DNA of 64,000 nt from Telopea speciosissima (lineage: Eukaryota > Streptophyta > Magnoliopsida > Proteales > Proteaceae), in NCBI RefSeq assembly GCF_018873765.1, contig NC_057925.1:2558927-2622926 (forward strand), written 5' to 3'. A program made the position numbers and the translations under genes. Position 1 is the first letter of the stretch. Each line of letters starts with the position of its first letter. This document shows, in pieces, positions 1 to 64,000 of the stretch. Under the pieces are notes generated by a model. The model made no database searches. It saw nothing but the letters and a program-made list of their open reading frames with translations, and had not been told where the DNA came from.

Positions 1-1965
1 ATATACGGTTGTGTAATCCGTGCATGTGAGAGGGTGAGAGTTTCAAGACATTAAATATGGGTGGGGGATTTATGACTTTTCCTACTTTTCGTGAGAAGGA
101 ACATGACCGTGCATGCTTGCACGGCCGTGTATGAAATCTTTGACCAAAAGAAAATTTACCTTGTAATTATGAATTTATTTTTGAAGTTTCACTGATATTT
201 CTATTTTTCCTTTTTTTCGAATATAGCTAAATGATTCCCTTACGTATCGTATCAGTTCAAATAAAGGTGTCAAGTTAGAACCGCATCAAAAACCAAAATC
301 TGCCATTTAAAATTTAGACTGAATATCATTTGCGTGAATTGAATCAAATCGATAAAGTATAACCTGTATAAATCGTACTAAATCAAACAATCATGTGTCT
401 TTGTTGAATTATATGAAATTATTTATTATGGGTTTCCTTGTTGAGTTGTGTAATAAAGATGAAAGTTACGAGATACAACACATTGTGGGATTGTATCCTC
501 ATGAGATTATAATTTTCTTACTAATTTTATTTACCTCAGCATCTTATTTCTGCTTAAACCGGATTTGAACTGAATTACTAAACCAATTAGTCAAACTAAT
601 TTGATTTGATTTTGGTTTCAAGGTTATGAAAACTATTCAGTTTTGATTTGATTTGAATTTGTACATATTATATCTTGAATCCAACCAAAATAAAAACCAA
701 ACCGATTGATTGACTTCTAGAAGTCCAATTTCGAGTTCTATACCCATTAGAACCTGGTTACTGAATTTGAGTAAAAAAAATTTTGACAGCTTGTCAAGAA
801 AGACTTTCCTTGATGGCAAATATGTTCCACGTGTCATTTACATGGGGCTCAAATTTTGTAGGTGTGTGTCCAGCATCATCTATCTCTTTACTAAATTTCA
901 GTCCAGTCTCATTATTTTTATGGGAAGGGGATAGGCACACTACCCACATTCGATGGGTGTAAGCCCCTTAGAGGAGAGACTCTCCCTTCACCCATGTGTC
1001 AGGCTGTGGCATGTCATGTACTTGGACTCTAATTTTTGGTTTTTCCTCCCACAATAATTTGCATATTTGTCTTCATGTGTTCTGCCTTTAGGCATCGCAC
1101 ATTTTGTGTTCTGATAGAGGCATATATATATGATTTTATAAGGGTGTAAGCCCCTTAGAAGAGAAACTCTCCCTTTACCCATGTGTTGGGGGGTCTGGGG
1201 TGTATTTTCATACATGCGTGCATTGGGCCGAGCTATGGCATGTGGTGGACTTGGACTTGGGCCCATAAGGCAAGGAGTACAAAATACATCAGACACATTC
1301 ATATAAACACATACATATACGTTCTAGGAATCAAGAGTCACACCTACTCCATGGGATATCTTCAAAGGACACTTACTTTAACACTTGAATTGAGATATTT
1401 TAATCCAATCCGTAGGAACCACGAGTCACACCCATTCCATAGGACGGCTTTAAGAGATATCCATCTGTACAAATAGAGAAAGTGAATGCCTTCAAATCAA
1501 TTCTTTACCAAAAAAAAAAAATGCCTTCAAATCTAGCACACAAACTCTCTCTCTCTCTTAATTGAAAAATCGACTTTGTGTAGTCACGATTGCATTGCAT
1601 ACAAGTGTGGCTTGAATAGTATTCAGAAGTTTTCAAAGGGGTTTGCAGTAGTGAAGCGCACTGTTATGGCTAGAAGCAAACAAGGCTATTGTATCTTGAA
1701 GGTCTACTTGCATACACCCAGTTGCACCTGTAGAGGGCGATTAAGGTCTTAAGCAGAGTGCCCATTGGTACACCTCAGCCTATTCTATCATCTTGCTAAA
1801 TTCGTGTCTATCAACATTTCAAGTCTTAGTTTCCATTGTTACATCATTTAGTACTTCAATTTTCCACAACAAGAGAAAATTAATGATATGGCAACTCTTT
1901 CTAGGAAAGAATCCATCCCATGTCACTTGGGTTGGTGGATCAAATGTAGTGGGGTATTTTTTTTT
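1..1965. other. gene-free left flank
   Basis: No convincing gene is seen; open frames here are short and resemble no family. The stretch is AT-rich and repetitive. A 45-bp unit starting GGGTGTAAGCCCCTTAGA occurs twice in direct orientation, at 955-999 and 1142-1186, with a few mismatches. A weaker repeat with the core GAGTCACACC lies near 1335 and 1423. These look like remnants of an old repeat of unknown class. Confidence 0.5.
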
Positions 1966-2341
1966 GGGTAAATTACACGTCACCTCCTGGTTTTCAAATG
2001 AAACTTAGACCACCCCTTGGTTTTTAAAAAAACTCAAATCGCCCCCTGGTTTAGACCCAATATGAAAAATTAGTCCCTACTGTTAGTTTTATGCTGTTAA
2101 GTGATGATGTCAGGCAGTTAATAAATTTAAATCCCTAAACTACCCTTGACATCCAAGCATAGATTTTGAAAGGTAGTATTGTAAATTTAATTCTAATGTT
2201 TTAGTACAAGGATAAAATAGTCATTTCACACCAATAACTAACACCGTTACCATAGAGGAGGTGATTTGAGTTTTTTTTTTTTTAAATCAAGGGGTGATCT
2301 AAGTTTCATTTGAAAACTAGGAGATGATGTGTAATTTACCC
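1966..2341. mobile_element. Mutator-like MITE, copy 1
   Basis: This 376-bp element starts GGGTAAATTACACGTCACC and ends in the matching inverted sequence. The terminal inverted repeats are long, roughly 80 bp with mismatches. It is flanked by runs of at least nine T, consistent with a 9-bp target duplication. A second copy in the opposite internal orientation lies at 14751-15133. The matching place in paralogous segment 2 (near 11270) lacks it, so it inserted after the segment duplication. No coding capacity. Confidence 0.8.
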
Positions 2342-4324
2342 TTTTTTTTTTCCTTCTTTCTTTGGGAAAAGCTTAGGGTTCTATATGTTTTTCTTTCAAA
2401 CATGAAGACATGTGACCTATTTCTACCATGTGGATGGCTGATTTAGTTATTGTTACTTTTGGCTAAATAGCTAAGTTGGCGAGTCAAGTAATTAGAATCT
2501 ATTTATTCTCAATTACGTTTCAAAATTAAGCTCTATTCTTCCAATTGGTCAGGTTTAATTGGATTAGCAAGAAAAGCTTTAGTCGGTAATGTAGTACATT
2601 ATGACTGAATTCAATTCCATGGATGGTGGAGCCTTTTGACTCAGCAACTATGCATTCTTCACGTTCTAATGAATAAATTTTAATTTATCCAAAAAAAATA
2701 AATGCTTAATTCAATTGAAAATTGGCGAAAATGGAGTTTCCTCGACCACCTTTGAAGAAAAAATCCACTTTTCCCGGTATCCTTGGTGCAAACCAAAATA
2801 CTATCACTAGGAATATCAACTAGAAGTTAAAAAAATAAAATAAAAGAAAGAAAAAGATATAAGGTTTTACTTTAAAAGTGGTTTATGTGTGTCCATCATA
2901 TAGAGTTTATGGTCTCGATTAGTCATGTATCAAATTGGTGCCTAGTGGACTCACCGCTAGGGTGTCTCGGAGAGGGAGTGGGTGCCTAATGGGCTCAAGG
3001 GATAGTGATTAAGGATGTCAACAGATATTCAAAAATCTATATTGGATTCGTGTTCATATTAGTTTAGGAAAATCCAAATCCGTTTGAAAAGTAATCGGAT
3101 ACGAATATGATAATCCCCCTATTCGACCTATCATTATCTGATTCGTTTAGCAATCTAACAGTAATAAAATGTCTGAAATATATCTTTATGTCCCTCTATC
3201 TGATTAAGTCACCCTTGAATTTTATTTTCTTATTTTTTTAATTTTATAAGTTAAGATAATGTGATTCTTTTTCTTTCTATTGGTTTATATATATCTTCCT
3301 TTATGCACTGTATTACATGGAATCACATATCTATTAATTAAAATAAATACAAGACAAATTCAAAAGTAAAAATGTAAGAAAATCAAAGACTAAGAAAAAA
3401 TAGAAGAAAGGATAGTTGTTGAACTCTCAATTCTCAACCATAACCCTCATCATTATAACAATAAAGATGTCAACCGATAGTCAAAAATTCATATTCGATC
3501 CGCATTTATATCCATTTAAGAGAATCTGTATTCAACAAAACATTATCGAGATACTATTCGAAAACGTATAATCAGATACGAATATAATAATGCCACTATT
3601 TGACTGAATTCAATCGATTTACATCCTTAGTAGCAATAGCTAGATAGTGATACCTGGCAAGCACCATGCACTTGTGAGTATTTGATTAAGTAACCAAACC
3701 TAGGGTATGCCTTCAACCTGGCAATGCCAAATCACAGATTATTATCTTCCCAAAATCTTAAAGCTCGGCAGTGCGACAGTAAAGCAGTACTAGATAGAGA
3801 TGCCGACACCATGACAGCTCAGACATCCAAAAGTCGGTTGTTAGCAGCTAAAATAAGTGTATACCTAAAACTCATTTATTAGTTGGGCTTGCATGCCACC
3901 CTAGTCAGAACCCTAGGAAACAGCACCAGAACCCAAAAGAGGATCTTTAATTTCTAGTTCTTGTCTACCCATGTTGAAGGTCAAAGTCAAATACAACAAG
4001 TGCTGGTTAACCAACCACGGCTACCACCCACTCACTACACCACAACTTTTCAACACGGACTGCCAACTTTTCCACATAAAGCCAATAGGAGGGAGGCCCG
4101 GCCTGTTCCATCTTTAAGAAACAACCAAAAATAATAAGCACTACAAAACAAATGCGAAATAGGAAAACCGGTTCAGGGGTGCGATGGTCTTTTTCATATC
4201 GAATTATATTTGAGCACAGATAAATCCACACGCAGCACCGATTGGCATTCTTTTTCTTTAAAGAAATAGACAAGAGCTAAATTCCCAACAATTGTAAAAG
4301 GAGAAATTAATTAAGCAACATGGA
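2342..4324. other. intergenic, 3' flank of dirigent copy 1
   Basis: No gene is seen. The stretch contains blocks shared with segment 2. It also holds two related AT-rich elements with ends like AAGATGTCAACCGATA and CGATTTACATCCTTAG (about 3008-3160 and 3463-3632). A third related copy lies near 51545-51650. They resemble small non-autonomous DNA transposons, but I could not fix exact ends or target duplications. Confidence 0.45.
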
Positions 4325-4909
4325 TCAGTAATGGATGACATAAACATTATACTCAACCACAGCATCACCAGTTGTGATGTCCAACCAGTGAGTCTTGGCA
4401 AGAGCATAACCCCGGGCGAACCGGAAAAGTCCACTCCCTCCGACCACCGGCATCTCTCTAACTTCCGACATAACTGTGTTTCTTCCAAGGATGCTTAGTG
4501 TGCTTCCATTATACTTCCCTTCCATGAAAGCATAATTAAGTGTCATTAAGAAACCAAACTCACTCTGTGAAGCAGATGCATAGATCCCTTGAGCTCTTCC
4601 CACGATTTTAGATGTATTCTCTGGTCTCTCCGTTAATGGATCGTCGATCATTCTCATCATTCCAAACGCTGTTGGTGATGTCTTTGTAGATGCTGCTTCA
4701 GCAACATTAATGGCAGTTGGGTTACGACCACTAACAATGTCATGGAAGTAGAAGTGAAGGTAGCTTATCTTCTCACGCTTAAGCCGCTTGACCCCCAACG
4801 ACAGAGTTCTAGAGAAGCTCTGAGACTCGCCGTCGACGGCGACGGTTGAGAAGGAGAAGATGGCTAACAAAACGAATGAGAAAGTAGATATGGGCAGTTT
4901 TGTAGCCAT
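4325..4909 (-). CDS. dirigent protein, copy 1
   Basis: This 194-aa dirigent protein is intronless, as is usual for the family. Residues 1-27 are a hydrophobic secretory signal peptide. The mature part carries the family landmarks: FYFHD near 53-57, DDPLTE at 89-94, GRAQGIY at 104-110, GKYNGSTLSILGRN at 131-144, and the C-terminal EYNVYVIHY strand. Sequons at N98 (NTS) and N134 (NGS) fit a glycosylated apoplastic protein. Dirigent proteins guide stereoselective coupling of phenoxy radicals in the cell wall, in lignan and related pathways; the substrate cannot be read from sequence. It most resembles the DIR-b/d (DIR22-like) group. Start chosen because the signal peptide begins there and a TATA-like box lies about 46 bp upstream. 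Confidence 0.93.
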   Translation of the reverse strand: MATKLPISTFSFVLLAIFSFSTVAVDGESQSFSRTLSLGVKRLKREKISYLHFYFHDIVSGRNPTAINVAEAASTKTSPTAFGMMRMIDDPLTERPENTSKIVGRAQGIYASASQSEFGFLMTLNYAFMEGKYNGSTLSILGRNTVMSEVREMPVVGGSGLFRFARGYALAKTHWLDITTGDAVVEYNVYVIHY

Positions 4910-4954
4910 TTGGGAAACAAAGATTTATGGATCTTTGAGGGCAAAGGAAGGACT

Positions 4955-4960
4955 CTTATA
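4955..4960 (-). promoter_or_regulatory. TATA-like box of dirigent copy 1
   Basis: Read on the minus strand the sequence is TATAAG, 46-51 bases before the ATG at 4909. That leaves room for a short leader, as in copy 2. Confidence 0.45.
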
Positions 4961-5874
4961 GAACTACTTGAGTGATTCTGAAGGAACAATAAAGAAAGAG
5001 AACAGTGGAGCAATAATAACAGTATGGGTTGCTCTGTAAAGGACTAAAGGAAGGGTATCTAATTGATGGGTCCGCATTCTCTGTGAGTGTGAGTGAGCGT
5101 GGCCCTTGCGTAAGGACAAGCCAATGAGAGCTTGTGTTGGTATCATGAGAGTGGAATTTCTACTATTCATGGGGGGTGGGGCAGGTTCAGGACCTTACTC
5201 CTCTCATGTTCGCTGCCATGTCAAGTTCGTAGGTTCCTCTTATAGGGGGCCGGAAATGATGACCTCACGTCCTGCCCGAACACACTGTCCGAGTGGGATG
5301 AGATCATCATTTGCGCCTTCCCTATGAGAAAAATTCGTTCATTTCATCCCCTCTGTATCTGAGCGCACAGGACACGAGTTGGGATCACATTCTCGTCTGT
5401 GAACATACGACAATTGGAGTTAACCACACAAATGGCATCCACCTTGAGTAGGTCCCACATGGTGGATGTTATCTGTGCGGCTCACTCCCATTCCCATTCA
5501 CTCACGTACGAGAATGGGATCCCGCCTCTACAATATGCATATTCCCCCCACAGGCCTAGTGTTTTGATCCCAAAATTATTTATGCATAGGTAGTTACCAA
5601 AGTGTTGATCATTCTATATACCCTATTATGTCTAATGGTTACCAAACAATTTTCATTTTTAGATGAAAATGAATTTTATTAATGACTTATTTTAAATAGT
5701 TTAAAAACAAACAGAAATAAAAATGATACTAAAAAGACCATTAAATTACATTTTTTTTTTTTTTTTTTTTTTGGGTATGTCTGTCTGTAACCAAGAAGGT
5801 TAATAAAATCTACTATATCAACCCTCCCATCATACACAATGTCGATGTTTCTTCTCCCTTCCTTTTTATGTTTG
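4961..5874. other. intergenic with hairpin repeat
   Basis: No gene is seen. A hairpin-type repeat spans about 5380-5525: GATCACATTCTCGT on the left is answered by ACGAGAATGGGATC on the right. A long poly-T run lies at 5752-5772. A low-complexity AT stretch leads into the LINE remnant. Confidence 0.4.
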
Positions 5875-6730
5875 GATTTATAGGAAGAAATGGGAAGAAC
5901 TTTGTAAGAGTATGCGGGAGAATGATCTTGGATTTAGGGATTTGAAATCCTTAAACCAAGCTCTTTTAGCTAGGCAGTCCTAGCGAGTCCTCCAAAACAA
6001 TGGTGCTCTCTAGGTAAGGGTTCTAAAAAGGAAATATTTTGCCCAAGTCATCATTTATCGAGGCTCCCATCAAGCATAATTGTTCTTGGGATTGAAGAAG
6101 TCTACTGAAAGGTAGAGATCTTCTTTTAAAGGGGCTGCGAAGGAGGATTGGAGATGGTCGTTCCATTGCTACATTTTAAGATCATTGGATCCCCACCCGC
6201 CTCCGTGAAGGTTGTATTATTAGCCTAAGATCTCATCCTCAAGTCTCTTTAGTTTCCAATTTTATTACCCAACCTTTTAGGCAGTGGAATAAACCACTCC
6301 TTTCTTCTTCTGTTTTTCGCCCTAAAGTGGTTGCTATTGAATAGATCACTTTACGAATTATCCCTAAGGAAGACAGCTGGAGTTGGGGTTTCACAAAGAG
6401 ATGGGAGGTTTTTTGTGCAATCTGCTTATTATGTTTCTTTATCTACTCTCCATCCTTCCTTTTCTTTGTTGACTGGATTGCTGATTGTATCGTTGATGAT
6501 ATTCTATCTCTATGTTCTGATTTTTCAATTGTTATGTTTTAGTCATATTTCACGAGATTCTAATAGGAAGACTCATTACTCAGCAAAAATTGCTTCTGGT
6601 TTTGGTATTTCTACGGTTTGGTGGTTGCATCCATCTCGTGGTCTCGTAAACTCTGCGTTTTTTACGAGTGAGTTTCTCCTTGTGTGACTTTTGTTAATAA
6701 AATTTTCACAATCTCTAATAAAAACAAAAG
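5875..6730 (+). mobile_element. L1-type LINE, decayed 3' part
   Basis: Translating the plus strand in shifting frames gives pieces typical of the C-terminal part of plant L1-type ORF2. These include LGFRDLKSLNQALLARQ, then RRRIGDGRSI, a W-rich stretch with FTKRWEVF, and near the end SHISRDSNRK, which resembles the RNase H-like tail. Frames change several times and stops interrupt it, so it is a 5'-truncated dead copy. The 3' end appears to fall near 6726, after an A-rich tail. Confidence 0.65.
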
Positions 6731-6837
6731 TTACAAACAGAAATTGTAACCAGACATTTTTATCCTTTATATAATGATATGGCATTAGGATATAATGTCT
6801 AATATTGTAATTTTACAACTTGGCCCTCTCCCTCTCC

Positions 6838-7018
6838 TTGCGAGTTCGGTTCCTCTGCATGTACCAACAGGTGAAGGTACATATGAGAGCCAACCATCTA
6901 TCCTATTTTTATCATTTACAAGGGGACGAGGGGTCTTTATGGAAACAAAATTAAAATGTGATTGGCTCCGAGATGTACGTTCACCTGTTGGTACATGCAG
7001 ATGATCCATTCTCCTCCT
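6838..7018. repeat. hairpin MITE-like element
   Basis: The left arm CTGCATGTACCAACAGGTGA (about 6857) is matched by the inverted right arm TCACCTGTTGGTACATGCAG (about 6981). The similarity extends outward and inward to about 50 bp per arm. Open frames on both strands here only reflect the palindrome. It ends directly beside the next element. Confidence 0.65.
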
Positions 7019-7027
7019 CGCCAGCCC

Positions 7028-8011
7028 TTAGTTAGTAAATATGCGTATTATACGCATATCCGAATTTTTAAACGTATAATACTCCCGTCTCCATATTTTC
7101 CTATATTTTTATTAAAAAAACATGTTTTTTAACCGATTAAGTATTATACTCATATAATACGCGTATTATATGTTTTTTTTTATTAAAAAAAATACCCAAA
7201 AGATTAGAATTTAGGGAAACGATTTCACTTTCCCTTTCGTCCCTTTCGATTTGCATTGAACATCCAGCTGTAGCAGGCAACAGTAGCCGTCCTCCATCTC
7301 CAATCATCCTCTCCATCTCTGTTCAACAAAGCGGCACTTAAGTCTTGTACTCTCCTCTTGTTTCTCTGGTCTTTGAACTTTGATGGTAGTAGTGAAGCAA
7401 ATGAATCTGGTGTGATATTGGTGAGAACGGTTCATTCTCTATTCTATTTTATTCTTGTTTTTCTGTCTCTTGTAGCTAATGTGTACAGTGGAGATCCATA
7501 TCTGGAACTCTCCTTCTTGTCTTGTGTTGGTTAATTAGTGGGAACTCATCCCCCTTCACAAGAACACATCTGGTTAAAAATATATGGCTATCTCATTGTA
7601 GATAGAAAGAAATGTAATGTTGGAAGAATGATTTAATGATAAGCTAATCAACTTGCTCATCTCATTTTCAGATAATCTACATTCATTTCTTGTAGATTAT
7701 TGATATTTTGGTATGTTAAATGATAATCTTAGAGATGTTATATAACATATTATATTATTATGTTTATTTTAGTTCATAAAATCATGATATTATTTTATTT
7801 ATTAGGTGGTGAATGCATGTTATATAATAAATATATGTCCGTTTTTTTAAAAATATTATTGCCGTCTATGCCGTATTAAACACGTACCATATTATTATCG
7901 TATGCGTTTTATGAAACCAAATTTTTGAAAAATATTATTACCGTCTAATCCGTTTAATTGCCGTACGTTTCCATTTTCGTTCAATTGTCATTCCCAAACT
8001 TACTAACTAAA
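7028..8011. mobile_element. non-autonomous DNA transposon with 9-bp TSD
   Basis: This element of about 984 bp is bounded on each side by CGCCAGCCC (7019-7027 and 8012-8020), a perfect 9-bp target duplication. The ends are inverted: TTAGTTAGTAA at the left and TTACTAACTAAA at the right. The interior is AT-rich with the motif CGTATTATACGCATAT near the left end and CGTTTAATTGCCGTACG near the right. No transposase frame is seen. The 9-bp duplication suggests a Mutator-like element, although hAT-type elements with unusual target length are possible. Confidence 0.72.
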
Positions 8012-8020
8012 CGCCAGCCC

Positions 8021-8734
8021 CGACTCCGTCTCCGTCTCCCCTTCCCTCCCGTCCTCCCCGCAACTCCCCCAAATATTATGACTTCTTTTTCAAGGGTTTA
8101 ACATTCTCCTTAAGAGGTAATTATCGAATTCATTTCCTGTTTGCTGATTGGAGGCGAGAAACTCTGTTTTTGGATCCAAATTAATTCTGAAGATCTTCCA
8201 TGGCGCAAATACACAGATCCCTGAAACAAGGCTTGTCTGTTAGTGAGATTTGGGTTCGCGAAGAGGGCAGTGGAACTTAATTGATCTAGTGTAATCGCAG
8301 CCCGGTTACAATAAATAACAGAGAGTAGGTATGCGGCTCCCCTCTACAGAACACCAAGCTACCATTCTTCCCTACTTGCATCTTCTTCACATTCGCCTCC
8401 ATTTTTTTCTATTTCTTACTGACACCAGACGCCAGGGAGTTGTAGGGGGGAGGGCGGAGGTCCAGGAGCAGTGAATTGCAAGGAAGAGAGAGGAGAGGCG
8501 GGAGGGCAGAGTGGCAGCAGGGAGCTGCTGGAATGGATGGATGAGGGAGATGATGGGGCAGGGTTGGGGCAGCGGGCCGTAGAGGTAGGACTGAGGAGAA
8601 AGGAAAGGAGGGGAAGAAAGACCTAGCCGGAGCCAGCGAGGGAGGCGAGAGAGTAGTCGGAGATAGAGAAGAAGGGGAGAGGAAGAAAAATTGGGGGTTG
8701 GTTACAAACAGCTTTAACCTTTATTTTTATTTTT
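8021..8734. other. intergenic, GA/CT-rich block
   Basis: No gene is recognised. The first part is C/T-rich (8021-8070) and the last part G/A-rich (8430-8695), the look of a leader or repeat arm. Similarity to the 3' flank of dirigent copy 3 begins at about 8735, so this block replaces the flank that copies 1 and 3 share. Confidence 0.4.
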
Positions 8735-8828
8735 TTATAAACTGAATCAACATGAGTTCTTATCAACAAAAAAGAAAGAAGAAAAGATCGAAATTCCCTG
8801 AAAGGAGATCGAAATTAAGCATCATGGA

Positions 8829-9434
8829 TCAGTAATGGATGACATAAACATTATACTCCACCACAGCATCCTCAGATTTAGGATCGAACCAGTGAGTCTT
8901 GGCAAGAGCATAGCCTCGAGCGAACCGGAAAAGTCCACTCCCTCCGACCACCGGCATCTCTCTTACCTCCGACAACACTGTGTTTCTCCCAACTATGCTG
9001 AGTGTGCTCCCGTTATACTTCCCTTCAGTGAAAGCATAATTAAGTGTCATTAAGAGACCCAATTCACTCTGTGATGCAAATCCATAGATCCCTTGAGCTC
9101 TTCCCACGATTTTCGATGTATTCTCTGGACTCTCCGTTAATGGATCGTCGATCATCCTCATCCTACCGAACGTTGTTGGTGATGTCTTTGAGGATTCTGC
9201 TTGAGCAACCGTTATGGCAGTTGGGTTACGGCCACTAACAGTATCATGGAAGTAGAAGTGAAGGTGACTTACCTTCTCACGCTTAAGCTTCATGGATCCC
9301 GGTGGTAGAGTCTTAGAAAAGCTGTGAGATTCGCCGTCGACGGCAACCGTCGAGAAGGTGATGAAGATGGCTAAGAAAACGATGAGTTTAGGGAGAATTT
9401 TGGCCATTGGAGGCTTGATGGATTGTGAAGTCAT
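8829..9434 (-). CDS. dirigent protein, copy 2
   Basis: Intronless dirigent gene encoding 201 aa from the ATG at 9434. The frame is open further upstream (to 9572), but a TATA box lies at 9500-9506, so the longer start would be upstream of the promoter. The protein begins MTSQSIKPPMAKILPK, the same start as copy 3. A hydrophobic signal segment (IVFLAIFITFSTVAVDG) follows, then the FYFHD, DDPLTE, GRAQGIY, GKYNGSTLS and EYNVYVIHY motifs of the family. All key positions seen in copy 1 are kept, and both NTS and NGS sequons are present. Expected role: secreted phenoxy-radical coupling partner. Copies 2 and 3 share their 5' and 3' flanks closely and are each other's nearest relatives here. Confidence 0.93.
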   Translation of the reverse strand: MTSQSIKPPMAKILPKLIVFLAIFITFSTVAVDGESHSFSKTLPPGSMKLKREKVSHLHFYFHDTVSGRNPTAITVAQAESSKTSPTTFGRMRMIDDPLTESPENTSKIVGRAQGIYGFASQSELGLLMTLNYAFTEGKYNGSTLSIVGRNTVLSEVREMPVVGGSGLFRFARGYALAKTHWFDPKSEDAVVEYNVYVIHY

Positions 9435-9499
9435 CTTAGTGGTGTCTTGTGTTGATTGGGAAAGAGTGAATAAATTATTGGGTTGGGCTTGTGTTTGGA

Positions 9500-9506
9500 T
9501 TTTATA
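9500..9506 (-). promoter_or_regulatory. TATA box of dirigent copy 2
   Basis: On the minus strand this reads TATAAAA, 66 bases before the chosen ATG. The flanking sequence (CTTTATAAAA before, GATTCCAAAGAG-like box upstream) is conserved in copy 3. Confidence 0.6.
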
Positions 9507-9659
9507 AAGAAAAGGTGAGAAAGCAGAAAGGAGAAAGGAGACAGATTGATTTGATTCCAAAGAGAGAGACATGGAAAAGAAAGAAAACGTAGCTGTTGTT
9601 GTGAATTGTGATGGTCTAAGGTGGTGGAGTGGAGGTTAGGGTTCACATGACCCACAGGT

Positions 9660-10275
9660 CTCTAATGGGATTGAAAGGTTGTCTAGGCTCCAAGAACGGG
9701 TCAGACTCAACCTTAAGTAGTAGTTTATCTGTATTTGAGTTGTTGTTTAGCTCTATAGTAAAATTATCTCATCTTCTTGTATGTAAGAAGACTTAGAGAG
9801 AATTTGGGGATCAAGACCAATCGCAAGGCATGAGACGACCCAAAAAGCACTTGAACATGATCAACTTTGGAAGCCTACTTGGGTATTGAGTAATTACCTG
9901 TACGAATGAGCAATTCAGATCTTCTACGGTGCGCTGTCTTGTCCTGTCTGTGTTGTGCAGACACAGGATCACGCACAATGATCATCTTACCCCTGCTTGG
10001 ACGGGGGTAAGGCAGTCAATGTGCATCATCTTGTGACTACATAGCACCGTAGGACGGGCAGCTTGTGCCATAGAAAATCTGGATCCACAAATGAGAAAAT
10101 CTGGATCCACAAATGAGTGTAGAGGCATATTTCGACCTCGTTTAATCGACTTCATACGCCTCATTTGAAAGGTGTCACTTCTTTGCTAGGGAAATGGAGG
10201 TTTCTATCACAACTTTTGTCCCTTTCTGGGCAAGAAGATGGACTCTTCATACTTTTGTGTTTATACTATAATGCC

Positions 10276-10318
<43 letters not shown>

Positions 10319-10640
10319 TAGTAATTCTTTGATAATATCATTGATACAACAAATTGTACATTCTTTCTTTGGCAGGTAATGATTGAAGAACTGAACCACT
10401 AGGCGTGGCAATTGAATAAAAGACATCGCTCACCTCTATCTCACATTGGAATAAGTCCTAACATGGCCTAGTGCCTCTTAAGGCCCGTCGAAATCAACCC
10501 GGCCATTTATACAAGTGAGTGACGGAATACAAGACATCAATCATTCCCCAACATGTATAAAGCAAGCTTACCATTTTACAATGACACCCTTGGCCCCTTC
10601 CCGTTGAATATTGGGGTAAAAGTTAGTTGGTGTGGGTGGC
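9660..10640. other. intergenic between dirigent copies 2 and 3
   Basis: No gene is seen. It contains one member of the GGATCCTCTACGG hairpin family (9916-10081), a directly repeated 22-bp unit with the core AAAATCTGGATCCACAAATG (10073-10117), and a C-run followed by a (CT)n microsatellite at 10265-10313. Confidence 0.5.
9916..10081. mobile_element. hairpin MITE, GGATCCTCTACGG family, member 1
   Basis: The ends are CAGATCTTCTACGG and an imperfect inverted copy ending AAAATCTG. The arms stay alignable inward for about 75 bp to a centre CTTACCCC...GGGGTAAG. Relatives lie at 12823-12995, 18014-18191 and 19440-19602, and within 13120-13530. Confidence 0.6.
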
Positions 10641-10860
10641 AGGGTCTAGGGAATGAATTCTATCTCCAAGTCTAATACTAATAGTCCATACTTACCCTCT
10701 CTCATTGTTACAGAGAGACTAATCCGATTGCGGATTATTTATCAAATCTGCAACAAAAAGTGGTGTGATTCTTTTGTTTTACAATATTTTCCTCCTTCTA
10801 TTGTCGGTGAGATGGAGGCTGATGCTTCGAGAAGATCCTGTTTTCGGATTAGTTTTTAGT
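10640..10860 (+). mobile_element. L1-type LINE fragment (RNase H-like end)
   Basis: One plus-strand frame reads RETNPIADYLSNLQQKVV, the typical end of the RNase H-like domain that closes ORF2 of many plant L1 elements. Only this short stretch is recognisable and the frame soon stops. It is a dead 3' fragment. Confidence 0.5.
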
Positions 10861-12354
10861 TTTTATTATCCGGAATGTCATTATCTTTTTGTTGATTGTC
10901 ATGCCATTGGTGAGAATCTCAACCTTATGTCTTGCAGCAGTTTTTGGTTCCCTAGTTATTTTTCCAGGGTTTATATTCTTTATTTTAATACAAAAGATCT
11001 TTTAGCCAAAAAAGTCATGTTGTTAGGTTGATCAACTTTATGAAGGTTTTGTCAAGACTCATATGATCATGTTGAATTTTGAAGGAAACAGTAGTGTGTG
11101 ATGAATGGTCATAATTCTCCAAGCATGTTAGAATAGGAAGTCAAATTCTACAGATCCCTCCACAGTTTTGAATGAATTTTCCACAACAGAAGAAAATTGA
11201 TGATATGGAAATAACTCAGCTCTTTCTAGGAAATAATCCATCCCGTGTAACTTGGGTTGGTTGATCATATGTCATGGTTTGTTTTTTGGAAAAGCTTGAG
11301 CTTCTATTGTGTGACCTCTGTCTACTATATGGATGGCTGATTTTATAATTGTTATTTTTGGCCAAATAGCTAAATTGGCGAATCGAGTTATTAGAATTTA
11401 TTTATTCTAAATAGGAAATTTATTTTTTTTTTTTCTTATTCATTTTAAGAGATTACTATTCTCAACTATGTTTCAAAATTAAACTCTATTCTTCCAAGTG
11501 GTCAGGTTTAATTGGATTAGAAAGGAAAGCCCTGTCACTCTGTCAGTAGCGTGTAAAACATTATGTTCAAATTTCATTCCATGGTTGGTGGAGCCTTTGT
11601 TATTGGTGAAGCCTAATTTTGGTTTAGAAAGTGCATTCGGTATTCTCGGAGGGTTGTTTCGGCCTCGAAATGACCTCGGATTTTCACACATCACTGCCAA
11701 GGGCGGTGTGTTGCGTCGGGCTCGTCGAGATCTTCGAAACAATATATTTTGGGATATATGTTATATTTTGGTCTGACCCTGTCTAGTTTGGCATTTTTAG
11801 GTCTCGAGGCAATTCTGTACTTTCTCGGGTTAGGGCTTCTCTATTTAATATTCTTATCTTTGGGAGGGCTGTATGAGAGGTTTTGTAACATTTCCAAAGG
11901 ATAGTGAAATCTGTTCTATTGCTCGGCCATGGATGTAGCTTCCCATCTTAGGGGTGAATCACGTAAATTTCTGGTATTGTGTGTCTTCTCTGTTTTTCGT
12001 TTTTCTTCTGCAAATCGTCATTCTGGATGTTGTTTTCTTAATAGCCTTCTAGCTCAACAACTCTGCATTCTTCACATACCCCCCCCCCCCCCCCAAAAAA
12101 AAAAGGTTAATTGGATTGAAAATTGACGAAAATGAAGTTTCCTCTATCACCTTGGAAGAAAAAGTCCACTTTTCCCGGTGTCCTTGGTGCGATTCAAAAT
12201 AATATCACTAGGGTAAAAATGGTTTATGTATGTCAATTGTAGACTTTATGGTCTCAATTAGTACTGTATCAAAATTTGAAACCTAATGGAAGAACATACT
12301 GTTTCGTGCATTTGCATGCATCCCTATGTATATGCAAGTGAATTTTTATCCTAA

Positions 12355-12470
12355 GTAGTACTGCACCGTGCGGTGGCTGCAGAGGCCATGTGCAACATGT
12401 GGGGCCCGCTGTGCCACATGGCTTCTGTTGTGCCGCACGATGCAGTACTACACCGTGCAGTTACAGGAGA
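12355..12470. repeat. hairpin repeat
   Basis: Imperfect inverted repeat. The left arm runs GTACTGCACCGTGCGG...GCCATGTG and the right arm CACATGGC...CCGCACGATGCAGTAC. The compact GC-rich stem in AT-rich surroundings looks like a small MITE. The short open frames over it are by-products. Confidence 0.55.
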
Positions 12471-12822
12471 AGATAACGATTCATATGCAAGTATGCTTTC
12501 AGTATTTCAACCATTATTGTGCATTCTTTCGCAGTCTTGGATTTTCAAAGCTCTGTAAATGTAATTTACAAAAATTTGACTTATATAATTTACCACATGA
12601 CAGTTGTTAGCACCTAAAGTCGTTGTGTACGTAATACCCCATTTATAGTTAGGCTGGTTTTAGGCAGACTAAAGTAGCAGGTTGGGCTAGGAATTGCCAC
12701 CCTCGTTAGAAAACCCCAGGAAACACCACCAGAGGGACTATAATTTCCTAGTTCTTGTGTACCCATGGTGAAGGTCAAAGTCAAATGCAACAAGTGCTCG
12801 TTAACCAACCACGGTTACCACC

Positions 12823-12995
12823 AATTTGGATCCTCTACTACCGAGAGGCCCGGCAGAATTGTGCTGCCAAGACACGGTGAGGTGCATAATGATCGCCATA
12901 CCCTTGCCCAAGCACCTTACTCAAGTGGAGGTAAGGTAGTCATTACGCGCCTCACGGTCCTGCCATGCAGTTCGACAATAGAGGATCTTGATCCA
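12823..12995. mobile_element. hairpin MITE, GGATCCTCTACGG family, member 2 (empty site known)
   Basis: 173-bp element with ends TGGATCCTCTACTACCG and, inverted, TGGATCAAGATCCTCTA. It is flanked by GTTACCACC (12814-12822) and GCTACCACT (12996-13004). Paralogous segment 1 carries one uninterrupted GCTACCACC at the same place (about 4018-4026). The element thus duplicated a 9-bp target, which points to the Mutator superfamily. Confidence 0.8.
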
Positions 12996-13111
12996 GCTAC
13001 CACTCACAATAGAACCACAACCACACCACCCCAATGGACTCGACTGAAAATACTTCAACATTGCCAACTTTTCCACATAAAGCCAATAGGAGGGAGGCAC
13101 TCCTCCAACTT

Positions 13112-13525
13112 TTAAGAAACCCCACCTCGGGCTCTTCTACGGCGTAGGGAGCGCCACAAATCTTGTGGTGTGGCACCTACTTCCACCTGCCCGGTACTGC
13201 CATGTGTGCCCCACACACAAGCAAGGCAGAAAATACCGCCTTACCCCTGTCCAAGCGCCTTACCTAAGTGGGGGTAAAATGGTAATTTCTGCCTTGCTTG
13301 TGTGTGGGGTGCACTGTAATACCGGACAGGTGGAAGTAGAGGATCAGGACTCCTTTTGGACGACCTAGATCAAGTTGAAAATCCAGATTTCAAAATCCAA
13401 AAATCCTCTTGTACATAGCATGTGCACAATGCTCAGCTTTCCTAGTTGATCCAAGCCGTCCAAAGGGGAGCTCGTCCACGTGGCGAGCTGCGGTACCGTG
13501 CCACAAGATGTGCAACGCACTCGTG
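13112..13525. mobile_element. nested hairpin elements
   Basis: This stretch is absent from segment 1, where the sequence runs straight from AAGAAAC to AATAATA. An inner hairpin (about 13178-13345) has arms of about 70 bp, with CTACTTCCACCTGCCCGGTA answered by TACCGGACAGGTGGAAGTAG. The outer ends (CTTCTACGGCG...CACAAATCTTGTGG and CCACAAGATGTGC...GCGCCGTAAAGG) also pair weakly. It looks like one MITE inserted in another. Confidence 0.6.
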
Positions 13526-13700
13526 CGCCGTAAAGGAATAATAGTAAGTAACACTACAAAAAAGTTTGAGATGGGAACTTAAATAACACTCTGTTTTAAA
13601 AAAAAAACTGAATCAACATTAGTTCTAATCAATCAAAAACAAAGAAGAAAAGATCGAAATTTCCAACAATTCAAAGGAGATCGAAATTAAGCAGCAGGGA

Positions 13701-14306
13701 TCAGTAATGGATGACATAAACATTATACTCCACAACAGCATCACCAGTATTAGGATCGAACCAGTGAGTCTTGGCATGAGCATAGCCTCGAGCAAACCTG
13801 AAAAGCCCACTCCCTCCGACCACCGGCAGTTCTCTCACCTCCGACATCACTGTATTTCTTCCAAGTATGCTTAATGTGCTCCCGTTATACTTCCCTTCAA
13901 TGAAAGCATAATTAAGTGTCATTAACAGACCCACTTCACTCTGTGAAGCAGATGCATAGATCCCTTGAGCTCTTCCAACGATTTTCGATGTATTCTCTGG
14001 ACTCTCCGTTAATGGATCGTCTATCATCACCATCATACCAAACCCTGTTGGTGATGTCTTTGAGGATTCTGCTTCAGCAACCTTAATGGCAGTTGGGTTA
14101 CGACCACTAACAATATCATGGAAGTAGAAGTGAAGGTGGCTTACCTTCTCACGCTTAAGCTTCATGGACCCCGGTGGTAGAGTCCTAGAGAAGCTGTGAG
14201 ACTCGCCGCCGACGGCGATAGTCGAGAAGGTGATGAAAATGGCTAAGAAAACCATGAGTTTAGAGAGAATTCCAGCCATCGGAAGCTTGATGGGTTGTGA
14301 AGTCAT
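13701..14306 (-). CDS. dirigent protein, copy 3
   Basis: Intronless dirigent gene of 201 aa if translated from the ATG at 14306, or 192 aa from the second ATG at 14279 (MAGILSK). The signal segment LMVFLAIFITFSTIAVGG is kept with either start. The family motifs FYFHD, DDPLTE, GRAQGIY, GKYNGSTLSILGRN and EYNVYVIHY are intact, as are the NTS and NGS sequons. The TATA box lies only 14 bases before the first ATG because about 50 bp present in copy 2 are missing. If that TATA is used, transcription should begin inside the first codons and the second ATG would be the real start. Secreted dirigent role as for its paralogues; the substrate is unknown. Confidence 0.92.
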   Translation of the reverse strand: MTSQPIKLPMAGILSKLMVFLAIFITFSTIAVGGESHSFSRTLPPGSMKLKREKVSHLHFYFHDIVSGRNPTAIKVAEAESSKTSPTGFGMMVMIDDPLTESPENTSKIVGRAQGIYASASQSEVGLLMTLNYAFIEGKYNGSTLSILGRNTVMSEVRELPVVGGSGLFRFARGYAHAKTHWFDPNTGDAVVEYNVYVIHY

Positions 14307-14319
14307 CTTAGAGTTTGGC

Positions 14320-14326
14320 TTTTATA
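14320..14326 (-). promoter_or_regulatory. TATA box of dirigent copy 3, unusually close
   Basis: Minus-strand TATAAAA in the same context as in copy 2 (CTTTATAAAA), but only 14 bases from the first ATG. The usual 25-35 base TATA-to-start distance would place transcription start around 14288-14296, past that ATG. Confidence 0.55.
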
Positions 14327-14750
14327 AAGAAAAGGTTAAAGGGAGAAAATTTGATTCCAAAGAGAAAGAGTAGCTCTTATTGAGATGGTCAAGGCGTGGA
14401 AGTGGGGTTAGGGTTCACATGACCCACAGGACTAGACTAGAAGGGTCTGATTGACCCAAATAAAGTAGGTCTATGACATTATGGAGTGTGCCACAGGAGA
14501 CATTGTTAGCAATTAGTGGTGAACCTTTTTGTCCTAATTGGAGGTTTTAATTGGCCCACTTGACAAAGGAGTACTATAGCTTGGAAGTGGCAATGTGTCA
14601 TGGTCATTCAATTCCAAACATTTTAGAATCTAAACTAAAAGTTTAAATTATTAGCTGGTTGATGGAATTGGCATATGAAGACACTTAAAGGTTCCAAACT
14701 TAATCGATGTGTGATTATTTGAACTTCATAAGTTATAATGTTAATTTTTA

Positions 14751-15133
14751 GGGTAAATTACACGTCACCTCCTAGTTTTCAAACGAAACTCAGATCGTTC
14801 CTTGGTTTTTGAAAAAACTCAAATCACCTCTTCTACAGTAACGGTGTTAGTATGTTATTAGTTATTGGTGTGAAAGGACTGTTTTACCCTTGTACTAAAA
14901 CATTAGAATTAAATTTATAATACTACCCTTCCTTCATCTTCAACATTGGTCAAGGGTAGTTTAGGGATTAAATTTATTTAACTGGCCGACATCATCACTT
15001 AATAGCATAAAATTAATGGTAGGGACTAATTTATCATATTGGGGTCTAAACCAGGGGGTGATTTAAGTTTTTTCAAAAATCAGGGGGTGATCTGAGTTTC
15101 GTTTGAAAATCAGGGGTGATGTGTAATTTACCC
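14751..15133. mobile_element. Mutator-like MITE, copy 2
   Basis: 383-bp element of the same family as 1966-2341, inserted in the opposite internal orientation. It is bounded by perfect 9-bp duplications TAATTTTTA (14742-14750 and 15134-15142). The TIRs begin GGGTAAATTACACRTCACC and extend for about 85 bp with mismatches. Non-coding. Confidence 0.87.
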
Positions 15134-15142
15134 TAATTTTTA

Positions 15143-16680
15143 TGGTCATGGATCTTTTCGGGGGTATGATGTTTTATATTCGATTGTTTGGATTTGTGGG
15201 TTGATTTTAAAAGACCATTAAGAAGCCATAAGTTTCGAGGTCCGAAGGACTATATGAGTATTTCGATAAAATTCTTGTATAACTCTGTAATTCTATCTTA
15301 AGCTATATAATGTGTACTTCCATCTCTACCAACCAATAAAAAAAAACCCGGCCCCTACTGTCTAAAAAACTTTACCATATAAGTCACATGCTTTTCATTT
15401 TTATTTGGGAAAGTGGCAAACTTTAGGCTGAAACTTAATACATGAATATCCTACTCCCTACCTCCATCAAAAAAATAAAATAAAATAATTTGTGTACATG
15501 AATCAAAGAATGATGGGCAAGTTTCAAGATTGCAGTGAGGTGCACCAGTACCTCTACCGGCCTATTATTTTAGTATAAGACATTAGTCCTACCTCTTAAT
15601 ATGTATTTATTTATAAACATAAAAGTTGATAATATATATCTACATGCCCACTATTTCCCAATATGCTTTCCACACCATCCGATATCATTAAAAAAATATG
15701 GACAAGATATCGCTCTCTAGTCGGTAGCACCATGCATGAGATTTTTTTTTTGTTTTTCTCATGAGGGTGGGAATGTAATTTCACATGCTCCTTGTTGGGA
15801 TACAATGTCTTGTATTCCATCGTTTGCATAATTGGTCTGATTTCAAAGGATCGTTAAAAAGTTGTAAGACTAGAAGAATCAACCCACCTTGTGTGTTTTC
15901 TTCGTTATTAACAGGGCCAGCTCGACAAACTGGCGGGTCCATACAGGGGTCTAAGGTTAGCAGTCCTTGGGAAAAAAACTTTGTCCTATGGGTATTTTAG
16001 TAAATTACCTGTACAGGTTTTTACTATAAATTTGCAGTAAAGGTTCTTTCTAACTCTGTAACACACACACAGCCGAAGGACTGGTTTGAGTCGTTTGGAT
16101 AACTCAAAGGGTTTTGTTAAGGTCGTGAAAACTTTATTGATACCATAAACACGATTGGAAGTATGTCTATCAAATCCATAGATAAAGTGTTTATCTTTGC
16201 TTAAGTTGCATGATTATAATGGGGCGAATGTTGTCTACAAGTTTTAACCTAAAAGTTATTCACAATTAGGGGGACAGAATTAGGCGGTCTATTCATATAA
16301 TTGTCATATTGTGCTATCAAGATTTGAGATTTTGAGACACAAGTGTGAACGTACATATTGTTTGTATATTAAACCTCGTTTCCCATGTTTAATTCAGATC
16401 GACAAATATGTGCCTCATATCAAAAAGACATAGATTCACAACAATCATTTTGAGTTCCAGTAATTTATCTGTTGTTATCAGAGACTTAACTTGGGCATTG
16501 GAGAATCCCCGCCAAAACAAACTGGTTCTCCCTTACTCACCTGATTCTTTTTGTAGGTTTCATCGAGGAAGGATCTATCAACGATTTTTTGACACAACAT
16601 TTACAAATTTAAAAGAATTCAGTTTTAATCCCATCCAATAATAATCCTTTTAGAAAACTTGGCACCATGGTTTTAGGTAT
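15143..16680. other. intergenic, old repeat fragments
   Basis: No gene is seen. Two stretches, about 15160-15320 and 15795-16060, are diverged copies of the same sequence in direct orientation. Both contain GGGTATGATGT- or GGGATACAATGT-like starts and an AACTCTGTAA-like box. Their spacing and make-up suggest remnants of an LTR-type repeat, but no ends can be fixed. Confidence 0.4.
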
Positions 16681-16779
16681 CAATATCATATCAATCGATA
16701 CATATCAATATCTCCGTTATGGATCAGAAATATCAGCAAATTTACATACGATACCACTCGTTAAGAGCAAGGTTCTAAA

Positions 16780-17775
16780 ACTCGGGTTTCGACCAACCAG
16801 AAAATGAGTTCGTCTCGGTTTCGACCATATCTTGGTCGAAACCTAGGACTTTCTCTAGGCTAACTCGAACCTTGGTTTCGATGCCCAAAAATTGTTCTTT
16901 TGCCCTGATTCTTATTTAGTTGCCTATTCTTGACATTTTAAACTCAATCCATGATTAGTTTCACATAGAGAACACTAAAAATATTACTTGTGATTTTGAT
17001 CCAAGTTTGATACTGTATATTGTTCTTGGACATGGTATCCAATAAGGTTTGACTGGAACATAACTCCTTCAATACAAATGAGATTTAAGCAATCCTGGAT
17101 TTGTTAGAAAGCTTTGTTTTGATAGCTTTCCAACAAGTCCAAGATTGCTTAAATCTGATTTATATTAAAGGAGTTATGTATCGGTCAAACTTAATTTGGT
17201 GTGCATGAATGCTATCAAAATCACTCTGAATGAAAATATTTTTTTAGACATCGAAACAAATGAATATTTTGTCATACTTTTGATTTTTAGCAATGTTTTA
17301 CCATATTAAAATTTATGGAATTTTTAGATTTGAGAAAAACCCCAGCACTAGAAAGTTGAAAATTGCATCTACCATCGAGAATTCAGTTTTTGTTCTTGAA
17401 CTGGAGGATTGACTTTTTTTTCCTTTTGGAACTAGAGGTTATTTTCTTATTTATGAATAATATCTTAAGTAAATGAAAATATTTACTTAAATGATATTAG
17501 GTATAAATAAGTGTCTGTCCTGATTTCTGGCCTGGTAACTGGCATATTTAAGTATCTGTACTGGTTTCGAGCCAGGTTTCCCCAAGTTTCGATGGGCACA
17601 AGTGTCGAAGCTTGCAAAATTACCAACATCTTGGTCGAAACTAGTCGAAACCATTGAACTTCGATCGAAACCCTAGATTTTTTAAAATCACCCTTCAACT
17701 CGTCTCGAAAACCTGCGAAACCGAGTTAACTCGGTGGTTTCAACAGGTTTCGATCGAATTCTTCTTCCATGGTTA
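16780..17775. repeat. TTTCGACC-rich repeat with central palindrome
   Basis: Both ends are rich in the words GGTTTCGACC and GGTCGAAACC. Near the middle lies a strong palindrome: the left arm (about 17058-17113) starts AACATAACTCCTTCAATA, and the right arm (17124-17178) closes with the same sequence inverted. The arms are about 55 bp with a 10-base loop. No coding frame is seen. It looks like a non-autonomous repeat of unknown class. Confidence 0.5.
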
Positions 17776-18013
17776 AGAGTCAAGACTCAAGACTCAATAT
17801 TCAACACCCAACCAATCCATATTGTATCGGTATCAATGTCGGCGGTGACCAGTACAGGCACCAACACCTAAAACCTTGCTTGGTACAGCCATGGCTCGTG
17901 CCTAGAATTCTAAAAAAGTAATTATGGTCTTCAAGCTTCAACCATATATTTAACTCTAAAGTCAAGTCGTCACCTTGCACTTTCGAAGTCTAGTGGGTAT
18001 CCCCACCGGATGC

Positions 18014-18191
18014 AGATCCTCTATGGCGTAGCTGCCCGTTCTGCCTGTGCTATGCAGATACAAGATCGTACACAAAGACTATCTTACCCCCACTCGGACA
18101 AAACGCTTGGATAGAGGTAAGGTGATCTTTGCATGTAGCTCTGTGTCGATATAACACAGGCAAGACGAGCAGCCGCACAGTAGAAGATCCA
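18014..18191. mobile_element. hairpin MITE, GGATCCTCTACGG family, member 3
   Basis: The left end AGATCCTCTATGGCG and the right end, inverted, GGATCTTCTACTGTGCGG pair. The arms continue inward through GCTGCCCGTCTTGCC-like sequence to a CTTACC...GGTAAG centre. Target duplication not resolved. Confidence 0.55.
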
Positions 18192-19439
18192 AATCCATCT
18201 CCACCTTTCTTTCCTTCTTTTTTTTTCCCATGAACCCACTTTCGTTAAGATTGAGGAGGAAGATTTAAAGGTCAAAGTTGAGGTAGGTAACCAACCCACT
18301 TACTGACTTTAATTTCAGTCTCTTATGTATTAGAATGAAAAAGCCTTAAGATATGGATCTCAGTTTATGGGTTCATTGGATGCCTAATGGCAGACGTGAA
18401 AATCTATGAGATTCGAAGAGAGTCGGTGTAGTGGAATTTTAATAAAGGAGACTTACTTTGGCTTTTATATATGTATAGAGTTGGGTCTATGGTCCATGGT
18501 CTATGGCCCATTGGACCGGCCTTCTTGAATCAGAAAGATCTGTCTCTCTGCCTCTCTTTTTCTTCTGTCTATTTCTTTTCTTACTTTCTCTGTGATTTCG
18601 TACACCATGGACCCTTTTATGTAAGTGGAAGAAGATGGGGTAATTTGCCCATTCCCAATACTTTGTGGAAAAATTGGTATATAATGCTGGGTGTTCTAGA
18701 AGTTGGGATAGAAGGACAATGCCAATATGCCATGAGGCCCATGACTCCATGACCTCGTCACTGTGACTTAGGCCTCAAATGATATATGGGTGCTCTGGTC
18801 GGTCATCTCAATGGGACAAAGATCTAACCCAAAAGGTCTTGATTCGTGTTTGAAAAGGTGTAAGCGACAGAAGAATTGGCTAACACTCAACATTTGGGAG
18901 ATGAGGGTGAGGGTAGGTGTCCTTTATGGAACACTTGACTTGTCCCCCAACCATAGAATAATTATCAGCGTAGGCAGCTTCAATTCCTCTAATAGGGGCA
19001 GTGGATCCTACCTTGGATAGTTGTTATGGGCAGGAGGTAGGGTGGTTATTTTCACTCCATGTGAGGAATTGGAAGGGACAACGTCTCCTCACCATATGGT
19101 GCTCTCATAAGCTCTAAGCATGGTTCGTAATCTCGCATTGGATTGGTATCAGTTGAGGCTGATCTCGATATTAGATCGATCCTTTCTAAGTCACATGGAG
19201 CAGCTACATGATCGAAAAATACGATTGGATCAGGCAATATGATCCAATTCGATCCGGTTTGACTGAAGTGTTTTTTTGGATTTTTTTCAAAGCTTTTAAG
19301 TTTTTTTAATATTTTATATTATTTTGATTGATGCTAACCGATCCGATCCAATATCACAATACCTATCGATCTTGGCCGATATATGACCTGATCCATAAAA
19401 AAACAACTTTTGGGGTTTTTTGACCAATCCAAGGATTCT

Positions 19440-19602
19440 GATCCTCTACGACCGGGCAGCCTAGCGGCCAGCATGCGTCCTCACATAAGTAAGGCGAAAT
19501 GACCGCCCTACCCACTGCCCGAGCACCCTATCCGGATGGGATCCACTCCCTGCTTGTGTGAGGCTGCATGCCAGCCGCTCGGTTGCTCTGCCGTAGAGGA
19601 TC
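19440..19602. mobile_element. hairpin MITE, GGATCCTCTACGG family, member 4
   Basis: The ends GATCCTCTACGACCGGGCA and, inverted, GGATCCTCTACGGCAGAGC pair. The inner arms carry CAGCATGCGTCCTCACA against its complement. Target duplication not resolved. Confidence 0.55.
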
Positions 19603-20659
19603 CAAATTGCCGATCCAGACCAATTTCTATCGATCCGGATCAGTATCACCCATGACCGATCCCTGGATTTTGAACCTTGGGTATCTAAGACAATGATCTA
19701 ACCAAAAAAACTGTAATAAGGGAGCAATGCTTCTAAAATGGGGAAATGCTTCAAAAAAAGAAGATAAAATTGTCCAAATGTTACAAAAAAATTTCTAATA
19801 GTTTGAAATGAGATTCTTGTAATTTTAGAAAAATTTAAACATGGTTTTTTTGGCAAAAGGTCAATGTCAAGTTGCAAGGTCTATGTACAAGTGCGAGGAC
19901 CAATGAAAGTACGTGCATGGGCATCAATAGGGGTGGGATCTTTTCAATTTAGGGGTTTAGGGAAACGGGTCATTTTGTGTGATCCTGTATCTGGGCTGAG
20001 GCTGCCCGCAACTTGGCATGAATCTTTTTATCATATTTGTTTCTGGGTAAATAAGTGTAAAATCTTCTTTTCAATTTTGATTAAATTCTTTATGGCACAA
20101 AAGAGATATGTTGGGACTCTCCAAAGATTGGCTATTATCCTTTTGGAGGAGATTAATCCCTCTTGGTGTAATTCGATTCTTCCCTTTTATCCTAATAAAC
20201 GATACTTTATTGGTTTAAAACAAAAAAAAGCTTCGATGTATAATAGGATGAAATCATATACAGATTAAATCAAGACTTAAAATCACTTTTCATTTACCCC
20301 CCAAAACAAAAACAAAAAATCACTTTTCGGTTTTTTCATAAAAAATTTAGAGGAGAAATAGAAATGGAGGTTGGGAAGGGCTTTCAGTTACATCCTTTTG
20401 TGCCATTCACATGACATGATTTTTAAACCAGTAAGGCCTTGATTAGGCCTGATCAGCCCAGCCCACTATAGGCTGGAATGGATTATGGACCAGTCCAGTC
20501 CAATGGCAAGGCCCAACCCATACGCAAACTCCATATCTAAAACTGGCCTGGTATATTATGTAAAATGTACCTAATGACCTTCTTTTATTAGTCATATATT
20601 TATTTGTAAAATTTTATTTTTAAGACGAAGTTCCCTAGGTATAATTTTTTTATGTTTTT

Positions 20660-21528
20660 TGGTAAGAAGTATAACTTTTTGTTGATGATATTGTTATGGT
20701 GGATGAGACAAAGACAAAGATTAATGTCAAGCTAAAATTATAGATATCTACCTTGGAATCAAAAGGTCTTAAGGTAAGCAGAACAAAGATGGAGATAGTG
20801 AATATTGCTGAGAAGGAAATCTCACAAAATTATTATTTTAGATATTTGGGTTCAATCGTACATAAAGAATGTGATATAAATGATGATGTTGTCTAGATGA
20901 TTAAAATAGGGTGGATGAAGTGGCGAGATGCGTTTAGAGTGCTATATAATCGACATATTCTTAAAGAAAAATTTTATAGGATTGTCATATGATCGGCTAT
21001 GATGTATGGTGCAGAATGTTGGGCAGTTAAGATACATCACATAGATAAACTAAGTGTTGTGGAATTGCAGATGTTTTGATGAATGTGTGGCAAAATTAAG
21101 AAGGATAATAAGAAATGATTGTAATAGAGCTTATTTGAGAGTTGCCCAGATTCAAGATAAGCTTTGAGAGTGTTGTATGAGGTGGTATGGTCATGTTCAA
21201 CAGAGGCTTTCAGATGCTATAGTTTAGAGAAGTGACTTGATTCAGGTTGAAGGCACTAAAAGAGTTAGGAATAGACCTAAAATGACCCTGGGAAAAGACA
21301 TGCTTAGCTTAAGTCTTATCTCAACTCTAAAGTATGATCTCAAATCGAATTGATTGGAGGGCAAGGATCCATGTAGCTAATCACATTTAGTTAGATTTAT
21401 GGTGAGTTGTGTAATTATTGTGGTTATGTTCTTTTCTTTTTTCACTTTTATCAATCTTTTGTCATTGCAAGGTTCCATGTGACCAACTCTATTTAGTTGG
21501 GATAATGTTGAGTTGTTGTAATAATTAG
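20660..21528 (+). mobile_element. RTE-clade LINE, decayed 3' end
   Basis: Plus-strand pieces read as the end of a plant RTE-type reverse transcriptase: VDDIVMVDET, then STLESKGLKVSRTKME, YFRYLGSIVHK, IGWMKWRDAFRVLYNR, and MMYGAECWAVK. The usual tail words GGATCCATGTAGC and TAGTTGGGATAA...GTTGTTGT follow, the latter at about 21500. Stops and frame changes show that it is dead. Confidence 0.75.
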
Positions 21529-21931
21529 ATTAAGAGTTATTGAGTGTATTGCCCACAAACAGACACATAAAGGGGTGAAATGAACCCCAACCCCCCCCCC
21601 CTCCTCCTATGATGCCAACACATGTGCTCTCATTGGTCCCCTAAAACATGCAGAGGCCATGCTCCCGTAGAGAACACAGTATAAGGGGTATACAGTGGAT
21701 ACACCCGGTCAGAGAGGAAAGAGTGTACAATCAGAAGGATACCCTCATGGCGGTTCAACCTTTTAAAACGTCCCGCAGACCAGGTGGTCCCATGGACCGG
21801 TTCAAAATAATCAGATTAACTCCAAAAGGCAAAACCCAGTTAAACCCTCCGGCGCCGGGTGCCACTATCCTCCGCCCTCTTGTTGCTCTGTGCTATGATT
21901 TCTGCAACGCAACCATCACTCCTGCCGGAAA
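21529..21931. other. PPR gene upstream region
   Basis: Intergenic and leader sequence before the PPR gene. It starts with a C-run at 21589-21602 and shows no clear TATA box. No uORF was singled out. Confidence 0.35.
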
Positions 21932-23869
21932 ATGAGAATCTACAGAGCTTTCAATTTCCGAACTCTCAAACAGCGCAGACTCACGAACCTCGGTTCCACA
22001 AACCAAGGTCAGATTTCTGCTCATATTTGTTCAATCTCTCACCTAGAGGCTTCGTCACAAACCCTAGATCAGCTCTCAATCCCTCCTCCAGCCGTTGATA
22101 GGAACGTCGAAGAATACTTAGAAAAAGCAATCTTAGATTCTGAGTGGCATTCAATCGAACGGCTCTCTCCAAATCTCACTCCGTCTGTGATCTCTAATGC
22201 CCTTTCTAAGCTCCGCGGATCGCCTGACACTGTTCTAGCGTTAATTGAGAAATTAGGTTTTGAATCCCTTGATGTCAGATGCCTTTGCCTCGCAGTGGGT
22301 GTAGTCTCTCGCCTTCCATCGCCACAACCCGCTTTACAGCTCTTGAAGAGAGCATTGGAAGGCGGTGTTGCAACGAACCAGGAACTTTTCGACGAGTTAG
22401 TGCGTGTTCGCGAGAACTTGAGCTTGTCCAGTTCAATTGTTCTGGATTTGCTGATTCGGGCGTGTTGTGGATTGAGGAGAGCAGAGCAAGCTCTCGAATG
22501 TTTCTACTTGATGAAGGATCAGGGGATTCTTCCCAAGATTGAAACTTGTAATGAGTTATTGAGTTTGCTTTTGAAACTGAATAAGACCGTCACGGCTTGG
22601 GCTCTGTATGCTGAAATGTTCAGGTTGAGGATCCCTTCCACAGTCATCACGTTCAACATTATGATTAATGTATTGTGTAAGGAAGGAAAACTGAAGAAGG
22701 CTAAGGCTTTCATTGGACACATGAAAGGTCTGGGATTTAAACCAACTGTTGTCACTTACAACACGATAATTCATGGGTACTGTTCGAGAGGCAAACTCGA
22801 AAGCGCTCAAGAGATGTTTGATTCTATGAGAAATATGGGTATACAACCAGACTCTTACACTTATGGTTCTCTCATCAGTGGGTTGTGCAAGGAGAGAAAA
22901 CTTGAAGAAGCAACAGCTCTTTTTGGCAAAATGGTGTATGAAAGGCTACTACCTACTGCTGTGACATACAACACATTAATTGATGGATACTGCAACAAGG
23001 GGAACTTGGCAATGGCCTTTAAGTACAGGGATGAAATGGTTACTAAAGGAATAAAGCCAACTGTCTCCACATACAATTTGCTGGTTCATGCCCTGTTTAT
23101 GGAAGGTAGGGCAGCCGAAGCAGATGGCTTGATCAAGGAAATGGCTGAAAGGGGCTTGGCTCCTGATGCAATCACATATAACATCTTAATAAATGGGCAC
23201 TGCAAGGAAGGGAATGCAAAGAAAGCCTTTGACCTGCAAGTGGAAATGTTAAGTAGAGGGATTCATCCTTCTACAGTGACGTACACACCCCTAATCTATG
23301 TTTTGAGCAAGCAGAAAAGAATGCAAGAGGCTGATAACTTATTCAAGCAGATTGTCTGTAAAGGAATTTGCCCTGATGTCATAATGTTCAATGCGCTGAT
23401 TGATGGCCATTGCATCAATGGGAACATGGAGCGGGCTTTTATGCTCTTGAAGGAGATGGATACTAAGAAGGTTGCTCCTGATGAGGTGACCTACAATACA
23501 CTAATGCAAGGGCTCTGTAGGGAGGGGAAAATTGAGGAAGCTCGTGGACTTCTCAATGAAATGAAGATTAGGGGCATCAAACCTGATCACATCAGTTACA
23601 ACACGCTCATTAGTGGGTATAGTAGGAAAGGTGAAATGAAAGATGCCTTTAAAGTTCACGATGAGATGTTGAGCAAAGGTTTCAATCCCACTCTTCTCAC
23701 TTACAATGCTCTTATCCAAGGGCTATGCAGAAACAAGGAAGGAGATCATGCTGAAAAACTCTTCAAAGAGATGGTAAGCAAAGGTATTACTCCTGATGAC
23801 AGCACCTACTTCTCATTGATTGAGGGGCTTGGGGAAAATGAAGGCTTGTTAGAGAACACTGGGATGTAA
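21932..23869 (+). CDS. P-class pentatricopeptide repeat protein
   Basis: Single-exon gene encoding 645 aa. The N-terminus is rich in Arg, Lys and Ser and poor in acids (first ~35 residues), which suggests import into mitochondria. Residues 166-201 start the array; twelve more 35-residue PPRs follow at 202-621, and a partial one ends the protein. Typical repeats read VVTYNTIIHGYCSRGKLE. No E, E+ or DYW extension is present, so it is P-class: such proteins bind one organelle RNA strand and affect stability, splicing or translation. The residue pairs at positions 5 and last are mostly N-D, N-T, N-S and one T-D. The PPR code then predicts a pyrimidine-rich target (see findings). It lies between dirigent genes but is unrelated to them. 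Confidence 0.95.
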   Translation: MRIYRAFNFRTLKQRRLTNLGSTNQGQISAHICSISHLEASSQTLDQLSIPPPAVDRNVEEYLEKAILDSEWHSIERLSPNLTPSVISNALSKLRGSPDTVLALIEKLGFESLDVRCLCLAVGVVSRLPSPQPALQLLKRALEGGVATNQELFDELVRVRENLSLSSSIVLDLLIRACCGLRRAEQALECFYLMKDQGILPKIETCNELLSLLLKLNKTVTAWALYAEMFRLRIPSTVITFNIMINVLCKEGKLKKAKAFIGHMKGLGFKPTVVTYNTIIHGYCSRGKLESAQEMFDSMRNMGIQPDSYTYGSLISGLCKERKLEEATALFGKMVYERLLPTAVTYNTLIDGYCNKGNLAMAFKYRDEMVTKGIKPTVSTYNLLVHALFMEGRAAEADGLIKEMAERGLAPDAITYNILINGHCKEGNAKKAFDLQVEMLSRGIHPSTVTYTPLIYVLSKQKRMQEADNLFKQIVCKGICPDVIMFNALIDGHCINGNMERAFMLLKEMDTKKVAPDEVTYNTLMQGLCREGKIEEARGLLNEMKIRGIKPDHISYNTLISGYSRKGEMKDAFKVHDEMLSKGFNPTLLTYNALIQGLCRNKEGDHAEKLFKEMVSKGITPDDSTYFSLIEGLGENEGLLENTGM

Positions 23870-26305
23870 TCCATTGTTGACCAGCAGACTTTCAAATTTC
23901 TTGTGATGCCTTAAAAAAGAAACCAATGCTTGTTTATCGGGCATGAATTCTTCCTACATGTTTTCGTTTGCCAGTGACAGCATCTATGCACCACTGCTCA
24001 CTCTCATATTTTGCCACCAGAGTTCAGCATTGTCAATAAATGCTGTCAATAATTTGTGAATATATCCTAAGCATGAAAAGGGACAAGGAAGAACTTTCAG
24101 GTACTCATACTTGCATTTCTTCAATTTTATTCAGAGAATGATTTCATTGTTTTTCTTCAATTGAGCTAGTTCTATTATTGTTTGCAATTTAATTTGTCCT
24201 GAATTATATTAGCCTCTATGTGACCACACCAAGTCCAGCTCTCCTTGGAAAATTAAATAAAAAATAATGCAGCTTAAATTCTTACGCTTATGATAAGGCC
24301 GGTTTCAAGGCGTTAGGAGTATTCATGTTATTTGAAAAGAGGACCACAGGATGATCACAGTCACAAAATCAGTATCACCTTAAAAATCTATCCCAACTTT
24401 ATGAAATCTGCAATATATTGAAATATTTACTTGAACCTGCCATAAAAGATCTGCCTTGGAGTATAGTCATAAAAAAAATGCAGGTATCTGGTTAGCCTTG
24501 CAATGACAGAAGAATCCTAATTGAAGGGGAGTAGTGATAAATGGTTGTTTGGTAGATATGAGGTAGAGCAGTCCTTGGTATTTGTCCCTTAGCATTGGAT
24601 GTGTCTTTTGTTGGAATTTCTTTAACTTAGTGGAGGCACATATCAGTAAATATTATGACTCATAATTAAATGAGTGATGGACCTAATTTCTTCACCACTT
24701 TTCCTATGGTTATCTTAGGCCTGCCTCTAGCTCTCGTGGTTCCCTCAATCTGAATGAGGTCACTCCTTGTATGACTTCAAATAGAGCTGATTGGAGAGCA
24801 AAGATCCATGTGGCCGATCCCATTTAGTTGGGCTTTGATTGTTGTGACGCTGTTGTTGTAATACACTCCATTCTTGAGGTCTGGGGCTCGTTGTTGAGCA
24901 GTTCAGATACGGTTCGTAGCTAAGTTGGGTCGATGCCCTAGAGTTTGTGTCACTGTTGTGTGCTCTTTCCCTTTACTTTTATATTATTAATATTATGTTT
25001 CTTCTGGGATCCATGTAGCCATCCCCATTTATTTGGGATAAGGCTGAGTTGTTGTTGTGGACCTAGTTTTGTCTGGTAGGTCCAAGCTTCTATTAGTAGC
25101 ATACTTCTGTTTTTGTCTAGGTTTTAGGAATTGGGATTCGGGTACTAGTCAACCCTGTCCGATTCCGATTCAAATCGGGGTTAAGTGCAGGTATTGGGTC
25201 AACTGTCATGCATCCCCTTGTATATCTATGAACGCCTACAGTACTTCACCACTATTATGCACTGTCCGGCAACCCAGATTTTCGAATCTCAGCCACGTGG
25301 CAAACTCCGTTATGATTGAAAATTGACATGTGACTAGAGTACCTAGTGTTCTACCACTCTAGATGTCTGCAAAATTTGATTTACTATCTGATCTATCACG
25401 TGCAGTTGTGCATGTTGGAAAGGTTCCTACCACGGGCATGTAGAAACCAGGTTCCCAAAGATTTACAATGGAACCTCATATTTTATGCCCAAAAATCATT
25501 AAAAAAAAAAAAAAATGGATAGATCAAAATTTACGCTTACGTAAATCTTCTAGGCATTTTACGTCAAAATAGAGTTTCTATGGTAAAAAGTGAATCAAGT
25601 ATGCGCACTGGGATGGGAAATCAAACAGGTTAATTGCTTCAGGCTAGTGCTCTTTCTTCTTGTACCCAGTACTCACATTCGTAAAGTGTGATGCAGAGTT
25701 AAGCAGTGGAAGAAGTGTACAGACTATAGACTACAGAGTTCCCAAACTGAATGTGGAGTTGGGTCTCATCTAAGTACTAAAAAACTGACTGTTGTGTCCG
25801 GAACTCCATTCAGGCCATGTTAACCCAGATAAAAATCATCTATTAGTTGGACCGGTTTCAGTCGGACTAGGAATTGCTTGGCACTGTAGATACTAAAGCC
25901 TGTGAACCAGCACCCAAGAGACTTTCTAGTTCTTGTCTACCCATAGTGAAGGTCAAAGTCAAAGAAAACCATTGCTCGTTAACCAACCACAGCTACCAGT
26001 CATAGCAGAACCACACGCACAGGCACACAGTTAGAATACTTCAACACTTCCATCTGTTTTTTTTCTTTTTTTTTTATGGTACACTTCCATCTTTTTTCAC
26101 ATAAAGCCAATAGGAGGGAGGCCCTTCAACTTTTAAGAAGCAACAAAGCAAACCAAAGTACCACAAACTAGATGGTTTCGACAAATTTTGAATTTTAAGA
26201 TAGGAAATTATTGAGACTTTGTTCAATGGAATTAACATGAGTTGTAATGAATCAAAAGAAAGGCGGAGCAAAACTCCAAACAATTGAAAGGAGAAGATTC
26301 ATGGA
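23870..26305. other. intergenic, LINE tails
   Basis: 3' flank of the PPR gene, then spacer. RTE-type LINE 3' tails on the plus strand lie at about 24755-24868 (DWRAKIHVADPI frame, then a TAGTTGGGC...TTGTTGT tail) and 25011-25060. From about 25790 onward the sequence matches the 3' flank of dirigent copies 1 and 3. No other gene is seen. Confidence 0.5.
24755..24868 (+). mobile_element. RTE-type LINE 3' tail
   Basis: The frame reads DWRAKIHVADPI followed by a stop, the standard end of plant RTE ORFs, then a short GTTGTTGTAA-type tail. It is a heavily 5'-truncated copy. Confidence 0.6.
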
Positions 26306-26880
26306 TCAGTAATGGATGACATAGACATTATATTCAGAGCATCCCCGGTTGTAAGGTTGATTGATTGAGTCTTTGCCTAAGCGTAGCCACGAGCCAACTG
26401 GAAAATCCTGGTCCCTCCCATCACCTGAATCTCGCTCATGGTTGATCGAATCTGATTCCTCCCCAATAAGCTAAGGGTGCTCCCGTTGTACTTCCCTGCT
26501 GTAAAAACAAAGGTGAAGGTCATCAACAAGACTAACTCATTTTGTGACGCCATTGTGTATATCCCCTGAGCTCTTCCGACAATCATAGAATTCATCTCCA
26601 GTGTTTCCGTCAGCTGGTCATCCATCACGGCCATTGTACCAAAAAAAGTTGGTGAATTTCTTGTGCTGCTTGCTTGAGCAACCCTAACTGCAGTTGGGTT
26701 ACTACCACTAACAATGTCATGGAAGAACAAGTGAAGGTATGTCATCTTCTCACGCTTAAACCACAAAGACTCCAGCAATAGACTGTCGGACTTGCCATTC
26801 ACTGCAATATTGGAGAACATGAACAGGATGGTTAAGCAAATAACAGATGAAGAAAAGAAACTGAGGTGAATTCCGGCCAT
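26306..26880 (-). pseudogene. dirigent copy 4, broken near the C-terminus
   Basis: Diverged dirigent copy. From the ATG at 26880 the frame encodes a signal peptide (residues 1-28), then LFFHD, MDDQLTE (the family has DDPLTE), GRAQGIY and GKYNGSTLSLLGRN, and stops after ARGYA (167 aa). The other copies continue LAKTHW; here the Leu codon is TAG (26377-26379). Downstream, after the GDA codons, a 4-base deletion relative to the paralogues puts the last strand (EYNVYVIHY) out of frame; the ancestral stop is at 26306-26308. The lost strand belongs to the beta-barrel, so a stable product is unlikely. A truncated protein cannot be excluded. The 3' flank (25930-26130) matches those of copies 1 and 3. 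Confidence 0.82.
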
Positions 26881-27964
26881 GGGGGCGAGCCGTTGAAAGA
26901 TATAATAATTAAAAGGGTAAAGGTTCTATGAGCCATTGGGGCAGGGTACACTAGCACCTTTCTGTCTATCTCTCTCCTCACATGAAATCACCTCACTTTC
27001 CTCCAATGTACATACTGTTTTGTCGCACCTCAGTGGTGCATTCCTCTGTGCTGCCCTAATTAAAAAGATAAGTGTGGAGCATACAATTCATTCTCATTGT
27101 TGTAATAACAACCAATGAACAAAAACATATTTTTTTACAAAAAAAAAAAAGAACAAAAATCCTACATCGCCTAGGGATGTGTCATGGAATGCGTATATAT
27201 GTTATGACCTTTCTTACTTGATATGACGCATTTTAGTCAAAGCAAACAGTATGGTGCCATCGATGGAGCTGGTTTTGTGACACTTTATTTTAGATCCAGA
27301 ATCTATTACAAGATTGCATACCAAACACAGCCTATTTAGAGCAAGTGTTTGCCTAAAAATGGTTCTGGGATATGGGTTCCGAGCATTTGTGGGCCTGACC
27401 AAAGGTCCAACCCGGAAAAAAAAAAGAATTTGTTCCCAATCTTTAACCATATCGAAACATATGAGCCTTTAGTTTGGTTCCATGCCTCCCTCATCCCAGA
27501 TTGAACCTGCAAGTAGGCTGGGAAATGGCCAGCCTGTGCCCATCCAAACCCAATTTATTCTTTTTTTCAACACTAAACCTTGCTAATATATGTGGGGAAG
27601 ATAAATGAAATTAAAAGAAACCAAACACCTCCCTTGAGCTGTGCCTTGCATGCATGAACAAGAAAGCAATTGATGTCCAAGACTTCCCACCTTCTTCTAT
27701 ATATACAAGAACCAGAAAATAACAGGTTCAGAAAAGAACAAGAAAGTAACTAGGATCCACACAATGATCTCTAATGAACGGCTATAATTTATCATTGTTC
27801 CACTAAATTACGGCTCTATTATTGATCGATAAGAACATTTTGAATTGACAAACTGAAATGATTATCAAGTATAATAATATACTTAATCTTTTATTTAATT
27901 TTTAAATGGTTTAAGAATTCCACTAACTTCACTTTGCCTTGTTTTCTCTTTTTTTTTTTCCATT
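26881..27964. other. intergenic
   Basis: No gene is seen. The stretch holds a poly-A run (27140-27150) and low-complexity sequence. A piece near 26945-27010 (GTACACTAGCACC...CTATCTCTCTCCT) resembles one arm of the MITE family at 27965 and 29040. Confidence 0.35.
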
Positions 27965-28404
27965 GGGAAAAAGAACTTTGCCCTACGCCAGCACTCTCAT
28001 GAGTCCATCTCTCTCCTCCCATATGAAAAGATACTTCTGCCCCCTTGTTCTGATTTTTTAGGAGGAGAGAGATAGACACATGGGAGTGCTGGTGTAGGAG
28101 ATACCTCTGCCCCCTTGTTTTAATTTTTGAAGAGGAGAGAGATAGACACATGAAAGTGATGGCGTAGGAGATACCTCTGCCCCTTTGTTTTGATTTTTGA
28201 TGAGGAGAGAGATAGACACATGGGAGTGCTGACGTAGGGGATACCTTTGCCCCCTTGTTTTGATTTTTGAGGAGAGAGATAAACACATGGGAGTGCTGGC
28301 GTAGGAGATATCTTTGCCCCCTTGTTTTGACTTTTGATGATGAGAGAGATAGACGCATGGGAGTGTTGGCGTAGGCCACACTTCCGTATAGAAAACTACT
28401 TCCC
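27965..28404. mobile_element. MITE with tandemly amplified interior
   Basis: The ends match the small element at 29040-29205: GGGAAAAAGAACTTTGCC... at the left and, inverted, GGGAAGTAGTTTTC... at the right. The flanking 9-mers TTTTCCATT and TTTTTCTTT agree at 7 of 9 positions. Between the arms a unit of about 60-65 bp (core CCCCCTTGTTTTGATTTTTG, then GAGAGAGATAGACACATGGGAGTG) repeats about six times. A long minus-strand open frame across it is only the repeat read in frame. Confidence 0.72.
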
Positions 28405-29039
28405 TTTTTCTTTTTAACTACACTTTTGACAAAAAGGTAAGACATTAGATAGGAAAATGAATGCAAGTCAACATCTAAGTCTGCTTTATTTATGCATGAC
28501 TACTAACATGAATACTTGCTAACTTATAATTATTTTTAGAATTGAGGGTTTAAATTATTTTTTTTTAGTGATTAAAAAACTAATTTAATTGGAAATTTTT
28601 AAAGGATACACAGTTACACACATGTATCTGTTTTCTTATACATGTATTTTCTATTCTTATTCTAAAACTTGCCTTCTCACAAAACTAGTAACTGGTAAAC
28701 TCAACATTTTTGTTATCAAGATTTGTTTTAAATGATGATAAATAAAAGGGCATAGTTTTCCAATGAGAGGCTTCTCTACTACTTGTGGCTTTCTTGAGCC
28801 ATTTGGAGAGTCTTTTAGGCAAACCAATTGTTTGATGAAAATGTCCCCCTTTTGACTTAACCACATCCACATGTGAAGTTTTGGGGTCCCATCTCTACAG
28901 TATGGGTCACTATGTTAAGACTTTTATGTGGTTTGCATCATTATTATAAGTTTGGAAAATCTCAATCTAATCTAATCTAATCTTTTCATATGGAGATGTG
29001 GAAGTTTAAAAATTGATTGATAATTCATCTTTAGTTTTT
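28405..29039. other. intergenic AT-rich
   Basis: No gene or clear element is seen, only AT-rich sequence with short open frames. Confidence 0.4.
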
Positions 29040-29205
29040 GGGAAGTAGTTTTTTGTCCGGGAGAGTGGCCTATGACAGCGCTCCCATGTGTCTGTCTCTC
29101 TCCTTCTCAAAACAAGGGGTAGAGGTGTATTTTCAAATGGGGAGGAGAGAGAGACTCATGGGAGTGCAAGCATAGGCCACACTCCCGGACAGAGAACTTT
29201 CTCCC
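29040..29205. mobile_element. 166-bp MITE with perfect 9-bp TSD
   Basis: Bounded by TTAGTTTTT on both sides (29031-29039 and 29206-29214). The TIRs are about 60 bp: GGGAAGTAGTTTTTTGTCC... against, inverted, GGGAGAAAGTTCTCTGTCC.... The interior is a short spacer containing AAACAAGGGGTAGAGGTG. It is the simple form of the element amplified at 27965-28404. The 9-bp duplication points to Mutator-like transposition. Confidence 0.85.
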
Positions 29206-29289
29206 TTAGTTTTTTTAGAGCAATTTCAAATTTGGTTTTACTTTAGCTCGTTAATGGTGTTAGTAAAAATCCCATTGTGATCAAAATGT

Positions 29290-29800
29290 TGTTACTCATA
29301 AAGTAGCAACATCAACGCACCCTTTCCCTTTCTCTTCTTCCTCCTGTAAACCCACCTGCTCCCACCCCTCTGCAACTCTATCCACGAAGGCCGCAACCCC
29401 TCAGCAAACCTCTCAACTCAATGAAAATTGCAACTGATGTGGATATAAACTGTGTAAACTTTTCTTTTTTGTTCATCTTCTTCCTTTTCTGTTTGATTAT
29501 ATGATAGTTGATGAAGGGCGAGTCTGTTTACCTCCGGAGAATCTAGTGGAGATGGCAAAGAGGTTCGTCGAGTCGTCCCGAGTTCGAAAACAAGAAAACT
29601 ATGAAAACCCATTTGAGGTTCCAATACCAAAAACTAGATCTCTCTATCGGAAACTCAAAAACCCTATTACGATGCTCGCTAATTGTAGAGGGGTTGCGGC
29701 CTGCGTGGATGGGGTTGCAGAGGGGTGGTAGCATATGGATTTGCAGGAAGAAGAAGAAGAAGAAAGGGAAAGGGTGTAAGGGCAATAAGGTAAATTTTTA
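29290..29800. repeat. inverted-repeat block around an open frame
   Basis: The left arm (about 29356-29402, CCCCTCTGCAACTCTATCC then GGCCGCAACCCCT) is answered by the inverted right arm (about 29686-29730, AGGGGTTGCGGCC then GGGGTTGCAGAGGGG). Between them lies a plus-strand frame of 76 codons (29501-29731). It contains PPENLVEMAKRFVESSRVRK and does not look like random repeat sequence. I do not recognise it. It may be a gene fragment captured by an element, or chance. Confidence 0.45.
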
Positions 29801-29959
29801 AAGAGAAAATAGGTATAATTGTTAGGTTTCTTAGGTTTTTCAAATTTATCCATTAACTAGGAGAGGTCTGAGTAATTGTCAGAAACGCAAGAAAGTTTCC
29901 TAAATTGTCAGAAAGGTCAGGGGGAGGTCTAAGTAATTTATTCTTTGTTTTAATATTTT

Positions 29960-31452
29960 GGGTTTTTGACAAATGCCTCTCTGAAAATGCCCATTTGTCC
30001 AAATGCCCCCTATAACTTTTCTAATGGCAAATTCCCCCTTACTTTCAAAACTTTGTAGCACTTTGGTCCTTGTCGTTAATTTGGAACGTTAAATGTTAGT
30101 TTTGGGGTATCTAATGATCAAAATGCCCTTCTGATAAAAACCCACCAGAATTTAAAAATAAAATGTCCAAAATGCCCTCATCTTCTGCAAATGGTTTAGG
30201 GTTTGAAACTGAAAATCAAACCCTAAACCATTTGGGGAAGATGAACCCTAAAATCAAACCTTCAAAACTGAAAATCAAACCTCCAAAACTGAAGTTGTAG
30301 TGAAGAAATTTGTGGTTTAGGGCGTATTGATCGACATGGTCCTTTCAGACTTCCACTCTTCTCTGTTCCTTTAGGGGCTTCTTTGGTTCCATTTCGTAAC
30401 TTTTCAGTACCATGAACCATTTTTAATTTAACCATCTCGAAGTATGGCAACTATGTATGAAGCAGGAAAACAATTATCTTTCTGAAATAAGTTCTCATAC
30501 ATGTGTGGTTCTGCCAATTTGCCCTTTCATCGTTGACACCTATCATCGTCTGAACATTGAGGGGATGAAATTGTTTCCTTCAGTTGTTGTTTGAGCTGTT
30601 GTTGCTATTAATCCAAATGTAATGAGTCATTCAGACTCTACCTTCTCAGTTTGTTCGGGGCAACATTTAATGAGTTTTTGTTCTTTACCTCTGTAACTTT
30701 GAGCATTGCTCTTGCACTTAGGAAAAGTATGCATTGATCCTGAAATTAACACGATATGGTGCCACATAATGAATTTTTTTTTTTTTTTTTTTTGGTAAAT
30801 CACATAATGAATTTTAGATCTTAAATATGTTACATTGGCTTTGTATGGTTTCATGAAATGAATTTTTAAACATTTTTTTATTTTAGTTTTTCATCATGTT
30901 TTCCATCTAAATAATTGGAAACTATAAACCCCGATATAAATCTCGATATATAGCTGTCAAAATTGGAGTGTTCTTCAACTAATGATAGTGTAAGCAACCG
31001 AAACCTTTTTGCTTCAAATTTGTGATCGCCGTCAGTCACTTTTTGTTGAAAACAAAGAGAGAGAGAGAGAGAGAGAGTGGAGGTCTGAAAGGACCATGTC
31101 GATCAATACGCCCTAATCCACAAAATCCTTCACTGCAACTTCAATTTTGGAGGTTTGAGTTTAGGGTTCATCTTCTCCAAATGATTTAGGGTTTGATTTT
31201 CAGTTTCAAACCCTAAACTATTTGGAGAAGATGAGGGTATTTTGATCATTTTATTTTTAAATTTTAGTGGATTTTTATCAGAAGGGCATTTTGATCATTA
31301 GATACTCTGAAACTAACATCTAACGTTCCAAATTAACGGCATGAACCAAAGTGCTACAAAGTTTTGAAAGTAAAGAGAAATTTACAATTAAAAAAATTGT
31401 AAGGGGCATTTGAACAAATGAGCATTTTTAGAAGAGCATTTGTCAAGAACCC
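29960..31452. mobile_element. long-TIR Mutator-like element, non-autonomous
   Basis: 1493 bp with inverted arms of about 390 bp (about 29960-30358 and 31072-31452). The ends are GGGTTTTTGACAAATGC and, inverted, GGGTTCTTGACAAATGC. The flanking 9-mers TAATATTTT and TAATAGTTG match at 7 of 9 positions, an eroded target duplication. The arms contain CAAACCCTAAACCATTTGG-like boxes. The 700-bp interior has no transposase. Its CT-rich, exon-like tone could reflect captured host sequence, which I cannot identify. The mismatched arms and target duplication mean it is old. Confidence 0.8.
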
Positions 31453-34400
31453 TAATAGTTGTACGCGAGTTGACGAAAGCACATGAGACATGTGATTCCC
31501 AATATGAGAAGTTGCCGAGCAGGAAAAGCAGACCTTCCTTCAGAGCATACTGAAGTCAGCAAAAACTCCATGACGCATCCAATCGTTGTCCACGTGGCAC
31601 CGTGGGCCGTGGAGTTAGTAAAAAGAAGGGACGTGTAAATAACCTTTTCGCTCTTAAACGGATAAAGAATGGAACCTGGAAAAGACATGGTTGGTTGACT
31701 TGAATTACTTCGCTTGCTTACGTTTGATTTTGAACTTTGGAACGCCATCAGCCTCCAGACTCAAGGCGTGGAAAACACGCCTTCTTATGGAAAAATGTAC
31801 TTTTCTTACTTATCAAAATTACGAAAGTACTCTTTCATTGCTGAAAAACTGAAAAATCAAGAATAATGGTTTTTTTTTTTATTTCGTTGTGCCTACCTAT
31901 CAAACATGCTTCAAATTTTAACTATAATCATAGGAAGTAAAGAATGGAAACTAGATCTGATTAAATAAAAAGAAAAAATAAATGGATACTAGACCGATAC
32001 GAATGTGTTAAGTATCAATATCGTTGGAAACTTGTATGGACTCCAATACCTCTATCGAGAACCTCGTAGTGAAAGTAGGGGAAGGAGGGATGCCTTAAGT
32101 CATGAAGTGAAGATGTGAGAGTTGAACATTTTAACCATGACCTCTTGGGAGCTTTCATTCTACTATCAAGACATCAACCAATGGTATCAGTACTCAAACA
32201 AAGGGATTGACATAAATATTCCAAAAAATAAAGTTCAATTTTTCCCTAACAATCCTCTCCTCTGACATATGGGAATGGTGGAGCATAAAAAATCACCTCA
32301 TGGGTTAGCCATGACAATTTGCTGTTACATCTCTACTAAATGCTTGTCATATTCTAAGCTTTCAAGTATATATGGGATTTTACTCAAAAAAAATATATAT
32401 ATGAGATTGAGTTATCTGTCCAATTGTGTAGCATACACTAGCATCTCTTTATGTCTATCTCTCTCCTACCTCCTATGAAATGATGTATTTGCTTCCTATT
32501 GAAGGAGTGAGACAAATATAGAGAGGCGCAAGCGTATGTTATGCAGCCTGACACTGTTCTTTCACCAACCATTTTCAAAGGCTTATATTTTTATATGAAA
32601 AATGGGTTGAGATCAAAATTGAATGGTCGTGTAGATAATACATCCATAAGAAACTTCTTTTACTAAGGCTATATGAAAGATATTGAGCCACAACTCACAA
32701 GGTAAGCAAACTCATCCATAAGGAACATAATGGGACTCTATGTTCCTACTATTCATCATTTTCACTCATGTGCCAAGCTTGGTCATAATAAACCGACCAT
32801 TGAATGGTAATACACTCCTTGGATAGGGAACACTTTTAGTTGAAGGTCTTATCTTAACCGTATAGTCTATCATATTTTAGAAAATAAGCATTATTTTTTT
32901 TTTTTTTCCCTCATGGGTAAACTTCATTTGGTATTTTACCAAAAACAAAAAGCTTCATTTGATGCATGTGTGTACCTTAGAATCTGTTGGGTAATGATTA
33001 CCAATATTTTAAGTCACAACTCACAAGTCAAGCAAACTCATCCATGTGTACGGTCGAATCTGTTACGTAATGACATGACTACCAAGATTTTAACTAAGTC
33101 ACAATTCACAAGGCAAGCAAACTCATCCATAAGGACTATAAAGGTACCTTTTGTACCCAGTATCCATCATTTTAACTGATGTGCCAAGCTTCGTCACAAT
33201 ACCGAAAATCGGATGGTAATATAACCCCTTGAATATGGAACATTTCCAGTAGAGATTGTTATCTTAACTTTATGGTCTATCATCTTTTGAAAAAAAATCG
33301 TTATTTTTTTTTTATTATTAGTAAACCATTTGGTGCAAGTTTGTGTGCATGTTACAATCATATTAGATAATGATTACAAAAAACATTAGCTAATTGTTCA
33401 CATGAACACAATTTGGTGGACTATACACGTAGAAATGGCAAATGTCAGGCTCACAAGAATCCAGATCCTTTTCAACGACATTTAATCATCTGAGTCGATC
33501 TCACACCATCCATGGGATGTGGGCACTATACACGTAGAAATGGCAAGCGGTAGGCTCACGGGAATCCAAATCCTCTCCAATGACATTTAACCATCTGGGC
33601 TTGGCTCACGGAAATATCATACTATCAATTATCCAAATTAACACGATTAGGCTGTTCAAAATTGGTGACTGGATACCATACACATGGGTTGTAATGGGCA
33701 ATTGGGCAACCTGAACTGGTCTCAAACAGATGTCAAGGATGGGCATACTTGGCCCAATAACCCAGCCGTATTAATGTACTGGTTGGGGTCAGAGGTTCTC
33801 ATTTTGGTTAAACCTTTGAGAGAAAAAAAGGGAAAAGAATGCTAACTAGTCGCGTGGTTCATGCACCCACACACAGGACCGTGTGAAACTATCATTCAAT
33901 ACTCAATGAAAATCCCATTCAGGCAGATTCCCCTGCACATCCGCTCATTGGCCCCCATGCTTGTGTAGACGCTACACGACCATTCATAATTTCAATTAGG
34001 TGCTGGGTCATGTGGTACAGGTCCATAAATTCCTTTTGTGGAAGGATAATTGGCTGACAGTAATTAGCCCAAAAGGCACAACTACAGAACAAGGGCCCAA
34101 GAAGTTAATCACACCACCCACAGATATTTGTAATTGTGAATGGGATAATAAAAGGAAATGAACAGAAGGGTATTTCAGTAATTTCAAATAAAGTAGGTCC
34201 TCATATTCAATACGTCCTCTTATTTCTAGAAAACCCAGTATCACAGCATTTCTGTTTCTCAGGGCTTCTGTTAATGGTCAACCTTAGCTAATCTTATAAT
34301 CTCCAAGCCACCAACTGACCAAGGATCCAACCTCACAGTTGGCTTTGACACTTACAAACTTCAAATTTGAAATGCCTCATCGAAGCATCTGGAGTGTTAA

Positions 34401-34470
34401 GAATCCTATGAATTTCCACACCTCAATCCCTTCATAAGACCCCTCAGCCTCCTCCTTTCCTTCCCCATCC
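31453..34470. other. intergenic with local duplications
   Basis: No gene is supported. A unit beginning CACAACTCACAAGG and continuing AAGCAAACTCATCCATAAGG occurs at about 32690, in short form at 33012, and at 33101. The longer copies remain alignable for about 250 bp (32690-32960 against 33101-33370). A second tandem pair with a period near 105 bp starts CTATACACGTAGAAATGGCAA at 33421 and 33526. The minus-strand frame at 31452-31748 matches no known family. Confidence 0.45.
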
Positions 34471-34536
34471 TTGTCTTCTCTCTCTCTCTCTCTCTGCCCT
34501 TTGCTCTGTTCTGGTCTTTTCACAAAACAAACCCAA

Positions 34537-35475
34537 ATGGGTACCTTGGTAGGCCATGTAGCTCCAGGTTTTGGGTTCCTTCTGATCGGGCTATGGCATC
34601 TCTTCAATCACACAAAGCTCTATGCCCTCAACCCAAACTCATACTCTGCTTCTCCATGGTTCCCATCCTCAAAAATAAGGTACTTGGAGCTCTACTTGAT
34701 CATGGTGGGCAGTTGGGCATCCATAGCCATGGAGCTTGTCATAGGCCCTCAGAAACACCAACCATTTGATGATGATGGCACCATACCATCAAACCATCTC
34801 CACAACTTCGAGCATGCTACCATCTCCTTGTCCTTCTTCATCTACTCAGCCTTTGCAATCTTGCTCGATCGAATTAAACCAAAAGCCCATTACGAGTTCC
34901 TGCAATTGCTTGGAGCTTATGCCTTCACCCAACAGTTCCTCCTCTTCCACCTCCACTCGGCAGATCACATAGGTATAGAGGGTCAGTACCATTTGCTTCT
35001 GCAAGTCATCATTTTGGTGTCTCTGTTTACAACCCTTATGGGTATCACCCACCCCAAGAGCTTTTTAGTGAGTTTCATCAGGTCTCTCAGTATTTGCTTC
35101 CAAGGTGTTTGGTTTGTGTTCATGGGGTTCATGCTCTGGACTCCTGGGTTAATCCCAAAAGGGTGTTTCTTGAATTTGGAAGAAGGTCACTTGGTGGTGA
35201 GATGCAAGACTGATGAGTCCCTCCATAGAGCTAAATCACTTGTGAATCTTCAGTTCAGCTGGTTCTTTGCCATGTTTGTGGTGTTTGCCATGGTTTTCTA
35301 CTTGGGTCTGCTTAGAAATTATCCAGAGAAAGTGGAGTATTGGCCTCTGGAGAAGGTAGATGAAGATGGGTCAGAGGACTTGGAGTCTCAGAAGAGGAAC
35401 AACAGTAACTTTGAGGAGTCCAAGAGTTTCTTCCCTATGGGAAAGGACAGGACTGCTTTGGAAATGGAAAGGTAG
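34537..35475 (+). CDS. TMEM45/DUF716 family membrane protein
   Basis: Single-exon gene of 312 aa. I chose the ATG at 34537 (MGTLVGHVAPGFGFLL) because family members start there. The frame is open to 34471, but the extra codons translate a CT-rich leader. There are about seven membrane spans, roughly 8-28, 49-69, 95-113, 122-140, 155-173, 185-205 and 240-262. Conserved polar motifs are NFEHATI and HSADHIGIEGQYH, the histidine-rich core of DUF716. The C-terminal ~45 residues are charged and probably cytosolic. Plant members have been described as viral-response-like proteins; the biochemical role is not established. A (CT)n run of about 25 bases lies in the leader, common in plant promoters. 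Confidence 0.92.
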   Translation: MGTLVGHVAPGFGFLLIGLWHLFNHTKLYALNPNSYSASPWFPSSKIRYLELYLIMVGSWASIAMELVIGPQKHQPFDDDGTIPSNHLHNFEHATISLSFFIYSAFAILLDRIKPKAHYEFLQLLGAYAFTQQFLLFHLHSADHIGIEGQYHLLLQVIILVSLFTTLMGITHPKSFLVSFIRSLSICFQGVWFVFMGFMLWTPGLIPKGCFLNLEEGHLVVRCKTDESLHRAKSLVNLQFSWFFAMFVVFAMVFYLGLLRNYPEKVEYWPLEKVDEDGSEDLESQKRNNSNFEESKSFFPMGKDRTALEMER

Positions 35476-35942
35476 AAGAAGAAGAAGAAGATGACTGGTT
35501 CAGCTGCTTAGGAAAAGGGGTGATTTGATTAGGTATGTGTCACTTTAATTAATCTTGTTTAATTAAAAACATGATAAGTGATGGGTACAGACCTATGGGA
35601 GAAAGATGCACATAGTAAAGGGAAGAAGGTTTGAATTTTTTTTCTTTTTTCTGGTTTGTTGGTGGTGTTGTTGGATGTACATATAAAACGTGAGGAGGGG
35701 TGGGGCAGGTTTTGAAGAGCCAGTTACAATCTGATTCAGTGTGTTTAAAATACATGCGATTCTGGGGAGTTATTTTGATTACAAATGTATTAAAGCCACC
35801 AAATTGTAAAGTTATCTACTTGATTTGCTTTTTAATTAAACTTGTAACCAGGTTTAAGGGTGTCCAGCTCACTTCTCTAGGCACTGCTTTGGAGCTTGAT
35901 TCTTGATTTTTGAATAAAGAGAGTTTTAGGGGTGCAATTGGG
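35476..35942. other. 3' flank of TMEM45-like gene
   Basis: Probable 3' UTR and spacer, starting with a GAAGAAGAA run. AATAAA-like signals appear near 35913 (TGAATAAAG). No gene is seen. Confidence 0.4.
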
Positions 35943-36275
35943 CCAATATGATAAGAATGTTTTTTTTTTTAATGAAAGTGTAATCACACAAACCACACAC
36001 CAATTCCAAAAGGTTAATCGACTTTTAGGACCGTAGAATGGCGGATATACACAACGCCCAATATGATAAGAAGGTTTTTTTTTATTTTATGAAAGTGTAA
36101 TCACACAAACCACACACCAATCCCAAAAGGTTAATCGACTTTTAGGACCGTAGAATGGCGGATATACACAACGCACACCCGATATGGGACTAAACCCGCA
36201 CACCCTTTCTTCTTTTTTTTTATGAAAATATAATCACACAAACCATACACCAATCCCAAAAGGTTAATCGACTTT
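35943..36275. repeat. 115-bp tandem repeat, 2.5 copies
   Basis: A unit starting CCAATATGATAAGAA and carrying TGTAATCACACAAACC, GGTTAATCGACTTTT and GTAGAATGGCGGATATACAC begins at 35943 and 36058. A partial, more diverged third unit lies at about 36215-36275 after a 40-bp interruption. The first two units are nearly identical except for the length of the T-run. Confidence 0.85.
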
Positions 36276-36931
36276 TCTGGTGAGGAATGAGGGTTGTAGG
36301 AAGAAAACCCCTAACCCATGTTTTCAAAAAAATTTGGTTTATTAAAAAAGAGTCTGTCATCTAGATTAGAATTTAAGACCCATAAAAATATAGTCGATTC
36401 TATTTGAGCAAGAGATCGATACCTAGTCACGTAGCTCCTACACCAGTGCGGAGACCAATGAAAACGCATAAAGGTATCAACATGGACGAGATTTTTTATT
36501 TCACTTGGGACGAGATTTTTTATTTCACTTGGGATCGGATGGTAATTTTGCATGTTCTTGTGTCAAGATGTGGGAACCACACTATTAGACAGCGTTTTTT
36601 TTTTTTCAAATAAAATATTAAAGAAAATTAAGATAAGTATACTATAGCAAACCAAAGAAAGGAAGAAAAAAGGATCAGAATCAAGGCTTTTTTTTAGGTA
36701 ATTATCAGAATCAAGGCCAGAGACGAATATGACACAACAATTCTAATCTGTCAATGAAAAATGATCTTTGAAAGCAAAAGCGAATATAAACCTAACAAAT
36801 CCGACGTAAGACAACAGTAACCTAGTCAAATCAGAAGCAAAGACATCGAAACTCCAAATTTTAACAAGTGAAACAAAATTACCAAAATACCATTATATTG
36901 ATGGTCCTAAAATGCAAAAAATATCTATTTT
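36276..36931. other. intergenic
   Basis: No gene is seen. A 24-bp direct duplication with the core ACGAGATTTTTTATTTCACT lies at about 36485-36533. The rest is AT-rich. Confidence 0.4.
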
Positions 36932-37070
36932 GGGCTAATGATCTCTGCGCTACAGCACAGCCTGCGCTCCCAGACACATGGATTTGCCATTCAAGGGGGA
37001 AGAGTGGTCATTTTGCCCACCCTCATGTGTCTGGGCGCAGCCTGTGCCCCAGGTACAAAGAACATTGGCC
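36932..37070. mobile_element. 139-bp MITE with perfect 9-bp TSD
   Basis: Flanked by ATCTATTTT on both sides (36923-36931 and 37071-37079). The ends are GGGCTAATGATCTCTG and, inverted, GGCCAATGTTCTTTG. The inner arms pair through CAGCCTGCGC...CAGACACATG. Non-coding. Confidence 0.83.
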
Positions 37071-37699
37071 ATCTATTTTATGCAAATTCCACGAAATGTT
37101 AACCTTACCAAACCATAAGCCACAAAACATTAAAATACAGCATTAAATATGTATGAAAATCAGTGTTCAAAAGCATTTAAATTGAAACCGTGAAACCATT
37201 TAATAACCGGTTCAAGGTTTTAAAATTGAAACCGTTTAATTAAATGGTTGAAATCGAATTGGACCATTGAACGTTCTTAGATGTACATAAATGTGCCAAA
37301 ATCAGGCAATAATTGTTTATCAAAATCGAAACGAACCGTTTAATAAATGGTTTGGTTATAGTTTCAAAATTGAGACATTTTAATAAAATGGTTTAACAAA
37401 AATCAAACCGTTTAACACCCTTATATACACATATGAAACTCTAAATGTATGTGAAACTAAGTAAACATCACCTTAACAATAACAACAACTCAGCCTTATC
37501 CCAATTAAATGGGGTCACCCACATGTAGACATCACCTAGTTAGTCCTAACAATAAAATATTAAAGAAAGTTATTTTAAAAATGCTCAAGAAACTCATACA
37601 TAAATCTTGAAATTTCTTTTAAAAATTTAATCTGCAAACTTTTATTCTACTCTTACATGTCAAATTTAATCTTAAATGCAAAATATGCATGCAAAAGTA

Positions 37700-38132
37700 A
37701 TTTGGGAAAATTACATGATTAGCTAATTTTGGGTTTTCATTTACAAAACTGTCCACCCTATGTTTGAGTTAACAAAAATAGACAAAAACAAGTTTAGTTT
37801 TACAAAACTAGACAAAACAGTGACTCTCCTTCCTTCCTCGGTAGTTCCCCTCTGAAAAAAAGATTTTTTTTTTCTCTGTTACTTGGGGTAGCAGAGAATG
37901 GCAGTGGCTGGGACAAGGGTAGGGTTGCAGGGAACGGAGAATGCCTAGGCGAGAAGGCAATGATAGGGGTTAAAATGTCTAAAAAAGTAAGTGTGGGAGG
38001 GAGAGACACTATTTTGTCCAGTTTTGTAAACCTTAACTTGTTTTTGTCTATTTTTATTAATTCAAACATAGGGTGGACAGTTTTGTAAATGAAAACCCAA
38101 AAGTGGCTAATCATGTAATTTTCCTAAGTAAT
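37700..38132. mobile_element. long hairpin MITE-like element
   Basis: The left arm (from about 37706) GGAAAATTACATGATTAGC is answered by the inverted right end GCTAATCATGTAATTTTCC at about 38106-38124. The arms continue inward over about 110 bp: TTACAAAACTGTCCACCC against GGGTGGACAGTTTTGTAA. The interior carries a GC-richer core. Flanks TAATTTGG and TAAGTAATTT are similar but no exact target duplication was fixed. Confidence 0.72.
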
Positions 38133-38189
38133 TTTATGCAAAATAACTCCAAATCAGCATGATGTCATGATTTAGAATTAAATAAGCAA

Positions 38190-38410
38190 ACAAACAAACA
38201 ACTTGGCCTTATCGAACTGAATGGGATAGGCTACATGGATCCTTACCCTCCAATTAGTTCAATTCGAGGTCATACTTGATAGCTATGCATGTCTTTCCTC
38301 AATATGTCTCCTAAGATCATTTTAGGTCTACGTTTGGCTCTTTTTGTTCTTTCGATATAAATCAAATCATTCATGCATGTTAGGGCATCTGATCATGTCA
38401 TTTCAAATGA
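38190..38410 (-). mobile_element. RTE-type LINE 3' end
   Basis: On the minus strand the sequence runs CCTAAAATGATCTTAGG, then TCGAATTGAAC..ATTGGAGGG, GGATCCATGTAGCC and a tail into GTTGTTTGTTTG. This is the same order as the RTE end at 21280-21400. Truncated and dead. A similar short tail lies at 37478-37530. Confidence 0.65.
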
Positions 38411-38734
38411 TTTTCTCGTAACTTATCATGTATCCAGATCCTTTTCAATGAAGGCATCGCCCAATGAGCATCCAATGGTTGGACTGCCTTGGCACGTTGA
38501 TTGGGCACACACCAAGATGTGTTCCAAGCAACCCAGCCGTTAGATGTCTCATTCTCATTGGACACTCATTGGAGAAGATCCCAATTCCCTTCGGGAAGCT
38601 TGTCCGGATTCAACCCGATTTGTTCCCCATATCACCCATGACAACCCGGTTCATTATAGTGTGTGATTACGTCATTAGAGTTCATGTAATACGACGATAG
38701 CGTACGGTTGTTGCTTGGCGGTTGGCCCATGTAG

Positions 38735-38742
38735 TATATAAG
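38735..38742 (+). promoter_or_regulatory. TATA box of HUB2
   Basis: TATATAAG, about 265 bases before the HUB2 ATG. Transcription start is expected near 38765-38772, giving a leader of about 230 bases that includes the uORFs. A TTACGTCA element (bZIP-type core) lies at about 38668-38675. Confidence 0.6.
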
Positions 38743-38816
38743 TTTTTCCCTGCTTTCTTGTTTCATTTTTGTTTGCTTTCCAACGCTCTTTCTCCAGAAC
38801 TCACTTCCACTTCCAG

Positions 38817-39000
38817 ATGGCATAAGCTTTTGGGGAAGCACGGAGCTCGTCACAGCGATGGCTTTGGAGATCAAGCAACTAGACAACTGTAAATTTAGCA
38901 TGGCAGGGTTCTTCTTCTGCCTCGGAAAATTAGGGTTCTTCGGACCTTCAAGTTTCCACCTTTAATGGGTGGCATTTGCGTTTGTTTTGGAGGCTTTTAA
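38817..39000 (+). promoter_or_regulatory. chained uORFs in the HUB2 leader
   Basis: Three upstream ATGs precede HUB2. A minimal one reads ATGGCATAA (38817-38825). uORF1 is 35 codons from 38858, in a good context (G at -3, G at +4), with a second in-frame ATG at 38900; its stop TAA is 38963-38965. uORF2 starts at 38965, sharing that A (TAATG), and encodes MGGICVCFGGF; its stop TAA is 38998-39000. The HUB2 ATG starts at 39000, again sharing one A (TAATG). A ribosome finishing one frame is therefore exactly on the next start. Translation of HUB2 is probably limited by this arrangement, if the transcript starts at the TATA box above. Confidence 0.65.
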
Positions 39001-42000
39001 TGGAGAATCCCGAGGCCGATGAGCCTGATAAAAAGAAGCGTCATCTTAACTCTGTGTCTTCCGCCATGGCCAGGAACACACCTTCTTCGCCCGAGAACAG
39101 GACTGTAAGCTCTCACCCTTTCTTCTTAACTCTTTGATTAGAACTTCTTTTTGGCAATTATCTATTGGCTATCATATCTGCTAATTATTTGATTATTCTG
39201 GCCAGTTTAATTTTTGATTCTCTGTATACATGATTGATCTTCTCGATTCTGTTCCATTCCTCGGTTAATATGGTATTGGATTTGGGTATAAGTCAGTAAA
39301 CAATGATACTGAACTCATAGGATATGTTCATAAACAATGGAAGAAATGAGGAAACTTAGTTATGGAAGAAGTATTACTGATTTGGAAACCCTAATCCCCG
39401 ACACATATTGTAAGAGGCCACTGCATTTATCTCAGACTTAATTGTCAAAAGTGGTGAATTTCATTTTCTGTCCTTAAATTTCCAATTAAACGTGACAAAT
39501 TTCGAATTAGATGTTAGTATAAGAGATAGGTCCTTATATTCCTGATAGGGTTCAAAAGTTACCTTGAAGATGTTTTATTGGGCTTCTCCCACAGGAAACC
39601 CTTGTTAGCAGTTATTTTTGTCAGATTAATAGTGCATATGCTTTACCCTTTTGAAGAACCATAGCATTCTGTTGGTGAGGAATGACATGCACAAAATAAA
39701 GAAGTGTCAGTTTATCTTCCATATTGAAGAAAGCAAATTGAAAATTTGGAGGGAATATTATAACATTTGCAACTTTTGAATAGCTGTGCTTCTGTCTAGT
39801 CCACTCCCTATTGTTTTTTTAGAAGTTAGAAACATCCAAACTAACAAAAGGATATTAGTGATTCCCCTAAATTTTCCTGTTTATACACACCCTTCACTGC
39901 CAAATTTGATCAGTGGAATTGCTGTGGGCATGCTGCAGGCATCATGAAAAAAAAAAAAAAGAACCCTTGCTATTGTGGAAAAAACTACTCTGTTGACAAG
40001 CCCTCTGGGCATATCTGGTCCTCTCTCTTATGTGGATGAGAGCCACTGACACCCAAACTAATAGGGGGTATTGGTTATAGTTGTTCACATTACTCCCTTC
40101 CCTGCAAACTTGGATCATTGAAGTTATGTACAGTTGTACACACAGTGCAGGCACAATGGTCATCATCAACGTTAGAGCCTTATGCGAGTTATTCCACCAC
40201 TGTGGTCCATCTAGGGCTGCATGTTTTTACTTGTAATAGCAAATGTTCCAAGATCGGGATGTGATGGGTTGTTAGACGGGTCCTTCAGGGAACTGTACTC
40301 CTCAACTGGTTGTCTGGTTGACTTGATTGTTGGCCTCCATTAATCCAAACTCCTGGTTGAACTAGGATCTAGATGGTTAACATGCAAACTGCCTGACTTG
40401 GATGAATAGATTGAAGCTATTGCCATAGCTGGGAGGTCTCTGTAATGCTCTTGACTTTTCTCTTGGTAACATATTGCATAATACCATCAAATAAGAAATA
40501 AAAATTCAATCTTTCATCTGCATTTGTAGGTTGATGCAGCAGTTCTCCAGTATCAGAATCAAAAGCTTGTTCAGCAGCTGGATGCCCAGAAACATGAATT
40601 TCATGTTCTGGAAGGAAGTTTCAAAGAATTGAAAGACAAGCAGACTTCTTATGATGACACTTTAATTACAGTGAACAGACTCTGGGATCAGGTAAACTCA
40701 ATTCTACTCAACTAAGCCTTTTTCCCAGCAAACTATGGAATCAAGTTCAACCAAGAAATAAAAAAAAGGTCAATTTTGGAAGTATTGTTGATACATGCAC
40801 CCACCGTAGTTCTCCTCTTTTTGTCCCCCCCCCTCCCTTTCCTTATTAGATCTTTATTAATTAATTTCCTTCCCCAATTGTAGTTGGTTGACGATTTGAT
40901 TCTGCTTGGAGTACGAGCTGGGGGTGATGGTAATGGCTTGCAAGTTCTGGATCAAGCTGATCGCTCTCAAGGTTTTTTCCCCCTCTCTAAACTGTTGTTG
41001 ATCTGTTGATAAAATGTGTGGAAGTCAGCTCATAGTTCTTTCGAAGCATAGATATTAACTTATTTTCTCAATTTCTTTTGCTCTAGGTTCAATCCCCTCC
41101 TGTCCCTGGGAGGAGATGTTTCTCTGTAGACTTCTAGAAGCTGATCCTGTCGATAGGAATGGAGCTAAGGAAGCTACCAACTATGTTGAAGAAGCTCTTG
41201 CTGCTCGCCATTCCTCTACTTTGAATTTGATGAAATACTTAGAGGATACTATTGATGCTCAAAGAGATAAAACAGATAGAATTGCATCAAATTTTCATGG
41301 AAAGCTCTCTGCTGAAGGTCAGAAAGGATCTTGGTGCGGGGATCTACCGGTTGATAATTTGTTGTTTTTATTTACTACCCTAATTTTATTGGCAGAGTTG
41401 TGATTTTAAAATTGTACCAGGAATTTTTTTGGTGATAAATTATCTTCTCATGTTTGGATCTTTCAGATGCTATCATCCAACAGCATAAGATTGATGAATT
41501 AATGAGTGAGGAAGCTGACAATCTACGAAAGGTGATTGATATTCTTCACTCGAAGCATAGAGAATATGCGCTTGAGATCCAAACTTACGTGCACAACCTT
41601 TCTATGGATCAATCTGAGATAAAACGCCTTGCAGGTCTTGAGAAACAATTCCACTTATTCATCTTTGGATTGTATATTCATGTATTTGTTGTATAGATGT
41701 ATTCAATTATGCAGCAATATTTAGTTTTAATTCTTTTGGAAAATAGAGACATGTTAACTTGCACAGTTGGGATAGCACACTGGCTGATAGGTAATCACAG
41801 TATGCTCACTAAGGGCATATTACATCTTTGTTGTCTATTTGAGCTGGTCTGCCTTTCCTTTATGTTGACAGGTGAGCTGGAGGAAAGCATGACAGAACTA
41901 GAGGAGAGTAGGAGAAAATTAGTTAATCTGAAAATGCAGAAGGGTGGCACATCTGTAGTGCATGTTCCGGTTCAGAATGCCGTAAATGGGAGGATGTCAC

Positions 42001-45000
42001 CTGAAAAGCCCATGGACAGGACCATGCGGTTGCGTGAGATGAAGGATTCCATTGAGGAAGCTAAGGTATTCTGCTCCTGCTAGGGGCCTGTCTAGTAGGA
42101 AACCGTCTTGAGAACTGCCGTGTGGAACTTGTCCTTCTTGTGCAAAGCTTTATTCCCCCTCCCCCAGCACTTGGTCCCCCTCTGTTTTTTTGTTTTTTTT
42201 CTTTAATAAAAGATGGGAAACTTACTTCTGATTGATTGGCATTGTTGCACCAATCACACAGATACTAGCAGCAAGCCGTCTGTCTGAGCTTCAGGAGGCA
42301 CAAGAAGATAATCTAAACTTGTCCAAGCAAATGCAAGCTATTCAGGTTGGCTTCAAGCTCAATTTGTTGATTCAACTCGCTTACTATGGTAGTCTTGATC
42401 TGAATTGTGACATGTTGACTGCTTACATATTGTAGGATGAGCTGAAGGATGACAAATTTGTAATCTCATCTAGACCTTACTCTATACTGAGTGATTGTCT
42501 CCAACATTGGAACACTGAACTGGAGCGGTACAAAGGGTTAACAGATTCGCTGCAGGTATATTTTCTGCACACATTTGCATGTGCTTAGACTGCTGTGTTG
42601 GTTTGTGATTGCTTCTTTTAAAAGTTTAACTTCAGGTTGACAGGACTAATGTTCTGCGAAAGGAAAAGGAACTGAACGCAAAGGCAGAGTCAGCAGAGAC
42701 TGCAACAAGTGCTATTGGCACAGGTGGGGTTTGCGTTGAAGAGTTAGAACTTCAGCTGCAAAAGTGTGTGATTGAAAGAAACGACCTTGAAATTAAATTG
42801 GAAGAAGCTGAGCAGGATTCAGGTGAAAGCCAGATTCTTTTTTGAAATTTAATACTAGGCTTGTGCCATATCACTCTTGTGATTATCGGTTGTCTAAGCC
42901 TGCTAACTGCTTCAGGTAGAAAGGACATTAAAGCAGAGTTCCATGTAATGGCTTCCGCTTTATCTAAGGAAATGGGGATGATGGAAGCACAGTTGAATCG
43001 ATGCAAGGAGACAGCTTGCGAAGCCATCTCTTTACGTGAAGAAGCCCATTCTCTCAAAGCTTTATTAAGTAGAAAGGTTTTGCCTGATCTCTATGCCTTT
43101 ATGGTCTTTGGCAGCCCCTTTGGTTGAATTTCTTTTTGTCATTATATTTTGATCTTGAAAGTAAAATGCAGTATGATGATTATTCATCTAAAGAAAAAAT
43201 TGTTACATGAGTTAAACTTGGTGATAAAGATATCGATTGGTGTGCAGTGTTGTGTCAAATGTCAAACAGACACTCATATGCATACCCAGAGTAATGATGC
43301 ATTGCATCTGTAATGACATCCTAACAATCAAATTGGATCCATTTCTGTTAGTCAAATTCTTCATGTGCTTCATTTTAATTAATGATAGTGCATTTTCTGT
43401 CATTTATGTTTCTGAAATAGTTTTTGCTATGTTTATTCAAATTGCTAGATCATTATTTGTTTAACTAGTCATTATCCCCCTCTTCACCCTTATGAGTTTG
43501 ATTTTTCTCTTATTGGTCTCTGATCTATAGTGACTTGAGTTACATATTCCTAGCATAATAGTTCATCATTCAACTTGAAAGAAAGAAATTTCTTAATAGG
43601 GAGGGGAAAACGAAGCTTAATGTGTGTGTGTGTGTGTGCACTTTGTTGGGAGAGAATGTTTTCATGTAAGTATTAACAATGATAATTAATCCAAGGAGCA
43701 ATTTTTTCAACACAATCTGGATGCTTGGACATGTTATGTGGGATGTAAAGGTGTTAATGCTTGTGATGAATTGATGGTCTTGAATACATCTATTATGTTA
43801 TCGTTGTTTTCTATTGCACTTCTCTTATCTGGATGTAATATAGCCTCTTTTTTTCAGATGAATGAAATGAAGAGCCTAGCAGATAGATGCACTGAACAAG
43901 CTGCAAAGATAAAATCCCTTAAAGTATTGGTATGTTCATTGTTATCTCTCATCTAAGTTGTGTATCTATTTTTTTGACTTGTGATAACCTGACCCTTATG
44001 GGGTAAAGCAACAGATGGCAGGGGATATGAAAAACAACCATGCAGCTTTTTCAAACTAGTTGTTTCATTTTTCGAATTATGATTGCCATCATTTCTTCCT
44101 ACCTTGGTTATAGCTTATCTTTTGTTTTCTTTTTTTAACCATGAATTGTATACATTTGCCTTAGAACAGGATTGAAATTCAGCCTTTTTTGATAAAATTT
44201 CAGAGATCACTATAATATAAAGCTAGATAGGAACTATCGAACCCCAGTTAGGATCACAAATAACATAGGTACTGGTTTCAGATTTGAAACAATGATTCAA
44301 TCTGGAACTCAGGTCTGAAACAGTAGAATAAATAGGTTTCCTAACCCTCAACAATAGCCCACAATATGGCCTTATATTCCAAACACGATAGGTAAAAAAC
44401 CAGCAGTCTATTCAGCACTGCCACAGGTCTGTATAGACGATAACAATCAGAAAATCGACTCAACCAGAAATAGCAGCTAGAAAACTCAAATGGGACTTAT
44501 ATTCATATTGAGATTAGGCCTCCATAGGGTGAATAAACACTGAAAATTTCAGGTCCAAATTATGAGGATTGGCTGAGATAACACAGGGTCTCAGAATTAG
44601 AAATTAGAATATGAAAATAGAAGCTTAGTGAATATAGACCAAACCAGCCAGCGAAAGAGGACCAAATTAGGATCGAAGGTAGCTCTTATGGTGCAAGGAT
44701 AACCCTCAAATCTGGGCTGTCCAAGCAGCAGTTGTTGAGATATGGCTCCTTCAAGTTGCAGCAGCAGTAACCTTCAGAACAGACCAGCCGATAGCACAGA
44801 TCAAAGGGATACTGTAGCTTGCTGATCTGAAGTCAAACCTGGCTCAAACTCAGATTGAGTGGACCTCTTTGAAGGGTGGTATGATCCCCAGAATTGCAGC
44901 AGCAGGGTCTCCTTATTTGCAGAGAAAACCCAGGAAATTAGAAACTAACTCAACCGCAAGGTGTGATTGGTGCCCACAGATCAGTGATCAAACTCCAGTA

Positions 45001-48000
45001 GGCGTGCAGCTATGTGGTGATTTCCAGAAGAGACTAACAGCTTCAGTAATGGGTCAGTTACTTAGTTGCAGACGAAGGAAACAAAATAGAGACAAGGAGG
45101 AGAAGGGAGATTGGGTAGGGAAGGAAGATAGGGAATAGGGATAGGAGGGGTTGGCTATCTCAGCCTGGGTATCTCATCGGCAATGCATTGCAAAACAGCA
45201 ACATAACTTCATTCATTATATTGTGTGGAAGGCTTCTAAGGGCCATGTCATTATATAGACTCAAAGGTTGAGCCCAAAATAGAAACAATAAAAATAGAAA
45301 GTCTCTAGAAGAGCTGAGACTTGAGTTACAAGTAATTGAACTTTGTTAAGAAACAAAATTAGAAGGTAACTATAATAGAAATGCTAACTCAGCTAAGCAA
45401 CTAAAATAGAAACTCAAATTTAGCTAAGACTAATAAGGACTGAAATAACAAAAAAGGAAACAAATTCTTCTAGAAGCTGTCCCATCGATCCTTGAGTGTC
45501 TTGCTGTCCAAGGCTTCTAGAATATTGAAAAATAGAAGCACACAAAATCTAAGCTGGGCCCATAACACTGTTCACATGAACGGTAACTCAGGTACTGTTC
45601 ATTTGAACAGTAACTTCTTGTGACTTCTATTTTGGTCCTTCTCTTCTTCATGCTTCGATCTACATCAAACTACCTTGAAATAAGCTTATATTTACTTCCT
45701 TGCAGATTGAGAAATTGCAGAAGGAAAAAGGGGAACTGGAAATCTTCTTGAAAATGCACGGACAGGAGTGTTTTGACAACAGGTACTTTGCTAACTAAAC
45801 ATATTCTAGGCACACTAATGCAGTGGTAATCCCGAACCAGGGAATTCCAGTGGAAGATTTGCTTGCGACTGGAACATCGATCAAAACAAATTTGATATGC
45901 ATAAAATTCTGACAGATTGCTCTAATCAGTCAGTATAACAGGTTTGCAAAAGATTATCTAAATTTGATGGACAGATTCGAAGATATGGGGTTATCTAATT
46001 GAGAGTTGGAAAATTGGAAAGCTGCAGAGTTTGATGGACAGATTAGGGATCTAAAACAAAATTCAGTTAAAGTTGTTAAGCAGCTATTCAGTCAAGAAAT
46101 CAGAACCAGAAATCACAAACAGAAAACAGATTAAAGAAAAAATCTTAGATTTGAAGACGTTTAGTTGCAATTGGATTTCAGAATTCGATTGGAAATATTA
46201 GGTTTGAATCAGAACTCGAATTAGATATCAAGAGAGAAGAAGAGAGAGAAAAGACCACACCTGTTCTTAGAGGAGAAAAAAAACTAGGAGGATGGAGATC
46301 AGAGCTGGGAGACTGGGACTCCCATCTTGTTTGCACAGTTCAACAGCACCAAACTCTTGAAAAAAAGCTTAAATTTCTTTGCTCAAAACATCTCCGATTG
46401 ATGGGGTTATATATATATATATCCTTCTAAAATTCCTAAACTAACTCATAAAAGGACTCTTAATTACTCTCATATACTGACTTGAAGTAAAAATACTCAA
46501 AACAGAACACTCAAAAGCTATTAAGTATCCCAATCTAACTCAAACACTTAGCTTTAGACACTAATTCCGTGTATTGTGTCTTTTTTGTGTTGTCCTCATT
46601 TTTTTTTGAAATGTGGTAGTGATGCTTTCATGGCTGAAGCACTTTATCCATGTCGTAAACTAAATATGTGCCATCAATGAATGAGCCTTTCATTTAAAAA
46701 GAAATAGTTCTCTTTGTTGGACCATCAATATATCTGGAGAAGATATCTGAAACATAATTGTCAAGGTGTCGCCTAGGCAAAAGTTAGGCATCTATTCGCC
46801 TTGGTCTCCTAGGTGGGCACCTATGCACCTTGTAAGTGTCGCCTTGTGCCCAGGACCCCTCCAATGTCTTGGGTCGCCCAGATGCCATGAAAATTATGAT
46901 TTGAAACCATATAGAAAGCCCGTACATCTAGATAGAGGTGGCCTTTTCAAATCCATTGATTTATTTTTGATTTGGGCTACTGTGTACAGCAAAGCATACT
47001 GGTTGACTATTGTGGGTTTCTCTGCACAAGGGTATCTCTTTTTATATTTATAATTGACTCCCTATTGTGATCCAGAGATGTGATGGAAATCAAAGAATCA
47101 GAACGTAGAGCTCATGTACAGGCTGAAGTCTTGCGAAATGCTCTGGAAGAGCATAGTCTAGAATTACGAGTTAAAGCTGCCAATGAAGCTGAGGCAGCTT
47201 GCCAACAAAGACTTGCTGCTGCTGAAGCTGAAATAACTGATTTGAGGGGCAAATTAGATGCTTCTGAGAGGTGAGAGATTTTATCCTTTTCATTTGAATG
47301 GTTTTTGTTGTTTCTTCTCCTGCTAATTAGAATTTAAAAAACAAAGAAATTGTGAATTGGAAACTACATGGACGTGTGAGCATATCTGATTATTGTTTCT
47401 CTCATGTTTGTTATTATATTGAACCTTTTAAATGACCTTCTATCTATACGTGTGTATTCCTTAAATCAGGGAGATCATATTCCTATTAGCAATCTGCTGG
47501 ATTGCTGTAAATTGCTGTAAATCTGTAACGTTGGACAATTGTGAGTACCTATGTAATCCTGCAGGTTATGGGACAAGGATGTAACCCTTTTGAATTTAAG
47601 GTTTGCAAGAATGCTTTAATATTCAAGAATCAGTACCAAGAAAGTATTCAGCTGCTTAAAGTAACACAAAGCAGCACAAAAATCTTGACTGTAGCCAAAA
47701 ACCTTCTGCTAAAAACAAATAATTTTTCTTCTATAATCAGAAACCCTGAATTACAATGGCTCCCACAGCATATACTTACAGACTCCTGAGTCCTTACTAT
47801 TCCTACTTTGATAATTCTGAGTTTCTTAGTTCCTAATAAAACGAGGACTCAGGACTCCTAACATGATTTTAATTACAATTTTGCAACTCTCATAAGTGCT
47901 GACCCCTCCCAAAGTAATAAAAATATCAATTAAGAAACAGCCTCGGAATAAAATTGCTAACCAAATTAAACTTTCTAAAGTAGCAATGCTATTAAAGACT

Positions 48001-50299
48001 GACACCCTATCCATAAATTGGTAATTACTTTCTTGGTACAGATATGTCTTACAAGATGTTTTTCTTGTTCACAATGTAACTAATAAGCTTTAAACCTGCA
48101 GAAAATCACTCTAATTAGATTATTTTTTTACCTCAAAATCCGCTTTTCTTTTTAAGACAGCAAGGGGGCAATTGACTTTTTAAGGCTATTCACTGCCTTG
48201 TGTCCTTTCTCTCCACATTTAAATTCTGCTTTATTTAAGGCCTCATAAAGCACTTTCCAGGAGTCCTTTTCTCCATTCAATTAAATTGACTGAAATTCCG
48301 AAGTGAAAGGTGGAAGAGCCACACCCGAATAATCTAGGCTTTTGCTCACTCAAAACATTTCCGAAGAAAGTTACAGAAATAATCCATTTAATGCCTCAAA
48401 ATTCAACAAAAATTGTGCATGTTGTTTGAACCAGTGCTCAATTAGTAGGGATTGGATGTGTATTCGTGTGAAGTCCTGTGAGTATCTCCGAACAGATTCA
48501 GGCAACACAAGACAACATCAGATCTGTTTTTGCTTTTTTTTTTGTATCTGGTTTGTGGTATTGATAAGTTCTTTACTGCACTGGCATTCATTTTGGTTCT
48601 CCAATTTGCAGGGATGTTTTGGAGCTTTCAGAGGCAGTAAAAATCAAGGATGGAGAAGCTGAGGCTTATATTTCTGAAATTGAGGTGTCCTGTTTGATTC
48701 TTTTCCCATACTGTTCCTGTCATTAATCATTATGCAACACTTTTGACTGCCCAGCATTCTTAAAATTTCATTTGGTATTGTTTTCTTTCTCTTTTCTTCA
48801 GACCATTGGTCAAGCATATGAAGATATGCAGACACAGAACCAACATTTGTTGCAACAGGTTACTGACAGAGACGATTACAATATCAAGGTCTGCATTGTA
48901 GCTAGCTGCTTTGCTAGCTCAATCCTGTTTATTCATCAGCTTCAAGCTTCATGTTTGTTTTTGTAATGCTTGTTTGCTCTGATGCACTGATGTGTAGTTG
49001 ATCTTTTCTGATTATATTGGATTATGGACTGCAGCTAGTATCTGAGAGTGTGAAAACAAAGCAGGCACAGAGCTTTCTGCTTTCTGAGAAGCAGATGTTA
49101 GCAAAGCAGCTCCAGCAAGTTAATGCAGCATTAGAATCCTTAAAACTAAAGATTTCCAACAGTGAAGAACAGGTAGGTTTTTCTTACTCTAAAATCATGC
49201 CCCTCCAACTCCCCGAAGGTTTTAAAACCCGGATTGGTCCCGGTTGATTTTGATTCAGGTTGGATCAGAATCGGCCTGATTTTAAATCACTGCTCCCCCC
49301 TCCCCAAAAAAAAAAAAAAAGTTCACCTCTCTGTCCAACCATAATTTGTTCTTGCAGATAAAAGCATATCTGACTGAAGCAGGAACAGCTTCTCTGGAAA
49401 ACAGACACCTTACCATCAACATCGAGAGTGCAAAATGGGAATTGGCAGATGCTGAGAAAGAGTTGAAATGGTTGAAGGCTGCTGTTTCTTCTTCGGAAAA
49501 GGAATTTGAGCATAACCAGCGAAAGGCGGTGGAAATCCAATTAGAATTGGAGAGTGAAAGGTTAGTTTTTTTTTTTTTTTTTTTTGGTTTCATGTATCCC
49601 ATCTAGAAGATTGCATGTAGACCAGGTGGACCTGTAATGGCACTAAGTTAGCATTGATGATGTTAAAGGTGGTCCACTTCTCGAATGGTTGTGTGGGACA
49701 GGACAGGTGCCTCAGTTTGCATTAGCCTGGTTGTCAATGTTTAGCTCAAGTGTATTTCTAAAATTTGAATGAGTGCTTTCTGATCCAGAGCCGAGAAGAC
49801 GAGACTTGAAGAAGAGCTCAAGGAGCTGAACAACAAGGTGGTGGAGATGAGTTCTGAAAGTGGGGAGGCTGCAATACAGAAACTCCATGATGAGATCAAG
49901 GAGTGCAAGGCAATACTGAAGTGTGGTGTATGTTTTGACCGGCCTAAAGAGGTAAGATGTGTAGCTTTTCTTGTCAGAACAACTGCATGAAACCTTCTGA
50001 TTTCTGAGCACCATTAAGATTAACCGTCGCACTACTTAAAACCAAAGAGAATACTTTAGTTCATGCTTGTATGGATACCATGAATGCATGGATATAAGTA
50101 AAGTGAGTGGTTTTATACTCGTACCCTGGATGAATGTTGGTGATGGACTTGGTTTGTTGACTTGCAGGTTGTAATTACAAAGTGCTACCACCTGTTCTGC
50201 AATCCATGCATCCAACGGAATCTAGGGATCCGCCATAGGAAGTGCCCTGGGTGTGGAACTGCATTTGGGCAGAACGATGTTCGATTTGTGAATATCTGA
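39000..50299 (+). CDS. HUB2: HUB2/BRE1-type histone H2B E3 ubiquitin ligase
   Basis: Nineteen exons with matching phases encode 879 aa: 39000-39104, 40530-40691, 40884-40971, 41087-41317, 41467-41634, 41872-42065, 42262-42345, 42436-42555, 42636-42822, 42916-43076, 43858-43929, 45706-45782, 47076-47270, 48612-48684, 48802-48888, 49035-49172, 49358-49560, 49789-49951, 50168-50299. All introns are GT-AG. The start MENPEADEPDKKKRH matches Arabidopsis HUB2 as I recall it, as do ETIGQAYEDMQTQNQH and the C-terminal CGTAFGQNDVR. Most of the protein is coiled coil. The end is a C3HC4 RING: C827, C830, C842, H844, C847, C850, C862, C865. HUB1/HUB2 form a nuclear heterodimer that monoubiquitinates histone H2B and thereby affects transcription elongation, dormancy and flowering. 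All RING ligands are present, so the gene looks functional. Confidence 0.95.
43930..45705. other. HUB2 intron 11 (1776 bp)
   Basis: The intron is enlarged by an LTR-like insertion (44237-45667), leaving about 345 bp of ordinary intron. Splice sites are TTG/gtatgt and ttgcag/ATT. Confidence 0.7.
44237..45667 (-). mobile_element. probable solo LTR inside HUB2 intron 11
   Basis: About 1.4 kb, flanked on each side by AACTA (44232-44236 and 45668-45672), a 5-bp target duplication. Read on the minus strand it begins TGATGTAGATCGAAGC and has a TATA-like TCTATATAATGAC box and an A/T-rich transcript-end region, the layout of a plant LTR. No internal protein region is present, as after LTR-LTR recombination. 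It lies antisense to HUB2. The 3' end is less certain than the start. An old, inert fossil. Confidence 0.6.
45783..47075. other. HUB2 intron 12 (1293 bp) with LTR-like remnant
   Basis: Part of this intron (about 45830-46560), read on the minus strand, carries a TATATATATAACCCC box and leader-like sequence, as in a plant LTR. It is a fossil without resolved ends. 46760-46860 contains GTGTCGCCTAGGC / CTCCTAGGTGGGC words of a short unrelated repeat. Confidence 0.45.
47271..48611. other. HUB2 intron 13 (1341 bp) with repeat remnant
   Basis: A block at about 47560-48370 interrupts otherwise ordinary intron sequence. Near 48345 it has CTCAAAACATTTCCGA, similar to CTCAAAACATCTCCGA at 46384 in intron 12, so related repeats hit both introns. 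Class uncertain, probably LTR-type debris. Confidence 0.35.
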
Positions 50300-50949
50300 G
50301 TTAGCTGTCATTTTTTTTCTTAGGTAAATAGCTGTGTATATTTCCAATCTGAACTTTTTCTTAAGTTCGAAGCAATAGTTTTCTTTCCGATCTTCAATCA
50401 CATAATTTGTTGCAGTTGTAAGGACATATATATTATTTGATTCTTAATGATTCTTGCTTCTGAATGTTTTTGTTAATGCAAATTTACAAAACCATATGAG
50501 AGGGTGTGGGTTACACTGCCAAGCCTTTACCTTTTTCATAATACTCCTGAACCTCAAATGTACAATGGTCAAGAGTCTCAGTGAGGTTTTGTTGGTAGTT
50601 GTTAGTTGGTGAAGATGTGTTTTGAATCAGGGTTACTTGATAAGAAGTGCCTCAAACACACAAAATTTAGTCAAGTTGGCATTTTTGAAAACTTCCTGTA
50701 TTCTTGTGCTATTTCATTTTGCCCCAAGGGGTTGGTATAATCATTGGTTAACCGGACATCAACAATGCTCGAATAGGAATCGGCTGATTCGACTCAGAAT
50801 CGATCAGGTTTTATTCCAATAAGCCTTATTTTACTCCTTCGAATTTGGCCGAGTTTTGCTGATTACAGGCTGAAAAGAATCAGAATAGATGGAGACCGTT
50901 CCTGTTCTTGATTCCTCATTTCTAAAACCTTGCCAACAAGAGAGCGAAC
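50300..50949. other. HUB2 3' flank
   Basis: 3' UTR and spacer. No further gene is seen. Words such as CGAATAGGAATCGGCTGATTCG near 50770 belong to a diverged repeat. Confidence 0.4.
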
Positions 50950-51086
50950 TCAGTAGCCTAGTGCCGAAGTTAGAGAAAGTAGTTAGGTACATAACCTTAC
51001 CTCTGTTTTAAAGGAGAGATTGTTTCCCGACTCGAACTTGCAATCACAAGATCACAATAGAACACCTTAGCATTACACCGAAGGTC
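50950..51086 (-). mobile_element. Au-like SINE
   Basis: Read on the minus strand: GACGACCTTCGGTGTAATGC (A-box region), then TGTGATC..GTGATTGCAAGTTCGAGTCG (B-box), GGAAACAATCTCTCC, and GGTAAGGTTATGTACCTAAC. This is the order of the tRNA-derived Au SINE, which I recall as ..TTGGCGCAA..GGGTTCGAG..GGAAACAGCCTCT..GGTAAGGCTGCGTAC... Diverged and probably inactive. Confidence 0.7.
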
Positions 51087-52198
51087 GTCCTCTAGTGTAC
51101 TTGAAATTGAAAACTCCATCCATAGTATGAATAGATGTCTCTTTATATCTAAATTCAACTTAAAATTAGAATTTAGAATTCAAAGTAAGCTATAAAGAAA
51201 ATAGATTAAAAAAATGCGGCCAAAACCTTCGAAATTGAAAATCGAAAAGAGAAGGCAAACATTTCCAAAATTTTTTTTTAATGGAAATTCCAAAATTGAT
51301 TAAAACAACCAAACCCTTGGAAATCGGAATGAAAAATAAATAAGGCATTCAATAATCCAGAACATAATCTATCATATTCGAATAGATATCAATCTAATAA
51401 TTAAAATTAAGTAGCTAATGATCTAGAGGATTTTTGAAGATTCGTCGGGTGCTAGAGAATGAGGGAAAGAGCTAAGACGACTGTGAGACATGAGCTAAGA
51501 GTGAATTGTAGCTGCTGAGAGAGGAAGGTTTGGTTTCACATGTCAAGATGTAAACGGATAATCGAAAATCTAGATTTGATTCACATCCGTTTAAGGGTAT
51601 CTGTATCTGATCAAGAAACGATTCATATTCCATCTGTTACATCCCTACTACCAAACTTCTTTGCCTTCAAAAATGCAATCTAGTGTATCGTATCCGGTCA
51701 GGAGTTGAATCGGATTGGACACTGAATGGTGATTTTCGATTTGTTTCAATTCAAGGTTTTAGTAATAATCAATATCGGTATCGGACTGGATCGGACATAT
51801 TTACCTCTACATTCTTCAAAAAAAATTTAGACTTTCTACATTCTTACCCTTGTTCAATACCGATTGACTTATACGAATCGATCAAGCATCGATATCGATC
51901 TCCACCGATTCAATACCGATTCCTCAAACCATTTCTCAATCTCGGCTGCTCTGGCTGAAACTCGTGCCGACGCTCAAGGTGGTCTACTCCTGCCAATATC
52001 ATTGATCTTACGTGTGATGCATCATCACAAGCGTGTGAGAACGGCCAACTGGACCGGGCATCCCAAAACCAAAATCAAGCAAGCCCGGTCTAAGTATAGG
52101 CGGTCAACCCTAATCCCGTGACTGATTGTGATCGTACCATTGAACGGTGGATCTCACTCATAAGCGTAACTTTAACAACCATCACCGAGGAAATCAAC
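51087..52198. other. intergenic between HUB2 and eL21 genes
   Basis: No gene is seen. A TGTAAACGGATAATCGAAAATC-type element lies at about 51545-51650, related to those near 3008 and 3463. 51680-51950 is rich in CGATATCGAT/CCGATTC words. The last 200 bases are promoter sequence for the ribosomal protein gene. Confidence 0.45.
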
Positions 52199-52228
52199 TA
52201 TAAAGAAAGGAAAGGATTCTAGGGTTTG
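52199..52228 (+). promoter_or_regulatory. eL21 TATA-like box and telo-box
   Basis: TATAAAG at 52199-52205 is followed by CTAGGGTTT at 52219-52227, the reverse of the AAACCCTA telo-box common at plant ribosomal-protein transcription starts. The ATG is about 80 bases further on. Confidence 0.55.
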
Positions 52229-52308
52229 CTATTAGAAGAGAAACCTAGAGAAGTTTTCTTCTCTGATTTCCAGTTGTGCCTGCTGAGAAGTGAAGTGAGA
52301 AGGACAAC

Positions 52309-54246
52309 ATGCCGGCCGGCCATGGTGTTAGATCACGAACGAGAGATCTGTTCGCTCGTCCGTTTAGGAAGAAGGGTTACATTCCATTGACGACTTACCT
52401 GAGGACATTCCGAGTCGGAGACTTCGTTGATATCAAGGTTAACGGAGCCATTCACAAGGGTATGCCGCACAAGTTTTATCATGGCCGTACCGGTAAGGTT
52501 TGGAATGTCACCAAACGAGCCATCGGTGTCGAAGTCAACAAGCAGGTATCTCTCCTCTTCTACCTTATCGTCTTCTCCCATCGTGTATTTCTCTGTTTCT
52601 GTATTGTAGAAAATGGATTCTTATGATGTTTGAATCTGAATCTGTTTTTGATTCGTAATTTTCACATTTGTTGTTGAAGAAATAGCTGTTTAGGTTCAGT
52701 TTAATGGAATCACTGTTGCATTTTGATTTATAAAGGAATAATTTTCTACTACTTGCTATGCTGTAGGATCTATAGAAAGCGATTTCACAAAGAAAGAATA
52801 AACATTGATTAGTATCCTTTAATATTGTTTAGAACTTTTATGATGACAAGCAGTTTATAGACGCAGTATTCAATAGCTACAAATACAAAGGAAATGATAA
52901 TTTTTATAATGAGAGGAATAATCTTCAACGCATGGCCTTCCAAGATTAATTAGTACAACTACCTATGCTGCACTTGAAAGTATAGTCATTGCATTATGGG
53001 TTGTGTGGAATCTTTTTATTAGGTCTAGTAACCTTGTTGTTTAATTCGGTGCAGAGTCATTTTGGTTTACTGAGCGTTTCAATTTGGTTTGTGGTATTTG
53101 ATTCTTCATTGGGAAAATTCTATGTGGTTGTTAAGCTCATTATTCCGTGATGGGTCGTCCATATTACACGCTAATGTGGTGTTTTGGACACAATGAGTTC
53201 TCTCCCCCCCCCCCCCCTTGTATTTTAGTGTACAATACGCTGGAAGTATTTTTCTCTTACTGAAGTGTCCTCTGATCTGCATTTACTTTGTCACTGCATG
53301 ATGTACTGGTATATTCGTTGACAGATTTTTAATTTATCTGTTTTATATTCAATGTCCTTTTTGAGGTAGTAATATTCTGCCATTAGGAATAGGATCTGAC
53401 CGAAAATCAGTGCACCTAGTGCAATGGTAAGTGACGGTTGTTACAAAGATGGTTTCAAATTCCATTAGTTTCACAAGTCAGTCCCAATCTAATCACTTCT
53501 TAATGGTCCTTTACATAAATGGTTGCCAATGGATTTATCTTTTTTGGATGATTTGGCTGGCTGTATCCTGTGTCATCCTCTACAGTACAGACACTTTGCT
53601 CACAACGGATAATGGAGAGGAAGTTGTATGTAATACTTGTTAAATTTTATTTTTGGATGCATTCTGGTTTTTAATTTATATGAAGCTGAAGAAAGGTTCT
53701 CATTTATGACACCATGCACAATTTAACAACTCTTTTGCATCTTCAATTCCTAATTACCCTTGTAAAGGAGTTCCAGACTTTATCTAATTCGAATTTTTGG
53801 AGTTTGACGTTATAAGAGATCAGTCCTTTGCCTATTATTAAATATGGTTTATGTATTGGTTTTGTGTTACAGTGATTAGAATTGATGTCTTTTCATATTT
53901 TTTCTTATTTTTGGGGAAAGGAAGGTTCTAAGTTATATATAGTTTACCTTTCTTGGCAAATATTTTGACATTAATGTTAATGGTTCAGGTGCGAAACAAA
54001 ATACTCAAGAAACGAATTCATGTGCGTGTGGAGCATGTCCTGCCTTCGAGGTGCAATGAGGAAATTCGACAACGCAAGATAAAGAACGACCAACTGAAGG
54101 CAGAGGCTAAAGCCCGAGGTGAGGTGATTAGTACCAAGAGACAGCCAGAAGGCCCTAAACCAGGTTTCATGGTGGAAGGTGCCACTTTGGAGACTGTGAC
54201 CCCTATCCCCTATGATGTTGTTAATGACCTCAAAGGTGGATACTAG
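52309..54246 (+). CDS. RPL21: 60S ribosomal protein eL21
   Basis: Two exons: 52309-52545 (79 codons, [19 protein letters not shown] to EVNKQ) and 53989-54246 ([16 protein letters not shown] to DLKGGY, stop at 54244). The 1443-bp GT-AG intron is phase 0. The product is 164 aa, the usual eL21 length in plants. Family features: a basic N-terminal tail, the SH3-like core [29 protein letters not shown], and the helical C-terminal region [17 protein letters not shown]. eL21 is a structural protein of the large cytosolic ribosomal subunit near the central protuberance. The frame also reads on past the exon 1 donor to 52626, but that part is intron. Confidence 0.96.
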
Positions 54247-56550
54247 GTTAGCAGTTCCTTCTTGGTGTTCAGTTTTTGTCTGGTCATTATGGACGGTTGA
54301 TGGGATTTAGAATCTTGAGATATTTATTTTCTTGAGATTTCTTTTTGTTTGTTATGAGTCTAAAAGAACATCTAGTTTGTTTAACTATCAATTTTAGATA
54401 CAAGTGAAGTTATTTTGTCAGAGATCTTGAATGGTGTTTAATATTATAGGTGGATTTCTATTATGATTTTTCTGTTGAATGTTTATCAGCAACTCAGTTT
54501 GGTCTACCTGAATCTCCTTCTCCCTGTGTGCTCCTGTGTGTGTGTGAGAGAGGAGTGTTCTAGTTTTTGGGGTAATATTTGGCATAAACCTTCAGGCTAA
54601 TATTTACTGGCAATGGTTGTCTATTGGTTGTTGGCCACCCTCTTGTAGCTTGTGGAGCCAAGTGGAGCATGGGGAGGTGAATTACAATTCCTCCCTATGC
54701 TTGCTTCTTTTATCTGCAACAACTTTCTAATTAATTTTATGATATTTTTGGATGTTATGACTTTCTCCCTTATATATATGTTTTATTGTTATTTGGTCGC
54801 ACATAGTTCTTCTTGGAAAACAATTGGTGATTTCCAGGATTTTATCTGTGCGTAAATCAAATCAGTGGCAAAGCATTCTCTTGTTGAGGCTTCACCTAAT
54901 GGGGATGTGCTCCAATGCTAATGGCTGACATTTTATGTGCTCTATTGTTTACATAAAGGCTAGTTTTTCTAGACCGGTTTATAATGTTTTTCCTAGTGAC
55001 AACTAGTCTTGCCATGTTTGTGGAAATTGATGGGGGGCAATGTTAACCTTGTGGATGTCTGTGAAGTGGTTTAGATTTGGTAAAAAATGTTGAGATTCAA
55101 ATCAATCATATGCCCTTACCACACCCTTGTATTTTCAGCATTCCATTTTTTCTTTTTAGAGAAACTTGGAAGTTTTCACTGCATTTTTAACCTTATTTTT
55201 GCAGTAGAAGAAATCTGTTTTAGTTAAAACCTCTCATATTTGTTTGGTTTTACCCAAAAAAAAAAACATATTTGCAAAGAACATAGGGTGTATCATGTGT
55301 CCTAACTTCTAATCCATCCACTATTTTTAAAACTCTAACAAATAAATATTGGTGCCATAAATGAGAAGCCCCCAAATTCTGAATATTTTAATAGATTTCC
55401 ATTAGTGTATTTCTGAAACCCTAAATATAATCAATCAAGAGTTAGAGAACTTCTCTGTTATCACTGTAGCACACCCATTGTCCCATTTTGTCTTTCCGTC
55501 TAATGACAGTATCAAAACCCTTACTTAGTAGAAGACTGTGAGAATAACATTAGAGCACATCCAAAGTCTCATTGTTCTCTATAATGAATGTGAGGCATAA
55601 CACATCGATTGTAACTGGTCTCCAGGGAGCCTAGCACGCCCAGGGTGCATCTAGCTGGTGGGTTGTGCTGCACACTTCCCTATGTGTGTGCCGAGATGTG
55701 TGTAGCACAGCTCAACTGCTGGATCTTGATCCAGGCAAACTCTTAATTCACCGGGAGCCCATCTTATTGAAGTGTAATTTGTTGCCCACGTGCCATCTAT
55801 TGGACATAGATGGTTTCTTGTGCCTTATGAATCTTGAGCTCATCTCATTGGTCAATGGTTTGCTTCTTTGCAAGCATGGAAGTGATTCAATAATTCAAGC
55901 CTCACTGTTAGGCTTTTATAAGAGGCATTTAGGAGAATGAAATACAATAATTGACAGAATGAGGTCCTAGGCATCGATAGTGAAAGGGGTTGTCTCCCCA
56001 TCTATTCCCATTGGTAATATATATTAGGGAGGGATAATAACCCAAAAGTTTAATCAAATATGATCTAATGATCCTATCATCCAGAAGGGATTTTTCTACT
56101 TTAATGGTTAGGATGGCCACCGTAATCGTCTGAAATAGCTATCCTATATGCAGCTTCATTGATTGGTGTCCCATGAAACATTACTTTTATATAACTACAA
56201 GGCATGTGAAGGTATGGAGGGCAAAACATGGATTGGTTTGGTATTGGACCAATAATTGGGGCTGATTGTGAACCTATGAATAGATTCATCCGGAGCCATA
56301 CAAGTTAGGCATGGCTTCAATGACCTATGATGAATGTGAACCTGGGCACACTGTAAGCCTGGACTTCATGATGATATAGTGAGTAGCATTGTCTTCAAAA
56401 TTGGACAAGGCTGGATGGTCAGATTGGTCAACTCATCATTTGAGTATGTTTTGAAGTTGATCCTCATATTGACCAAGTCTATTTGGGAGCTAGACTGAAC
56501 CACAATTGAATTATTCAACCCGGATGATTAGCAAAGAGAACTGAGAGGAA
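54247..56550. other. intergenic after eL21
   Basis: 3' UTR of the eL21 gene, then spacer. No gene is seen. A small hairpin at about 55652-55722 (GGGTTGTGCTGCACAC answered by GTGTGTAGCACAGCTC) looks like a MITE remnant. Other open frames are short and unsupported. Confidence 0.45.
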
Positions 56551-59500
56551 GATAAATTAATTTAAGGGAAAAAGAAAGCTAATCAGTCTCGTGGTTAGCA
56601 TGGTTCCTACACCTACACATAAATCAATGCTTTTGTGCACGAGAAGACCATTCATCCCCTAGTGAAATCGAATATCGCATCCAAGCCAATGCCTCATAGG
56701 GGGAGGGGGGGTAGAGAGGTTATTTCATAGATGGGAGGAGAGAGACAGAGGGGTTGCTAACTTCAGGCTAATATTTTTTTGCTAGACCAGATAAAAAATA
56801 TTCTCTTAATTTAAAAATGAATATAGAAACTTTTGTAATCATGATTACGCGATTGAGATAAGATCTTAGCAAATATTGTAACTAAATTCTTCAAATGGAA
56901 TTTTTATACACCAAATCCAAAAATCAGAACAAGAAGTAAAATAACCTTTAATTACGTTAGAAAGTTATTAAGTTGTTATGCAACCAGTCACGGATTGAGG
57001 AGTACTGGAATTTAGAGATAAGTACACCCTGATGTTTCCAATTCACGTGTCAAGTTTCAATCGACATGTGTTAATCAAGTGACAAAATAAAGCTTTGAAA
57101 ATCCATTGAAAATTTAAACCCTTAAGTAAGAAATATATGAAGAAAAAAAATACAAGAAAATCCGTTAATGCATAGTAGGATTATGTATGAATCTGAGTAT
57201 AAAACTTGTCATGCCATCAATCTAAACCATTTTCCCACCCAAAAAAAAAAAAAAATTCTAAACCATTTTCTGGATATCCATATCCTTTACATGTGACAAA
57301 ACTTTGTCTTGAATTAGAGATACCCCTAGTTTTGCTAGACTAGACTGTCTTTTTCCAAATTTTAATTTTGTTTCTCTTCCCTTCATCACCCTTCTATATC
57401 AAGTAGAGCTAAAAAGACAAGTAAAATGCTTAAAACTTAATCTCGAATTAGAGATACCCCATAGTTTTGCTAGACTAGGTTGTCTTTTGCCATATTTTAA
57501 TTTTGTTTCCCTTACCTTCATCTCCCTTGCTACCAAATAGAGCTAAAAAGGTGAAATACTTTTGACTACTTGACTGGTGGCTATTATACTCTATTAGTCG
57601 ATGCCTTGGATGATGGTATTAGTTAGCTTCTTTTCTTGTATTAGTTGTTTCTTCCATAGAGGAAATATAGCTAATTAGATCCCTTGATTTTTTTTTTAAT
57701 CTCCAATTTCAATGGAAAAATATATCTAACTTCTATTGATTTGATATTAATTTTAGCTTATTTTTAGAATTAATTTATTCTCTTAAGGAAATATAGTCAA
57801 TTAAATCCCTTAATCCTCTTTTTTTGGAATCTTCTATTATTAGAAAAATACTCGACTTATTTATTAAATGGTGGGTATAAATTAACTTATTTTGGCACTA
57901 CTTAACTCCTTATTGGTAGAGAAATTTAAAAAAATAAATAAATTAAATACTCTCATGTTTTTTGGTAAGTTTATTATTTTCTAATATGATGAAGTGTATT
58001 TTAAAAAATAAAAAAATATTGGGACAGTTAAAAATGCATTTGATGATAAATAATTGGTAAGTAGGTTGTGTTTTCAATAGAGATAAGATATTCCTCAAAT
58101 GGTTTCTTAACTAACATGAAGTACACTTCTTGTTGTTGCTTTTTACCTCATTTGAAACATTGTAAACTCTCTTTTTCCTTCTTTCAATTAAACTCCCTTT
58201 GCTTTCATTTATTTCAATGGAAAAAAATATTTCATAGGAATTGCTTATAAGGAAAAAATTTGTACTCATTTAAAAGGCTAGAAATCATTTTGTTGATATA
58301 CAATACAATCTTCTAGAAGAATGAGTTCCATGTTGAATTTCTAAATATGTTTTGTAGAAAAAAGTGGATGTGTCTTGGTTAATGATAATTATTACCCAGT
58401 GAGAATACTAGCATTATCATATAGCTAAATTATTTTCCTCACTCTGTCATTCTCTAATATGCTTCTTTATTATGTGTAGTCAAACAAATGATAAATATCA
58501 AACAAATACAAAAAAATATTTACAACCAAAGTACTACAATTCTTTTCTTACAATTTGGACAAACAATGCCATAGACTCCGTTGGTTTAAGGGGAAATAAA
58601 CTCTTGTTTATAAAAATTATTTTGAATTTTATTTACTATTTATCAATCTTCTAATTGTACATAACAATGAAGAATATCTATGTTGTTAAGGAATATGATG
58701 ATAGTGGTACCCTTCATAGGTGGCAATTGTAACATAACACAAGACGTCCCTACTTTTTTTTGCACGGGGTGTGTGTGAAGGGAGTAAAGAGCATTTGAAA
58801 TGAAATTCCTCGTTTTTAAAACAAATTCAAAAAAAAACTTAAAATATCTAGAGCCGCAGTTTTTCATATATAGAAATCTACAGATGGATTCTGGATACAA
58901 AATGATGGTTACGTAAGTGGTGAAGAGAGGCAGCCAGTAAATGTGATGGTCAATATTCCTTAGAAGGATTCAGAAGCTTTCGCGGGACGTCCTTGTTCGA
59001 TATCCAAATCTCAACTATTGGCAAATGGCAATTAAAAGCTTGATTGAGTCCTGCAAAAATACCAGCTATCTCCACATCCGCCTTGTTCCTCAAAATATAA
59101 AAATCTGTAGCTATCAACATAATTTTTCCTTGAAACAAAATGCAAAAAGTCTAGGCCGAGAATACTAAAGCTTGGTTAGCAACTCCTGCGCAGACTAATA
59201 TGCAATAGTCATAAGAGGATAAAATGAGATTAATACAGATTGAGAGAAACTAAAATCCAGAGTATCAGACGAGAGATGGTGAATGTTCAAATTACACAAC
59301 CAAAGAAAGACTTGCAAGGTGGGGATCAGGTTTTACTAATTCTCGAGAGACCTTGTTCCGAGTATCCCAAATAAAATAGCAATTTAGTACAACCACCGAA
59401 AAGAACCAAATCAACATAAGTTTAGAAAAGGAACCATTAGACATAAAAGAGACACAAAAGTAAGAATGACTTTCAAAACACAACTGATAGGAGAAAAATG

Positions 59501-61057
59501 ATTCATGCAGCCAACCCTATTTATTTAGGAAAAGACTGAATTAAGTTGGGTTGTGTTGAGTATATGAGTGAATTTTAACTATAGTACTTACAAATGCATT
59601 CGATAGCATCTAAGGTTTAAAGACAGATTAGATACCACCAAAGAACCAACAAAATGAGTTTTTTGCACTACTATAAGTTATCCAAACATTTATAGTGTTT
59701 GCAAAAAAAAAAAAAGGTTACTTTTGTTTTGTTGTTTTTCAAAATTTAACAGTTTTTTTATTTTATATATGGGGTCAAACTTTTCATATATTTTGAGTTG
59801 TCACTAAGTATTTGGTTACCTATATTGGTTTTATTATTAAATTGCAATATTTTAACATGTTACTCTTATATTTACTTTATGGTATTAGCTACTTAGTTGT
59901 ATTATTTGTGTGAATATAGACTTCTCTTTATATTTCATTGTTATATTTCCTTCTCCATTCTTTTATTTGGTATGTATTTTACTTAGATTTAACCTTTTTT
60001 ACAAATTTGTAGTATAAAAGGTTTATAATTTACCATTAACTGCTATTCATAGATCTCATGCAATTTTTAGTTTTTTTTTTTCATGTCTCTTTCATTTACT
60101 TATTGGGGTTTTTATATCTGTAAGTCTTTATTATGTTTAAACTACTAATTTATCATGCATTTTTTGTATAATTCATTTACATTTCATTATCATCTTTCTT
60201 TTTTATTTAGTAGAACTTATTAAAATTTAAAAGTTAAATCTCTTTAGAAAACAATATTGATAACAATATACAACTCCCATTATGTGTGATTATCACTAAA
60301 AATTTTCTTTTCGTTTTAGTTTTAGATTAAAATATTTTTAATACCATTTTTACAATTGAACGTTCAATTAATTGTTTTCTATTTTTGAAAAAATATGTTT
60401 CGATGAATTATTAAATGAAAAGTTAGAATTTACCCATTCATCTATTTGCTCATATCAAATCAGATGTATATTTGTTTAACTGTTATTTTATGGCAAAATG
60501 TAACACAATAGATGTTTTGCTTGGCTTAGTGCAATGATCCACCCCAGTTTTGACCATGTGGTATGTGCTATAGCAATTTCCAAATGTATGGAAAGGAAAG
60601 GTCCATCTTGGATTAACTATAGGTAAAAATTGATGGTCAAACTTAATTTTTGATTGATTTATATTGGATTTTTCTTGTGCATCATCTTCAACGGTTCCTT
60701 TTTTATTTTTTATTTTATCTTAGTTTTTTCCTTATGTATAATTGCAGTTTGAGTTGATATTTTACAAATAGATGTGACCTGTGGTACTCAAAAAATCTTC
60801 GAAGACAATGAAAACTTTTGATAATAATATATTGATATGTCACTTTTACCCTTGGCTTAAAGAAATTTTAGGAATAAGATAAAAAGCAATCGAAAGAAAG
60901 TTACAAGTTCTAAATACACCTATAGAAGTGTCATTTCAACAGTCCCTTACTTTTATCATTATATAAATATTTCTCTTTTTTTTTCTTTCCATTTATATGT
61001 TCCAAACATAGCCTTGAACAAAGATCTATTAAGTAAGTTTTTCAGGTCTTCTCACTA
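56551..61057. other. AT-rich gene desert
   Basis: Very AT-rich sequence without a supported gene. A tandem pair with a period of 134 bp starts GAATTAGAGATACCCC at 57311 and 57445, and a weaker pair starts GGAAATATAG at about 57659 and 57786. An RTE-like tail (CAGCCAACCCTATTTATTTAGG) lies near 59509. The rest shows no recognisable structure. Confidence 0.5.
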
Positions 61058-61639
61058 TGATGCAGCGAGTGACCCTGTGGAGCAGAAGTCAAATGTTATC
61101 GATGTTCAAAATTACCATCCGAAAATATTGAGACGTTCAATCCGTATTAAGGAAAGAACAGGTTATTAGAGACTTACCAAGATCAGCACTAGCCGTTGGA
61201 GATGAGTCATTGGAGATAAAGATCATTGAGAATAATAAGAAAACCTTCATTCCTTACTAGGACAGTCCATGCGTGGAGGACCTTGGAAGGAAGGTAGGAC
61301 CAAGATTTTATTCTATAATAAAGGAAGATTGTGATTGTAGATCTGATTTTTTGTCCTTAATTATCTAATTAGGATAATAAGTTAATCTCGGCCATAGGGA
61401 ACCGAGGTTGGGTTATGGGAATCAATTCAAGCCTATACAAGGTTGTAGTTTGCTGCATTGGAGAGACAGAAGATTATTTAAGATACAACTGATCTTTTAA
61501 GACTCTTTCCTTGCAATCTTGAATAATTGTTGTTTCATTTATTTTTCTCTTCTTTGTTTGATTCACTATTGATATTAATTCTCCTTGAAGAGTGAATTAA
61601 TTCAAATCTTCGATTCGGTCCGCTCGTTGTGCTGCATCA
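61058..61639 (+). mobile_element. solo LTR
   Basis: 582 bp beginning TGATGCAGCG and ending GCTGCATCA, flanked by perfect 5-bp duplications CACTA (61053-61057 and 61640-61644). No internal region is present, so it is a solo LTR left by recombination. Near its start a frame carries LRRSIRIKER, similar to LRRSARIKER in the LTR of the neighbouring element, so the two families are related. Probably Ty3/gypsy type; a fossil. Confidence 0.85.
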
Positions 61640-61833
61640 CACTATGTTTGTTTATCATTCTTATCAAGGGTCCATTGACCACTAAGGATGGGAGTCCGAG
61701 TGGGCGGCCAGGGGTTGAGCGTGTGCAAGGGTACAAGGTGGGATTTATAGGATATTATCCAATGGGGGTAGAGTCGAACAAGTGATCTCTCCAAAGGACT
61801 TAGACCAGTGCTCTATTGCAACCGATAGCCATC

Positions 61834-63745
61834 TGATGCGGCCCTAGGCCACTAAGTTGACAAGGTGGAGGTTGCACTCGGTCATCCAAAGGCTCTGCGA
61901 AGGTTGGCCCGGATCGAAGAGAGGCGTGCTAATCATGGCCAGCCTTCACAAGGATAAATTATCCACATAAGCTCTTATCCTATCAGCATTCTAAGAAGAT
62001 TTGATTGCAGGTTAATAAGGGATGATTGGATTTCTAAATAAACAGCCTTAAATAATCAATAGATTGGAGTAATTAGTGGGGGGATTAGAATCTTTGCCTT
62101 CAATCAATTATCCATGTGATTGAGGGATTTGATTTTCTTTTCCATTTCTCTATGCAATCGTAGCCTATATGCAAGGCAAGACTATAAAAGGAAAAAAGGA
62201 GAATTGAAATATTGGTAAAAGATAGCTCTTTGAGCCTGGCTCCATTGGAGTTCTTGCAAGTCACATCCTCTCTTTGTTTGATTGATCAACTCTTGGTCAC
62301 GTAGAGAACGTGATTTTGACTCTCCCGATCCGTAGCTTCCAATGAGGCTGCATTATTTGGTTATCAAAGCCTAGGATTGCGAGAGTGGAAGACTGTAATG
62401 GCGTCTTGACGAGCTACTTGTACAGTCCCTATCGAGGATATCAATGCAAGGGAAGAAAACTTGCGCCTGCAGCAAGAAATTGCTGCCCTGCGACATGAGA
62501 ATGAAGCTTTGGGAAAAGAATCGAGAAGTCCGAATCCGAATGAGGAAACGACCAATCCTGATTCACCTTCATCAGACGACACACAACCTGTCCCAGAGAG
62601 GAGGCCTCACCGGAACGGGAACCAACATGGTGGAGAGCGAGTAGTTGTGATGACGCCCAGGAATAGAGGTGGTTGGTAATACAACTCCCGTGGAGGACAT
62701 CAACACAAGTGAAATTCATACGACAACGGATGATAATGTAGACGAACGAATCATTGTTCAACTTGATTTCAGTAAACCCCCAATTTTTTATGAGTACCAG
62801 GATGAATACATCGATGAACACGGTGGTTTCGAAAGTCTTGAACCATATCATGTTTCGAAAGTGCAACACTTCTGCCTGCATCACAGTGAGGTCATGACCC
62901 ATGATCCCCTCTCATTTCAGTGATTCGACATTGCCAGTATGTATGATGATCCATATTTGACATTTATCAATTTCACATCCGTATCTCAATTTGTTCAAAT
63001 ATGAGCATTACCAAAAATCCATATTTGAACACATCATTCATTCAAGACGTGAGCACCTCATTTGGTATCACTGTCAAATCTGAAGTTGATATGCAAATTT
63101 CGTTTAATTCAATTGCAGACTACAATAATGAATTTACTCGGTTTCAATTTGACCCCGGTGGACGACGAATATCATTGATTGGGGTAAGAGTTCGAGGACG
63201 AACTCTTTTTCAACCTAGAGGGAATGATGCAGCCCTAGGCCACGAAATTGACAAGGTGGAGGTTGCACTCGGCCATCCAAAGGCTCTGCGAAGGTCGGCT
63301 CGGATCAAAGAGAGGCGTGCTAATCATGGTTAGCCTTCATAAGGATAAATTATCCACATAGCTCTTATCCTATCAGCATTCTAAGGAGATTTGATTACAG
63401 CTTAATAAGGGATGATTGGATTTCTAAATAAGCAGTCTTAAATAATCAATAGATTGGAGTAATTAGTGGGGGGATTAGAATCTTTGCCTTCAATCAATTA
63501 TCCATGTGATTGAGGGATTTGATTTTCTTTTCCATTTCTGTATGCAATCGTAGCCTATATGTAAGGCAAGACTATGAAAGGAAAAATGGAGAATTGAAAG
63601 ATTGGTAAAAGATAGCTTTTGGAGCTTGCCTCCATTGGAGTTCTTACAAGTCACAATCTCTCTTTGTTCGATTGATCAACTCCTGGTCACGTAGGGAACA
63701 TGATTTTGACTTTCTCGATCCATAGCTTCCAATGAGGCTGCATTA
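61834..63745 (+). mobile_element. short non-autonomous LTR retrotransposon
   Basis: 1912 bp with two LTRs (61834-62355 and 63225-63745), starting TGATGC and ending GCATTA, bounded by perfect CCATC duplications (61829-61833 and 63746-63750). Two bases after the left LTR lies TGGTTATCAAAGCC, close to the initiator-Met tRNA primer site. A purine stretch precedes the right LTR. The internal part is under 0.9 kb, with a gag-like N-terminal fragment near 62400-62690 and a pol-end-like fragment near 63120-63330. There is no room for protease, RT or integrase, so it would have moved with help from a full relative. The LTRs agree at about 94-95% by eye, suggesting an insertion some million years old. 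Confidence 0.85.
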
Positions 63746-63750
63746 CCATC

Positions 63751-64000
63751 ACAACACCAAGAGGCGCTTTCCCTATTCAACGACACTTCAGTTATAACCC
63801 TCGATGAGTACCGAGGATTGAGACCATGAAAGTAGTGGGCTCCCTCCTTCCCAATGCTTTGTTAAAGCAATCATGGTTGGTTCAATTGGAATTTCTATAG
63901 CTGCGGCATTGCTGGTTGTTGTCAATACTCTAAGGAGGATTTCATGGAAGTAAAACTAAAGGTAGAAAATGTGTGTTCTGATGATGTTATTGAAGCTAGT
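63751..64000. other. right edge of window
   Basis: Nothing is recognised. The sequence is GC-richer than the desert and could belong to a further repeat or gene cut by the window edge. Confidence 0.3.

Follow-up and report, generated by a model that had tools for sequence, protein, structure and literature searches.

Organization of the HUB2 gene and its leader

The window analysed here is a 64,000-nucleotide stretch of the Telopea speciosissima genome (NC_057925.1, positions 2,558,927 to 2,622,926). On its forward strand lies a gene which we take to be HUB2 as opposed to HUB1; the name rests in part on two more distant copies taken for HUB1. Upstream of its start codon are the frames uORF0, uORF1 and uORF2, the last two being joined to each other and to HUB2 by overlapping stop and start codons (Table 1).

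Table 1. Position of the leader elements and HUB2 exons in the window, with the basis of each assignment.
Feature	Positions	Strand	Basis and details
uORF0, minimal uORF ATGGCATAA (M-A-stop)	38817-38825	+	sequence
uORF1, 35 codons and TAA	38858-38965	+	sequence and scripted ORF listing; start context GCGATGG
Junction 1, TAATG (uORF1 stop/uORF2 start)	38963-38967	+	sequence
uORF2, 11 codons and TAA	38965-39000	+	sequence; start context TTAATGG (weak)
Junction 2, TAATG (uORF2 stop/HUB2 start)	38998-39002	+	sequence
HUB2 exon 1, coding part, 35 codons	39000-39104	+	donor ACT/GTAAGC, read by eye
In-frame ATG, HUB2 codon 23 (Met23)	39066-39068	+	sequence; context GCCATGG; same ATG in the paralog
HUB2 exon 2 match	40530-40700	+	peptide match G000:C10:2599456-2599626
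Last HUB2 exons, C3HC4 RING	49784-50296	+	matches 49784-49957 and 50165-50296

Judged by its C-terminal C3HC4 RING, the main gene is BRE1-like. The RING exons matched Pfam family PF00097 (C3HC4) at 8.3e-10, and their best relatives in the PDB were BRE1A and BRE1B (BRE1A 5trb, 3.7e-16). The Pfam BRE1 model PF08647 gave no match in an exon-by-exon search of the genome, HUB1-like copies included. PF08647 being silent in this genome, the HUB2 and HUB1-like copies were located with peptides from the window. The N-terminal HUB2 exons (207 residues) matched no Pfam family. The final three codons of the exon 2 match (VNS) extend beyond the donor into the intron.

At both junctions one base is common to the stop codon and the next start codon, as in plant leaders whose uORFs overlap in the AdoMetDC manner. 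The two TAATG overlaps leading into HUB2 had been placed correctly in the preliminary description, as verified on the sequence and the scripted ORF listing. The contexts read from the sequence also agree with its statement that uORF1 has the best start context and the main ATG a weak one. The uORF1 start has G at both -3 and +4, and the uORF2 and HUB2 starts have an identical context (T at -3, G at +4) and are thus equally weak. Three elements are new with respect to that description: uORF0, an extra in-frame ATG within uORF1 at 38900, and Met23, whose context is better than that of the main HUB2 start. The translation of uORF1 is MALEIKQLDNCKFSMAGFFFCLGKLGFFGPSSFHL and that of uORF2 is MGGICVCFGGF. 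A frameshift from uORF2 into HUB2 was considered from the sequence and seems unlikely, the TTT-TAA at the end of uORF2 being no obvious slippery site.

The transcript start was assumed to lie at about 38765, from a TATA-like TATATAAG near 38734 that was read by eye. The promoter of the window gene contains at 38423-38589 a dispersed repeat with at least 44 further matches (40 of 92 candidates scored). Some of these loci match on both strands, hinting at a palindromic element; a search of 38200-38830 for inverted repeats of at least 14 was negative. The upstream region of the paralogous gene described below (L012 2917-3088) carries a different dispersed repeat with 15 further matches. In both promoters the repeats stop short of the uORFs.

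Copies of the leader in the genome

The 823 Mb assembly (1287 contigs) was searched with the DNA of 38700-39110. Three places were found: the window itself, C10:61730336-61730640 (80%) and C10:3599207-3599345 (76%). The second place is a further HUB2 gene: it is matched by 9/9 peptide pieces taken from the window gene, with no in-exon stop, and this paralog looks like a working gene. Its classification as a pseudogene was rejected, the stops flagged in two matches falling beyond the exon ends. The third place holds just a leader fragment, not followed by HUB2, and looks dead. This fragment (L014 5208-5371, C10:3599207-3599370) lies about 1 Mb from the window gene. A frame MAEEFQEFNVFWPEQS, which we take to be S40/DUF584-like, starts about 85 bases beyond it.

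The letters of junction 1 are present in all three copies and join two open frames in two of them, the window and the fragment. The fragment has an open uORF1 of 35 codons. In the paralog the frame is reduced to 5 codons (MTLEV-stop, with ATGGAATGA before it), and junction 1 links nothing there because the uORF1 frame closes early. The letters of junction 2 are also found in 3/3 copies, and in each uORF2 runs into the following ATG. This ATG is that of HUB2 in two copies out of three, the frame after junction 2 in the fragment being another one. uORF2 itself is open throughout, with 11 codons in the window, 10 in the paralog and 9 in the fragment, so that the net length differences are multiples of three. 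uORF0 is identical in the paralog and missing from the fragment.

Over 38834-38964, the fragment is 84% identical to the paralog and 76% to the window. Since the 35-codon uORF1 is open in the window and in the fragment, and the fragment is nearer to the paralog, this comparison suggests that the open frame was lost on the paralog side. As to the persistence of both junctions in relatives, on which the preliminary description made its proposal depend, the copies give a mixed picture. Junction 2 is kept in the paralogous HUB2, the sole intact relative compared; junction 1 is kept there in its letters, but the frame preceding it is closed and nothing terminates at it. The HUB2 pair therefore offers a natural comparison between a copy with the full two-link chain, in the window, and one with the final link alone. 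The paralog leader also contains, at the expected uORF1 start (L012 3382-3404), another overlapping pair of the ATGA type in ATGGAATGACTTTGGAGGTGTAA.

Relatives were also sought in a collection of non-plant genome contigs, where no relative was found among 278 pattern matches. The single match in a collection of viral contigs (L046, 16 residues, 69%) was judged to be due to chance and set aside.

Constraint on the upstream frames

Window and paralog were compared segment by segment. The uORF0 stretch (38813-38832) was identical at 19 of 20 positions and each junction at 5 of 5. The uORF1 body was identical at 84/105 positions (80%) with two 1-nt gaps, and the uORF2 body at 21/27 (78%), with 6 substitutions and one in-frame 3-nt gap. 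The rest of exon 1 reached 92/105, the last 3 bases of this block being intron. Intron 1, taken in three parts, gave 124/161, 307/396 and 421/548 (about 77%). From the similar values for uORF1, uORF2 and intron 1, we conclude that the leader changes about as fast as the intron.

HUB2 codons 1-22 gave a dN of 0.08 and a dS of 0.50 between window and paralog; the following block, codons 23-36, takes in one intron codon. As dN is well below dS in codons 1-22, the ATG at 39000 is supported as a real start, and the stretch before Met23 seems to be constrained as protein. For uORF1, the comparison of window and fragment gave a dN of 0.26 and a dS of 0.33, with 8, 7 and 9 changes across the three codon positions, indicating little constraint on its peptide. 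The 10 comparable codons of uORF2 gave a dN of 0.09-0.50 and a dS of 0.61-1.58 depending on gap placement, and are too short to be judged.

The retention of the uORF2 layout was compared with a neutral simulation. The window sequence served as its starting point, and one deletion, sampled from the 21 indels of intron 1 (6 of which are multiples of 3), was introduced unless it did not fit. At 22% divergence, 5.6% of the runs preserved an open uORF2 bounded by TAATG on both sides (8.3% at 18% divergence, 3.8% at 26%), and the letters of both TAATG survived in any frame in 17%. A neutral retention of about 5% is suggestive at most and depends on a simple model. Retention of this layout needs no function, because the dead-looking fragment keeps the same layout.

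Chance expectation

The frequency of such links was estimated by dinucleotide shuffling (100,000 replicates) of the 235-base leader, counted from the assumed transcript start at about 38765 and for the TAATG form only. Of the shuffles, 2.84% had one or more TAATG links into the main ATG and 0.022% had two or more. The corresponding values for the 263-base leader of the paralog were 5.15% and 0.11%. Taking about 30,000 genes per genome, a general assumption rather than a measured figure, a rate of 0.022% per leader would yield about 7 two-link genes by chance. Thus, the two-link arrangement is uncommon for a single leader, yet a few are expected by chance in a plant genome. The pattern formed by TAATG, 24 to 54 bases and TTTAATGG was found twice in the window against 0.34 expected, and 3 of 100 shuffles reached two; the second instance, at 56066, lies outside all genes studied.

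Comparison with known systems

The preliminary description considered stop-start overlaps to be rare in plant leaders. This view finds no support in AdoMetDC, whose tiny and small uORFs overlap by one base, stop on start, according to PMC5745906 and PMC7503886; there the small uORF is blocked by the tiny one overlapping it (PMC7503886). Nor does the present genome support it. With an AdoMetDC small-uORF peptide as query and each locus read from the match start, five AdoMetDC small-uORF loci were found (L047-L051, on C4, C6, C7 and C9), and in all five a tiny uORF encoding MF, MI or ML is joined by TAATG to the start of the small uORF. Two of them, L050 and L051, have divergent and shortened small uORFs and retain the tiny uORF and the TAATG. 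None of the five matches obtained with this query lies at HUB2 on C10.

HUB2 shares with AdoMetDC, as described in PMC5745906, two upstream frames in which the last base of the first stop is the first base of the next start. In the loci found here, the AdoMetDC tiny frame has two codons and a stop, followed by a small frame with a conserved peptide. In HUB2, by contrast, the first frame is long and shows little constraint on its peptide, and the second runs straight into the main ATG. The small frame of AdoMetDC ends well ahead of the main ATG.

Overlaps in series are also found in a viral mRNA. In the ORF35-37 mRNA of KSHV, as reported in PMC3561293, the uORF1 stop overlaps the uORF2 start, and uORF2, also of 11 codons, overlaps the main start. 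The authors of that study infer mutually exclusive engagement of the uORFs, with leaky scanning to the main start (PMC3561293). According to the coordinates given there, the two uORFs overlap by 4 bases, against 1 in HUB2; in the viral mRNA the weaker context is that of the first uORF, and uORF2 is used for a second gene downstream (PMC3561293). In HUB2, the stronger context is that of the first uORF, and there is no second gene behind. The comparison implies no homology.

UAAUG is among the junctions at which coupled termination-reinitiation is known to occur; the examples named in PMC5972666 are influenza B BM2 and, by the title of a reference, the SART1 retrotransposon. The HUB2 junctions have the same letters as BM2. 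In influenza B, about 10% of ribosomes restart, and a dedicated upstream element with a UGGGA core is needed (PMC5972666). The HUB2 leader differs in this respect, with no UGGGA motif of the TURBS type in 38765-39002. Its predicted fold is also ordinary (z -0.69, with 46 of 200 shuffles folding at least as well). In plants, reinitiation-permissive uORFs are usually shorter than 16 codons, and how likely a ribosome is to reacquire the initiator complex after a short uORF, and so to reinitiate, is set by how far away the next start lies (PMC5972666). uORF1, with 35 codons, exceeds this limit; uORF2 is within it but has zero distance to the HUB2 ATG.

Finally, plant uORFs with conserved peptides also consist of upstream frames in the leaders of regulatory genes. 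HUB2 is unlike them in that the dN of uORF1 is near its dS and this frame is truncated in the paralog, uORF2 being too short for a judgement.

Possible modes of action of the leader

Our preferred reading, to which we give a probability of roughly 0.4, is that the HUB2 leader acts as a translational brake of the uORF type, HUB2 being reached mainly by leaky scanning. It builds on direct observations: the sequence, the start contexts and a uORF2 that the second HUB2 gene keeps together with its junction. If transcripts start as assumed and the uORFs are translated, ribosomes scanning from the cap would meet uORF0 (2 codons), then uORF1 with the best context, then the equally weak starts of uORF2 and HUB2. 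uORF1 would be too long for efficient resumption, so that most ribosomes using it would be removed. Each one-base overlap would make the neighbouring starts mutually exclusive: a ribosome ending uORF1 on the uORF2 ATG, or uORF2 on the HUB2 ATG, would not yet have reacquired the initiator complex and would pass on. HUB2 would then be made mainly by ribosomes leaking past both uORF1 and uORF2, and the final join may hold down the output of the HUB2 enzyme. Ribosomes released from uORF2 could restart at Met23, giving a protein 22 residues shorter.

In favour of a brake are the uORF2 frame and both TAATG ends, kept despite 6 substitutions in 27 positions and a gap, together with the constraint on codons 1-22, the working-looking paralog, the overlaps in HUB1-like leaders described below and the AdoMetDC and KSHV precedents. 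Against it are the leader identity, about that of intron 1, the neutral retention that is suggestive at most, the loss of uORF1 in the paralog and the little constraint on its peptide, and the dead-looking fragment with the same layout. If the brake is real, the level of a chromatin E3 ligase, hence H2B monoubiquitination, would vary with the leakiness of the start codons and thus with the translational state of the cell. H2B monoubiquitination has been linked to dormancy gene expression (PMC7356954), and that source treats the HUB2 and uORF subjects in separate passages. A literature search, with subscription journals largely outside its coverage, found no paper on uORFs of HUB2 (or AT1G55250).

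A rival explanation is that the layout arose by chance in a neutrally drifting leader, upstream ATGs and TAATG words being frequent products of drift, with the paralog keeping the second link by descent. This explanation is a substantial contender, though we consider it somewhat doubtful. Several such genes per genome are predicted from the frequencies of two links (0.022%) and of at least one (2.8%), the leader has the substitution level of an intron, and uORF1 is broken in the paralog, with a dN near dS. It accounts less well for the survival of junction 2 and of the uORF2 frame across an in-frame gap (about 5% in the neutral model), for the near identity of 38813-38832 including uORF0, and for the stop-start overlaps in both HUB1-like leaders.

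Two further explanations concern the ribosome and the transcript. The preliminary description proposed that HUB2 synthesis is coupled to reinitiation; ribosomes ending uORF1 would restart at uORF2, and those ending uORF2 at HUB2, without scanning. The UAAUG form and a weak main ATG, which would suit restart by a parked ribosome, are consistent with this. Such coupling at zero distance is nevertheless disfavoured by the absence of UGGGA from the leader, the unremarkable fold and the length of uORF1, above the 16-codon limit, as well as by the missing first link in the paralog; moreover, according to PMC5972666, influenza B attains about 10% restart with its dedicated element, and distance to the next start governs reinitiation after short uORFs. 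By analogy with AdoMetDC and KSHV, we favour a brake with mutual exclusion over this bacterial-type coupling, which appears unlikely. The uORFs could also lie outside the main HUB2 mRNA, owing to a later transcription start or a leader intron. The homology of the HUB2 pair ends upstream at 38813 and the transcript start is an assumed one, but the TATA-like element would put it ahead of the uORFs. The sole plant-donor-like GT with a following AG at least 60 nt away is at 38889 (ACT/GTAAAT), and an intron from there to the AG ending at 38992 would fuse uORF1 to the last TAATG. This donor is weak and reads GTGAAT in the paralog, where the AG at 38952 is lost, and the AT content of 38858-38999 is 57%, under the 63% of intron 1. 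A leader intron was thus rejected as the main reading, the site being poor and not retained as such in the paralog, and placing the uORFs outside the mRNA in either way seems improbable.

HUB1-like leaders and neighbouring sequences

The two more distant copies have the first exons MASTGEPDRKRR and MGSTGEPDRKRR and were taken for HUB1. Their leaders hold ATGCCCTAATGTGA and ATGCTCTGATGTGA (L042 reverse complement 5926-5939; L043 reverse complement 3131-3144), whose ends lie 47 and 40 bases upstream of the presumed start. In each, the last base of a tiny frame's stop also begins the start-stop ATGTGA. The overlap is kept while the stop differs (TAA vs TGA), so that one copy reads TAATG and the other TGATG; it was seen post hoc in 2/2 copies, without a chance control of its own. 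Both leaders contain further upstream ATGs. The pattern ATGNNNTAATG is common genome-wide, with 24,547 forward and 24,687 reverse occurrences, against 11,858 and 11,540 for the backwards pattern.

The overlaps might represent a shared device of H2B-ubiquitin ligase genes, the one in HUB2 setting the ratio of full-length to Met23 protein and HUB1 carrying its tiny pair, both tuned by the same translational state (e.g. eIF3h, TOR). We regard this extension as very improbable.

Downstream of HUB2, a frame at 52294-52530 (19 protein letters not shown) resembles ribosomal protein L21.
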